This document shows, in pieces, positions 1 to 43,778 of a DNA stretch of 43,778 nt. The position numbers and the translations under genes were made by a program. Source of the stretch: an uncultured cyanobacterium (GTDB lineage: Bacteria; Cyanobacteriota; Cyanobacteriia; PCC-6307; Cyanobiaceae); assembly GCA_903917565.1 (NCBI GenBank), contig CAIXBB010000043.1, forward strand, positions 1-43,778, given 5' to 3'. The notes beneath the pieces are model-generated. The model had not been told where the DNA came from. It saw only the letters and a program-made list of their open reading frames with translations, and made no database searches. The number at the start of each line of letters is the position of its first letter. Positions within the stretch are counted from its first letter, which is position 1.

Positions 1-73
1 CCACGCTCTGCCGTTGCGGCGGGGTCATCCGCCTCCTCACATCAGCCTTGACGGCCTCGCTGTAGCGACGCAT
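1..73 (-). CDS. IS3-type transposase OrfA, N-terminus only (runs off the window)
   Basis: On the minus strand an ATG at 73 opens a reading frame starting MRRYSEAVKADVRRRM, which continues past base 1. I recognise this as the typical N-terminus of the helix-turn-helix OrfA protein of one IS3-type transposase group; OrfA binds the element ends and works with OrfB, the DDE integrase. Only about 24 residues are present, so it cannot be judged whether the copy is intact. An inverted repeat lies just upstream (89-139). It belongs to a different element from the remnant at 77-306. Confidence 0.6.
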   Translation of the reverse strand, partial: MRRYSEAVKADVRRRMTPPQRQSV

Positions 74-76
74 TGG

Positions 77-306
77 TCATGTCCTCAAGCCCCCGGGTGT
101 ACGAATGAGAGGGGTGACATCTTTCCTGAACCCGGGGGCGGGAAGGTCACATCGCTCAGGCACCGCACGGCAGGAGAGGCCCTCCTGGAGGTCAAGCGCA
201 ATGGCCTCCTCCTTCTCCTGGGCTCTGATGTGGCGTCTGGTTTTGGTGGGGCTGGTCATCGATGGAACATCTGGTTGTCATGGCCTGCCCCTTAAAGACC
301 TGTCCA
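77..306 (-). mobile_element. Truncated IS3-type element: left end and OrfA fragment
   Basis: A minus-strand frame from ATG 259 to a stop at 77 begins MTSPTKTRRHIRAQEKEEA and continues with a helix-turn-helix-like stretch (GLSCRAVPERCDLP). This resembles the N-terminus of another IS3-type OrfA. After about 43 residues the similarity seems to end and the frame stops, so the copy is broken, probably by the element starting at 73. Upstream of the ATG, the minus strand at 306 reads TGGACAGG, a plausible left tip; its first seven bases match a possible tip at 43657 at the other window edge. This is a remnant with no intact transposase. The family call is from memory of such sequences and is moderately secure. 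Confidence 0.45.
89..139. repeat. 10-bp inverted repeat upstream of transposase fragment
   Basis: GCCCCCGGGT at 89-98 is matched by its exact reverse complement ACCCGGGGGC at 130-139, with a 31-base spacer. It sits immediately upstream of the transposase start at 73. It may be part of the terminal region of that element or a hairpin limiting read-through transcription; the sequence alone does not decide. Confidence 0.5.
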
Positions 307-668
307 CAAAGCCTGGGGAACCTCAGATTGACCTGTTGAGAACTCACAACGAGAGACTTCAGGCCAGCCATCGCTCTTCCTAGCGGCTTCCGGCTTGCAT
401 CACCCGCTGCTTGCCAACGCCACCACCAACGCCCATGGTGCTTTTGAACTGAATCTGCCCAGCACAATGCTCGCCCTGATGCTCAAGGTCGCAGACGGCT
501 ACCCCCCCAACTGTTTTGATGGTACGGGCCTTCTCACCGGCCTGGAGCTGCCTGCCGCCGCCGCCCTATCGATCGAACGGGAGCACGACCGCGGGGTCCC
601 CTTTGCTGCCCTCCAGACCCATGGGCCTGCAAGCGCAGCCTGAAAGGCAACCACCTGCTTGGAAACCC
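307..668. other. No supported gene (362 bases)
   Basis: This stretch lies between the IS debris and the glycosyltransferase fusion gene. Open frames exist on both strands (for example 395-643, plus) but show no recognisable domain and no convincing ribosome-binding site. It most likely holds the promoter of the downstream gene; no clear promoter boxes were identified. Confidence 0.4.
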
Positions 669-2834
669 ATGTCGCTCGCCCAGCCCCCGTTCTCCCAGTG
701 GCAAGACGATGTGCAGGCCATCTGGGATCGGGGCGAGCAGCAATCCGCCATCGATCTTTTGCTGCAGCGCATCAACGCAGCCGCCCCTCAGATCCCCAAA
801 CCTCTCGGGCTGCAGCTGATTTATTACATCTTTCTACTCGGGGATCTGGGCAGTGCGGAACACTTCCTGCAGCGCCTACTGGCCGTTCATCCAGACGACC
901 CGGAAATCCTCGAGAACCTGGCCGTCGTGCTCAGCCGTCAAGGCAAGTCCGCGAACGCCATCCCCCTGTTTCAACAGGTGATCGCGCTGCAACCCGAATC
1001 AGCCAATGCCTGGGATGGGTTGGCCATTTGCGCCTTCTCCGCGGGCGATGAGCCAGCGGCCCGAGCGGCCGGCGAACGCTCACTGGCCCTCAAAACTGCC
1101 GCCGCCAGGTCGCTGCCCAACTGGAGTCTGCCAAGTGGGTCGCCAACGGCCTATCTGGAGCGTCCCGCGGCGGAGCAACGCCGTGATGTGATCGCCTTTT
1201 CCCTTTGGGGCAGCAACCCGCGCTACCTAAGGGGCGCCCTGCGCAATGCCCTGCTGATCCCTGAGTTCTATCCGGGCTGGATCGCCCGGTTCCATCTCGA
1301 TGCCACCGTGCCCGAAGACATCGTGGCGTTGCTCGAAGCGCAAGGTGCCGACATTCGACGGATGCCCGAGGGCCAGAGCCTGCGCCAGAAGCTCTGCTGG
1401 CGCTTCCAGGTGGCCAATGACCCAGCCGTGGGGCGCTTCCTGGTTCGCGATTGCGATTCGGTGGTCCATCAGCGCGAAGTCTTCGCCGTGCAGCAGTGGA
1501 TCACCTCCGGCTGCTGGTTCCACGTGATGCGCGACTGGTGGACCCACACCGATCCAATCCTGGCCGGCCTATGGGGTGGTATTGGTGGGGTCTTGCCTGA
1601 TCTCAGCGCATTGCTCAGGGCTTATAGCCCTGCCGCCAAGGAAACCGCCAATGTGGATCAGTGGTTCCTGCGCGATGTGCTCTGGGGTTCCATCCGGCCC
1701 CATGCCCTCATCCATGACCGCTGCTACCGCAGCGAAGGCAGCCAACCATGGCCCAGCCCAACACCTTCTGGGAGCCACGTGGGGCAGAACGAGTTCGCCG
1801 TGCGACAAGGTCAGCAGGCACTCTGGCTAGCCAGCTGGATCCGCCGCCATCCCTCTCTGCAACTGCCTGGGGAAGGCCCCCTGCTTCCCGCTCGCCTGCC
1901 TGAGCCAGATCTGGCGCAGCATGTGGTCATGTCTTGGACGGTTCCAAGCAATCCACAAGTGTTTCAGTCAATGCCTGAGGGTGTCACCGGAAGAGTGCTC
2001 AACCTCGACCGTGCCACGGAGCGCTGGCAAAACATGCAGGCCCAAATTAACAGCCTCGGCTGGCAGGCCACGCACCGGCGCCAACCCGCCATGACTGCCC
2101 CTGATCAAGAGGCCAAAAACCTTGGTTTGCGCAATGGTGCGGAGCTGGGGCTTTGGCGCACAACCATGGCCGTGATGGAGAACTGGCTAAGCAACGAGCG
2201 ATCAGAGAACGATGTGCTGCATCTTCTTGAAGACGATGCCATCTTGCATCCTTCCCTACCCCTACTGATCGAGCCCCTCCTTCAGGGCAGCCCCCAACTT
2301 GACATGGTCTTTAGCGAGGCTTTCCTGACGTTGCCGCTTTACCGCCGCTTTCGGGCCCTCGAGCAGCGGCGGCTGGAGGAAAACGCCAACCTTTATCTTC
2401 TTAATGGAGGCCAATACCTGGCCTGCGCCTCCTCCTACCTCGTTACCGTTAAGGGGGCACGTAAACTATTGAATCAACTCCAACAAGTTGAGGCAGCAGG
2501 CCGGCTCATCCCCCTTGACATGGCGTTTCGCAAGGCAATTCGTAGCGGTTCAATCACCGCTGCACTATCCCTCCCTTTTTTCAGCACCATCACCGCGACA
2601 ATAGATAGTGCTATCCAGAATGATCGCAACAAAGCGATTTACTTGAGTCAGGTCGCCGATCTATCGCTCCGGCGTCTGTTGTATCTTCAAAGTTGGCATC
2701 CAGAGGTTTGCCCATCGGTACTGAAAGAGCTCACCGACGTGCTGAGCTCAGGCCTTGAATCATCGCAAAATGAAGCTCTTGTACTTGAGATCCTCAACCT
2801 GGGTAAATCCGAAGGCTGGCTGATCAGCTACTAA
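669..2834 (+). CDS. TPR protein fused to two glycosyltransferase-like domains (C-terminal GT25)
   Basis: The 721-residue protein appears to have three modules. Residues about 10-145 form tetratricopeptide repeats (for example the unit with HPDDPEILENLAVVLSRQGK, then a second at about 95-140). Residues about 172-400 look like a glycosyltransferase-type domain with a DCD motif at 261-263 that could bind a metal-sugar nucleotide. Residues about 440-620 match the family 25 (LPS biosynthesis) pattern: VLNLDRATERW at 443-453 and the acidic HLLEDDAIL around 518-526. There is no signal peptide or membrane segment, so it is probably cytoplasmic and modifies surface glycans or glycoproteins. The ATG at 669 was chosen because the TPR region begins just after it; the frame is open upstream to 516, but that part is low-complexity. 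The acceptor is unknown. Its neighbour at 3371 is a broken glycosyltransferase. Confidence 0.75.
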   Translation: MSLAQPPFSQWQDDVQAIWDRGEQQSAIDLLLQRINAAAPQIPKPLGLQLIYYIFLLGDLGSAEHFLQRLLAVHPDDPEILENLAVVLSRQGKSANAIPLFQQVIALQPESANAWDGLAICAFSAGDEPAARAAGERSLALKTAAARSLPNWSLPSGSPTAYLERPAAEQRRDVIAFSLWGSNPRYLRGALRNALLIPEFYPGWIARFHLDATVPEDIVALLEAQGADIRRMPEGQSLRQKLCWRFQVANDPAVGRFLVRDCDSVVHQREVFAVQQWITSGCWFHVMRDWWTHTDPILAGLWGGIGGVLPDLSALLRAYSPAAKETANVDQWFLRDVLWGSIRPHALIHDRCYRSEGSQPWPSPTPSGSHVGQNEFAVRQGQQALWLASWIRRHPSLQLPGEGPLLPARLPEPDLAQHVVMSWTVPSNPQVFQSMPEGVTGRVLNLDRATERWQNMQAQINSLGWQATHRRQPAMTAPDQEAKNLGLRNGAELGLWRTTMAVMENWLSNERSENDVLHLLEDDAILHPSLPLLIEPLLQGSPQLDMVFSEAFLTLPLYRRFRALEQRRLEENANLYLLNGGQYLACASSYLVTVKGARKLLNQLQQVEAAGRLIPLDMAFRKAIRSGSITAALSLPFFSTITATIDSAIQNDRNKAIYLSQVADLSLRRLLYLQSWHPEVCPSVLKELTDVLSSGLESSQNEALVLEILNLGKSEGWLISY

Positions 2835-3370
2835 TCATGCGTAGGCTGAATCAATGTCGCTCTGGTCAGGGCGGCGTCTCCATGGCCGCTGGGATCTTTT
2901 CCCATAACCCTCGCAAGCAACGAGTGGCATCTGGAGATCAGCGAAAAATGGAAGGAGTGAGTGCCGTTGGTTTTGAACGAGGCCTTGAGGATGCTTTAGT
3001 GAGAGGTTTCTGCGCACCTGGCCCACCTTCGGACGGGGCATCGGTGGCAACGATGACGTTGAAGTGTAATAATTATCTTCGGCATTCGTAAGCCTGATTG
3101 GGTAGTTATCTCCACCGGAGGTCTCGGTTGTGTCTTCATTCAAGTCTGAATATAGTACATTTTTTTCCGATTTGCGGCCAAGGTTGGGAGTGTGGGTTTG
3201 CTACCCAATCAAGTTGGTCAATGACCCGACTGGCTTTTACGGGCATCACCAGTGCTGGCCTCGGCTGACCTTCTTCGACTCTCGTCAAAATGTTTCTGGT
3301 GGCTTTGTTCAGTTAGGTTGCCGATGTGACGTACACCTAGGATCATCGCCTCAGGCCCCACCACCACCCC
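2835..3370. other. No supported gene (536 bases), with an 11-bp inverted repeat
   Basis: This is spacer between two glycosyltransferase genes, visibly less G+C-rich than the surrounding coding sequence. Frames on both strands encode nothing recognisable. TGATTGGGTAG at 3095-3105 is repeated in inverted orientation at 3201-3211 (CTACCCAATCA), 95 bases apart. It could be a trace of a lost insertion or a regulatory pair, but may be chance. Confidence 0.4.
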
Positions 3371-4587
3371 ATGCCGCCGTCCGCTTCCGGCGACACCACG
3401 GTCCTGTTCATCCATCAGAACTTTCCCGCTCAGTTCGTCCATCTCTCCGCCGCCCTCGCCGAACGCCCCAACACCCGGATCGTCGCCGTTCGCTCCACCG
3501 GGCAGAAACTTCACCCCAGAATCCGCAGCCTCCATTACAACCCCCTGGCGGGCCTGCCCGATCACACCCTGCCGCCCTGTCACCCCTGGGTGGCCGATGC
3601 CCAGATCAAAGCCTTGCGCGCCGAAGCCGTACTGCGGGTCTTGACGCCGGAGCGGGCCGCCGGCCTCAGCCCCGATCTGATCATCGGCCACACCGGCTGG
3701 GGCGAACTGCTGGCCATCCGCCAGCTGTTTCCTGCCGCCCCGATCCTCGGTTACCAGGAATTCTTCTATCACCTGCATGGGGCCGACATCAATTACGACC
3801 CCGAATTCACCACCAACCATCCCGCCGAACCCGGCCGCATCGCCTTCAAGACCTCAACCCAGCTGCTGGATTCGACCACCATCGACTGGGGCCTGGCCCC
3901 CACTTGGTGGCAGTGGAGTCTGTTCCCGCCATCGATGCGCGCCCGCATGTCGGTGATCCACGACGGCATCGACTGCAACCTGATCAAGCCGGACCTGGAT
4001 GCAACCCTGCGCATCAAACGGGCTGGGCTCACCCTGAGGGCCGGCGATGAGGTGGTGACCTTCATCAACCGCAACCTCGAGCCCTAACCTGGAAGTGCTA
4101 CATGCTGCATGAGACGGGCGCCCTGCTGGATCCCAGCCGCCTCCATTTCATCGGCCACGTCCCCCACCAGACCCTGCACGACGTGCTGCGCATCAGCGCC
4201 TGCCACGTGTATCTCACCGTGCCCTTCGTGCTCAGCTGGAGCCTGCTGGAAGCGATGGCCTGCGGCGCCCTCGTGGTGGCCTCCGCCACCCCACCGGTGC
4301 ATGAGGTGATCCGCGACGGCCTCAACGGACGCCTGGTGCCCTTCGCCGATCCCCTCGCCCTGGCGCGCACCATCGCCGAGGTGCTGGCCCATCCCGAGCG
4401 CCATCAGCCCATGCGCCGCGCCGCCCGCCGCACCGTGCTCGAGCACTACGACCTGGCCAGCGTCTGCCTGCCCCAGCAGCTGGCCCTTGTCGATCGGCTG
4501 CTGGCGAAGCGCCGCCCCAGAACCCAGCAGCCCCCGGACCACGTTGGGCCGTTGTTGTTTCGCCCGCCGCCGCCGCGGCTGCGTTAA
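3371..4587 (+). pseudogene. Family 4 glycosyltransferase broken by an internal deletion and frame change
   Basis: Two frames together make one GT-B enzyme. Bases 3371-4087 encode the N-terminal acceptor domain, starting near VLFIHQNFPAQFVHL and ending at NRNLEP followed by a stop. From 4087 the +1-shifted frame resumes with TWKCYMLHETGALLDPSRLHF and carries the C-terminal donor domain, including LSWSLLEAMACGALVVAS and the TPPVHEV stretch with the family's acidic residue. Related enzymes have roughly 35 more residues between the NLEP and WK positions, so a deletion of about 100 bases that also shifted the frame is the simplest explanation. The donor half could still be translated from ATG 4102, but neither half should be an active transferase alone. 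Its 3' end overlaps the end of convergent trpB by 4 bases. Confidence 0.8.
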
Positions 4588-5849
4588 CCGGCTCCCTCCA
4601 GGCGGCCTCCCAGCCGCTCGGCCACGGTGTTCACGTCCTTGTCGCCCCGGCCGGAGAGATTCAGCACCACTTCGGTGCCGGGGGCCAGGGTGGGGCAGAG
4701 GCTTTCCAGCCAGGCGAAGGCATGGGCCGTTTCCAACGCCGGGATGATCCCCTCCAGCTCGCTCACCCGTTGCAGGGCCTCCAGGGCCTGGTCGTCGGTG
4801 ACGGCGGCGTACTCCGCCCGGCCGATCTGGCGCAGGTAGCTGTGCTCTGGCCCCACGCCGGGGTAATCGAGGCCGGCGCTGATCGAGTGGGCCTCCTGCA
4901 CCTGGCCTTCGTCGTCCTGCAGCAGCAGGGACATGGCGCCGTGCAGCACCCCCACCCGCCCCTCAGTGATGGTGGCGGCATGGCGACCGGTGGCCACACC
5001 CTCCCCGGCGGCCTCCACCCCGATCAGCCGCACACCGGCGTCCTGAACGAAGGGATGGAACAGGCCCATGGCGTTGGAGCCGCCGCCCACGCAGGCGATC
5101 AGCACATCCGGCAGACGGCCGAAGGCCTCCAGGCACTGGGCCCTGGCTTCCTGGCCGATCACGGCATGGAAATCCCGCACCAGCATCGGGTAGGGGTGCG
5201 GGCCGGCCACCGAACCGAGGATGTAATGGGTGCTCTCCACGTTGGTGACCCAGTCGCGGATGGCTTCGCTGGTGGCGTCCTTGAGGGTGGCGGTGCCGGC
5301 CGTCACCGGCTGGACCGTGGCCCCCAGCAGTCGCATGCGGAACACATTGAGGGCCTGGCGGCGCATGTCCTCTGCCCCCATGTAGATGACGCACTCCAGG
5401 CCGAAGCGGGCACAGACCGTGGCCGTGGCCACCCCGTGCTGGCCGGCGCCGGTTTCGGCGATGATCCGCTGCTTGCCCATCCTCAGAGCCAGCAGGGCCT
5501 GACCCAGGGCGTTGTTGATCTTGTGGGCGCCGGTGTGGTTGAGGTCTTCGCGCTTCAGCCACAGGCGCGGCCCCCCCTCGGCGCGGCCGTAGTGGGCCGT
5601 GAGACGCTCGGCCTCATAGAGCGGTGTGGGCCGCCCCACGTAATGGCGCAGCAGGTGGTCCAGCCGGGCGGTGAAGGAGGGGTCGGCCCAGGCCTCGGCG
5701 GCAGCAGCCTCCAGCTCCGCCAGGGCGGGCATCAGGGTTTCGGGCACGTACTGACCCCCGAAGGGTCCGAAACGGCCCAGGCCATCCGGGCGGACCGACG
5801 GCTGAAGTTCGGCCCGATCGGCGCTGCGGGTAGGGACGGTGCTGGTCAC
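4584..5849 (-). CDS. trpB: Tryptophan synthase beta chain
   Basis: This 421-residue protein condenses indole and L-serine to tryptophan in the TrpA2B2 complex. Diagnostic segments are [13 protein letters not shown] near residue 28, the PLP lysine K110 in [13 protein letters not shown], the GAGQHG loop, the phosphate-binding GGGSNAMG loop around 255, and the C-terminal LSGRGDKD. Length is normal for a cyanobacterial TrpB. No trpA lies next to it, as is common in cyanobacteria. It is transcribed divergently from the PhyH-type gene across a 139-base spacer. Confidence 0.97.
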
Positions 5850-5988
5850 CGGCGATGCGGAGGGAGATGATTCACACTAGGGAGGCACCACCCCCTTGGC
5901 GGCAGGGACCGGCCCGGGGATTCGGGAGTGCCAGCTCAGAATCATGGGCATCACCTGGTGACGGCCCAGTTCCAAACGAACGCCAGAG

Positions 5989-6999
5989 ATGCTTCCCAGC
6001 CAATACCTCTCCTCCCTCACACTCGCGGAACGGCTGTATCGCCAGCAGCCCCTGTTGGCGGGCCAGATTTATTCACCGGAAGTGCTTCAGTTCCTTCGAG
6101 ACGGTGTGATCATCTTTCCGCAGGTGATGGATCCTGACCTCCTTGACCGGATGGACTCCGACCTGGACGACCTGCCGGCGCTGGCCCAGACGTCCCTGCT
6201 GCACGGCATGATCGGCATCGATGGCAAGGCGGATCACTACGAGGCCAAGGTTCTGCGCAATCTGCCGAAGCTTGGCATCACCGATCTGCGGCAGGCGGGT
6301 CCCGGGCTCAAGCTCAATGACCTGAATCGCTACTTCGATTCAGCTCGCGATCTCGCCTTCTCAGCCCCCATCATCCGTTTTCTCGATGAGCTCTTCGGAT
6401 CGGCACCGGCCCTGATTCAATCGCTCACCTTCTGGAAAAGCAGCGAGCAGTCGCTGCACCAGGACTTCTCCTACGTTCACCACCACAGCCGGTTGGGCCA
6501 CCTGGCCGCCGCCTGGATTCCCCTGGAAGACATCAGCGCCAAGGCCAGACCGCTCGTTTACTACAAGGGCTCCCATCTCCTGGAAAGCCATCAGTTCTAC
6601 GACTGGCACCAGGGTGGGATTCTCGCCAGCCGCAACACCGACCCCGGGACAGCTGCGGGCTACGGGCAGTACCTGGACACCCTGATCCGCGAGCAGGGCT
6701 GGACACCGCGCATCTATCTGCCCATGCGCGGCGACCTCCTGATCTGGCACGGGGCGTTGATTCATGGCGGCACCCCCATGGGGGATGCCAGCCTCACCCG
6801 CCGGTCCTACGTCTGTCACTACACGGCCGCCGCCAACCACAGGGCCATGGCCCGCCATCGCGTCGGGGAGGGCTACGACTTCTCCGAACCGCCCTCCCTG
6901 CCGGAATCGATGCGCCCCCGGTCGCTGCCCTCCCGGCTGGTCTCCGCCGCCGGCCGCCGCATGAAGCACCTCTTCAGGGAGGGGCGCACCCATGCCTAA
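5989..6999 (+). CDS. Phytanoyl-CoA dioxygenase (PhyH) family protein
   Basis: A 336-residue protein with the double-stranded beta-helix features of Fe(II)/2-oxoglutarate oxygenases. The metal-binding HxD is LHQDF (H157, D159), the distal histidine lies in WHGALIHGG (H259), and an arginine pair follows (RRSYVCHY, about 271), placed to bind 2-oxoglutarate. All facial-triad residues are present, so it is probably active. Substrate is unknown: bacterial PhyH proteins hydroxylate lipids, amino acids or secondary metabolites. The SUI1-like gene starts 8 bases before its end, suggesting co-transcription. ATG 5989 gives a complete N-terminus; no strong Shine-Dalgarno precedes it. Confidence 0.85.
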   Translation: MLPSQYLSSLTLAERLYRQQPLLAGQIYSPEVLQFLRDGVIIFPQVMDPDLLDRMDSDLDDLPALAQTSLLHGMIGIDGKADHYEAKVLRNLPKLGITDLRQAGPGLKLNDLNRYFDSARDLAFSAPIIRFLDELFGSAPALIQSLTFWKSSEQSLHQDFSYVHHHSRLGHLAAAWIPLEDISAKARPLVYYKGSHLLESHQFYDWHQGGILASRNTDPGTAAGYGQYLDTLIREQGWTPRIYLPMRGDLLIWHGALIHGGTPMGDASLTRRSYVCHYTAAANHRAMARHRVGEGYDFSEPPSLPESMRPRSLPSRLVSAAGRRMKHLFREGRTHA

Positions 7000-7318
7000 G
7001 GGCGGCTGGAAGGAGTTCAGCGGCTCGGAAAGCCTGCAGCGGCCTCCGGCCCCCGGCGGCCCTGGCCTGGCCAGGGCCCAGCAGCGCGTGCGGGTGCAGC
7101 GCACCAAGGCTGGCAAGGGCGGCAAGCTGGTCACGGCAATCACGGGGCTGGACATCCCAGACACCGAGGCCAGCGCCCTGCTGCAGCGGCTCAAGACCCG
7201 CGCCGGCACCGGCGGCACCCTCAAAGATGGGATGATCCAACTCCAGGGCGACCAGGTGGCCCTCACCCTGTCCGAGCTGGAGGCGCAGGGGTTCCGGCCG
7301 AAGCAGGCCGGGGGGTAA
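6992..7318 (+). CDS. SUI1/eIF1-like translation factor (YciH family)
   Basis: The 108-residue protein has the SUI1 fold pattern: a variable basic N-terminus, then VRVQRTKAGKGGKLVTAITGL and the C-terminal segment TGGTLKDGMIQLQGDQ, the classic family signature in which the TGGT loop contacts the ribosome. Bacterial members are related to archaeal and eukaryotic initiation factor 1; their exact bacterial role is not settled. The start overlaps the upstream oxygenase gene by 8 bases. cysC follows after 35 bases. Confidence 0.92.
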   Translation: MPKGGWKEFSGSESLQRPPAPGGPGLARAQQRVRVQRTKAGKGGKLVTAITGLDIPDTEASALLQRLKTRAGTGGTLKDGMIQLQGDQVALTLSELEAQGFRPKQAGG

Positions 7319-7353
7319 GGGAGAATGCGGCCCGAAGCCGACGTCCCGTTTCC

Positions 7354-7989
7354 GTGTCCGAGTTGACCTCGCCTTCCAAGGCCACCAACATCGTCTGGCA
7401 CCACTCCACCGTGACCCGCGCCGCCCGGGCCCACCAGCGGGGCCACCGCAGCGCCATCCTCTGGTTCACGGGACTCTCTGGGGCTGGAAAGAGCACCTTG
7501 GCCAATGCGGTGAATTCGGCCCTGTTCGAGCAGGGGCTTGCCTGTTATGTGCTCGATGGCGACAACGTGCGCCACGGGCTGTGCAGCGATCTGGGCTTCT
7601 CCGACGCCGATCGAGAGGAGAACATCCGCCGGATCGGTGAGGTGGCCAAGTTATTCCTGGATGCCGGCGTGGTGGTGCTCACCGCCTTCGTCTCCCCCTT
7701 CCTGGCCGACCGCCAGCGGGCCCGCGAGCTGGTGGAGACGGGCGATTTCCTGGAGATCCACTGCGCCGCCAACCTGAAAGTCTGTGAACAACGGGACACC
7801 AAGGGCCTTTACGCCAAGGCCCGGGCCGGGGAGATCCAGCAGTTCACCGGCATCTCCAGCCCCTATGAGGCCCCGGAGGCTCCCGAGCTGCGGGTCGCCA
7901 CAGGCGAACAGAGCCTCGACGAGTCGGTGGCCCAGGTGATGGTCGAACTGGAGCGGCGCGGCATCATTCCGGCTCCGGCAGAGCCCTGA
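7354..7989 (+). CDS. cysC: Adenylylsulfate (APS) kinase
   Basis: This enzyme phosphorylates adenosine 5'-phosphosulfate to PAPS in sulfate assimilation. The 211-residue protein has the Walker A loop GLSGAGKS at residues 40-47, the substrate segment DGDNVRHGL, REENIRRIGEVAKLF, the FVSPF segment and the KGLYAKARAGEI lid typical of CysC. Start is a GTG at 7354; this gives the usual length for the family. It is a stand-alone kinase, not fused to ATP sulfurylase. Its 3' end overlaps that of the convergent permease gene by 26 bases. Confidence 0.96.
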   Translation: MSELTSPSKATNIVWHHSTVTRAARAHQRGHRSAILWFTGLSGAGKSTLANAVNSALFEQGLACYVLDGDNVRHGLCSDLGFSDADREENIRRIGEVAKLFLDAGVVVLTAFVSPFLADRQRARELVETGDFLEIHCAANLKVCEQRDTKGLYAKARAGEIQQFTGISSPYEAPEAPELRVATGEQSLDESVAQVMVELERRGIIPAPAEP

Positions 7990-9064
7990 ATGGCAGCGGT
8001 TCGGCCAAGTCCCTGCGAAGGCGCAGGGCCCAGGCATCGAGGAAGGTCTTGGCGCAGCTGGCCACCGGCACCGCCAGCAGGAGGCCCAGCAGTTCACCGA
8101 GCCCCATCAGCCCCCCCAGCCGGGCGCCGATCGGCAGGCTGATCAGCAGCCAGGCTGGCTGCAGGCCCACGATTGACCCCATCAGGCGGGGCTGGATCAC
8201 CTGGTCGACCACCTGGCCGACACTGATCGCCACCGCCAGCACCTCCAGGCCGGTGCGCGGATCCTGGAGCGCCAGCAACACGCTCACTCCGACGATGGTG
8301 AGGGCACTGGCATAGGGAATCAAGGTGGTGAAGCCGATCGCCACCGCGAACAGGACGCCGTAGGGGATCCCCAGCAGGGTGAACACCAGGCTCTGGGCGC
8401 CGCTGAGGATCAGGGCCAGCACCACCTGGCCGGCGAAGTAGCCCCGGAAGGTGCGATCGAGGGTGCTGAGCACCAGGGCGCGGGTGCCGGAGGGAAGCCA
8501 TTCGGCCAGACCTTTGGCGATGCCTTCACCACCCAGCAGCAGGAACACCGCCAGCACCAGGACGATCACAGTGTTGACGGTGATGCTCACCGTGGCCCCC
8601 AGGATCCCCAGCACCTGCTGGCTGAGCTGGGAAGCAAGCTTGCTGGTGCGCGAGATCAGATCACTGCTGAGCCCGCCGAAGTCGGTGGGGAGCCCCCGAT
8701 CGGTGGCCCAGCGCTGCAGCTGGCCCAGCAGAGTTTCCCCCTGGGCCAGCCAGCTGGGCAGGGCCAGCACCAGGTCGCCGAGCTGCTCCACCAGACGGGG
8801 CACCAGCACCAGGACCGCCAGCACCACCGCCGAGAGGCTCAGCCCCAGCACCAGCAGCAGGGCCAGCGGCCGGGGCAGACCGCGCTGGATCAGCCAGCGG
8901 CTGGGGATATCGAGCAGGAAAGCCAGCAGGGCGGCCGTCAGGAACAGCGCCGGGAACGGCGCCAGGGGCACCAGCAACTGGCGCAGCACCCACAGGTTGA
9001 GCACCAGCAGAGGCAGGGCCAGGGAGAACCGCAGCCAGGGGGGCAGCACCAGCCGCTCGAGCAT
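7964..9064 (-). CDS. AI-2E family transporter (PerM/YdiK-type membrane protein)
   Basis: A 366-residue multi-pass membrane protein. The hydrophobic pattern (two segments at residues about 10-45, one at about 58-80, a soluble loop about 85-145, then five or more segments) and the C-terminal signature LIPYASALTIVG ... DQVIQPRLMGSIVGLQP ... GARLGGLMGLGELLGLLLAVP identify the AI-2E/PerM family. Members are proposed exporters of small molecules or ions; the name comes from one E. coli protein linked to autoinducer-2, and the substrate here cannot be inferred. ATG 9064 starts cleanly at MLERLVLPPWLRF; the frame is open further upstream, but that would overlap purE. Confidence 0.92.
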   Translation of the reverse strand: MLERLVLPPWLRFSLALPLLVLNLWVLRQLLVPLAPFPALFLTAALLAFLLDIPSRWLIQRGLPRPLALLLVLGLSLSAVVLAVLVLVPRLVEQLGDLVLALPSWLAQGETLLGQLQRWATDRGLPTDFGGLSSDLISRTSKLASQLSQQVLGILGATVSITVNTVIVLVLAVFLLLGGEGIAKGLAEWLPSGTRALVLSTLDRTFRGYFAGQVVLALILSGAQSLVFTLLGIPYGVLFAVAIGFTTLIPYASALTIVGVSVLLALQDPRTGLEVLAVAISVGQVVDQVIQPRLMGSIVGLQPAWLLISLPIGARLGGLMGLGELLGLLLAVPVASCAKTFLDAWALRLRRDLAEPLPFRALPEPE

Positions 9065-9143
9065 CAGCGGGATCCGGGCATGGCCCCGGTGAATCGACGA
9101 TTGTCGACCAGCTTGGCCTGCCGGGCCGGTGTCGGCCAGCGCT

Positions 9144-9701
9144 TCAGGCCTGGTCCATCGCCTCCAGGTAGGCGGCGCTGCCCAGGGCCTGCAGGCGCGC
9201 ATCCTTGGCCACCACCAGGTCATGCAGTCCGCGCCTGTAGGCCTCCAGAGCCTCCGCCAGCGCAGGATCGGCGAGGGCCAGGATCGAGGCCGCCAGCAGG
9301 CCGGCGTTGAGGCCGCCGCCGATGGCCACCGTGGCCACCGGAACACCCGCCGGCATCTGCACGATCGAATGCAGGGAATCCACCCCGGAGAGGGCCTGGC
9401 TGCGCACGGGCACGCCGATCACCGGCAGCAGGCAGAAGGCCGCCACCATGCCGGGCAGGTGGGCCGCACCGCCGGCCCCGGCGATGATCACTCGAAAACC
9501 CCGGGAGGCGGCCGCTTCGGCGAAGGCCGCCATCTCCCATGGGGTGCGGTGGGCCGAGAGCACCCGCACCTCGCTGGTCACCCCCAGCTGCGCCAGGATC
9601 CGCACCGCAGGCTCCAGCGTCGGCAGGTCGGAATCGCTGCCCATCACGATCGCGACCCGGGGCGGGGGGGTGGCCGCGGATGTTGGGGGGGCGGGATCCA
9701 T
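9144..9701 (-). CDS. purE: N5-carboxyaminoimidazole ribonucleotide mutase
   Basis: PurE converts N5-CAIR to CAIR in purine synthesis. The 185-residue protein carries the class I signature: [13 protein letters not shown] (residues 16-28), [10 protein letters not shown] (around 48-57) with the catalytic histidine, the [11 protein letters not shown] loop (75-85), and GVPV followed by [12 protein letters not shown] proline-rich stretch of about 14 residues precedes the core. ATG 9701 is 18 bases from the divergent nagA start at 9720, so the two genes must share a very compact control region or use promoters inside each other. Confidence 0.96.
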
Positions 9702-9719
9702 GGGGCGCAGGCGGCGAGG

Positions 9720-10976
9720 ATGGCATTGTCCCGTCCCGCGGCTGCCCGGATGCGCTGGCTGACCAACCTGCGACTGGCGGGTGACGATCCGGCCTACGGT
9801 GAGCCTGAGGGGCACCGGCAGGTGGGGCGCTGGCGGGTGGGTGTCGACAGCGACGGGCTGATCACCCGGGTGCGGCCGACGCCAGCGGGAAGTCGGGCCG
9901 CTGGTGAGGACTGGGGCGGCGACTGGCTGTCCCCGGGGGGAGTGGACCTGCAGTTCAACGGCGGCCTGGGGCTGGCCTTTCCCGAGTTGAGCCTCGACGA
10001 TCTGCCCCGCCTGCAGGCGCTGCTGGAACTGCTCTGGCGCGATGGGGTGGAGGCCATCTGCCCCACCCTGGTGACCTGCGCACCGGAGGCCCTGCGCCAG
10101 GCCCTGGCGGTGCTGGCCGAGGCCCGCGGCCGGCACCGGCCGGGCCGCTGCCGGCTGCTGGGCGCCCATCTGGAGGGACCGTTCCTGGCGCCGGAGCGGC
10201 GCGGCGCCCACCCAGCCCAGCACCTGCAGGCCCCTAGCCGGGCCGCCCTGAACGCCCTGATCGACGGCTTCTGCGGGGGCGCCGAGGCCGATGTCGCCCT
10301 TGTGACCCTGGCACCGGAGCTGGAGGGTGCCGCCGAGGTGATCGAGGATCTGCGGGCCGCCGGCGTGGTGGTCAGCCTGGGCCACAGCGGCGCCAGTGAG
10401 GAGCAGGCGCGCCGCGCCTTCGGGAGGGGGGTGGGGATGCTGACCCACAGCCTCAATGCCATGGCCGGGCTGCACCACCGCGCCCCGGGGCCCGTGGGCG
10501 CGGCGTTGCTCCAGGGGGAGGTGGCCCTGGGGCTGATTGCCGACGGCGTCCACGTGGCTCCGACCATGGCGGTGCTGCTGCAGCGGCTGGCGCCCCGCCA
10601 ACTGGTGATCGTCAGCGACGCCCTGGCCCCCTACGGGCTCGCCGACGGCACCCACCGCTGGGACGAGCGGCTCCTGCTGGTGAAGGACGGCAGCTGTCGG
10701 CTGGAGGACGGCACCCTGGCCGGGGTCAGCCTGCCGCTGCTGGAAGGAGTGCGGCGACTGGCCAGTTGGAGCGGCCTGGTGGCGGCCTCGATCGTCGCCG
10801 CCACCCTGGCCCCCCGGCGCCTGCTGGGGGAACGGCGACCGCTGGAGCAACTGCTGCTGGGGCGGCCCCTGGGGGACACCCTGCGCTGGAGCACGGCGGA
10901 CGGGAGCCTGCACTGGCGGCGCCCGGACACGGCGGTCAGCGGGTCGCAGGGGGTGGCCTCGGCCCCATCTCCCTAG
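9720..10976 (+). CDS. nagA: N-acetylglucosamine-6-phosphate deacetylase
   Basis: NagA removes the acetyl group from GlcNAc-6-phosphate during amino-sugar recycling. Amidohydrolase features are visible: [13 protein letters not shown] near the N-terminus (NagA enzymes lack the HxH seen in many amidohydrolases), the metal-binding [24 protein letters not shown] with a metal histidine, [17 protein letters not shown] with another, IADGVHV, and the catalytic aspartate in [10 protein letters not shown]. Length (418) is slightly above average. Start is ATG 9720, with ATG 9750 as an alternative that loses only ten residues; neither has a good Shine-Dalgarno. chlM follows 31 bases downstream. Confidence 0.93.
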
Positions 10977-11007
10977 GATCCGCCCCACCTGAGCGGCCCC
11001 GCGCGCC

Positions 11008-11748
11008 ATGCCCCCGGAACGGCACACCCCCGCGCCCAGCGAGGCGCACGCAGAGACACAGGCCGAGAAGGCCGAGGTGCAGGCCTATTTCGAAAGCACC
11101 GGCTTCGAGCGCTGGAACCGCATCTACAGCGACAGCGAGGAGGTGAACCGGGTCCAGCGCAACATCCGCATCGGCCACCAGAAGACGGTGGACGCGGTGC
11201 TGGCCTGGCTGGAGCAGCAGGGCGACCTCTCGAGCCGCAGCTTCTGCGATGCCGGCTGCGGCGTCGGCAGCCTCAGCCTGCCCCTGGCGGCACACGGGGC
11301 GGGCTCGATCGCCGCCAGCGACCTCTCTGCGGCAATGGTGGCCGAGGCCAGCCGCCGTGCCGCCGAGGCCGGCCTGACGTCCGAGCGGCTGAGCTTCACC
11401 GCCTCCGACCTGGAGAGCCTCCAGGGTCGCTACGACACGGTGATCTGCCTGGACGTGTTCATCCACTACCCCCAGGCGGCCGCAGAAGCGATGGTGCGGC
11501 ACCTGGCGGCCATGGCCGAGCGCCAGCTGATCGTCAGCTTCGCCCCCTACACGCCGCTATTGGCGGTGCTCAAGCAGATCGGCCAGCTGTTCCCCGGGCC
11601 GAGCAAGACCACCCGTGCCTACACCCTGCGGGAAGACGGGATCGTGGCGGCTGCGGCGGCCGCCGGGTTCCGCCCCGTCCACCGCAGCCTCAACCAGGCC
11701 CCCTTCTACTTCTCCCGGCTGATCGCCTTCGAGCGCGATCCGGCCTGA
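11008..11748 (+). CDS. chlM: Magnesium-protoporphyrin IX O-methyltransferase
   Basis: ChlM methylates the C13 propionate of Mg-protoporphyrin IX using S-adenosylmethionine, a committed step to chlorophyll. The 246-residue protein has an N-terminal segment [19 protein letters not shown], the SAM-binding glycine motif [14 protein letters not shown] (81-94), ASDLSAAM (acidic loop), and the family C-terminus [13 protein letters not shown] followed by [13 protein letters not shown]. Length and end motif separate it from generic methyltransferases. It is convergent with the pseudouridine synthase gene across a 98-base spacer in which I see no clear terminator. Confidence 0.95.
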
Positions 11749-11846
11749 TCGGCGCCGAAGGTGGTGTTGCAGGGTCTTTCGTGATTCTGTAAAGGCTGTA
11801 CAGGGAAGGTTCAACCAGCCATGAACCGGTCACACAGTTCCGCGGG

Positions 11847-12899
11847 TCAGCCGGCCTGGGGCGCCGCCGCCGTGCCCAGGCCCTCCGCCGGTGGGACCTG
11901 CAGTTCCAGGACCGGCCCTTCGGGCTGCTGCAGGCGCAACCAGCGGGCCTGGAGCCGGTAGCCGCCCTCGCCCGGCAGCTCCCCGGGCCGGGCCCGCCCC
12001 CCCGGCAGGTACAGCGGATCCCCCCGCAGCGGCGCCCCGATGGCGGCGCAGTGGATGCGGATCTGATGGGGCCGTCCGGTGACGATCGCCACCTCGACCA
12101 GATCGGCCTCGCTGCCTTGCTCCAGCAGGGTGAGCCGGCTGCGGGCCGGCAGGGCGGCCGGATCGCCGGCCTCGGCCGCGCACCAGATCGCCCCGAGCGG
12201 CGGGTGGGGCCGCCGGCCGATCGGTGTGGTGATCACCAGGCTTTCCCCGATCGCCAGCGTCAGCCGACCCGGCACCAGCAGGGCCCGGTAGAGCTTGCGG
12301 CAGGGCGGGGCCCCGCCGGCGGCGCCGCTGGCCAGTGAGCCCGTGCTCTCCCGCAGCTGAGCGCTCAGCCAGGCGCGGGTGGCGGGCCGTCGGGCGGACA
12401 CCAGCAGGCCGGAGGTGAAGCGCCCCAGGCGGTGCACCGGCCGCGGCAGGCCGGCGGGGTCGTCGCCATGGCGGCGCTCCAGCAGCCGCAGCACGGTGTG
12501 CTCCAGGAATCCGCCTGCCGGAAGCACGGGCAGGCCGCTGGGCTTGTCGATCACCAGCAGATCACCGTCGTCGTGGATCACCCCCCAGCCCACCGGCACG
12601 GCGGGCTCCCGCCAGGGGGGACGCCGCCACAGCAGCCGGTCGCCGCCGGCAAGCACCGCATCGGCCCGCAGCGGCTCGCCGTTGCGGCTGATCTCACCGG
12701 CCGCGAGGCGCTGTTCCCACATGGCCACTCCGGAATGGGCATAGCGGCTTGCGTAGAAGGCCACCACCCCCATCCCTGCCCCGGCGGGGGGAATGCGGTC
12801 GCGGTAGGTCCAGCCGTCGTTGAGGCAGGACGGCAACCAGCCCGGCGGCAGGCTCAGCGGTGGGGAATGGAGGGGATCAATCCACCAGCCCATGCTCAA
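11847..12899 (-). CDS. RluA-family pseudouridine synthase-like protein with Asp-to-Gly at the catalytic position
   Basis: The 350-residue protein has an N-terminal S4-like region (about 45-95), then the RluA catalytic domain: VIHDDGDLLVIDKPSGLPV (108-125), RPVHRLGRFTSGLLV (153-167), KLYRALL, and the uracil-pocket segment VTGRPHQIRIHCAAIG. In RluA enzymes the motif HRLDxxTSG carries the nucleophilic aspartate; here that residue is glycine (G159, codon GGG on the minus strand at 12425-12423). I recall similar HRLG variants in some plant and cyanobacterial homologues, so it may be a conserved subfamily rather than decay; the rest of the domain is intact. The gene overlaps the upstream response regulator by 23 bases. 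Confidence 0.85.
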   Translation of the reverse strand: MSMGWWIDPLHSPPLSLPPGWLPSCLNDGWTYRDRIPPAGAGMGVVAFYASRYAHSGVAMWEQRLAAGEISRNGEPLRADAVLAGGDRLLWRRPPWREPAVPVGWGVIHDDGDLLVIDKPSGLPVLPAGGFLEHTVLRLLERRHGDDPAGLPRPVHRLGRFTSGLLVSARRPATRAWLSAQLRESTGSLASGAAGGAPPCRKLYRALLVPGRLTLAIGESLVITTPIGRRPHPPLGAIWCAAEAGDPAALPARSRLTLLEQGSEADLVEVAIVTGRPHQIRIHCAAIGAPLRGDPLYLPGGRARPGELPGEGGYRLQARWLRLQQPEGPVLELQVPPAEGLGTAAAPQAG

Positions 12900-13668
12900 G
12901 GGCGAAGCGCACCAACTCGGTGCGGCTGGCGGTGCCGGTCTTGATGAACAGCCGGCTCACGTACTTCTCCACGTTGCGGATCGAGGTTTCCAGCCGGCGG
13001 GCGATCTCCTTGTTCATCATTCCCTCCGCCACCAGCTGCAGGACACTGGCCTCGCGGGGGGTGAAGTCGAGCTTGACGTCGGTGACGGGCTTGCGGGCAC
13101 TGCCACCAGCGCCGCTGGCGCCGCCGCCCCCCAGCATCGAACGGATCTCGGTGATCTGGCGGGCCATGGCGCCGATGTCGGCATCGGCGAAGCGGGCCGC
13201 CTCGGCCAGCAGCCGCTCCTGGCGACGCACCACATTGCGCACCCGCGCCACCAGTTCGTCCGGGTCGAACGGCTTGGGGATGTAGTCGTCGGCGCCGGCC
13301 TGGAAGCCTGCGATGCGATCGGCCGTCATGCCCTTGGCGGTGAGGAAGATCACCGGGGTGCCGCCGAGCCGCTCATCGGCCCGCAGCCGCTTCAGCAGGC
13401 CGTAGCCGTCGCAGCGGGGCATCATCACGTCGGTGATCACCACATCGGGCATCTGGGCCTGGGCCGCCGTCCAGCCCTCCTCGCCGTCGTTGGCGGTGGT
13501 GACGGCGAACCCCTCGTCCTCCAGGTAGGCCTTGACCGCCGTGCGCAGGCCGGGCTCGTCGTCCACCAGCAGCAGGCGCACCGGGGTGCTGGCGGCGGCC
13601 TCAAGCGTCTCCTCCGTCCCGGACGGCTCGGAGCTGGGGCCGGAGGCGGCGGAGGGATCTTGGCTCAT
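12877..13668 (-). CDS. Two-component response regulator, NarL/LuxR type (Ycf29-like)
   Basis: The 263-residue protein has an N-terminal receiver domain (about 30-150): acidic pair DD at 36-37, phospho-acceptor D80 in VVITDVMMP, and conserved K132 in PKPFDPDEL. A linker of about 45 residues with a Gly/Ala/Ser run (180-191) leads to a LuxR-type helix-turn-helix (about 203-260): FTPREASVLQLVAEGMMNKEIARRL and SIRNVEKYVSRLFIKTG. All phosphorylation residues are present. The architecture and C-terminal sequence resemble the Ycf29 group of cyanobacteria and algal plastids. No sensor kinase lies in the window. It precedes the RluA-type gene with overlap, so the two are probably co-transcribed. Confidence 0.93.
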   Translation of the reverse strand: MSQDPSAASGPSSEPSGTEETLEAAASTPVRLLLVDDEPGLRTAVKAYLEDEGFAVTTANDGEEGWTAAQAQMPDVVITDVMMPRCDGYGLLKRLRADERLGGTPVIFLTAKGMTADRIAGFQAGADDYIPKPFDPDELVARVRNVVRRQERLLAEAARFADADIGAMARQITEIRSMLGGGGASGAGGSARKPVTDVKLDFTPREASVLQLVAEGMMNKEIARRLETSIRNVEKYVSRLFIKTGTASRTELVRFALEHGLVD

Positions 13669-13677
13669 GGGGGCAAT

Positions 13678-14241
13678 CTATCGACCGGGACCAATCACCA
13701 CCTGCTCCCGTTCAGCCAACCGGCCGCTGTAGCCGAGCTGGCGGGCCAGGGGGCCGAGGGTGGCGGGGTCCTTGCCGGCCTGGGCAGGGACGCAGACGGC
13801 CCACCACATGAGATGGTCGAGGCGATTCGCGGGGGTGATGACCCCGCCGGGATTGAGCTCACGAATGATCAGCTGGCGTGCCGTGCCGGTGATCCTCAGG
13901 GGGCTGGTGAGGCTGCAGCTGATCTTGTCCGTGGCGACGGTGACCCGGTCATCGAGTTCCTCCCACACCTGCACGCGCCACATCCCCGGCTGGGTGGGTT
14001 CGCTCATCAGGCCGTAGATGCCCACCACCTCCCGGCCCCGGTGGGTCACCCGGTCGAGCAGCACCTTGAAGCCCTTGGGACGGCTCTCGGCGTTGCTGCG
14101 GGAGTCGTCCTGGGCGGCCGCAGACCCGGCCACCGTCACTGAGACAGCCGCCAGGGAGGACGCCGCCAGCCAGGCCACCGGGAGGGCAGCCACCACCAGC
14201 CGCAGGGGGAAGGCACCGGAGACGCGGGGACGGATCAGCAT
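13678..14241 (-). CDS. Conserved exported protein of unknown function
   Basis: A 187-residue protein with a clear signal peptide: basic start MLIRPRVSG, hydrophobic core about 15-40, and AxA-like cleavage near GSAAAQ. The mature part contains KVLLDRVTHRGREVVGIYG, a central RVQVWEELDDRVTV, and two cysteines (in KISCSL and AVCVPAQ) that could form a disulfide in the periplasm. I do not recognise a named family. It looks like a lineage-specific cyanobacterial secreted protein. ATG 14241 leaves only 6 bases to the divergent cysteine desulfurase start at 14248, so regulatory signals must lie inside coding sequence. It ends 9 bases before the response-regulator start and probably shares its transcript. 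Confidence 0.7.
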   Translation of the reverse strand: MLIRPRVSGAFPLRLVVAALPVAWLAASSLAAVSVTVAGSAAAQDDSRSNAESRPKGFKVLLDRVTHRGREVVGIYGLMSEPTQPGMWRVQVWEELDDRVTVATDKISCSLTSPLRITGTARQLIIRELNPGGVITPANRLDHLMWWAVCVPAQAGKDPATLGPLARQLGYSGRLAEREQVVIGPGR

Positions 14242-14247
14242 GTCCCC

Positions 14248-15390
14248 ATGCTGACCTACCTCGACCACCACGCGAGCACCCCATGCGATCCGGCGGTGGT
14301 GGCGGCGATGGCGCCCTGGTGGACGGAGAACGCCGCCAATCCCTCCAGTCGCCTGAACCGGCCGGCCCTGGAGGCGGGCGCGGCCGTGGACATCGCCCGC
14401 TCTCGCGTCGCCGAGGCTCTGGGCGTGGGCAGCGACGCGGTGATCTTCACGAGCGGCGCCACCGAAGCCAACAACCTGGCGTTGCGCGGGGTGGCCGAGG
14501 CGGCCCTGGAGCAGGGCGAGCCCCGCCGCCGGCTGGTGACCCTGGCCACAGAACATCGGGCCGTGCTGGAGCCCCTGGCCTGGCTGGCGCGCCATGGCTT
14601 TCCGCTCACCGTGCTGCCGGTGGGGACCGACGGTCTGCTTGCTCCCGGGCGCCTGGCGGAGGTCCTGGGCCCCGACACCCTGCTGCTGTCGGTGATGGCG
14701 GCGAACAACGAGATCGGCGTGCTGCAGCCCCTCGCCAGCATCGGCGTCCTTTGCCGCGAGCGGGGGGTGCTGTTCCACTGCGACGCCGCCCAGGCGGTGG
14801 GCCACATCCCCCTGGCCATGGCCGACGTCGGCATCGACCTGCTCAGCCTCAGTGGCCACAAGCTCTATGGCCCCAAGGGCGTCGGCGCCCTGCTGCGGCG
14901 TCCGGGGGTGCCCCTGGCCCCCCAGCAGCTGGGCGGCGGACAGGAGGGCGGGCTGCGGGGCGGCACCCTGCCGGTGCCCCTGATCGTGGGCCTCGGCGCC
15001 GCCGTCGCCGGGGCCCTGGCCGACCGCCAGGAGCGGGCCGAACGCCTCGGAGCCCTGCGTGAGCGCTTATGGGGGGAGCTGGAAGCCCTGGGCGGTGTGC
15101 GCCGCAATGGCCACCCGCTCCACACCCTGCCCCACAGCCTCAGTGTCACGGTGGAGGGTGTGGACGGGGCCCGCCTGCACCGGCAGCTGCGTGGGGTCCT
15201 GGCGGTGAGCAGCGGTTCGGCCTGCAGCCAGGGCAGCCCCTCCCATGTGCTGGCCGCCCTCGGCCTCGACCGCCGCGCCGCTGGCGCCACGATCCGCTTC
15301 GGCCTGGGCCGGGGGACGACGGCGGCCGACATCGACACAGCCGTGGCAGCCGTTGGAACCGCGGTGGCGGAGTTGCGAGTCCCTGCCTAG
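14248..15390 (+). CDS. Cysteine desulfurase (IscS/NifS type)
   Basis: This PLP enzyme takes sulfur from cysteine for Fe-S clusters or thio-modification. The 380-residue protein starts with YLDHHASTP, has FTSGATEANNLAL (cofactor phosphate loop), ATEHRAVLEP with the PLP-stacking histidine, HCDAAQAVG, the Schiff-base lysine K205 in SLSGHKLYGPKG, and the catalytic C326 in SSGSACSQGSP on the longer loop of class I (NifS/IscS) enzymes. GGGQEGGLRGGTLPVPLIVG is typical. No iscU, iscA or sufE is adjacent, so its sulfur acceptor cannot be inferred from context. The membrane-protein gene follows 26 bases later. Confidence 0.94.
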   Translation: MLTYLDHHASTPCDPAVVAAMAPWWTENAANPSSRLNRPALEAGAAVDIARSRVAEALGVGSDAVIFTSGATEANNLALRGVAEAALEQGEPRRRLVTLATEHRAVLEPLAWLARHGFPLTVLPVGTDGLLAPGRLAEVLGPDTLLLSVMAANNEIGVLQPLASIGVLCRERGVLFHCDAAQAVGHIPLAMADVGIDLLSLSGHKLYGPKGVGALLRRPGVPLAPQQLGGGQEGGLRGGTLPVPLIVGLGAAVAGALADRQERAERLGALRERLWGELEALGGVRRNGHPLHTLPHSLSVTVEGVDGARLHRQLRGVLAVSSGSACSQGSPSHVLAALGLDRRAAGATIRFGLGRGTTAADIDTAVAAVGTAVAELRVPA

Positions 15391-15416
15391 CTTTCGGGGT
15401 CTACGAGCGTCCCTTG

Positions 15417-16256
15417 ATGAGCACAACCGTCGGCCGGCACGGGCCCCGGCTCGACTTCGGTGATGCCCTCCAGGAAGGCTGGCGGGCCTTCAGCCGCAGC
15501 CCGGGGCCCTTCGTGGGCTTCCCCCTGGTGGTGGTCGCCCTCCAGTTCCTGATCCAGCCCCTGCAGGGCCAGATCAGCCGCGGCGGGTTGGCCTCCAGCG
15601 ATCCCCTCGACTGGCTCCTGTACCTGATCGGGCTGACGGCGAACCTGCTGCTCAACCTCTGGTGTGCCATCGGGCTGGTGCGCGGCGCCGGCAGCGCCCT
15701 CCAGGGCGGCCACCCCTCCCTGGGGCAGCTGATGCGCTGGGACGGAGAGGTGTTCCTGCGGCTGCTGCGGGCCTGGCTGCTGCTGGCGGCGGTGGTGCTC
15801 GTGCCCCTGGTCGGCCTGCTGCTGCTGGTGGGCGGCCCCCTGGCGCTGCTCGGGATCTACGCCGACCAGCTGGTGCCGTTCAGCCGCACCCTCGTGGAGG
15901 TGCTGGGGCTGAGCCTGGCGGTGGTGTTCGCCCTGCTCCTGGGTGTGCTGCTGCTGGGCGTGATCTACCTGGCGATCAACCAGAGCTTCCTCACCCAGAT
16001 CGTGCTGTTCGAGCGGGCCGGCTCCCGCACCGCCCTGCAACGGGGGCAAGCCCTGGTGGACCCCAGCTGGCTGATGGTGCTGCTGCTCACCCTGATCGGG
16101 GGCCTGCTGATGCTGCTGGGTCTGCTGGCCTGCCTGGTGGGAGCCTTCGTGGCCTGGCCCCTGGTGGTCTGCATCGCCACGGCGGCCTACCGGCAGCTGG
16201 TGCTGGCCAGCGGCGAGCCCGATCCCCTGCCGCTCCCCCTTCCCCTCAGCCACTGA
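15417..16256 (+). CDS. Multi-pass membrane protein of unknown function
   Basis: The 279-residue protein starts with an amphipathic segment (LDFGDALQEGWRAFSRSPGPF) followed by about six hydrophobic helices: roughly 35-50, 65-88, 118-146, 155-190, 219-240 and 240-262. The arrangement, a short soluble start of type DALxxGWxxF followed by paired helices, resembles broadly distributed bacterial membrane proteins of the DUF975/YciC-like kind, but I cannot assign a family. The protein at 20718 has a similar plan. It overlaps the end of the convergent DUF456 gene by 11 bases. Confidence 0.75.
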   Translation: MSTTVGRHGPRLDFGDALQEGWRAFSRSPGPFVGFPLVVVALQFLIQPLQGQISRGGLASSDPLDWLLYLIGLTANLLLNLWCAIGLVRGAGSALQGGHPSLGQLMRWDGEVFLRLLRAWLLLAAVVLVPLVGLLLLVGGPLALLGIYADQLVPFSRTLVEVLGLSLAVVFALLLGVLLLGVIYLAINQSFLTQIVLFERAGSRTALQRGQALVDPSWLMVLLLTLIGGLLMLLGLLACLVGAFVAWPLVVCIATAAYRQLVLASGEPDPLPLPLPLSH

Positions 16257-16830
16257 GGCGGGTGGCGAAGGGGCCCGCCGTGAGCAGCACGAAACCCACC
16301 ACCCCCACCAGGGCCAGCAGCAGCTGGGCCACGCGGCTCACCAGCATGCCGGCCACCACCGCCAGGCCCACCAGCAGGGAGCGGCGCAACCGCCCCAGAC
16401 CCGGCGGCCCGAGCGACGGCGGGGCGGTGAGCAGCTCGCCGAGGCTGGCTCCGAGCAGGGGGCCCACCAGGGCACCGAGCAGGGGCCCACCCACCGGCAG
16501 GGCCGGCAGCAGCCCCAGCAGGCCCACCACCAGGCCGAGGCCGGCGCCGACGTAACTCCAGCGGGTGGCCTGGAGCCGGGCCGGACCAAGCAGCAGTCCC
16601 AGGGCCTCGGCACCCCAGCCCAGGACAAGCAGCACGACGGCCAGCAGCAGGACCGGCCAGCCGGCGGCCCAGCCCACGGCCCAGCACCACACCAGCGCCC
16701 CGATCGGCAGCAGGGTCAGGCCCGGGGCCACCGGCAGCACGGTGCCCGGAATCGCCAGGGCCTGGGTCAGCAGGGCCACCCACCAGAGGAGATCGATGCG
16801 GTCGATGATCGGCAGGCTGGGAACGGTCAT
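16246..16830 (-). CDS. DUF456 family membrane protein
   Basis: The 194-residue protein is almost wholly hydrophobic, with about five membrane segments. The pattern matches DUF456: [13 protein letters not shown]-type loop ([15 protein letters not shown], residues about 25-40), a repeat of glycine-rich helices ([25 protein letters not shown] around 108-132), and an adjoining C-terminal helix pair. The function of the family is unknown. Its ATG overlaps the rsmH stop (ATGA, 16827-16830), so it is probably translated by coupling to rsmH. Confidence 0.85.
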
Positions 16831-17726
16831 GGCAGGCGACGGGCCACCCTCAGCTTGGCGGAACGGCTGCGGGGATTGGCCTGCTCCTCCTCCTCACTGG
16901 CGACCAGCGGCTTGCGGGTGAGCCGCTCCAGGCGCGGATCAGCGAGGAAGGCCGTCTTGACGCGCCGGTCCTCGAGGGAGTGGAAGCTGATCACGGCCAG
17001 CAGACCTCCCGGGAGCAGCCAGCCGGGGGCCTGGGCGAGCAGGTGGTCGAGGGCCCCCAGCTCGTCGTTGACCGCGATCCGCAGGGCCTGGAAGGTGCGG
17101 GTGGCCGGATGGATCCGGCCGTGGCGCGCCTTGGGGGGGAAGCAACCGGCCACCGCATAGGCCAGGTCGGCCGTGGTGCGGCCGCTGGCGGCCCAGGGGC
17201 GCTCGGCCACCAGACGCCGGGCGATGCGCCGCGACAGCCGCTCCTCGCCGTAGGCATGGATCAGATCCGCCAGCGCGGCTTCCTCCAGCCGGTCGATCAG
17301 CTCTCCGGCCGTCTCGCCGGCCTCCGGATCCATGCGCATGTCCAGGGGGCCGGGGGCGCGGAAGCTGAACCCCCGGGTGGGCTCATCCAGCTGGGGACTG
17401 CTGACCCCCAGATCGGCCAGCACCCCCACCAGGGGAGCGGGCGGGGTGAAGTCGGCGAAGTTGGCGGCCTGGATCAAGGCCCGGTCGCCGAAGGGGGCGA
17501 GCCGCTCGGCCGCCGCGGCCCGGGCGGCGGGGTCCCGGTCGAGGCCGACCAGGCGCAGCTGGGGGTGGGCCGCCAGCAGCAGGGCACTGTGCCCACCGCC
17601 GCCGAGGGTGCAATCCAGCAGCATCGCCCCGTTCTCCCCGGCGCCCGCCGGTTGTCCAGGCAACCCGGAGAAGGCCTGGAGCACCGGATCCGCCAGAACG
17701 GGGAGATGGGCGAACGAAACGGCCAT
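16827..17726 (-). CDS. rsmH: 16S rRNA (cytosine-1402-N4)-methyltransferase
   Basis: RsmH (MraW) methylates C1402 of 16S rRNA in the ribosomal P site. The 299-residue protein has [11 protein letters not shown] at the start, the SAM motif [14 protein letters not shown] (about 38-51), [42 protein letters not shown], an inserted helical domain with [32 protein letters not shown], and [11 protein letters not shown]. It is complete and of normal length. In many bacteria it heads the division and cell-wall cluster; here it is instead followed by DUF456. It is divergent from ndhH across 43 bases. Confidence 0.97.
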
Positions 17727-17769
17727 GGGACCTTCCTAAGATCCCGTCATTCCGTCCCTTGCGAAGGAC

Positions 17770-18954
17770 ATGACCCAGCTCGAGACCCGCACCGAGCCGA
17801 TGGTGGTCAATTTCGGCCCCCACCACCCGTCCATGCATGGGGTGCTGCGGCTCGTGGTCACCCTCGATGGCGAGGACGTGATCGACTGCGAACCCGTGAT
17901 CGGCTACCTCCACCGCGGCATGGAGAAGATCGCCGAAAACCGCACCAACGTGATGTTCGTGCCCTACGTGAGCCGCTGGGACTACGCGGCGGGCATGTTC
18001 AACGAGGCGATCACGGTGAATGCGCCCGAAAAGCTGGCCGACGTGCCCGTGCCGAAGCGGGCCAGCTACATCCGGGTGCTGATGCTGGAACTCAACCGCA
18101 TCGCCAACCACCTGCTCTGGCTCGGCCCGTTCCTGGCGGACGTGGGAGCCCAGACGCCCTTTTTCTACATCTTCCGGGAGCGGGAGATGATCTACGACCT
18201 GTGGGAGGCGGCCACCGGCCAGCGCCTGATCAACAACAACTACTTCCGCATCGGTGGCGTGGCCGTCGACCTTCCCTACGGCTGGCTGGAGAAGTGCGCC
18301 GACTTCTGCGACTGGTTCGGACCCAAGATCGATGAGTACGAAAAACTGATCACCAACAACCCGATCTTCCGCAAGCGGATCGAAGGGCTGGGGGTGATCG
18401 GCAAAGAGCAGGCGATCAACTGGAGTCTCTCGGGTCCGATGCTGCGGGCTTCAGGCGTGCCCTGGGATCTGCGCAAGGTGGATCACTACGAGTGTTACGA
18501 CGATTTCGAATGGACGGTGGCCTGGGAGAAGGAGGGTGACTGCTACGCCCGCTATCGGGTGCGCATCGAGGAGATGCGTCAGTCCCTGAGGATCCTGCGC
18601 CAGGCCATCAGCATGATTCCCGGCGGCCCCACCGAGAATCTTGAGGCGCGGCGGATGGCCGAGGGCAAGAAGAGCGAGTGGTATGGCTTCGACTACCAGT
18701 ACATCGCCAAGAAGGTGGCTCCCACGTTCAAGATTCCCGATGGCGAGCTCTATTGCCGCCTGGAGTCAGGCAAGGGGGAACTGGGCGTGTTCATCATGGG
18801 CAACAACGACGTCACCCCCTGGCGCTGGAAGATCCGAGCCGCCGATTTCAACAACCTCCAGATCCTCCCCCACATCCTCAAGGGGGCCAAGGTGGCCGAC
18901 ATCATGGCCATCCTCGGCTCCATCGACGTGATCATGGGATCGGTGGATCGGTGA
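17770..18954 (+). CDS. ndhH: NAD(P)H-quinone oxidoreductase subunit H (NDH-1)
   Basis: This 49-kDa-type subunit forms part of the quinone-binding cavity of cyanobacterial NDH-1, which handles respiratory and cyclic photosynthetic electron flow at the thylakoid. The 394-residue protein carries [16 protein letters not shown] near the start (quinone-site region), [46 protein letters not shown], and the C-terminal [17 protein letters not shown]. Length matches cyanobacterial NdhH. It is the only ndh gene in the window. DUF2752 begins within its stop codon. Confidence 0.98.
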
Positions 18955-19364
18955 CCTCCACCGGTCGGCGCTGGATTCGCCGGCTCGAGCGCTGCGGCCA
19001 CCTCCTGCCCCTGGGGGTCACCGGCCTGCTGGTGCTCAAGGGGCTGCATCCGGGCCTGCCCGGCTTCAGCTGCCCGCTGCGGGCCCTCACCGGTATCCCC
19101 TGCCCCACCTGCTACCTCACCCGGGCCACGGCCGCGAGTCTGGTGGGGCGTTTTGACGACTCCCTGGCCCTGCACGCCTTCGGTCCGGTGGTGGCCGCCG
19201 GCCTGGTGATCTGGTCGCTGCAGTCCCTGCGGACCAAGCGCCTGGTGCCTAAAGCACTCAAGGGCCACCACTTGGTCTTGACGGCCGTCCTCTTGCAGCT
19301 GTACTGGGCACTACGAATGGGCCTGACCCACGGCATGGGATTGGTCGCCTTTCCGACACCCTGA
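18951..19364 (+). CDS. DUF2752 family membrane protein
   Basis: The GTG start at 18951 overlaps the ndhH stop (GTGA), giving a 137-residue protein. The family signature is clear: [19 protein letters not shown] (residues about 44-62), the CP..TG.PCP.C..TR pattern of DUF2752, here with tyrosine where glycine is common after the third cysteine. About three membrane segments are visible (about 15-30, 78-92, 103-120). Function is unknown. Coupling to ndhH suggests joint expression, but no shared function can be claimed. Confidence 0.85.
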
Positions 19365-19576
19365 TCAGGAGTGCAGCGAGATCCGACGCCATGGTCATAT
19401 GGACGCGGGTCCTGCCAAGACCACTCTGAGCCGAAGAACCAAGCTTCAGCTGTTCTCTATGACGCGCCAGCAGTTGACTCTCGAATCTCTCAACGACGCT
19501 TTCGAGCCTGGAGAAGAGCTAGTATGTGATTGCAATGGATGGTTACTGTTGTGCCACACACCCTTCCTGAGATGCA

Positions 19577-20701
19577 GTGAACAGCGCTTCGCAACCCGGA
19601 GCAACCCTTGATCCTGAAATTCTTATTCCTCAGTCGGAGTACGCCAGAAGAATCCGGCCCCACTTGCCCTGCGAGGCCTTTCAGGCCAACAGGAGCACAG
19701 TTCCCATTCTCTTCATCAATCTAGCCATTCTGACCTTGGGCTGGGGGATGGCAAGGCAAATGCCAATCGGCAGCTTACGCTCCACAGTCCTGTTTCTTCC
19801 CTTCGCCCTGATCATGGGTAATTCGGTCGCGGTGTTGCTCTTCGGCAGCCACGACTTGATGCACAGCAAGGTGATTCGATCCCCCCTGCTTCGGCATGCC
19901 ATCAGCCTGATCAGCTGGACAATATTTTGGATGCCGCCCACCCTGTGGAAAGCCATTCACAACCGGGAACATCATGGCAAGACAAATTCCGAACAAGATC
20001 CGGACCGGAACTATTGCTTTCAGCAACCTCACAATTGGGGGACGTGGTTACAAAACCTGTTCGTACCTTCGGTTGAAGTCAATCCCTTCTGGTTGGTGGT
20101 AGGGATGACTTCAACCTGGGGCCTGCATAGCTTCAAAAATTTAACGTCCATAGTCCTGTTCAACAACGGTGCCACGAGCTATCCGGTGTTTTCATTCCAG
20201 GTGAGTGCTAAGGAGAGACGATTCATTTCCATGGAACTGGCCGGGATCGCAGCGATCCACGTGTCCATTATTGGCTTCATTGGCCTGCGTCCGGAACCCC
20301 TCCTTCTAGGTTACTTCCTCCCCATCTGGATCGGCTACAGCATTGTAATTGCCTACATCTACACAAATCACATGGCCTGCCGGATGACCGACTTAAACGA
20401 CCCATTGATCAATAGTATCTCACTGAAAGTACCAAGAATTCTCGATACGCTCCACTTTAACTTCTCTCATCATACCGAACATCATATCTTTCCAGGCATG
20501 AACTCAGACTATTATCCCGAAGTCCAGAAAATACTTCTTGAACTCTATCCCGAGAGATTTAACTTGCTGGATGCCCGACAAGCCTGGAGACTATTGATGC
20601 AGACACCCAGATATTATCTGAATGCGAATACCTTCACCAGTAGCTGCGGAGGAGTCATCGAAACCTGCCCACTGAGTGCTCAGGCACGCCCACACACATG
20701 A
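19577..20701 (+). CDS. Membrane fatty-acid desaturase family protein
   Basis: The 374-residue protein has the three histidine boxes of the membrane di-iron desaturase/hydroxylase superfamily: SHDLMH (H92, H96), HNREHH (128-133) and HHTEHH (298-303), with paired hydrophobic stretches (about 43-58, 70-90, 108-122, 222-265). Box III of HxxHH form and the single IYTNH segment suggest a FADS/DesA-type acyl-lipid desaturase or related hydroxylase; regiospecificity cannot be read. Start is GTG 19577, because ATG 19572 runs into a stop at once. The gene is visibly richer in A+T, with more AAT/ATT/TTT codons than its neighbours, which may indicate later acquisition. The 212 bases upstream hold no supported gene and probably its promoter. 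Confidence 0.88.
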   Translation: MNSASQPGATLDPEILIPQSEYARRIRPHLPCEAFQANRSTVPILFINLAILTLGWGMARQMPIGSLRSTVLFLPFALIMGNSVAVLLFGSHDLMHSKVIRSPLLRHAISLISWTIFWMPPTLWKAIHNREHHGKTNSEQDPDRNYCFQQPHNWGTWLQNLFVPSVEVNPFWLVVGMTSTWGLHSFKNLTSIVLFNNGATSYPVFSFQVSAKERRFISMELAGIAAIHVSIIGFIGLRPEPLLLGYFLPIWIGYSIVIAYIYTNHMACRMTDLNDPLINSISLKVPRILDTLHFNFSHHTEHHIFPGMNSDYYPEVQKILLELYPERFNLLDARQAWRLLMQTPRYYLNANTFTSSCGGVIETCPLSAQARPHT

Positions 20702-20717
20702 CGAACCGTCACGACCT

Positions 20718-21404
20718 TCAGGTCAGCACGCCCTGGTGATAGGCGGTGTTCTGGATGTAGAAGGTGGCCACGGGCACCGCCACCAGAGAGGCCAGGCCGC
20801 AGGTGAAGATCGTCACCACCAGCACCAGCAGCCAGGCGATCAGCTCGATGCCAGCGAAGGTGCGGCCCTCCGGTGAGCCGTACACGGCCTGGAACGAGGA
20901 GGAGAAGGCCTCAAGGATGGGGCTGTCACTGAGAAACACCTTGTTGACATAGACCGGCATCACCAGGGTGACGGCGATGCCGGGCAGAATGCAGAGCACA
21001 AAGCCGATCGCAGCGACGACCGTGAACAGCGCCCCAGCCAGGAGATAGCGGACGGGCCGGTGCATCAGGACCCGCAGGGCGGCTTCGGTGCCGATGATTT
21101 CCCCAGTGGCGTAATGCATCGCCGGAACAGCCACGAACAGCACCCCCACCAGATTGGAGAGGACCGTGAAGGGCAACTGCACCAGATTGCCCAGGACTGC
21201 CGCCAGACCGGACGCGGCATCGCCGCCTGCGCCACTGCCGGACAGGCCGACGCCAAGGGCGGTGAGCGCCAAGGAGGCGAGGACGCCGACGACGGTGAGG
21301 ACGATCGTGGCCACCCAGATCAGCAGGATGGTGGGGATGTGGGCCAGGAAGGCGGCCCAGGCCTTGGAGATGGTGGGCGGCTCGTAGGCGATCGCTGCGG
21401 CCAA
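20718..21404 (-). CDS. Multi-pass membrane protein of unknown function
   Basis: A 228-residue protein with about five membrane segments: roughly 23-50, 70-92, 121-145, 146-160 and 187-220. It starts with a short cytoplasmic stretch (PPTISKAWAAFLAHIPTILLI) and contains VPAMHYATGEIIGTEAALRVLMHRP between helices, then FVLCILPGIAVTLVMPVYVNKVFLSD, a pattern seen in uncharacterised membrane proteins of the DUF975/YciC type, including the LPGI motif. I do not claim a family. It is convergent with the desaturase (16 bases apart) and divergent from the thioesterase gene. Confidence 0.75.
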   Translation of the reverse strand: MAAAIAYEPPTISKAWAAFLAHIPTILLIWVATIVLTVVGVLASLALTALGVGLSGSGAGGDAASGLAAVLGNLVQLPFTVLSNLVGVLFVAVPAMHYATGEIIGTEAALRVLMHRPVRYLLAGALFTVVAAIGFVLCILPGIAVTLVMPVYVNKVFLSDSPILEAFSSSFQAVYGSPEGRTFAGIELIAWLLVLVVTIFTCGLASLVAVPVATFYIQNTAYHQGVLT

Positions 21405-21533
21405 GGGACTCGGTCCGTACTGCGCGGAACCTAGGGACGTTCAGGGATGCCAGCAACGGGTCCGGGAGGCCGGCGGCGGCAGAGGGGCGCCAGCATGGAC
21501 GCAATGGCGTGACGGCGACGCCCTGCAGGTGCG

Positions 21534-22004
21534 ATGCCCCCTTCCGACCCACCGGCCAAGAACCTCACAACCACACCGGCGGACTGGCTGCTGCTCTGCC
21601 GCACGGTGCGCTTCGGCGACACCGATGCCGCCGGGGTGATGCACTTCCACCAACTGCTGCGCTGGTGCCATGTGGCCTACGAGGAAAGTCTGGAACGGTT
21701 CGGCGTGGCTCCCGGCGCCCTCTTCCCCGGGCCGGGCCGGAGCCCGGTCGTGGCGCTGCCGATCGTGCACGTCAGCGCCGACTACCACAGGCCCCTCAGC
21801 TGCGGGGATCCCCTGGCCATTGAGCTGCGACCCCTGGAGCTCGATGGCGGCAGCTTCGAGATTCGCTACCGCTTCCTGCACGGCGGGAAGGAGGCGGCCA
21901 CCGGCCTGACCCGGCACGTGGCCATTGAGTCAGCCACCCGGCAGCGGACGGCCCTGCCGGGCAGCCTTGTGCTCTGGCTGGAGGCCAGCCGACCGGACGC
22001 CTAG
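21534..22004 (+). CDS. Hotdog-fold thioesterase, probable DHNA-CoA thioesterase of phylloquinone synthesis
   Basis: The 156-residue protein has a 4-hydroxybenzoyl-CoA thioesterase-type signature: TVRFGDTDAAGVMHFHQLLRW (25-45) with probable catalytic D31, then VHVSADYHRPLSCGDPLAIEL and the strand FEIRYRFLHG. In Synechocystis, the hotdog protein Slr0204 hydrolyses 1,4-dihydroxy-2-naphthoyl-CoA for phylloquinone. The present gene sits directly beside menE-menC-menA-menF, which strongly supports the same role, though this is inferred from context. It converges on the men operon, overlapping its last gene by 4 bases, so it is expressed separately. Confidence 0.85.
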   Translation: MPPSDPPAKNLTTTPADWLLLCRTVRFGDTDAAGVMHFHQLLRWCHVAYEESLERFGVAPGALFPGPGRSPVVALPIVHVSADYHRPLSCGDPLAIELRPLELDGGSFEIRYRFLHGGKEAATGLTRHVAIESATRQRTALPGSLVLWLEASRPDA

Positions 22005-22192
22005 CGGCGGTTCAGCAGGGCCCACACCACAGCGACCAGTTGCAGGGGCAGCAGCGCCCCCATCAGGGCGACGGGGTGCAGACCATCGTGCGCTGTGGCC
22101 CCCAGGGCCATGAAACTGAGCAGTCCACCCCCCACCAGCAGGGCGAGGCCCAGACGTGGCAGCCGCCACCCGGCCTGGTGGGGCGCGCGCAT
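22001..22192 (-). CDS. Small membrane protein at the end of the men operon
   Basis: A 63-residue protein with two hydrophobic helices (about 14-32 and 42-60) separated by a short loop with ATAHDGLHP. The ATG at 22192 shares one base with the stop of the TM2 gene (TGATG), a classic coupled start; an in-frame ATG at 22201 would add three residues. No family recognised. The tight overlap on both sides and clean hydrophobic pattern support it as real. Confidence 0.6.
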   Translation of the reverse strand: MRAPHQAGWRLPRLGLALLVGGGLLSFMALGATAHDGLHPVALMGALLPLQLVAVVWALLNRR

Positions 22193-22473
22193 CAGAACCA
22201 CTCCCGGGTGGCGTCGATGTACTGGGCCTGGAATTCCTCCGGCGACTTGGTGAGGTAGATGACGCCTTCGATCACCCCGATGATCCCCATCACCGACGCT
22301 CCGAAACCACAGGTGAGCACCGTGACCAGCAGCATGATCAGCCCAGCTTTGTTGTACCCGAGCACAAATTTATGGATGCCCAGCGATCCCAGGAAGATGG
22401 CCAGCAGCCCTGCCGCCAGCTTCTTATTGCTGGTCTCGACCTGTTGACTGTCTGTCATCGGTGCGGGTGCCAT
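22192..22473 (-). CDS. TM2 domain-containing protein
   Basis: The 93-residue protein matches the TM2 domain: a soluble start, then KLAAGLLAIFLGSLGIHKFVLGYNKAGLIMLLV with the conserved GxxGxHKFYLG-type turn (here GSLGIHKFVLG), and a second helix FGASVMGIIGVIEGVIYL, followed by a short acidic tail. TM2 proteins are two-helix membrane proteins of unclear function, common next to unrelated genes. It starts directly after the menE stop and is followed by the small membrane gene, so both are probably read through from menA-menC-menE. Confidence 0.88.
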   Translation of the reverse strand: MAPAPMTDSQQVETSNKKLAAGLLAIFLGSLGIHKFVLGYNKAGLIMLLVTVLTCGFGASVMGIIGVIEGVIYLTKSPEEFQAQYIDATREWF

Positions 22474-23772
22474 TCAGAAGGCTTCTAGCGAGTCCAGCCA
22501 GCTCTGCCAACGTCCCCGCTCCCATTTGCCCGCAGCGTTGTACGCCAGCGAGGGGCAGAGGTGCCAGTGCCGGGGCCGCTCGGCGGGGGGCCAGGCCGCC
22601 GTGATGGCCTGCAGCACCCCCAGCAGTTCCTCGCCCTCGTCCTCCTGCTTCGGACGCACAAGGACGACGAGGTGCTCCCCCCATTCCGGGTCGGGCCGGG
22701 CCAGCAGCAGCAGCGCGTCGAGGCCCGCCCCCGCGAGCTCCGCCTGCACCTGCAGCCGTTCCTCCAACCGCTCCGGAAAGACCGTCTCGCCGCCACTGTG
22801 CAGGGCCCCATCCAGGCGACCCAGCAGCTCCACCCCCTCGGCGCCGAGCCGCCCGGCATCGCCGCTGCGCCACCAATCGCCCGGCTGCAGCGGCAGGGGC
22901 AGCAGCCGCCCCGCCACCAGCCGGCCAGGGCTGAGGCGGCCGCAGCGCACCTCCACGGCCCCGGTGTCGCCATCAAGGCGCAGGGCCACGTCGTTCAGAG
23001 GCTCACCACAGCCCTCGGCCCCGGCCAGAAACCGCTGCGGCGGCAGGGCACACACCATCGCGGCGGTTTCGGTGGCTCCGTAGCAGGGGGCCAGGGGCAG
23101 GCGGGCGCGGCGGGCGGCGGCAGCCAGCGGAGCCGGCAGGCCCGCCCCCCCGACCCAGATCACGGCGCAGGCCGCCAGCCACTCGGTGGCCTCAGGGCTG
23201 GCCATCAACCGGGCCAGCTGGGTGGGCACCAGCGAGAGCAGGACCGGGCGATCCCGGGGCAGGGGGCAGAGCTGGGGCAAGTCCTGCGGCCGGCGCATCA
23301 GCGACGGGGCCAGCCAGTGCAGCGTCCCCCCCCAATGGCGGGCCCGCACCAGGGGCAGCAGGCCGCTGACGTGGTGCAGCGGCAAGGGGTCGAGGTGCAG
23401 ACAGGCGGCCGGCTCCAGACCCAGGGACACCAGCCAGGCGGCGGTGGCCTCGGCGGAAGCCTGCAGATGGGCCAGGGGCTGCAGGCACCAGTGAGGCCCA
23501 CCGGCGCTGCCGCCGCTGCCCACCACCACGGCGGCCCCGAACCGGACCAGCGCCGCCATCTCCCCCGTGGCCCCGCCGAGGGCCTGGGCCAGATCCCCCT
23601 GCTGGCCGGGACCGGCCAGGGCCACCAGCCGCTGCCGTCCCCAGGCCTCTTCCAGGCAGGCCGCCGCCTCCGCGGGGTCGGCCCGGGCGGTGTCGAGCAG
23701 CAGGGGCGCCCCGGAGGGATCGGCCACGCAGGGTCTCCGCGGAGCGCCACGGGCAGGCGGCGCCAGGGGCAC
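22474..23772 (-). CDS. menE: o-Succinylbenzoate-CoA ligase
   Basis: MenE activates o-succinylbenzoate with ATP and joins it to CoA. The 432-residue protein belongs to the acyl-adenylate superfamily: HLDPLPLHHVSGLLPLV, PCYGATETAAMV (adenine-site motif), GDWWRSGDAGRL with the conserved aspartate, LLGRLDGALHSGGETVFPERLE (hinge), and the C-terminal catalytic lysine in YNAAGKWERG. The usual Ser/Thr/Gly-rich phosphate loop ending in lysine is degenerate (VVVGSGGSAGGPHW), as I would expect in a divergent picocyanobacterial version. ATG 23772 gives the full N-terminus; GTG 23727 is an alternative. It is third in the operon after menA and menC, 42 bases after menC. Confidence 0.88.
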   Translation of the reverse strand: MPLAPPARGAPRRPCVADPSGAPLLLDTARADPAEAAACLEEAWGRQRLVALAGPGQQGDLAQALGGATGEMAALVRFGAAVVVGSGGSAGGPHWCLQPLAHLQASAEATAAWLVSLGLEPAACLHLDPLPLHHVSGLLPLVRARHWGGTLHWLAPSLMRRPQDLPQLCPLPRDRPVLLSLVPTQLARLMASPEATEWLAACAVIWVGGAGLPAPLAAAARRARLPLAPCYGATETAAMVCALPPQRFLAGAEGCGEPLNDVALRLDGDTGAVEVRCGRLSPGRLVAGRLLPLPLQPGDWWRSGDAGRLGAEGVELLGRLDGALHSGGETVFPERLEERLQVQAELAGAGLDALLLLARPDPEWGEHLVVLVRPKQEDEGEELLGVLQAITAAWPPAERPRHWHLCPSLAYNAAGKWERGRWQSWLDSLEAF

Positions 23773-23814
23773 GGTAGGGCTGGCGAGGGCCGCTGCGGGT
23801 CCGCCGGCAAAGGC

Positions 23815-24837
23815 TCAGGCCGCCGCCGCCCAGACCCGTTCCGGGTCCCGGTCGAACAGGGGGCCTGCGGGCGACCAGTCCGGGGCCAGGCCGGGGGCCA
23901 CCGGCGTTGGGCCCCGCCATTGGAGGGCGGCCAGGTGGGCCGGCCAGCGGGCGCCGATGCCGGTTTCGAAGCCGGTGCTGAGCATCAGCCGGGGTGCGCC
24001 CCGGCGCAGCTGGGTCAGCAGGGGCCGGGGATCGCCGTCCTGGGAGGGGCGTCGCACCTGCCAGCCGCCCCAGCGATGCCGCAGCTGGGGCCAGAGCCGC
24101 AGGGATTCATCCAGGGCCACCGGAATCCGCAGGGCCAGCGCCTCGAGGCCCCCCTGGTCGTCGGCGCCCAGGGGCTGCTCCAGCCATTGCAGTCGCGGTT
24201 CCCGCTCCAGACGATCGGCCCAGGCAGCGGCGGTGGCCCGATCCCAGCCGCCGTTGGCATCGAGCCGCAGGCGGCCTTCTGCGGGCAGCCGCTGGAGCAG
24301 GTGCTCCAGCCACTGGCGCTCCAGCCCATCGGGCGCCGCCGCCACCTTCCACTTCAGGGTGGGCGGCGGCGCAGCCGCTGGGCCGGCGAGCCGTTGTTCC
24401 AGGGCCGCGAGCATGGCCTCACCGGCGGGCAGCAACCAGGCCGGCGGCGGAGCAGCGAGCCAGCCGCCATCGGGCCCCAGTCCCACCGCCCGATCGCCCA
24501 CGGTTCCGTCGGCCTCTGCCAGGGCGGCCCCCAGGGCGAAAGCCAGGCTGGGCGGCAGGGCCGGCAGCCTCCGTTCCAGATCGTTGCGCTCCACACCCTG
24601 GCCAAGGGCCGCCAGGGCCGCGGCCACGACCGGCATCTCACGGGACTCCAGCGGGGCCGCCTCCCCCCAGCCGACGCCACCGTCCGGGCCCTGCAGCCGC
24701 AGCAGCCAGCCCCGTTTGGTCTCCAGCCTGCCGCTTGAGGTTTGCAGCGGCCTGGGCAGCCGGAAGGAGAAGGGCCTGATCTCCAGCCGCAGAAACCCCT
24801 CCCCCTCGGGCCTCCCCCCAGCCTCAGGGGCGCTCAC
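23815..24837 (-). CDS. menC: o-Succinylbenzoate synthase (enolase superfamily), with Lys-to-Arg at a catalytic position
   Basis: MenC dehydrates SHCHC to o-succinylbenzoate. Visible landmarks of the 340-residue protein: FSFRLPRPLQTSSGRLETKRGWLL (N-terminal cap), GWGEAAPLE, the KxK strand TLKWKVA, metal ligands in LRLDANGGWD, LQWLEQPLG and VALDESLRLW, then QVRRPSQDG where most OSB synthases have a KPS segment supplying the second acid/base lysine. The first lysine and all three metal ligands are present; the second lysine appears to be arginine. Start is GTG 24837, overlapping the menA stop (GTGA). The neighbours make the assignment secure despite the substitution. Confidence 0.88.
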   Translation of the reverse strand: MSAPEAGGRPEGEGFLRLEIRPFSFRLPRPLQTSSGRLETKRGWLLRLQGPDGGVGWGEAAPLESREMPVVAAALAALGQGVERNDLERRLPALPPSLAFALGAALAEADGTVGDRAVGLGPDGGWLAAPPPAWLLPAGEAMLAALEQRLAGPAAAPPPTLKWKVAAAPDGLERQWLEHLLQRLPAEGRLRLDANGGWDRATAAAWADRLEREPRLQWLEQPLGADDQGGLEALALRIPVALDESLRLWPQLRHRWGGWQVRRPSQDGDPRPLLTQLRRGAPRLMLSTGFETGIGARWPAHLAALQWRGPTPVAPGLAPDWSPAGPLFDRDPERVWAAAA

Positions 24838-25814
24838 CGGCCCGCCAGGGCCGTCAGCCAGGGGCCGAGGGCAAGGCCACAGGCGAGGCCCAGGCCGTTG
24901 AGGGCCTGGAAGCGCAGGGCCAGGAACTTGCTGCCGACGAGGCGCTCGGGCCGGTGGTGGTGGTCGCCCAGGAACTGGATCAGGGCGCGGGCCGGCGGCA
25001 GGCCGATGGCCCCCAGCAGGGCCGTGATCGGCCACCAGCCCAGCAGGACGGGAGCCCACTGCAGCGCCAGGGCGGAGGCCACGAACCAGGGCACCAGGGC
25101 CGCGGCCCGCTGGGTGCCGAGGCGCACCACCGGCGAGCGCTTGCCGTGGGCCGCGTCCTCCTCCACCTGGTGGAAATGGGAGCAGAACAGCACCAGGCTG
25201 GTGGCCACCGCCGGACCGCTGCCCAGAACGAGCGCCGCCCCCCAGGGCACACCGCCGCCGCCCTCCCCGGCCGGTGCCAGGGCCAGCAGGGCGGCGGCCG
25301 TGGCACAGGGGCCGAAGGCCAGCCAGCAGAGGGGTTCCCCCAGGCCGCGGTAGCCGAGACGGAACGGCGGCCCCTGGTAGAGGTAACCCAGGCCGCAGCA
25401 GAGCAGCACCAGCAACAGCACCACGGCGCTGCTGCGCAGCGCCACCAGGGCCATCAGGGCCAGCCCGAGCAGCAGGCAGCCGTTGGCCAGCCCGAGCACC
25501 CGGTCGCGCCGGCCGGTGAGGTTGACCACCGAATGGGGCTTGCCGTGGGTGTCCACGCCGGTGTCGGCATCGAAGACGTCGTTGGCGAGGTTCTCCCAGG
25601 CCAGCAGCAGCACCGCCGCCAGCAGGAACAGCAGCAGTTGATCGAACCGCAGGCCCAGCCCCTGGCCGAGCCGCCAGCCGGCCGCCAGCAGCACCGGCAT
25701 CACCGCCACGGCGTACATGGGCCATTTCACAGCGGCGCGCCAGAGGCGGCCGCGATCGGCGGCGGCGGCACCCCCCGCGGCGTAACGGCTTGCGACGACC
25801 TGTGGCTCAGACAT
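24834..25814 (-). CDS. menA: 2-carboxy-1,4-naphthoquinone phytyltransferase
   Basis: MenA attaches the phytyl chain to the naphthoate ring in the membrane. The 326-residue UbiA-family prenyltransferase has about eight membrane segments and the first aspartate-rich motif ENLANDVFDADTGVDTHGKPHS (residues about 73-94); the second conserved region is HFHQVEEDAAHGKRSPVVRLG (about 215-235). YLYQGPPFRLGYRGLGE matches cyanobacterial MenA. It heads the menA-menC-menE operon and is divergent from menF. In cyanobacteria the product leads to phylloquinone, the A1 electron carrier of photosystem I. Confidence 0.95.
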   Translation of the reverse strand: MSEPQVVASRYAAGGAAAADRGRLWRAAVKWPMYAVAVMPVLLAAGWRLGQGLGLRFDQLLLFLLAAVLLLAWENLANDVFDADTGVDTHGKPHSVVNLTGRRDRVLGLANGCLLLGLALMALVALRSSAVVLLLVLLCCGLGYLYQGPPFRLGYRGLGEPLCWLAFGPCATAAALLALAPAGEGGGGVPWGAALVLGSGPAVATSLVLFCSHFHQVEEDAAHGKRSPVVRLGTQRAAALVPWFVASALALQWAPVLLGWWPITALLGAIGLPPARALIQFLGDHHHRPERLVGSKFLALRFQALNGLGLACGLALGPWLTALAGR

Positions 25815-25888
25815 GGGGGCCGCGGGTGTTGGGCGGGGAAAGGCCCATACATTTGAGCAGCCTTCCGCCCCGGACCCGCGGCCCCTTG

Positions 25889-27277
25889 GTGCAGGCCCCT
25901 GCCAGCTTCTCCGCGCTGCTCTCGGCAGCCACCGCCGCCGGCCGGCGTCTGGAAGAGGAGGGAGTGCTCAGCCTGGCCCTGCCGACGACAGTCCTCGACC
26001 CCCTCGTGGCCCTGAACCACCTGGGTGGCAACCACGATTTCCGCTTCCTCTGGGACGGCGCCCCGGGACTCAGCATCGCCGCCGCCGGGGTCTGCAACGG
26101 CCTGGAGCTGAGTGGTCCGCGCCGCTTCGAGCTGGCCCAGCGCTTCAGCAGCCTGAGCCTAAACCGCCTGGCCCGGGAAGCGGGCCCCTGCCCCGCCCTG
26201 GCCCGGCCACGGGTGCTGCTGGCCTTCGCCTTCTTCGAGAGCCCCTTGCACCCCGGCACCGGCGCGGCGGGGGTGCAGGCTGTCCTGCCCAGCTGGCAGC
26301 TGAGCCGCCAGGGCCGCCACTGCTGGCTGCGGCTGCAGCGCGCCCTCGGTGGCGGCATCACGGCCCGCAGCGTGGCCGAGGAGCTCTGGGACACCCGCCA
26401 ACGGCTCGAGGCCCTGGCCTGTCCTGGGCACCCAGGAGCCGGCCAGGACGCACCGGTGGGCATCGCCCACGGCTCCAACTGGCAGGCGGGTTACCGCTCC
26501 GCCCTGGATCGGGCGCTGGAGCTGGTGGAGCGCGGCGAGCTGCAGAAGCTGGTGCTGGCCGTGCGTCAGCAGTTGGTGCTGGATGGTCCGCTCGATCCTC
26601 TCAGCCTGCTGTCCCACCTGCGCCGCAGCCAGCCCGGCAGCTGCCGCTTCCTCTGGCAGCAGTCGGAGCGGGAAGCCCTGGTGGGGGCCTCACCGGAACG
26701 GCTGCTCACCCTGCGGCAGGGGCAGCTGCGCAGCGATGCCCTGGCCGGCACGGCCCCCCTGGGGGAGCCCGCCGACGACCTGCTGCGGTCGCGCAAGGAC
26801 CGCCACGAGCATGAGCTGGTGGTGGAAACGATCACGTCCGTGCTGCAGAAGGCGGGCCTTGAACCGCGCCGGCCACGGCGGCCACGGCTGGCCCGCCACG
26901 GCTCCCTGGTGCATCTGCACACCCCGATCACCGCCTCCCTGCGGGGCCAGGCCCCACTGACCCTGGCCGAAGCCCTCCACCCCACCCCCGCGGTGGCGGG
27001 CTTGCCCCGGCGCGAAGCCATGGCCTGGCTGCGCAGTCTCGAGCCCTTCGAGCGGGGGCACTACGCCGCGCCGATCGGCTGGATCGACACCGAAGGCGAT
27101 ACGGACCTGCGGGTGGCCATCCGCAGCGGCACCCTGCGGGGCCGGCAGCTGGAACTCACCGCCGGAGCGGGGCTGGTGCGCGGATCCCACCCCGATCGGG
27201 AGCTGCAGGAGGTGGCCCTCAAGCTGGGGGTGCTGCAGCAGCAGCTGAACCTGCCGGCGGCCGCCGGCTTCAGCTGA
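25889..27277 (+). CDS. menF: Isochorismate synthase
   Basis: MenF isomerises chorismate to isochorismate, entering the phylloquinone branch. The chorismate-binding domain shows [23 protein letters not shown], the ALAGTAPLG segment, [48 protein letters not shown], and the ending [19 protein letters not shown]. An N-terminal region of about 200 residues is more variable, as usual. The start is uncertain: GTG 25889 gives 462 residues and leaves 74 bases to divergent menA; in-frame TTG 25853 or ATG 25790 (which would overlap menA) are possible. It probably shares a bidirectional control region with menA. Confidence 0.93.
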
Positions 27278-28259
27278 CCAGCAGCCGCCCGATGACCAGA
27301 TCGGCCAGGGGACGGCGCCCCAGCCACTCCACCTCACGCACCCCGGTGGGACTGGTGACGTTGATCTCACTGAGCCGTCCGTCGATCACGTCGATGCCGA
27401 CGAAGAAGAGCCCCTCGGCCCGCAGCACCGGCGCCAGCTCAGCGCAGACACGTTGCTCGGTGTCGCTCAGATCGGCGGCGACGGGGGCACCGCCCAAGGC
27501 CAGGTTGCTGCGGAACTCGCCCGCCTTGGGCAACCGGTTCACGGCGCCGAGGGGCTCCCCGTCCACCAGCAGGATCCGCTTGTCACCGGCGCTGACCCCT
27601 GGCAGAAAAGCCTGGACCATCACGGGCAGCGTTTCCTGCAGGGTGACCAGTTCCAGCAGCGCCTTCAGGCCGGGAGCCGCCGCCGTGGCCCGCACCACCC
27701 CCTGGCCGGCCCGCCCCGCCAGGGGCTTGAGCACCACCTCCTCGTGACCAGAGGCGAAGGCGGCCAGCTGCTCCACCCGGGCACTCACCATCGAGGGCGC
27801 CATCAGATGACTGAAACGCAGGGCGCCCAGTTTCTCGTTCCAGGCCCTCAGGGCCGCTGGGCGGTTCAGGATCCGCACCCCTGAGGCTTCGGCCATCTCC
27901 AGCAACTGGGTGGCGTAGAGGTAGGCCTCATCGACGGGCGGATCCTTGCGCATCCAGATCCAGCGGAAGTGATCCAGGGGCAGTTCGCGGGGCTCACCGG
28001 CCTCGACCCAGGGGTCCGGCACGGTCCACCCGTCCGGCGTGGGGGCCATCTCCGCCAGTTGCAGCGGCTGGGCCCAGGCCCTGGGCCGGTGGCGGCCATC
28101 GCCATCCCCGACGGTGGAGAGATCCGCCTGGGTGCAGACCCAGACAGCCAGACCGGCCCGCTGGGCCGCCTGCATCAGGGCCACACTGGAATCCTTGGCT
28201 GGCCGCAGTCGTGTGATCGGATCGACCACAAACAGCTGGGCCTCCCGATCGCGGGTCAC
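27270..28259 (-). CDS. gshB: Glutathione synthetase
   Basis: GshB joins gamma-glutamylcysteine and glycine with ATP. The 329-residue ATP-grasp protein starts [18 protein letters not shown], has [38 protein letters not shown], the ATP-binding strand [47 protein letters not shown], and [26 protein letters not shown] with magnesium ligands. Start is GTG 28259, overlapping the glutaredoxin stop (GTGA); the frame extends further upstream only as shadow sequence of the glutaredoxin gene. It is convergent with menF with an 8-base overlap. Confidence 0.96.
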
Positions 28260-28579
28260 GCGGCCAGGCGCAGCAGGGCGGCCAGCTCGCCGGCAGTGTT
28301 CAGTTTCTGAAGTTCGACGTAGCCGCCGATGGTGATGCCGTCGATGAAGATCTGGGGAGCGCTGGTGCGACCTCCCGAACGCTTCATCATCACTTCCTTG
28401 TTGATCTCGTCGTCGTCGATGATGAATTCGTTGTAGCTGACCCCGAGCCTGTCCAGCAGCCCCTTGGCCAGGATGCAATCGGAGGAGAAGCGGTAGGTGT
28501 AAATCTCGACCTTGGCAGGCGGCTTCACCTCAAAGGCGTCCTGCCCGGACTCCATTGGAGGGACACCTGGAATCTGCAT
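28256..28579 (-). CDS. Glutaredoxin-like protein with SSDC in place of CPYC
   Basis: The 107-residue protein has a glutaredoxin fold: an N-terminal extension of about 20 residues, then [25 protein letters not shown], the cis-proline strand [15 protein letters not shown] and a C-terminal helix. The active site should read CPYC or CPFC with the first cysteine as nucleophile; here it is SSDC (residues 32-35), so only the second cysteine remains. The cis-proline and GG elements that bind glutathione are kept. It cannot use the standard dithiol or first-cysteine monothiol mechanism, so it might bind glutathione or act as a scaffold, or the remaining cysteine may work alone. It overlaps gshB and is probably co-translated with it. 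Confidence 0.88.
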
Positions 28580-28667
28580 CCGGCTTCTGCTGGGTCAATT
28601 TCGCGTAGCTTAGTGGGGCCCGCCAGGCCCCCCTGATACGGTCGTGGCACAAGATCTGTTGGCTGCG

Positions 28668-29793
28668 GTGCTCGACCTCACCGATTTCAAGCGCGACCTC
28701 TCCGAGCTCACCGACCGCCTGGGCCATGCCCAGGACTGTCTTTGACGTACCGGCCCTGAAGGCGCGTCAGCGGGACCTCGAACAACTGGCCTCCCAGCCC
28801 GGCTTCTGGGACGACCAGTCACTGGCGCAGCAGAAGATGCGCCAACTGGATGACGTCAAGGCCCAGCTGGAGCAACTCTCCGCCTGGCGGGCGATCGTGA
28901 CGGATGGCCAGGCCACGCTGGAGCTGTACGACCTTGAACCCGATGAAGAACTGCTGGCGGAGTCCAACACCTCGCTGCAGTCGCTGCGGGTCGATCTCGA
29001 CCGCTGGGAACTGGAGCGCCTGCTCAACGGCCCCTACGACAAGGAGGGCGCCGTGATCTCGATCAATGCCGGCGCCGGCGGCACCGACGCCCAGGACTGG
29101 GCCCTGATGCTGATGCGGATGTACACCCGCTGGGCCGAGGACCACGGCATGAAGGTGAGCGTGGACGAACTCTCCGAAGGGGAGGAAGCGGGCATCAAGA
29201 GCTGCACGATCGAGATCGACGGCCGCTACGCCTACGGCTATCTGCGCAACGAGAAGGGCACCCACCGCCTGGTGCGGATCTCACCGTTCAACGCCAACGA
29301 CAAACGCCAGACCAGCTTCGCCGGGGTGGAGGTGATGCCCATGCTTGACGAGGACGTCAAGCTCGACATCCCCGACAAGGACCTGGAGGTCACCACCTCC
29401 CGCTCCGGTGGCGCCGGCGGCCAGAACGTCAACAAGGTGGAGACGGCCGTGCGCATCCTGCACATCCCCACCGGCCTGGCGGTGCGCTGCACCCAGGAGC
29501 GCTCCCAGCTTCAGAACAAGGAGAAGGCCATGGCGCTGCTGATGGCCAAGCTGATGGTGATCGCCCAGGAGCAGCGGGCCTCAGAGATCGCCGACATCCG
29601 CGGCGACATCGTGGAAGCCGCCTGGGGCAACCAGATCCGCAATTATGTGTTCCACCCCTACCAGATGGTGAAAGACCTGCGCACCGCCGTGGAAACCACC
29701 GACGTGCAGGGGGTGATGAACGGCGATCTGGATCCCTTCATCCAGTCCCTGCTTCGCCAGGGTGTGGAGATCGCCGCCGACACGGCCGCCTGA
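28668..29793 (+). CDS. prfB: Peptide chain release factor 2, made by programmed +1 frameshift
   Basis: RF2 ends translation at UAA and UGA. The 5' frame begins at GTG 28668 and reads 25 codons ([19 protein letters not shown]...) to a UGA at 28743-28745; skipping base 28743 continues as [19 protein letters not shown] to 29793. With this start the stop-codon-recognition tripeptide SPF falls at residues 205-207 and the catalytic GGQ at 250-252, exactly the E. coli RF2 numbering, which supports both start and shift. GTG 28644 or TTG 28659 are alternative starts. A simple gene call would wrongly start at ATG 28726. An 88-base spacer separates it from the divergent glutaredoxin gene. It is followed by a five-gene plus-strand run. 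Confidence 0.95.
28731..28746 (+). promoter_or_regulatory. prfB programmed +1 frameshift site (CTTTGAC)
   Basis: The slip site CTT TGA C lies at 28740-28746, preceded by the Shine-Dalgarno-like AGGAC and then TGT, i.e. three bases before CTT, the same geometry as the E. coli RF2 site (AGGGGG, three bases, CTTTGAC). When RF2 is scarce, the ribosome pauses at UGA and slips forward one base, so RF2 controls its own synthesis. The SD-like element here is weaker than in E. coli. Confidence 0.93.
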
Positions 29794-29810
29794 TCCCCCA
29801 ACGCCACCCC

Positions 29811-29999
29811 ATGCCCGAACCCGCCAGGTCCAACGCCACTGCCCCCGGCCAGGAGACTCCCAGCTTCGTGAAGCTGGCCATGCGCAACATGGTGCGCAAG
29901 GGGCGCCAGAGCCTGTTCCACTTCGGCCTCACCGCCGTGGGGCTGTGCGGTTTCCTGGTGCTGATCGCCTGGCTGGGGCGGCCCCACCTGCCCGGATGA
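29811..29999 (+). CDS. Small single-helix protein, DUF3285-like
   Basis: A 62-residue protein: a polar start of about 17 residues, a basic segment SFVKLAMRNMVRKGRQSL, then one hydrophobic helix (about 37-56) and a short tail. The basic-plus-helix design and position between prfB and ybeY match small cyanobacterial proteins that I recall as DUF3285; this family name is from memory. It is probably a thylakoid or plasma membrane protein with its basic part in the cytoplasm. ybeY starts inside its stop (ATGA). Confidence 0.8.
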   Translation: MPEPARSNATAPGQETPSFVKLAMRNMVRKGRQSLFHFGLTAVGLCGFLVLIAWLGRPHLPG

Positions 30000-30562
30000 G
30001 CGCCCCGATGTCAGCCCCATCGGCAGGGTCGGCGCCGGACATCGATCTGGCCTTCAGCCTGGAGCCGGGGGCCGTCAGCGGGGCCGCCACCGGGGCTGAA
30101 ACTTACAGCGCCCTGGTGGATCCCGCCTTGGCCGAAACCCTCTGGAGCGCCCATCTCACCGGATGGCTCGCCCAACTGGGCCCGGAGCTGCCGGCCCACC
30201 TGCGAGCACCCGGCTACAGCCTGGGGCTGCAACTCTGCGATGACGAGACCATGGCGGACCTCAACAAGACCTGGCGCCACCGCAGCGGCCCCACCGACGT
30301 GCTGGCCTTCGCGGCCCAGGAGGAGGCGCCGCCGTTTCCGGAGGGGGGCGGCGAGACCTGGCTGGAGCTGGGCGACATCGTCATCTCCCTCGACACCGCC
30401 CAGCGGCAGGCCCGCGACGCTGGCCACAGCCTTGCGGAGGAACTCCTGTTTCTGGCCAGCCACGGGCTCCTGCACCTCCTGGGCTGGGATCATCCCGATG
30501 GGGCCAGCCTGGCCGCGATGCTGGAGCGGCAGACGGCCCTGCTAGTGGCGTCGCCGTCCTGA
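29996..30562 (+). CDS. ybeY: Endoribonuclease YbeY
   Basis: YbeY is a zinc-dependent RNase for 16S rRNA 3'-end maturation and ribosome quality control. The 188-residue protein carries the zinc motif HGLLHLLGWDH (three histidines in H-x3-H-x5-H spacing), preceded by GDIVISLDTA and EELLFLASH, and the conserved TDVLAF. A divergent N-terminus of about 60 residues is rich in Ala, Ser and Gly. The ATG at 29996 overlaps the preceding stop; a second ATG in frame follows at codon 5. Confidence 0.94.
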   Translation: MSAPMSAPSAGSAPDIDLAFSLEPGAVSGAATGAETYSALVDPALAETLWSAHLTGWLAQLGPELPAHLRAPGYSLGLQLCDDETMADLNKTWRHRSGPTDVLAFAAQEEAPPFPEGGGETWLELGDIVISLDTAQRQARDAGHSLAEELLFLASHGLLHLLGWDHPDGASLAAMLERQTALLVASPS

Positions 30563-30624
30563 CAGAGGCTGTTCGCTGCGGCCATCGGCGGTAGGGTGCC
30601 GCTTGTCCCTCCAACGGCGGTGCG

Positions 30625-31089
30625 ATGCCGATGCTCGTTCCCGAGGAACATCCGCCCCTGCGCGACGTGACAAGTGACGTCCAGCGGCGCGGCAGGCGCC
30701 TGCGGGTGGGGGCGTGGAAAGTGGCCGGCGATCTGCCGGCGAGCTTCCGTTATGCCGCCCAGGGCCTGGCCTATGGCTTCGCCAGCCAGCGCAACTTCCG
30801 GATCCATGTGTTCACCGGCATCCTGGTGTTCGGCATGGGGCTGTGGCTGCGGCTGGCCGCCGACCGCCTGGCCGTGCTGGTGCTGACGGTGGCGGCGGTG
30901 CTGGTGCTGGAGCTGCTCAACACCGCCACCGAAGCGGTGGTGGATCTGGCCATCGGTCGCCAGTTCCACCCCCTGGCCCGCATCGCCAAGGACTGTGCCG
31001 CCGCCGCCGTGCTGGTCGCCGCCCTCTCGTCACTGCTGATCGCCCTGCTGCTGCTCGTGCCCCCCCTGCTGATCCGCCTCGGCGTCTAG
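30625..31089 (+). CDS. dgkA: Diacylglycerol/undecaprenol kinase family protein
   Basis: A 154-residue integral membrane kinase. The N-terminal about 40 residues are soluble and basic; then [26 protein letters not shown] (the family's ARxGL.. ..E.N region), two helices (about 67-92), the signature [18 protein letters not shown] with the catalytic glutamate, and [14 protein letters not shown] leading to the last helix. Small bacterial proteins of this type phosphorylate diacylglycerol (proteobacteria) or undecaprenol (many others); which applies here is not certain. It lies 62 bases after ybeY, as I would expect in picocyanobacteria. Confidence 0.9.
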
Positions 31090-31099
31090 ACCCTCCCCC

Positions 31100-31699
31100 A
31101 TGCTCCTGGTCCTCGACAACTACGACAGCTTCACCTTCAACCTGGTGCAGTACCTGGGTGAACTGGCCGCCGATCACCCCCTGGCCGCCGAGGTGCGGGT
31201 GGAGCGCAATGATGCCGTCAGCCTGGAGCAGATCCGGGCGCTGGAGCCGGCGGCGATTCTCATCTCCCCTGGCCCTGGCGATCCGGACCAGGCCGGGGTC
31301 TGCCTGGAGGTGCTGCGGGAACTGGGTCCCACGGTGCCGGTGCTGGGGGTTTGCCTGGGCCACCAGTGCCTGGCCCAGGTGTTCGGGGGCCGGGTGGTGC
31401 GGGCCGGCGAGCTGATGCACGGCAAGACCTCGCCGGTGCACCACGGGGGGGCGGGGGTGTTCGAAGGCCTGCCAGAACCGCTCACAGCCACCCGCTACCA
31501 CAGCCTGATCGCCGAGCGCGACAGTCTGCCCGACTGCCTGGAGATCACCGCCTGGCTGGAAGACGGCACGATCATGGGGTTGCAGCACCGGCAGCACCGC
31601 CATCTGCAGGGGGTGCAGTTCCACCCGGAGAGCGTGCTCACCCAGGCCGGCCACCAACTGCTGGCCAATTTCCTGCGCCAGGCCGCCCACTCTGCCTGA
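31100..31699 (+). CDS. Glutamine amidotransferase component of anthranilate/4-amino-4-deoxychorismate synthase
   Basis: The 199-residue class I glutaminase supplies ammonia to a chorismate-using partner. It starts [20 protein letters not shown], has [13 protein letters not shown], the nucleophile C85 in [26 protein letters not shown], and the His-Glu pair in [11 protein letters not shown] (H175, E177), so the triad is complete. Such proteins are called TrpG or PabA and are often shared between tryptophan and folate synthesis; no trpE or pabB is adjacent, so I leave the symbol open. It begins 10 bases after dgkA. Confidence 0.93.
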
Positions 31700-31795
31700 T
31701 CCAGGCGCCCCACTGAGCCCACGCCGGGGTGAAACGGAGCCGGCGCTGCTAGTTTCGCGCCACATGACGGGCCCGGTGGGGCCAGATTCGACTCC

Positions 31796-32569
31796 ATGGT
31801 TGTCCCCACCTGCAGGTCCGCAGCGCCGCTGCGCAGGACCATCACCACCGGTCTGCGCCTCGGAATCGGTGTGGCCCTGGGGGCCGGACTCTCCCTGCCG
31901 GTGCCGGCGATGGCCCAGAAGGGTGGGGGCGTCACGATCACCAACCTCGGCCACAGCGCCCTGATGATCCAGGGGGGCGGCGCCCGGGTGCTGCTCAACC
32001 CCTTCCAGGCGGTGGGTTGCGCCGCCGGCCTCAGCGAGCCGAGGGCCGGCGCCGATGTGATTCTGGCCAGCAGCCTCCTGAAGGATGAGGGCGCCCCGGT
32101 GGCCAGCGGCAAGTTCCTGGTGAAACCGGGCTCCTACAGGCTGGCCGGGCTTCAGATTGAAGGCATCGCCGTCCCCCACGACCGGGTGGGAGGCCGCCGT
32201 TTCGGCAACGCCACCCTCTGGCGCTGGCGCCAGGGCGGCCTCGACTTCGCCCACCTCGGCGGCACCGCCGGCAGCCTCAGCCCCGCCGACAAGGTGCTGC
32301 TGGGCCGGCCGGACGTGCTGATCATCGGCGTGGGCGGCGGCGGCAAGGTCTACACGGGCCAGGAGGCGGCCGAAGTGGCCAGGGAACTGCAGGCCCGCCG
32401 GGTGATTCCGGTGCAGTACAACAGCGGCAAGCCTCCCGCCGGCTGCGACCAGGGATCGGTGGAGCCGTTCGTGAAGGCGATGGCGGGCGCCACGGTGCGC
32501 CGCAGTGGCGGCACGATCAGCCTGGTGCCGCCATTGGGGGACGGCATGGTGGTCGAGGTGTTGCGCTGA
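31796..32569 (+). CDS. Exported metallo-beta-lactamase-fold protein with a degenerate metal site
   Basis: The 257-residue protein has a signal peptide (basic RRTITTGLR, hydrophobic core about 19-38, cleavage near AMAQ). The mature part follows the UlaG-like MBL layout: ITNLGHSALMIQGGGARVLLNPF (48-70), GADVILASSLLKDEG (86-99) where a catalytic enzyme would have the HxHxDH loop, then FAHLGG (151-156) and a C-terminal RRVIPVQYNSG. The metal-binding histidines of the main loop are missing. I recall cyanobacterial relatives with a similar SSxLLDEG loop, so it is probably a conserved non-hydrolytic subfamily in the periplasm, role unknown. It ends 4 bases before the convergent hisC-like gene. Confidence 0.8.
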   Translation: MVVPTCRSAAPLRRTITTGLRLGIGVALGAGLSLPVPAMAQKGGGVTITNLGHSALMIQGGGARVLLNPFQAVGCAAGLSEPRAGADVILASSLLKDEGAPVASGKFLVKPGSYRLAGLQIEGIAVPHDRVGGRRFGNATLWRWRQGGLDFAHLGGTAGSLSPADKVLLGRPDVLIIGVGGGGKVYTGQEAAEVARELQARRVIPVQYNSGKPPAGCDQGSVEPFVKAMAGATVRRSGGTISLVPPLGDGMVVEVLR

Positions 32570-32573
32570 GGCG

Positions 32574-33770
32574 TCAGGTCAGCCCATCGACCCGGCGGTA
32601 GGCCTGCCAGAAGCGGCCCATCTGTTCAGTGCTTCCGAGGCTGACCCGCAGGGAGCCATCGATCAGCGGCTTGCCGGCCATGGAGCGCACCAGGATGCCG
32701 GCCTGGCGCAGATCGGCCTCCACGTCCGCCGCGGGGCGACGGGGCCAGAGCAACAGATAGTTGCCGCCAGCGGCGTGATGGCGCACCCCCGCCTGGCGCA
32801 GCTGCATGAGGAGCCAGTCGCGGGCGCGCAGCACCTCGGCCACGTAGGCGTCCACATAGGCCTGATCGGCCAAGGCGGCCTGGGCCGCCGTCACCGCGAA
32901 GCTGTTGATGTCATACGGACCGCAGACCCGACTCACCCGCTCCACCAGCGCCGGCGCGCCGATGGCGAAGCCGATGCGCAGGCCCGCCAGGCCGGCCGTC
33001 TTGGCCAGGGAGCGCAACACGAGCAGGTTGGGCGCCGCGGCGAAGGGGTCGGCGTTCGCCCCCCCCGCCAGCAGCGGCGGCAGCACGCTGTCGCCGGTGA
33101 AGGCCTCATAGAGCTCATCGACCACCACCAGGGTGCCCGGCGCCGCCGCCGCCAGCTCCAGAATCCGCTGCGGCGCCAGCCGGGTGCCGGTGGGGTTGTT
33201 GGGGTTGCAGATCAGCAGGAGCCGCGGGGCGCCCGTCGCCGATCCAGGCGGACCCAGGGCCGCCCGGATCTCTTCGAACGGAAAGTCGAAATCGGGCAGG
33301 CGGTAGGGGATGGCCTCGATCGCCATGCCCTGCATGCGGGCGCAGGGGGTGTAATAGCCGAAGGTGGGGCTGGTGGTGAGCAGGCGGTCGCCGGGCGCCC
33401 CGAAGGCATGGAAGATGGCATGGATGGCCCCATCCACACCGTTGAACAGCCCGATGTGGGCGGGGGTGAGCGCCGATCCGCCGGGGGAGACGCCGGCTTC
33501 GGCACCGAGGGAGCCCACCACCGCCTCCCGCAGGCCGTCGTATTCGGGATAGATGGCGTAGTGATCGGCAGGAATGGCGCGGATCGCCTCCACCACCATG
33601 GGGCTGGGTCCCACGGTGTTTTCGTTGAAGTCGAGCCGCAGCAGGCCGCGTCTTCCCTCCAGGGGAGCGCTGTAGGCCACCAGGCTTTCCACCTCCGGGC
33701 GGGCCCGTGGCGCACTCCCCCCCGCCGATGCCGTGACGTGCGCCTGGGCGGGGAATCGATCGAGGGCCAT
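32574..33770 (-). CDS. hisC: Histidinol-phosphate aminotransferase-like PLP enzyme
   Basis: The 398-residue class I/II aminotransferase has LLRLDFNENTVGPSP (43-57) as in HisC, SPTFGYYTPCAR, LLLICNPNNPTGTRL (186-198) binding the cofactor, LVVVDELYEAF with the pyridine-nitrogen aspartate, and the PLP lysine K257 in LRSLAKTAGLAGLRIGFAIG. HisC makes L-histidinol phosphate from imidazole acetol phosphate, but related enzymes act on aromatic or cobalamin intermediates, so the substrate is probable, not proven. ATG 33770 removes a long upstream extension that has no similarity. No other his gene is nearby. Confidence 0.8.
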   Translation of the reverse strand: MALDRFPAQAHVTASAGGSAPRARPEVESLVAYSAPLEGRRGLLRLDFNENTVGPSPMVVEAIRAIPADHYAIYPEYDGLREAVVGSLGAEAGVSPGGSALTPAHIGLFNGVDGAIHAIFHAFGAPGDRLLTTSPTFGYYTPCARMQGMAIEAIPYRLPDFDFPFEEIRAALGPPGSATGAPRLLLICNPNNPTGTRLAPQRILELAAAAPGTLVVVDELYEAFTGDSVLPPLLAGGANADPFAAAPNLLVLRSLAKTAGLAGLRIGFAIGAPALVERVSRVCGPYDINSFAVTAAQAALADQAYVDAYVAEVLRARDWLLMQLRQAGVRHHAAGGNYLLLWPRRPAADVEADLRQAGILVRSMAGKPLIDGSLRVSLGSTEQMGRFWQAYRRVDGLT

Positions 33771-34164
33771 GGTGTGGCGGCGGCCTTCCTGCAGAGGTGC
33801 CCAAGTTAGAGGGGCCGTCGGCCGCGACATACGCCCGCCAGGCCGGCGGGTCCGATTCGCGCCGATGTGACTGGATCCTTCCAAGGCGGAATCAAGGACA
33901 ACGCAACCACGCCAGGGCCGTTGGCGCTGGAAGCATCCTTGGGGACCTGGATTCGCTCGACAGCGCAAGGGATGCAGCCAGTTTGTGATGACCAGATGCA
34001 ACCGGATCATGCTTCTCCCCTGGCTTTTCGAGTACTGGACTTGCGCCAGGCCTGAGCCATCTGTCGAGAAAGGACAGTCAGCAAACCGCCCGACCTTCTT
34101 TTGGCACAACCAGGCGAGCAGTCGAAGAGCAGCTGAATAAGTTGCCAGCGCTTCCCCCTATGCC
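33771..34164. other. No supported gene (394 bases); divergent control region
   Basis: This spacer lies between the 5' ends of the HisC-like and polyferredoxin genes and presumably holds both promoters. I checked it for a tRNA, because of a GGGTCCGATTCG stretch near 33850, but no cloverleaf can be formed. The half near 34164 is more A+T-rich. No clear repeat or terminator seen. Confidence 0.45.
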
Positions 34165-36009
34165 ATGCAGATCTTCAGTTCATGGTCTGAGCGTCAGGCA
34201 CAGCTCATCCGTTGGCTGCTGTTATCCAGCTGGATCTTTCTGATCGTCAGCCTGTTTGCAGGCATCGATCTTTATCCCTTTGAAGTGCATCGTTGTGGCG
34301 GCAATCCTGACTGCCATTCCCTCGAAAGCAATCAGATTTTCTGGGGCATGGTGGTGCCCGGCTCCCTGTTCATCCTGGTGGTGTGCAGCCATGAGCTCTG
34401 GCGCCGGATCTGTCCGCTCGCCCTGGTGTCCCAGCTGTTCAGGATTCTGGGGCTGCAGCGCACCGTGAAAGGACTGGGAGGGCGGCGCGAAGTGGCAAAG
34501 GTGGATCCGGGGTCGTGGCTGGGGCGGCATCACCTGGAGCTGCAGTGGAGCCTGCTGATCGCCGGACTCTGCCTGCGGCTGCTGGTGGTGAACAGCAACA
34601 CCCTCGGGCTGGGTCTCCTGCTGCTAGTCACCGCGGTCGCTGCCCTGGTGGTGGGCTGGGCCTATGGGGGCAAGGCCTGGTGCCAGTACGTCTGCCCCAT
34701 GGCCCCCGTGCAGACGATCATCACCGGACCGCGCAGCTTCTTCGGCAGTCCGGCCCACATTGAGACCACCTCCAGGGTGACCCAGTCGATGTGCCGCACC
34801 GTGACGGACACCGGCCAGGTCCAGAGTGCCTGTGTGGCCTGCCAGTCGCCCTGCATCGACATCGATTCGGAGCGGGCCTACTGGTCGACGCTCAAGGGCA
34901 AGCGCGGACTGAACTGGGCCTGGGGGTCCTATCCCGGCCTGGTGCTCGCCTTCTTCCTGATCATCAAGCTGGAATCCCGCGGCGGGCTCGACTACCTGCG
35001 CAGCGGCATGTGGGCCTACGACAACGAAGTGACTGAGTACGACTGGAGCCCTCTGGTGACGGCTCCATGGATCCCTGCTGTGCCCCGCCTCGTGGCGATT
35101 CCGGTCCTGCTGGTGCTGGCGGCCTGGATCTCGGTGGCGCTGCAGCGGTGGGTGCAGCAGCTGCAGCAGCGGCAACTGACACCGGAATTCGGGGAGCGGG
35201 CCCAGGAGATGGCCATCAACCGCACACGGCTGCTGGCCTCCTTTCTGGCGGTGAATTGCTTCTTCTGGTTCGCCGACCCCACCATCGGTCTGATGGGACC
35301 GACGGGCGGGCAGCTGATCCGCTCCCTCGTTCTGATCGTGAGTGGCATGGGGCTGCACAGAGGCTGGACTTGCGACCGGGCCACCTATGTCCGGGAAAGC
35401 ACCAGTGCAAGCCTGCGCAGACAGCTGAAGCAGCTGATTCCCGACCTCTCGCGCTATTTGGACGGCCGTGAGATCGGTGAGCTCAGTGCCTCAGAAGTGT
35501 TCACCTTGGCCAAGGTACTGCCGGCCCAGATCAGTGCAGCAAAGAGAACAATTTACAAGGGGGTGATGGCGGACCTGTTCGGGTCGGGTCGCTTGGAGCA
35601 AGCCACCGCCCTGGTGCAACTGGAGGAACTGCGCCAATCCCTGAAGCTGGGCGACGACGACCACTGGGCCTCGATCCAGGAGCTGGCGATCCAGGATCCA
35701 CGGATCCTCGAACTGACTGGCCAGCAGAGGGAAATCCGCAGCCTGCGCCAGGAAGCCGCCCGGGAGGCCATGCTCGAGCTACTGCGGTTGACGCGAACGG
35801 ACGATCTCCAGGAACTCCTGGCGGACCCCCATTTCAATGGCAACTTCGGCAGGATCCGCAGGGACTTCCTGCTGGATCAGGCCAGCTGGCAGGAGCTGGT
35901 CGACAGCTTCGGTCCCTGCTCCGATCGCTCGCCGCTGGGGGGGATCCGAGGCCCCTCTGCAGGCACCGGGCCCAGGCCGCCCATCGCCACCGGCGAGCAG
36001 GCGGCCTGA
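34165..36009 (+). CDS. Membrane-bound polyferredoxin-type iron-sulfur protein
   Basis: The 614-residue protein resembles NapH/CcoG/NosR-type membrane iron-sulfur proteins. About six membrane segments are visible (17-34, 60-75, 128-165 as a pair, 255-268, 302-325, 349-366). Cysteine motifs are RRICPLA (C83), WCQYVCPMAP (C173, C177), then C210 and CVACQSPC (C223, C226, C230), enough for two 4Fe-4S clusters. TGPRSFFGSPAHIETT lies between them. A soluble C-terminal region of about 215 residues (about 385-600), rich in helices (LRRQLKQLIPDL, QQREIRSLRQEAAREAMLELL), is not part of the standard family. It may pass electrons across the membrane; partner unknown. The acetyltransferase gene follows 45 bases later. 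Confidence 0.8.
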   Translation: MQIFSSWSERQAQLIRWLLLSSWIFLIVSLFAGIDLYPFEVHRCGGNPDCHSLESNQIFWGMVVPGSLFILVVCSHELWRRICPLALVSQLFRILGLQRTVKGLGGRREVAKVDPGSWLGRHHLELQWSLLIAGLCLRLLVVNSNTLGLGLLLLVTAVAALVVGWAYGGKAWCQYVCPMAPVQTIITGPRSFFGSPAHIETTSRVTQSMCRTVTDTGQVQSACVACQSPCIDIDSERAYWSTLKGKRGLNWAWGSYPGLVLAFFLIIKLESRGGLDYLRSGMWAYDNEVTEYDWSPLVTAPWIPAVPRLVAIPVLLVLAAWISVALQRWVQQLQQRQLTPEFGERAQEMAINRTRLLASFLAVNCFFWFADPTIGLMGPTGGQLIRSLVLIVSGMGLHRGWTCDRATYVRESTSASLRRQLKQLIPDLSRYLDGREIGELSASEVFTLAKVLPAQISAAKRTIYKGVMADLFGSGRLEQATALVQLEELRQSLKLGDDDHWASIQELAIQDPRILELTGQQREIRSLRQEAAREAMLELLRLTRTDDLQELLADPHFNGNFGRIRRDFLLDQASWQELVDSFGPCSDRSPLGGIRGPSAGTGPRPPIATGEQAA

Positions 36010-36054
36010 GTCTGCCGGCAGGATTATCTTGAAGAGGACTGATCTGGCGATCTG

Positions 36055-36579
36055 GTGGCGAGTACGGAGCTGGCGCTGCGGGCCCTGGAGCGTGGTGACC
36101 TGCGGTTCATCCACGACCAGGTGAATAACAGAAACGTGATGGCCTACTGGTTCGAAGAACCCTATGAGTCATTCGACGAACTCGAAGAGCTGTACAGCCG
36201 CCATATTCACGACAATGCCGAACGTCGCTTTGTGGTGGAAAACAAGGAAAAAGAACTGATCGGCCTGGTGGAGTTGATCGAGATCGATTACGTCCATCGC
36301 CGGGCCGAATTCCAGATCATCATTGCGCCGCAGCACCAAGGCAAGGGTTACGCCCGCTTCTGCATCAACAAGGCGCTGGATTACTCCTTCTCAATCCTGA
36401 ATCTGCACAAGATCTACCTGAGTGTGGCGGTTGAGAACGAGAAGGCGCTGCACCTGTATCAGCAATGCGGCTTTGCTGAAGAAGGCCATCTGATTGGCGA
36501 GTTCTTCATCGAAGGGAAGTATCGCGATGTCAAACGCATGTACATCCTGCAGGAGGACTATCTCGCCGGAACCTCCTAG
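36055..36579 (+). CDS. speG: GNAT acetyltransferase, SpeG-like (spermidine N1-acetyltransferase)
   Basis: The 174-residue protein follows SpeG closely: LALRALERGDLRFIHDQVNNRNVMAYWFEEPYES at the start, FVVENKEKELIGLVELIEIDYVHRRAEFQIII, the acetyl-CoA loop PQHQGKGYAR (92-101), LNLHKIYLSVAVENEKALHLYQQCGF, and GEFFIEGKYRDVKRMYILQ. SpeG acetylates spermidine to reduce polyamine toxicity. The acidic EEPYESFDEL stretch corresponds to the allosteric polyamine site in known SpeG proteins. Start is GTG 36055. Codon use is somewhat more A+T-rich than neighbours. It probably forms a two-gene unit with the polyferredoxin. Confidence 0.88.
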   Translation: MASTELALRALERGDLRFIHDQVNNRNVMAYWFEEPYESFDELEELYSRHIHDNAERRFVVENKEKELIGLVELIEIDYVHRRAEFQIIIAPQHQGKGYARFCINKALDYSFSILNLHKIYLSVAVENEKALHLYQQCGFAEEGHLIGEFFIEGKYRDVKRMYILQEDYLAGTS

Positions 36580-36589
36580 CCATCGCCCC

Positions 36590-38398
36590 TCACATCCGCT
36601 CCAGGGTGGGGATGCCGAGCAGGCCCAGGCCGAGCTTGAGAGTATCGGCGGTGAGGCGGCAGAGGGCGAGGCGGGAGCCCCGGGCCGGCTCATCGGCCTT
36701 CAGCACCGGCACCTGGTCGTAGAAGCGGTTGAACACCTGGGAGAGCTCGAAAAGATACGTGCAAAGACGGTTGGGCAGCAGTTCCTCCTCCACCTCGGCG
36801 ATCACCGCATCGAATTGCAGCAATTGGCGCACCAGAGCCCATTCCTGGGGCTCGTCGAACACCAGGGGCACGGGGAAGGCGGCGCCGGCGGCATCGGCAC
36901 CGCCCCGGCGAGCAATCCCGGCGATCCGCACCACCGCATAGAGCAGATAGGGGGCGGTGTTGCCGCTGAGGGCCAACATGCGATCGAAACTGAACTGGTA
37001 GTTGGTGATCCGATTGGTGGACAGATCGGCGTACTTCACCGCCGCCAGACCCACGGTGATGGCGACTTCTGCGATGAAGGCCTCGTCCTCCTGCCTCTCC
37101 TCCTCCGCCAGGCGGCGGCGCAGATCGGCCTCGCAGCGCTCCACCGCCCCATCCAGGAGCTCCTTGAGCCGCACCGTTTCGCCGGAACGGGTTTTGAGCT
37201 TCTTGCCGTCCTCCCCCTGCACCAGCCCGAAAGGAACATGCTCCAGGCGGCCATCGACGGGGATCCAGCCGGCGCGGCGGGCCACCTGGAACACCCCGGC
37301 GAAATGGCTGGCCTGGCCGGCGTCGGTCACGTAGATCACCCGCCGAGCCCCATCGCCTGCGGGGGGCACCGCAAAGCGGTAGCGGATGGCGGCCAGGTCG
37401 GTGGTGGCGTAGTTGAAGCCACCGTCGCTCTTGCGCACGATCACCGGCGGTGCCTGGCTTGCTGTGCCGTCCTCCTCCCCCACGAGGAACACACACTGGG
37501 CACCGCCATCGCTCACCAGCAGGCCTGCGGTGGCCAGGTCGGCCACCACCGTCTCGAGATAGGGGTTGTAAAAGGATTCGCCGCGCTCCTCGAGGCGGAT
37601 GTCGAGCGCGTCGTAGATCAGCTGGAACTCTCGGCGCGACTGATTGCACAGCAGCTGCCAGGCACGGCGCGACACCGGATCACCTCTCTGCAGCTTGACC
37701 ACCTCCTCACGGGACTGGGTCTGGAAGGCTTCGTCGCTGTCGAAGCGCGCCTTGGCCTGGCGGTAGAAGGCCACCAGATCGCCCAGATCCACCGCATCGG
37801 CGGTGATGAGCGCCTCGGGGGCCACCTGCTTGAGGTGGGTGATCAGCATGCCGAACTGGGTGCCCCAGTCGCCCACGTGGTTGAGCCGCAGCACCGGATG
37901 GCCGCGAAACTCCAGCACCCGCGCCAGGGAATCGCCGATGATCGTGGAGCGAAGATGGCCCACGTGCATCTCCTTGGCGATGTTGGGGCTGGAGAAATCC
38001 ACGATCACCGGGGCGGCACCGGGGGCCACGCTCGGCACCCCCAGCCGGGGATCGGCCAGCCGCCGGCTCACCTCCGCCGCCAGCACATCGGGCCGCAGGG
38101 TGAGGTTGATGAAGCCAGGGCCTGCGATCTCAGGCGGCATGCACAGGGCGTTGAAGGCGGGGTCGGCCTCCAGCTGGGCCACGATCGCTGAGGCAATCGC
38201 ACGGGGGGCGAGTCGCAGGGGCCGGGCCAGGGCCAGGGCGCCATTGGCCTGAAAATCGCCGAACTCCGGTTTCGAGGCCGGGCCGAGCTGGGTCTCCAGC
38301 GGTGCGCCGGCCTGGCGGGCGGCGGCCGCCGCTTCAGGGAAAGCACGCTCCAAGGCCCCCAGCAACTGGCTGTTCAGGGCGTGGGCAATGCGCAGCAT
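36590..38398 (-). CDS. argS: Arginyl-tRNA synthetase
   Basis: The 602-residue class I synthetase has an N-terminal Add-1 domain (about 1-115), the HIGH-type motif [11 protein letters not shown] with HVGH at 145-148, [18 protein letters not shown], the central [40 protein letters not shown] in the KMSK position (many ArgRS lack canonical KMSK), and the anticodon-binding C-terminus with [19 protein letters not shown] and [14 protein letters not shown]. It is complete. ATG 38398 is the natural start; a small gene of the nucleotidyltransferase pair overlaps its first 65 bases. Confidence 0.98.
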
Positions 38399-38582
38399 GG
38401 AGCGAAGCCGATGAAACGGTAGACGTGGACACGATCATCCTCCCCGGCGGCCCGGGGGGCGCATCCAAGGACCGTTCGATGACCCGCAGGAGCTCCACCA
38501 GCATGTCCGGCCTCAAAAGCGCAACGCGGAGGTGGCTCAGTCGTTCATCCAGCTTCAGCCTGGAAGGACCGTCGCATGTCAC
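38334..38582 (-). CDS. Small protein coupled to the nucleotidyltransferase gene, possibly a truncated partner
   Basis: A GTG at 38582 overlaps the stop of the nucleotidyltransferase gene (GTGA) and opens an 82-residue frame. The first part ([35 protein letters not shown]) looks like two amphipathic helices; the remainder is Pro- and Ser-rich and runs 65 bases into argS in another frame. In MNT/HEPN toxin-antitoxin pairs the gene after the nucleotidyltransferase encodes a helical HEPN ribonuclease of about 130-150 residues. The length and loss of helical character suggest a truncated partner, but no HEPN RX4-6H motif is visible, so this is tentative. Confidence 0.3.
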
Positions 38583-38938
38583 AGCAGGCGCTGGCCGCAT
38601 TCCCGGATCCGCTGCTGCCACTGGGGCGAAAGGCTTTCCAAACAGACCTGGTCTACGGGGATAGCAGCGGCGGTGGATTCCGCTTCCGCCATGGCATCGA
38701 GAAGATCCAGCTTCCTCAGGCCTTGCACAACGAGGTCGATACCGGAAGCCATGCCGAACACCCGGTCGATGGTCGACCCGAACAGCCAATCGCCACCGAT
38801 CGCCGGCCAACGGCGTTCCAGGACCTGGGCGCACAGTCTGGCCGCCGTCACAGCCCCCATCAATCGACTGTCGCAGGCCTGGAGCTCTCGGACCTCGCGC
38901 TCCTGCAAGTGGAGTCGGTGGGCGAAGGTAACCACCAT
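38579..38938 (-). CDS. MNT-type nucleotidyltransferase domain protein, first catalytic Asp missing
   Basis: The 119-residue protein has a helical start (about 1-45) and then WPAIGGDWLFGSTIDRVFGMASGIDLVVQGL (44-74), which fits the minimal nucleotidyltransferase (MNT) signature with GS at 54-55 and the SDIDL position as SGIDL, so the first metal-binding aspartate is glycine (G66) while D68 remains. The C-terminal [25 protein letters not shown] matches the usual ending of these proteins (VDLV-E...L..RI..EG..L). Such proteins are antitoxins that AMPylate a HEPN toxin. With one catalytic residue lost and a shortened partner, this looks like a decaying toxin-antitoxin module. Confidence 0.6.
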   Translation of the reverse strand: MVVTFAHRLHLQEREVRELQACDSRLMGAVTAARLCAQVLERRWPAIGGDWLFGSTIDRVFGMASGIDLVVQGLRKLDLLDAMAEAESTAAAIPVDQVCLESLSPQWQQRIRECGQRLL

Positions 38939-39243
38939 TCGCTCGGCTTGGGAGTTCGCGGATAACCCTGTCTCTGGGCTCTTTTGTCCCTCCGCAGGGC
39001 TGCTTCCAGCTGACTTCAGCTGATGGGCCAGTATCAGCCGCTCAGAACCCTCTATTTCGCCGGGTCGGCACTGCCCCTACAGCCGTTCCACTCCCGCCCG
39101 GGCACACCTCTGGGCATCGGCCTGCCCATGCCGACAGCGGAAGCTCGCCAGCCGCTTGTAAGCTCCGCGCAAGCTGACTCCTGCTTCCGCTGCAGGGGCA
39201 TTGAGCGGTATGCCCACTTAGAAGTGCCGGCGAATAAGGCGTT

Positions 39244-39267
39244 CCCGACTGATGGGTGTCAGTCGGG
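39244..39267. repeat. Perfect 9-bp stem, 6-base loop hairpin
   Basis: CCCGACTGA (39244-39252) pairs with TCAGTCGGG (39259-39267) around the loop TGGGTG. There is no downstream T-run, so it is not a standard rho-independent terminator. It lies in the long spacer, far from any confident gene. Confidence 0.7.
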
Positions 39268-39510
39268 CCAATGGGTGGCTACGAATGGTGTGTGAGGTCT
39301 TGGGAATGGCGGTGACACCCCGACCCTGGGGCGACATCGCACCCAATCGTCAGCTGAACAACCTGGTGGGTCTACACATCTAGCAACGATGGGTCCATGC
39401 CAGGCTTCAACCTCCTGCACACCTGTCGAGCAGGCCCCCAGGGCGGCCATCGGGAACGCGAGCATCCTGGCGCCACTGATGGTCACTGGCTGGCGGGCCG
39501 AGGCCAGATT

Positions 39511-39543
39511 TGCCACCACCCCCGCCAGGTGGGGGTGGTGGCA
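39511..39543. repeat. Perfect 13-bp GC-rich hairpin
   Basis: TGCCACCACCCCC (39511-39523) is followed after seven bases by its exact reverse complement GGGGGTGGTGGCA (39531-39543). A 13-bp perfect, strongly GC-rich stem is very stable as RNA. No T-run follows. It could be a processing or protection structure in a transcript, a site for a structure-recognising enzyme, or a residue of a mobile element. Confidence 0.75.
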
Positions 39544-39589
39544 GGATTCGCCGCCCTCCTCGAAACAGAGAAGGAGGCCTGTCGTGTAG

Positions 39590-39760
39590 ATGCTGGAACG
39601 CGCGGCGCGCCTGCTCGCACAGCAGCAGCCCGGCCCGTCCGGACACCTGATCGCCCGCCTGTCGCTTCACAAGTTCCTCGCGGCAGCGGAGCTGAACGCC
39701 CTCGTCGTCGTGCTTCCGGGGACACGAGCGCCGCCGCGCTCTGCCGGGGCACCTGCTTAG
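39590..39760 (+). CDS. Possible small protein (56 residues), weak
   Basis: An ATG at 39590 opens a 56-codon frame rich in Ala, Leu and Gln (MLERAARLLAQQQPGPSG at the start, a hydrophobic stretch AELNALVVVLPG in the middle). A strong Shine-Dalgarno-like AAGGAGG lies about 12 bases upstream, somewhat too far. No family recognised. It is listed because of the ribosome-site candidate, but may be chance. Confidence 0.2.
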   Translation: MLERAARLLAQQQPGPSGHLIARLSLHKFLAAAELNALVVVLPGTRAPPRSAGAPA

Positions 39761-40157
39761 AGGCGGGCCCGGCCTGGGGGTCCAGGGTCACCCCAGCGCC
39801 CTCACCTCAGGGACGGCCTCCCAGGGGGCGGGGCTGATCGACCGGGATCCCCTGATCGTGCCTGCGTGCCGATGCGGACCGCACCACAGAAAACCTGACG
39901 CAAGGGAGTGTGCCCTTTGCACAGCAAGACAGCGTGTGAAAGAGCCCTGAGCGCGCCAAGGAGGGAATGGAGTCCATCGAGGAGGGGGGTCCTTCCATGA
40001 GGGGAGATACCGGGATTCCCCTGAAAACCCTGATGGAGACAAGGATGCTTCGAAATCGGGACCGCTACGAAAGGCCGCCGCGCTTTGGGAAGCCAACCTT
40101 AACATTACCTTGAGCACAGGCTAGACAAAATGGCTCAGGACCCTCTAGGGTGAATGG

Positions 40158-40967
40158 GTGGTGAAAGCAAGAGCAGTGCAGCCCCAAACCCGTCAACGAC
40201 TCGCCGACCTGTCGGCATTGGCTGTCTTGCTGTCGGCAAGCCCTGCTCTTGCGACGAGCAATCCTTTCACGGTGTACATCGACGGCAGGTTCGGAAGCAC
40301 CAACAATCCTCCGACGGGTTCGGCATCAACGGCCATTTTCACAATTTCCAAAACTGGCAATAACGCCGCAGTCAATATCCTGCTGAAAAATACAACCGTT
40401 GCTCCCACCCAGTCCACCCTGGTCGGGCTTGCCTTCGCTACTCCTAATAATCTCACTTATACGAGCTACAATTAGAACGGCACAGTTTTCACTGACGTCT
40501 TCACTGGCTCATCAGCCCAGATCAATGGCGACCCTTTCAATAACACAACCTTTGATCTCTGCACACGGGTTACAGGTGGCTCAAACTGCAGCGGAGGGAA
40601 TCCACAGGCAGGCTTGACACGGGGGCAACAAGCCTCTGCACCCATCACCTTCAATTTCACCGACTCCCAGACCAACAGAACCGAGCAGCAGTTGGCCAAC
40701 GACTTTGCGAATCTCTACGCCCTCACCGGTGGTACGACCCCTTCCTACCAAATCGCGGGCCGATTCCAGCAAGTTTCGAACTGCACCGTCAGCCCCTGCG
40801 CGGGCAGTGACAAAGTGGGTGGCGCTACAGGGGTGAATCCTCCTCAGGGTCCGACCGACGCGGTACCGGGTCCGGTTCCCCTTTTTGGCGCCGCGGCAGC
40901 TTTTGGGTACAGCCGCAGGCTACGGAGACGTATCAGCCAATCCAATCTTCCATCCCAGATCAGCTGA
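40158..40967 (+). pseudogene. PEP-CTERM-like exported protein interrupted by an in-frame amber codon
   Basis: One continuous frame from GTG 40158 to 40967 encodes 269 residues broken only by TAG at 40473-40475 (codon 106). The first part has a signal peptide (RLADLSALAVLLSASPALA) and a Thr/Asn/Ser-rich start; after the stop the same frame continues with Thr/Asn-rich sequence, cysteine pairs (DLCTRVTGGSNCSG, SNCTVSPC) and ends in VPGPVPLFGAAAAFGYSRRLRRRI plus a short tail. That ending, a VPGP motif, a hydrophobic helix and an arginine cluster, is a PEP-CTERM-type sorting tag of the kind used by cyanobacterial exosortases. The two halves do not differ in style, so the stop is a point mutation, sequencing error or recoding event. 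AGGG about eight bases before 40158 is a plausible ribosome site. Confidence 0.7.
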
Positions 40968-41024
40968 CCACGGAGGTCACTCAATCCGCAGTTCCGGCCC
41001 GCAGGTCTGCCTGATCTCCCCAGA

Positions 41025-41046
41025 GAAAGAGGATCTATCCTCTTTC
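41025..41046 (+). terminator. Hairpin after the PEP-CTERM-like gene, possible terminator
   Basis: GAAAGAGGA (41025-41033) pairs perfectly with TCCTCTTTC (41038-41046) around a TCTA loop. It lies 58 bases after the end of the PEP-CTERM-like gene. The A-rich 5' and T-rich 3' arms resemble a weak intrinsic terminator, although the T-run is part of the stem. Confidence 0.5.
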
Positions 41047-41195
41047 AATCTGTTCCCCACTGCTTGGGTTGAGACAACGGTTTCACATCCTAGATGGCCT
41101 CTCAGGTGTGATAAGCACCAACGAGGCACTTAGCTTTTCTTGGCAGCGGTCACGCAGGAGGGCTTAAGGAAGGATGCATCCCTGGCAGGATTGAG

Positions 41196-41220
41196 CAACC
41201 CGCATCGGCATGGCGGGTTG
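41196..41220. repeat. Perfect 8-bp stem, 9-base loop hairpin
   Basis: CAACCCGC (41196-41203) pairs with GCGGGTTG (41213-41220) around ATCGGCATG. It is in the spacer upstream of the HpsJ-like gene; role unknown. It may be a terminator for an unrecognised transcript or a leader structure. Confidence 0.55.
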
Positions 41221-41441
41221 ACCCGTGCCCCGTTCCCCCCCAACATGGGAAGATCCGGTTGCGTCCTGGCGTCAAACCGAAAGTAGCCATGGATTCTAAT
41301 GACGGATAGAGCCTGTACCAGCTCACACCCACACAACCCTTGATGCCCAATACCTCCGCAAGCAACACATCAAGCTATCAGCAAAACCATACATTCACCT
41401 CAGCAGTCCTCTACTAGCATTATCAACAAGCAAGGAAATCC

Positions 41442-42365
41442 ATGGGAACGAGCGAGCCAGAGAAAGAGCTGATTGATTCAGTCCATGGGCCAGAACACTT
41501 TCAGTCTCAGATTCTCGCAGACAGGCTGGCATTCTTGTCACTGGCTCTTTTTGTCATTTATGCAGCAACAGCGGTTACATCCCTTGTACCGCTTCAACTG
41601 CTCGACCCCATCTGGCAACTCAAAAGCATCGCAATTCTGCTTGAATCGGCCGCCTTACCCTTACTTGCTCTGGGTCTGTTGCATCTATCCTCCTATCTGG
41701 ATCCACAGAACCTTCCTCTGAAGCGGCGCTGCAAGACAGTCGCTCGGTGGGCCATCTTGGCAGCCATAGGCTTCTTGCTGATCTGCCCATTGCAGATTTA
41801 TGCGGCTTTATCAACCTACAGCAACGCCAACATTACCGTAGAACGACAGGAAGCCAGAGCCACAGAAACGGCAAATGCCGTACGAGAGGCCATCAACGAA
41901 TCCAAAAGCCATGAAGACCTCCAGAGACGTCTGAGGGATCTTCAGCGTCCGGACCTCAGACTTACTGCGAACACCACTGACCTGCAGTCCATTCCACTCC
42001 CCCTTCTGAAAACCCAGCTCCTTGCAAGGCTGAAGGAGGCAGAAGACCAGGCAAAGAAGAGTTTCAAGCGTCCCGATCCTGATGCCGTTCAGGGCTTGGT
42101 GCGTGACTCCTTGAAAATTTTCATTGTTTCCGCCGTGCTTGCTTTGGCATTTGCAGCCGGTGCCCAGCGCAAGGGAAGTGAGGTTCCCCTGCTGGTGGAA
42201 CTGCATACGATGTGGGCGCTGAGAAGTATGGGGAGGTCTGGGCGTGGCAACCAGAAACGCATAGCAGGCATTCCAGTTCCACTGAGCAATGAAATAGCAG
42301 AGGAGAGTTATTTCGAGAAGCTCGTGCCCGAGGAAGACGAACCAGCGCCTCGCTCCGACAACTAA
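41442..42365 (+). CDS. HpsJ-like membrane protein (cyanoexosortase-associated type)
   Basis: The 307-residue protein has three N-terminal membrane helices (about 29-50, 64-84, 103-124), a long charged helical region (about 127-215; VERQEARATETANAVREAINESKS, LARLKEAEDQAKKSF) likely to be coiled-coil, and a fourth helix (about 223-243), then a cytoplasmic tail. Helices at N-terminus, central coiled region with DLQ repeats and a last helix fit the HpsJ family, first linked to hormogonium polysaccharide secretion in Nostoc and repeatedly found with cyanobacterial exosortase/PEP-CTERM systems. The nearby gene at 40158 encodes a PEP-CTERM-like tag, which fits. No exosortase gene lies in the window. 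The gene is A+T-richer than the core genes. Confidence 0.65.
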   Translation: MGTSEPEKELIDSVHGPEHFQSQILADRLAFLSLALFVIYAATAVTSLVPLQLLDPIWQLKSIAILLESAALPLLALGLLHLSSYLDPQNLPLKRRCKTVARWAILAAIGFLLICPLQIYAALSTYSNANITVERQEARATETANAVREAINESKSHEDLQRRLRDLQRPDLRLTANTTDLQSIPLPLLKTQLLARLKEAEDQAKKSFKRPDPDAVQGLVRDSLKIFIVSAVLALAFAAGAQRKGSEVPLLVELHTMWALRSMGRSGRGNQKRIAGIPVPLSNEIAEESYFEKLVPEEDEPAPRSDN

Positions 42366-42585
42366 CTGTGGTTTCCCACCATATGTTTGTTCATCCCTAC
42401 AGCTCAGAAAAACGATTCTGGGGTGAATGCCTCGTAGGAGTTTGTTGGCCCTAGGGCAGCAAGCCCACCGGTCACGGCGAATCGCCACCCCTGGGTGATC
42501 TGCTGAGCCAGCATATTTCTGCTGTGTGGGACGCATTGATGTGGGTTGAGCCAGCCCAGGCCGTTGTTGCCAGGGCCGATGCCCT

Positions 42586-43636
42586 TCATCCCGGTGCCGC
42601 CGCCATTGCCTTCCGCTGTGATCGCCGAAATCTAAACAACTTGAGCAAGTTGTGGATGGCAGCGGTCAGGTGCCACTCGCCTTTCACCTTCTCCAGACCC
42701 CGCAGCAGGAAGCGTCTCAGTTCACGGCCTTCCTTGATTTGCCCGTTCACCGGCTCCACAATCGCCTTGCGCTGGACGTAAATCGAAGAGCCTTTCTTGC
42801 TTCTGTGCTCGCGGGCCATGCGGGTTTTGGCATCGGCGTCTTTGGGCATCGGGCCACATTGAGGCGATAACGACTGCCCTTGCGGGAGAAGGCCGGAGGC
42901 GTAGCTCTTGGCTTCCGCGCAGCAGTTGGTCCACGTTCGGAGGCTGGTTGCTCTCCCCCACCGCCACGATCACCTGGTGGTCGCTGTCGACAGCCAGCTG
43001 AAAGTTGTAGCTCTGCAGGCAGGTCCCACCTGACTGCATCAGATGGGTGTCTTTATCAGCGTAGCCGCAGGGTTCCGCGAAGCGGTGTGTCCCGCGTCAA
43101 GCCCCTTGGCCGCTGCAAGCTCGGCATTCTTGTTCAGCTCGGCCTGCTCGGCTGCCGGTGCCCCGCGTGATGGGTGTCAAGCGACATCCGCTTCCATCTG
43201 CTTGCGTGCCTGGCGGATCCTGGCCAGGCGGTCCTGCCGCCGCCGCAGCTCATCCGGCAGGTCGCTGCCGCGGTGCCCTTGCCATAGCGCCGGTCCTCCT
43301 GGGCGACCGCTGCGCGGAAGCCTTGCGGCTACGAGGATCTCGGCCTTGCGAATCAAGGCATTGATCTCCTTTGCCAGCTGCGTCTCGGCAATGAGCATCC
43401 GCTCGTGGCTCATGGCCTTGTGTGTGCTGGCATTGGCCTGAACCTTGGTGTCAACCAGCGCCACATGCCCCAAGCTCACCATGTTGGTCTTCTGACACAG
43501 CCGCAGGATCTGAACAAAACGCTCGCTCAGCGCGTCGAAGTTGCGGCGTCGGAATTCGCTGTAGCGGTAGGGCTTCTGCGAAGCAGTTGCGGCTGTGGTC
43601 GGGCTGCTGGTTGCCTTTCAGCACACGAAAAGCCAG
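42586..43636 (-). pseudogene. IS1182-type transposase, frameshifted and truncated
   Basis: Read on the minus strand, pieces of one transposase occur in order in changing frames: LAFRVLKGNQQPDH near 43590-43636; RRNFDALSERFVQILRLCQKTNMVSLGHVALVDTKVQANAS (about 43440-43560), of which the later part lies in 43177-43482; SYNFQLAVDSDHQVIVAVGES and NQPPNVDQLL within 42722-43039; and YVQRKAIVEPVNGQIKEGR...FLLRGLEKVKGEWHL in 42586-42849. These are typical IS1182-family DDE transposase blocks. At least three frame changes make it non-functional, and the N-terminus is missing, cut at the boundary with the IS3-type element. There are stretches of poor similarity between blocks, so small deletions are likely too. 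Confidence 0.85.
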
Positions 43637-43656
43637 GTGGGGTTGCCCCGATTCGG

Positions 43657-43675
43657 TGGACAGTGATCAGGGCCT
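43657..43675. repeat. Possible terminal inverted repeat of the IS3-type element
   Basis: TGGACAGTGATCAGGGCCT starts 10 bases outside the OrfB stop, the position expected for the right inverted repeat of an IS3-family element. Its first seven bases match the presumed tip at 306 (minus strand). The true end could instead lie a little further left at TGCCCCGATTCGG (43644). Confidence 0.4.
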
Positions 43676-43778
43676 CGCGGTGGTGAGTGTACGGGCAGCG
43701 ATGTACTGCTGCTCGTAGTCGATTGGGCTGAGGTAGCCGATCGTTGAGTGACGGCGCTCACGGTTGTAGTAACCGTCG
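43667..43778 (-). CDS. IS3-family transposase OrfB, C-terminal end only
   Basis: The minus strand from the window edge reads DGYYNRERRHSTIGYLSPID and YEQQYIAARTLTTARP, then a stop at 43669-43667. YxNxxRxHSxLGYxSP is the classic end of the IS3-family DDE integrase (OrfB). The rest lies beyond the window. The element abuts, and probably inserted into, the IS1182-type transposase remnant. No frameshift is seen in this short part. Confidence 0.88.
   Translation of the reverse strand, partial: DGYYNRERRHSTIGYLSPIDYEQQYIAARTLTTARP

Follow-up and report, generated by a model that had tools for sequence, protein, structure and literature searches.

The window analysed here is a stretch of 43,778 nucleotides which forms contig C43 of a 46-contig cyanobacterial genome of 3.02 Mb that is 99.94% complete. 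Close to the right end of this contig, a frame ending in a sorting tag and a gene for an HpsJ-like protein lie on the forward strand with a gap of 474 bases between them. The features on which the analysis is built are the following.

36590..38398, reverse strand: argS, arginyl-tRNA synthetase (profile match), conserved beside the pair and a marker of its address.
40158..40967, forward strand: cistern-family gene for a putative VPGP-tagged surface protein; GTG start, 269 codons, with an in-frame stop inside.
40473..40475, forward strand: TAG stop, in frame, by which the tagged gene is interrupted (frame reading).
40863..40934, forward strand: C-terminal sorting tag, VPGP plus transmembrane helix plus arginine cluster (4-row tag model).
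41442..42365, forward strand: intact gene for an HpsJ-like membrane protein of 307 aa (NF050013), of the HpsJ clade accompanying cistern proteins.
42586..42849, reverse strand: transposase remnant (DDE_Tnp_1_6), outside the system.

The pieces at 40158-40475 and 40614-40967, which stand apart in the list of open reading frames, are one frame split by the TAG. With the TAG read as Q this frame matches the NCBIfam PEP-cistern profile NF033947 at E 6e-13, from residue 34 to residue 258 and over profile positions 10-195 of 195, and its 49 bits, obtained by reading through the stop, fall below the curated cut-off of 60 bits. An alignment to 20 relatives shows collinearity before and after the stop, a conserved tag and two invariant cysteines, and in tblastn searches with relatives the homology crosses the TAG in the same frame and reaches the tag. 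Because family homology runs through the TAG up to the tag, the tagged gene is broken in the given sequence. In-frame TAGs in two tagged genes (the one in the window and that of locus L088) and in the exosortase gene of genome G090 raised the question of amber suppression. This is disfavoured, as no tRNA gene with a CUA anticodon is among the 39 detected in this genome, the one considered, in an ARAGORN list that is itself incomplete in naming no tRNA-Ile. The TAG of the window is therefore best read as a nonsense codon or a sequencing error, and the cassette is probably decaying, unless the base itself is misread.

The tag, VPGPVPLFGAAAAFGYSRRLRRRI, is followed by ten further residues which end the protein, and it scores E 2.9e-14 against the 4-row tag model, of which it is itself one row. 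A helix is predicted at residues 245-262, followed by the basic cluster RRLRRR at the C-terminus, and a putative signal-peptide cleavage site resembling SPALA-TS can be picked out by eye. The structure model of the cistern protein (pLDDT 72, pTM 0.66) consists mainly of beta-strands. It has no match in the PDB at E <= 0.001, and weaker beta-sandwich matches (AP2 mu2, cellulose-binding domain) were set aside.

The neighbouring HpsJ-like frame matches nearly the whole of NF050013 (HpsJ_like_A, 'cyanoexosortase A-associated') at E 3e-24 and 85.9 bits; the cut-off of this model, 140 bits, is reached neither by this protein nor by any match in 151 genomes sampled from the family. It is full length and aligns end-to-end with 25 relatives, to which it is 32-46% identical. 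Its seven best hits (41-47% identical, the next being at about 36%) are all partners of cistern proteins, one of them adjoining a degenerate cistern gene. The structure model (pLDDT 76, pTM 0.51) is predicted to be mostly helical and has no PDB match at E <= 0.001. The initial annotation had reported a tag with an HpsJ-like gene 474 bases downstream, and the matches to NF033947 and NF050013 confirm that both are more than chance resemblances, with the correction that the tagged gene is not intact.

A search of genome contigs with an alignment of HpsJ proteins returned 13 loci from records named Synechococcus, Cyanobium and Aphanothece, while the same search with a single HpsJ sequence confirmed no relative. 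Twelve of these loci carry HpsJ genes of the cistern clade and 11 show cistern genes, which mostly alternate with HpsJ genes, up to three per available stretch; in L123 and L124 two HpsJ genes stand side by side. The array is adjoined by argS in nine of the 13 loci; the remaining four either offer too little sequence or represent a different family. In the window the order is that of its relatives, argS and then the pair, with a single cassette only. Since the argS address recurs in nine of the 13 named relatives, the most plausible view of the pair is that it resides at this site and is no transposon passenger. It had been suggested that the pair is flanked by transposase debris able to move it. 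The debris is real on the right side, where the DDE_Tnp_1_6 remnant looks incidental, but on the left (38337-40117) eight open reading frames are without a Pfam match at E <= 0.01. With a remnant on the right side only and an address shared by relatives, mobility by flanking transposases was rejected as the default explanation.

Other features of the flanks can be noted here. A 119-aa open reading frame beside argS (38579-38938, reverse strand) resembles Polbeta nucleotidyltransferases at E 3e-4, below the Pfam cut-off, and similar frames adjoin argS in L127, L128 and L134; we take it to be possibly a remnant of HEPN/MNT type. A PADLOC scan of the two open reading frames at 38334-38935 was empty, and Rfam and tRNA scans found nothing in the window. 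The last bases, 43618-43778, look by eye like the 3' portion of a transposase gene of IS3 type, and as the contig ends inside this gene it was probably at a repeated insertion sequence that the assembly stopped.

Elsewhere in the genome the other components of a sorting system are present. A single exosortase is encoded on contig C23 (PF09721, 93.3 bits, one match at E <= 0.001). It is best matched by cyanoexosortase A, the CrtA-like model TIGR03763, at 126.4 bits, which is below the cut-off of 150. It has the motifs CNG at position 236, NTFR at 279 and HESTG at 305 of the protein; Cys-x-Gly, Asn-x-x-Arg and His-x-x-x-Gly are described as invariant in exosortases in the accessible part of PMC1569441. 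Genes for SLBB, Poly_export, Polysacc_synt_2 and glycosyltransferase proteins lie in the 19 kb around the exosortase gene, and the frame that follows it matched no NCBIfam model. Five tag genes were found in the genome at E <= 2e-12 with a model made from four of them, and beyond these five nothing scored below 0.04 with the same model. Four of the five have an HpsJ-like gene within 1 kb; the fifth, on C4, is unpaired, and so are its relatives in G090 and G113. The earlier proposal that the pair is part of a genome-wide sorting system, for which the genome was to be searched for an exosortase and for other tagged proteins, is thus upheld, the search having found the enzyme on C23 and, besides the tag gene of the window, four others of its type.

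The arrangement is like the PEP-CTERM/exosortase (EpsH) system, of the TIGR03763 type, in several respects: a predicted exported protein with a C-terminal motif, helix and arginine cluster; one membrane exosortase with C-x-G, N-x-x-R and H-x-x-x-G, near polysaccharide genes; and several tagged proteins per genome, five in this case. It is unlike that system in that VPGP replaces the near-invariant Pro-Glu-Pro of the published tags, and for this reason the window protein is filed as a variant and not as a canonical PEP-CTERM protein. A second difference is that most PEP-CTERM proteins are described, in the accessible part of PMC1569441, as products of single-gene operons, whereas the tag genes here are often paired with hpsJ. 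The window HpsJ is homologous to NF050013 HpsJ_like_A and, like that family, is tied to exosortase genomes, occurring with a CrtA-like exosortase that is itself below its cut-off; it departs from the model in its score (85.9 against 140 bits) and in lying on a contig other than that of the exosortase. Similarly the tagged protein is homologous to PEP-cistern NF033947 but has a VPGP tag, and the genes of its relatives stand in tandem with HpsJ.

An association of HpsJ-like proteins with cyanoexosortase is already known at the family level from the NCBIfam names, the name HpsJ itself being derived from a hormogonium polysaccharide gene set. In Nostoc punctiforme, loss of CrtB alters adhesion to polysaccharide and the PEP-CTERM exoproteome (PMC12188702, accessible part, in which HpsJ goes unmentioned); that enzyme is of the B type in a filamentous organism, whereas here we deal with a predicted A type in a picocyanobacterium. 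In the cyanobacterial literature searched, HpsJ is named in a gene list or a cluster figure legend only, one such list being in the accessible part of PMC10581220. The same literature yielded no paper joining PEP-CTERM with VPGP or with Cyanobium, and for exosortases in picocyanobacteria it offered a single paper, on Planctomycetota; a search of papers outside subscription found no published description of the pairing of tag genes with HpsJ.

The extent of this pairing was assessed in seven genomes of the genus, the present one among them. There are 5 tags in this genome and, at E <= 0.05, 8 to 19 in each of the six congeners; 84 of 86 tag rows were used (G148:C71, E 0.0136, and G000:C37, E 0.041, were dropped), together with 75 of 76 HpsJ_like_A rows (G113:C17:5967, E 0.0012, was dropped), the latter numbering 6 to 19 per genome. 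An HpsJ-like gene lies within 2.5 kb of the tag gene in 53 of the 84 cases, where random placement would give about 1.6. In 41 of these pairs HpsJ directly follows the tag gene on its strand; 7 are divergent, 4 are convergent and 1 has HpsJ upstream. No HpsJ lies within this distance of the remaining 31 tag genes, and seen from the other side 54 of the 75 HpsJ matches are within 2.5 kb of a tag and 21 are without one, so that a local partner is not obligatory. Whether a tag gene is paired tends to go by substrate family, two families being mixed.

For clustering, 66 of the 84 tag genes were taken (18 unpaired ones being left out), and 64 of the 66 encoded proteins, those of 50 aa or longer, entered the tag-model scans and the motif count. 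The motif is VPGP in 54 of them, VPAP in 4, APGP in 2 and VPSP/VPSH in 2, with 2 outside the pattern. At E <= 0.01 TIGR04155 recognises 3 of the 64, PEP-cistern 3 and PID_CTERM 1, and the Pfam families returned for them include no PEP-CTERM model. As current models mostly miss VPGP, many sorted surface proteins of freshwater Synechococcus and Cyanobium are probably unrecognised. By our reading of the loci, the substrates at L103:2915-3799 and in L087 and L093 include metzincin-like metalloprotease and DUF1194/VWA-like proteins.

The broken frame of the window is not the only one of its kind. Short frames occur in 11 of the 66 tag genes, two of which (L064 and L098) are cut by contig ends. In the window and in at least five others, namely L077 (G090:C25:2370), L088, L089, L096 (32307) and L106, homologous coding sequence lies upstream but is broken by a stop or a shift of frame; L068, whose stop falls in the signal region, and L118 (1101361) are doubtful cases, and the short tag frame of L108 has no upstream homologue. 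All 55 HpsJ open reading frames in the loci examined, which include the 53 paired ones, are 244 aa or longer, and the partners of interrupted substrate genes are full length. This intactness of HpsJ beside broken substrates fits a retained function and is no proof of specificity; HpsJ can also decay, as a remnant without a tag at L130:7410-7853 demonstrates. It could be that the window locus is simply dead, with a substrate pseudogene and a remaining hpsJ that has no function here. The in-frame TAG in a genome with no CUA tRNA among 39, the adjoining transposase remnant and the five or more congener pairs with broken substrates would agree with this. The HpsJ protein is nevertheless full length and alignable from end to end with its 25 relatives, and the frame after the stop is otherwise intact, tag included, and a sequencing error could account for the break; we regard a dead locus as somewhat unlikely.

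A related observation concerns genome G090, whose only exosortase match (L142:8059-8910) is interrupted by a TAG in frame, five residues ahead of the conserved His, and which nonetheless has 16 tag genes at E <= 1e-4. The matched exosortase stretches of the other six genomes of the genus have no stop. The TAG in G090 may reflect a loss in culture or a sequencing error.

Comparison of the two members of the pairs helped to clarify how they have evolved. Clustered without their tags, the 66 tagged proteins fall into nine families with at least two paired members each and many singletons. In a quick tree of HpsJ proteins (53 rows) every one of the nine substrate families corresponds to one group set against the others, with support of 92-100. 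Eight changes of family are needed on this tree, which is the minimum, compared with a mean of 19.5 when families are shuffled, and none of 200 shuffles came as low. The tree includes 25 rows without a family, and some of these, singletons with no detectable substrate similarity, sit inside family groups. The best HpsJ hit shares the substrate family in 25 of 28 cases, against a mean of 1.5 and a maximum of 11 in 10,000 shuffles; when hits within one genome are left aside, 26 of 28 agree. Among 21 cistern pairs, including that of the window and leaving out L123:42-299 as too short, distances between substrates and distances between partners are correlated with a Mantel r of 0.85, a value reached in 0.12% of within-array partner swaps. 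For substrates under 55% identical the correlation is only r 0.33, and for nine tags the upstream HpsJ correlates at 0.83 and the downstream HpsJ at 0.95. From the drop to 0.33 and the near equality of the upstream HpsJ it follows that much of the correlation is inheritance by array position.

The tag protein and HpsJ thus descend as a unit. Co-inheritance of linked genes needs no physical interaction, nor does it by itself establish physical specificity. A tag-hpsJ operon might have been copied around the genome by linked duplication only, with any HpsJ serving any substrate. The tandem cassette arrays beside argS are what such copying would leave, substrate families and HpsJ groups would co-diversify in just this way as linked copies, and the tag protein is tracked by the upstream HpsJ almost as closely as by the downstream HpsJ. 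In spite of this, the pairing holds across substrate families that show no BLAST similarity outside the tag, and duplication alone leaves unexplained why all 53 paired HpsJ proteins are 244 aa or longer when at least six of the 53 substrate genes are broken. We consider linked duplication as the whole explanation to be unlikely.

Analysis of 151 genomes of the family to which the window belongs placed these results in a wider context. The PF09721 exosortase was found in 29 genomes and HpsJ_like_A (E <= 0.001) in 86. HpsJ is present in all 29 exosortase genomes and also in 57 of the 122 that lack a detected exosortase, from which it follows that the HpsJ family has a role outside sorting as well. 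Two or more HpsJ matches are found in 28 of 29 exosortase genomes compared with 1 of 122 genomes without (Fisher p 4e-28, a value overstated because the genomes are related). A single HpsJ copy is thus independent of sorting, and it is the extra copies that accompany the exosortase. The single copy is seen repeatedly in relatives that lack an exosortase, at about base 10,300-10,900 in seven genomes consisting of one contig, and is probably a core gene with another role. Tags were detected at E <= 1e-4 in 23 genomes, of which 21 also have an exosortase, and the two that lack it, G096 and G103, are 85% and 88% complete. At this threshold no tag of VPGP type was seen in eight of the 29 genomes with an exosortase. 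In other genera of the family there are eight loci at which HpsJ, in the same orientation as the exosortase gene, lies immediately before it or overlaps it; these come from 15 loci picked for closeness of HpsJ, tag and exosortase and do not represent a rate. The initial annotation had asked whether tags and HpsJ co-occur, and the 53 paired tags out of 84, as well as the distribution of multiple HpsJ copies, answer that they do. Its term 'satellite' was right in assigning the pair to a wider system and too weak for a genus in which 53 of 84 tag genes lie near HpsJ.

It is improbable that HpsJ-like proteins serve polysaccharide synthesis or export with no direct role in sorting, the tagged proteins being mere neighbours in a surface-glycan module: the name from the hormogonium polysaccharide gene set and the 57 of 122 HpsJ-bearing genomes without a detected exosortase speak for this, but two or more copies occur almost only with exosortase (28/29 against 1/122), and HpsJ genes adjoin tag genes and, in other genera, abut the exosortase gene.

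On balance it is probable that the pair is one cassette within a divergent sorting system of the cyanoexosortase A type, that many substrates of this system have a cognate HpsJ-like partner, and that the local substrate gene has decayed or been misread. In such a system the first gene would give rise to an exported, mainly beta-strand surface protein of the cistern family, which its VPGP-type C-terminal tag would hold in the inner membrane. The lone exosortase of the genome, encoded in the polysaccharide locus elsewhere, would then cleave the tag, so that the protein could pass to the surface or to the polysaccharide. This route of export, anchoring and cleavage is modelled on the accessible parts of PMC1569441 and of the study of the Nostoc CrtB mutant (PMC12188702), by analogy with which the cleavage and the surface or polysaccharide function are proposed. 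The HpsJ-like protein is most likely a dedicated membrane partner which presents, holds or hands over the substrate at the exosortase, a role we propose because of the pairing, the co-inheritance and the abutment of HpsJ to the exosortase gene.

We would put forward more tentatively, as a possibility still short of even, that the HpsJ-like paralogues are substrate-specific escorts between the single exosortase and its diverse VPGP-tagged proteins. If this is true, sorting would be modular, with each substrate having a private adaptor, and would not depend on recognition of the tag alone; cassettes would duplicate as units, and substrates would decay faster than adaptors. Exosortase sorting is known mainly by its tags, and HpsJ proteins that diversify together with substrates offer a concrete and testable accessory role.

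Two other HpsJ loci of this genome may be mentioned. The tag-HpsJ pair at G000:C10:3317-4433 directly adjoins a tRNA-Arg gene, and tRNA genes are a common kind of integration site. At L112 (G000:C19), with no tag within 2.5 kb, the HpsJ match at 6940-7542 is above the cut-off of NF038305, at 102.7 bits.
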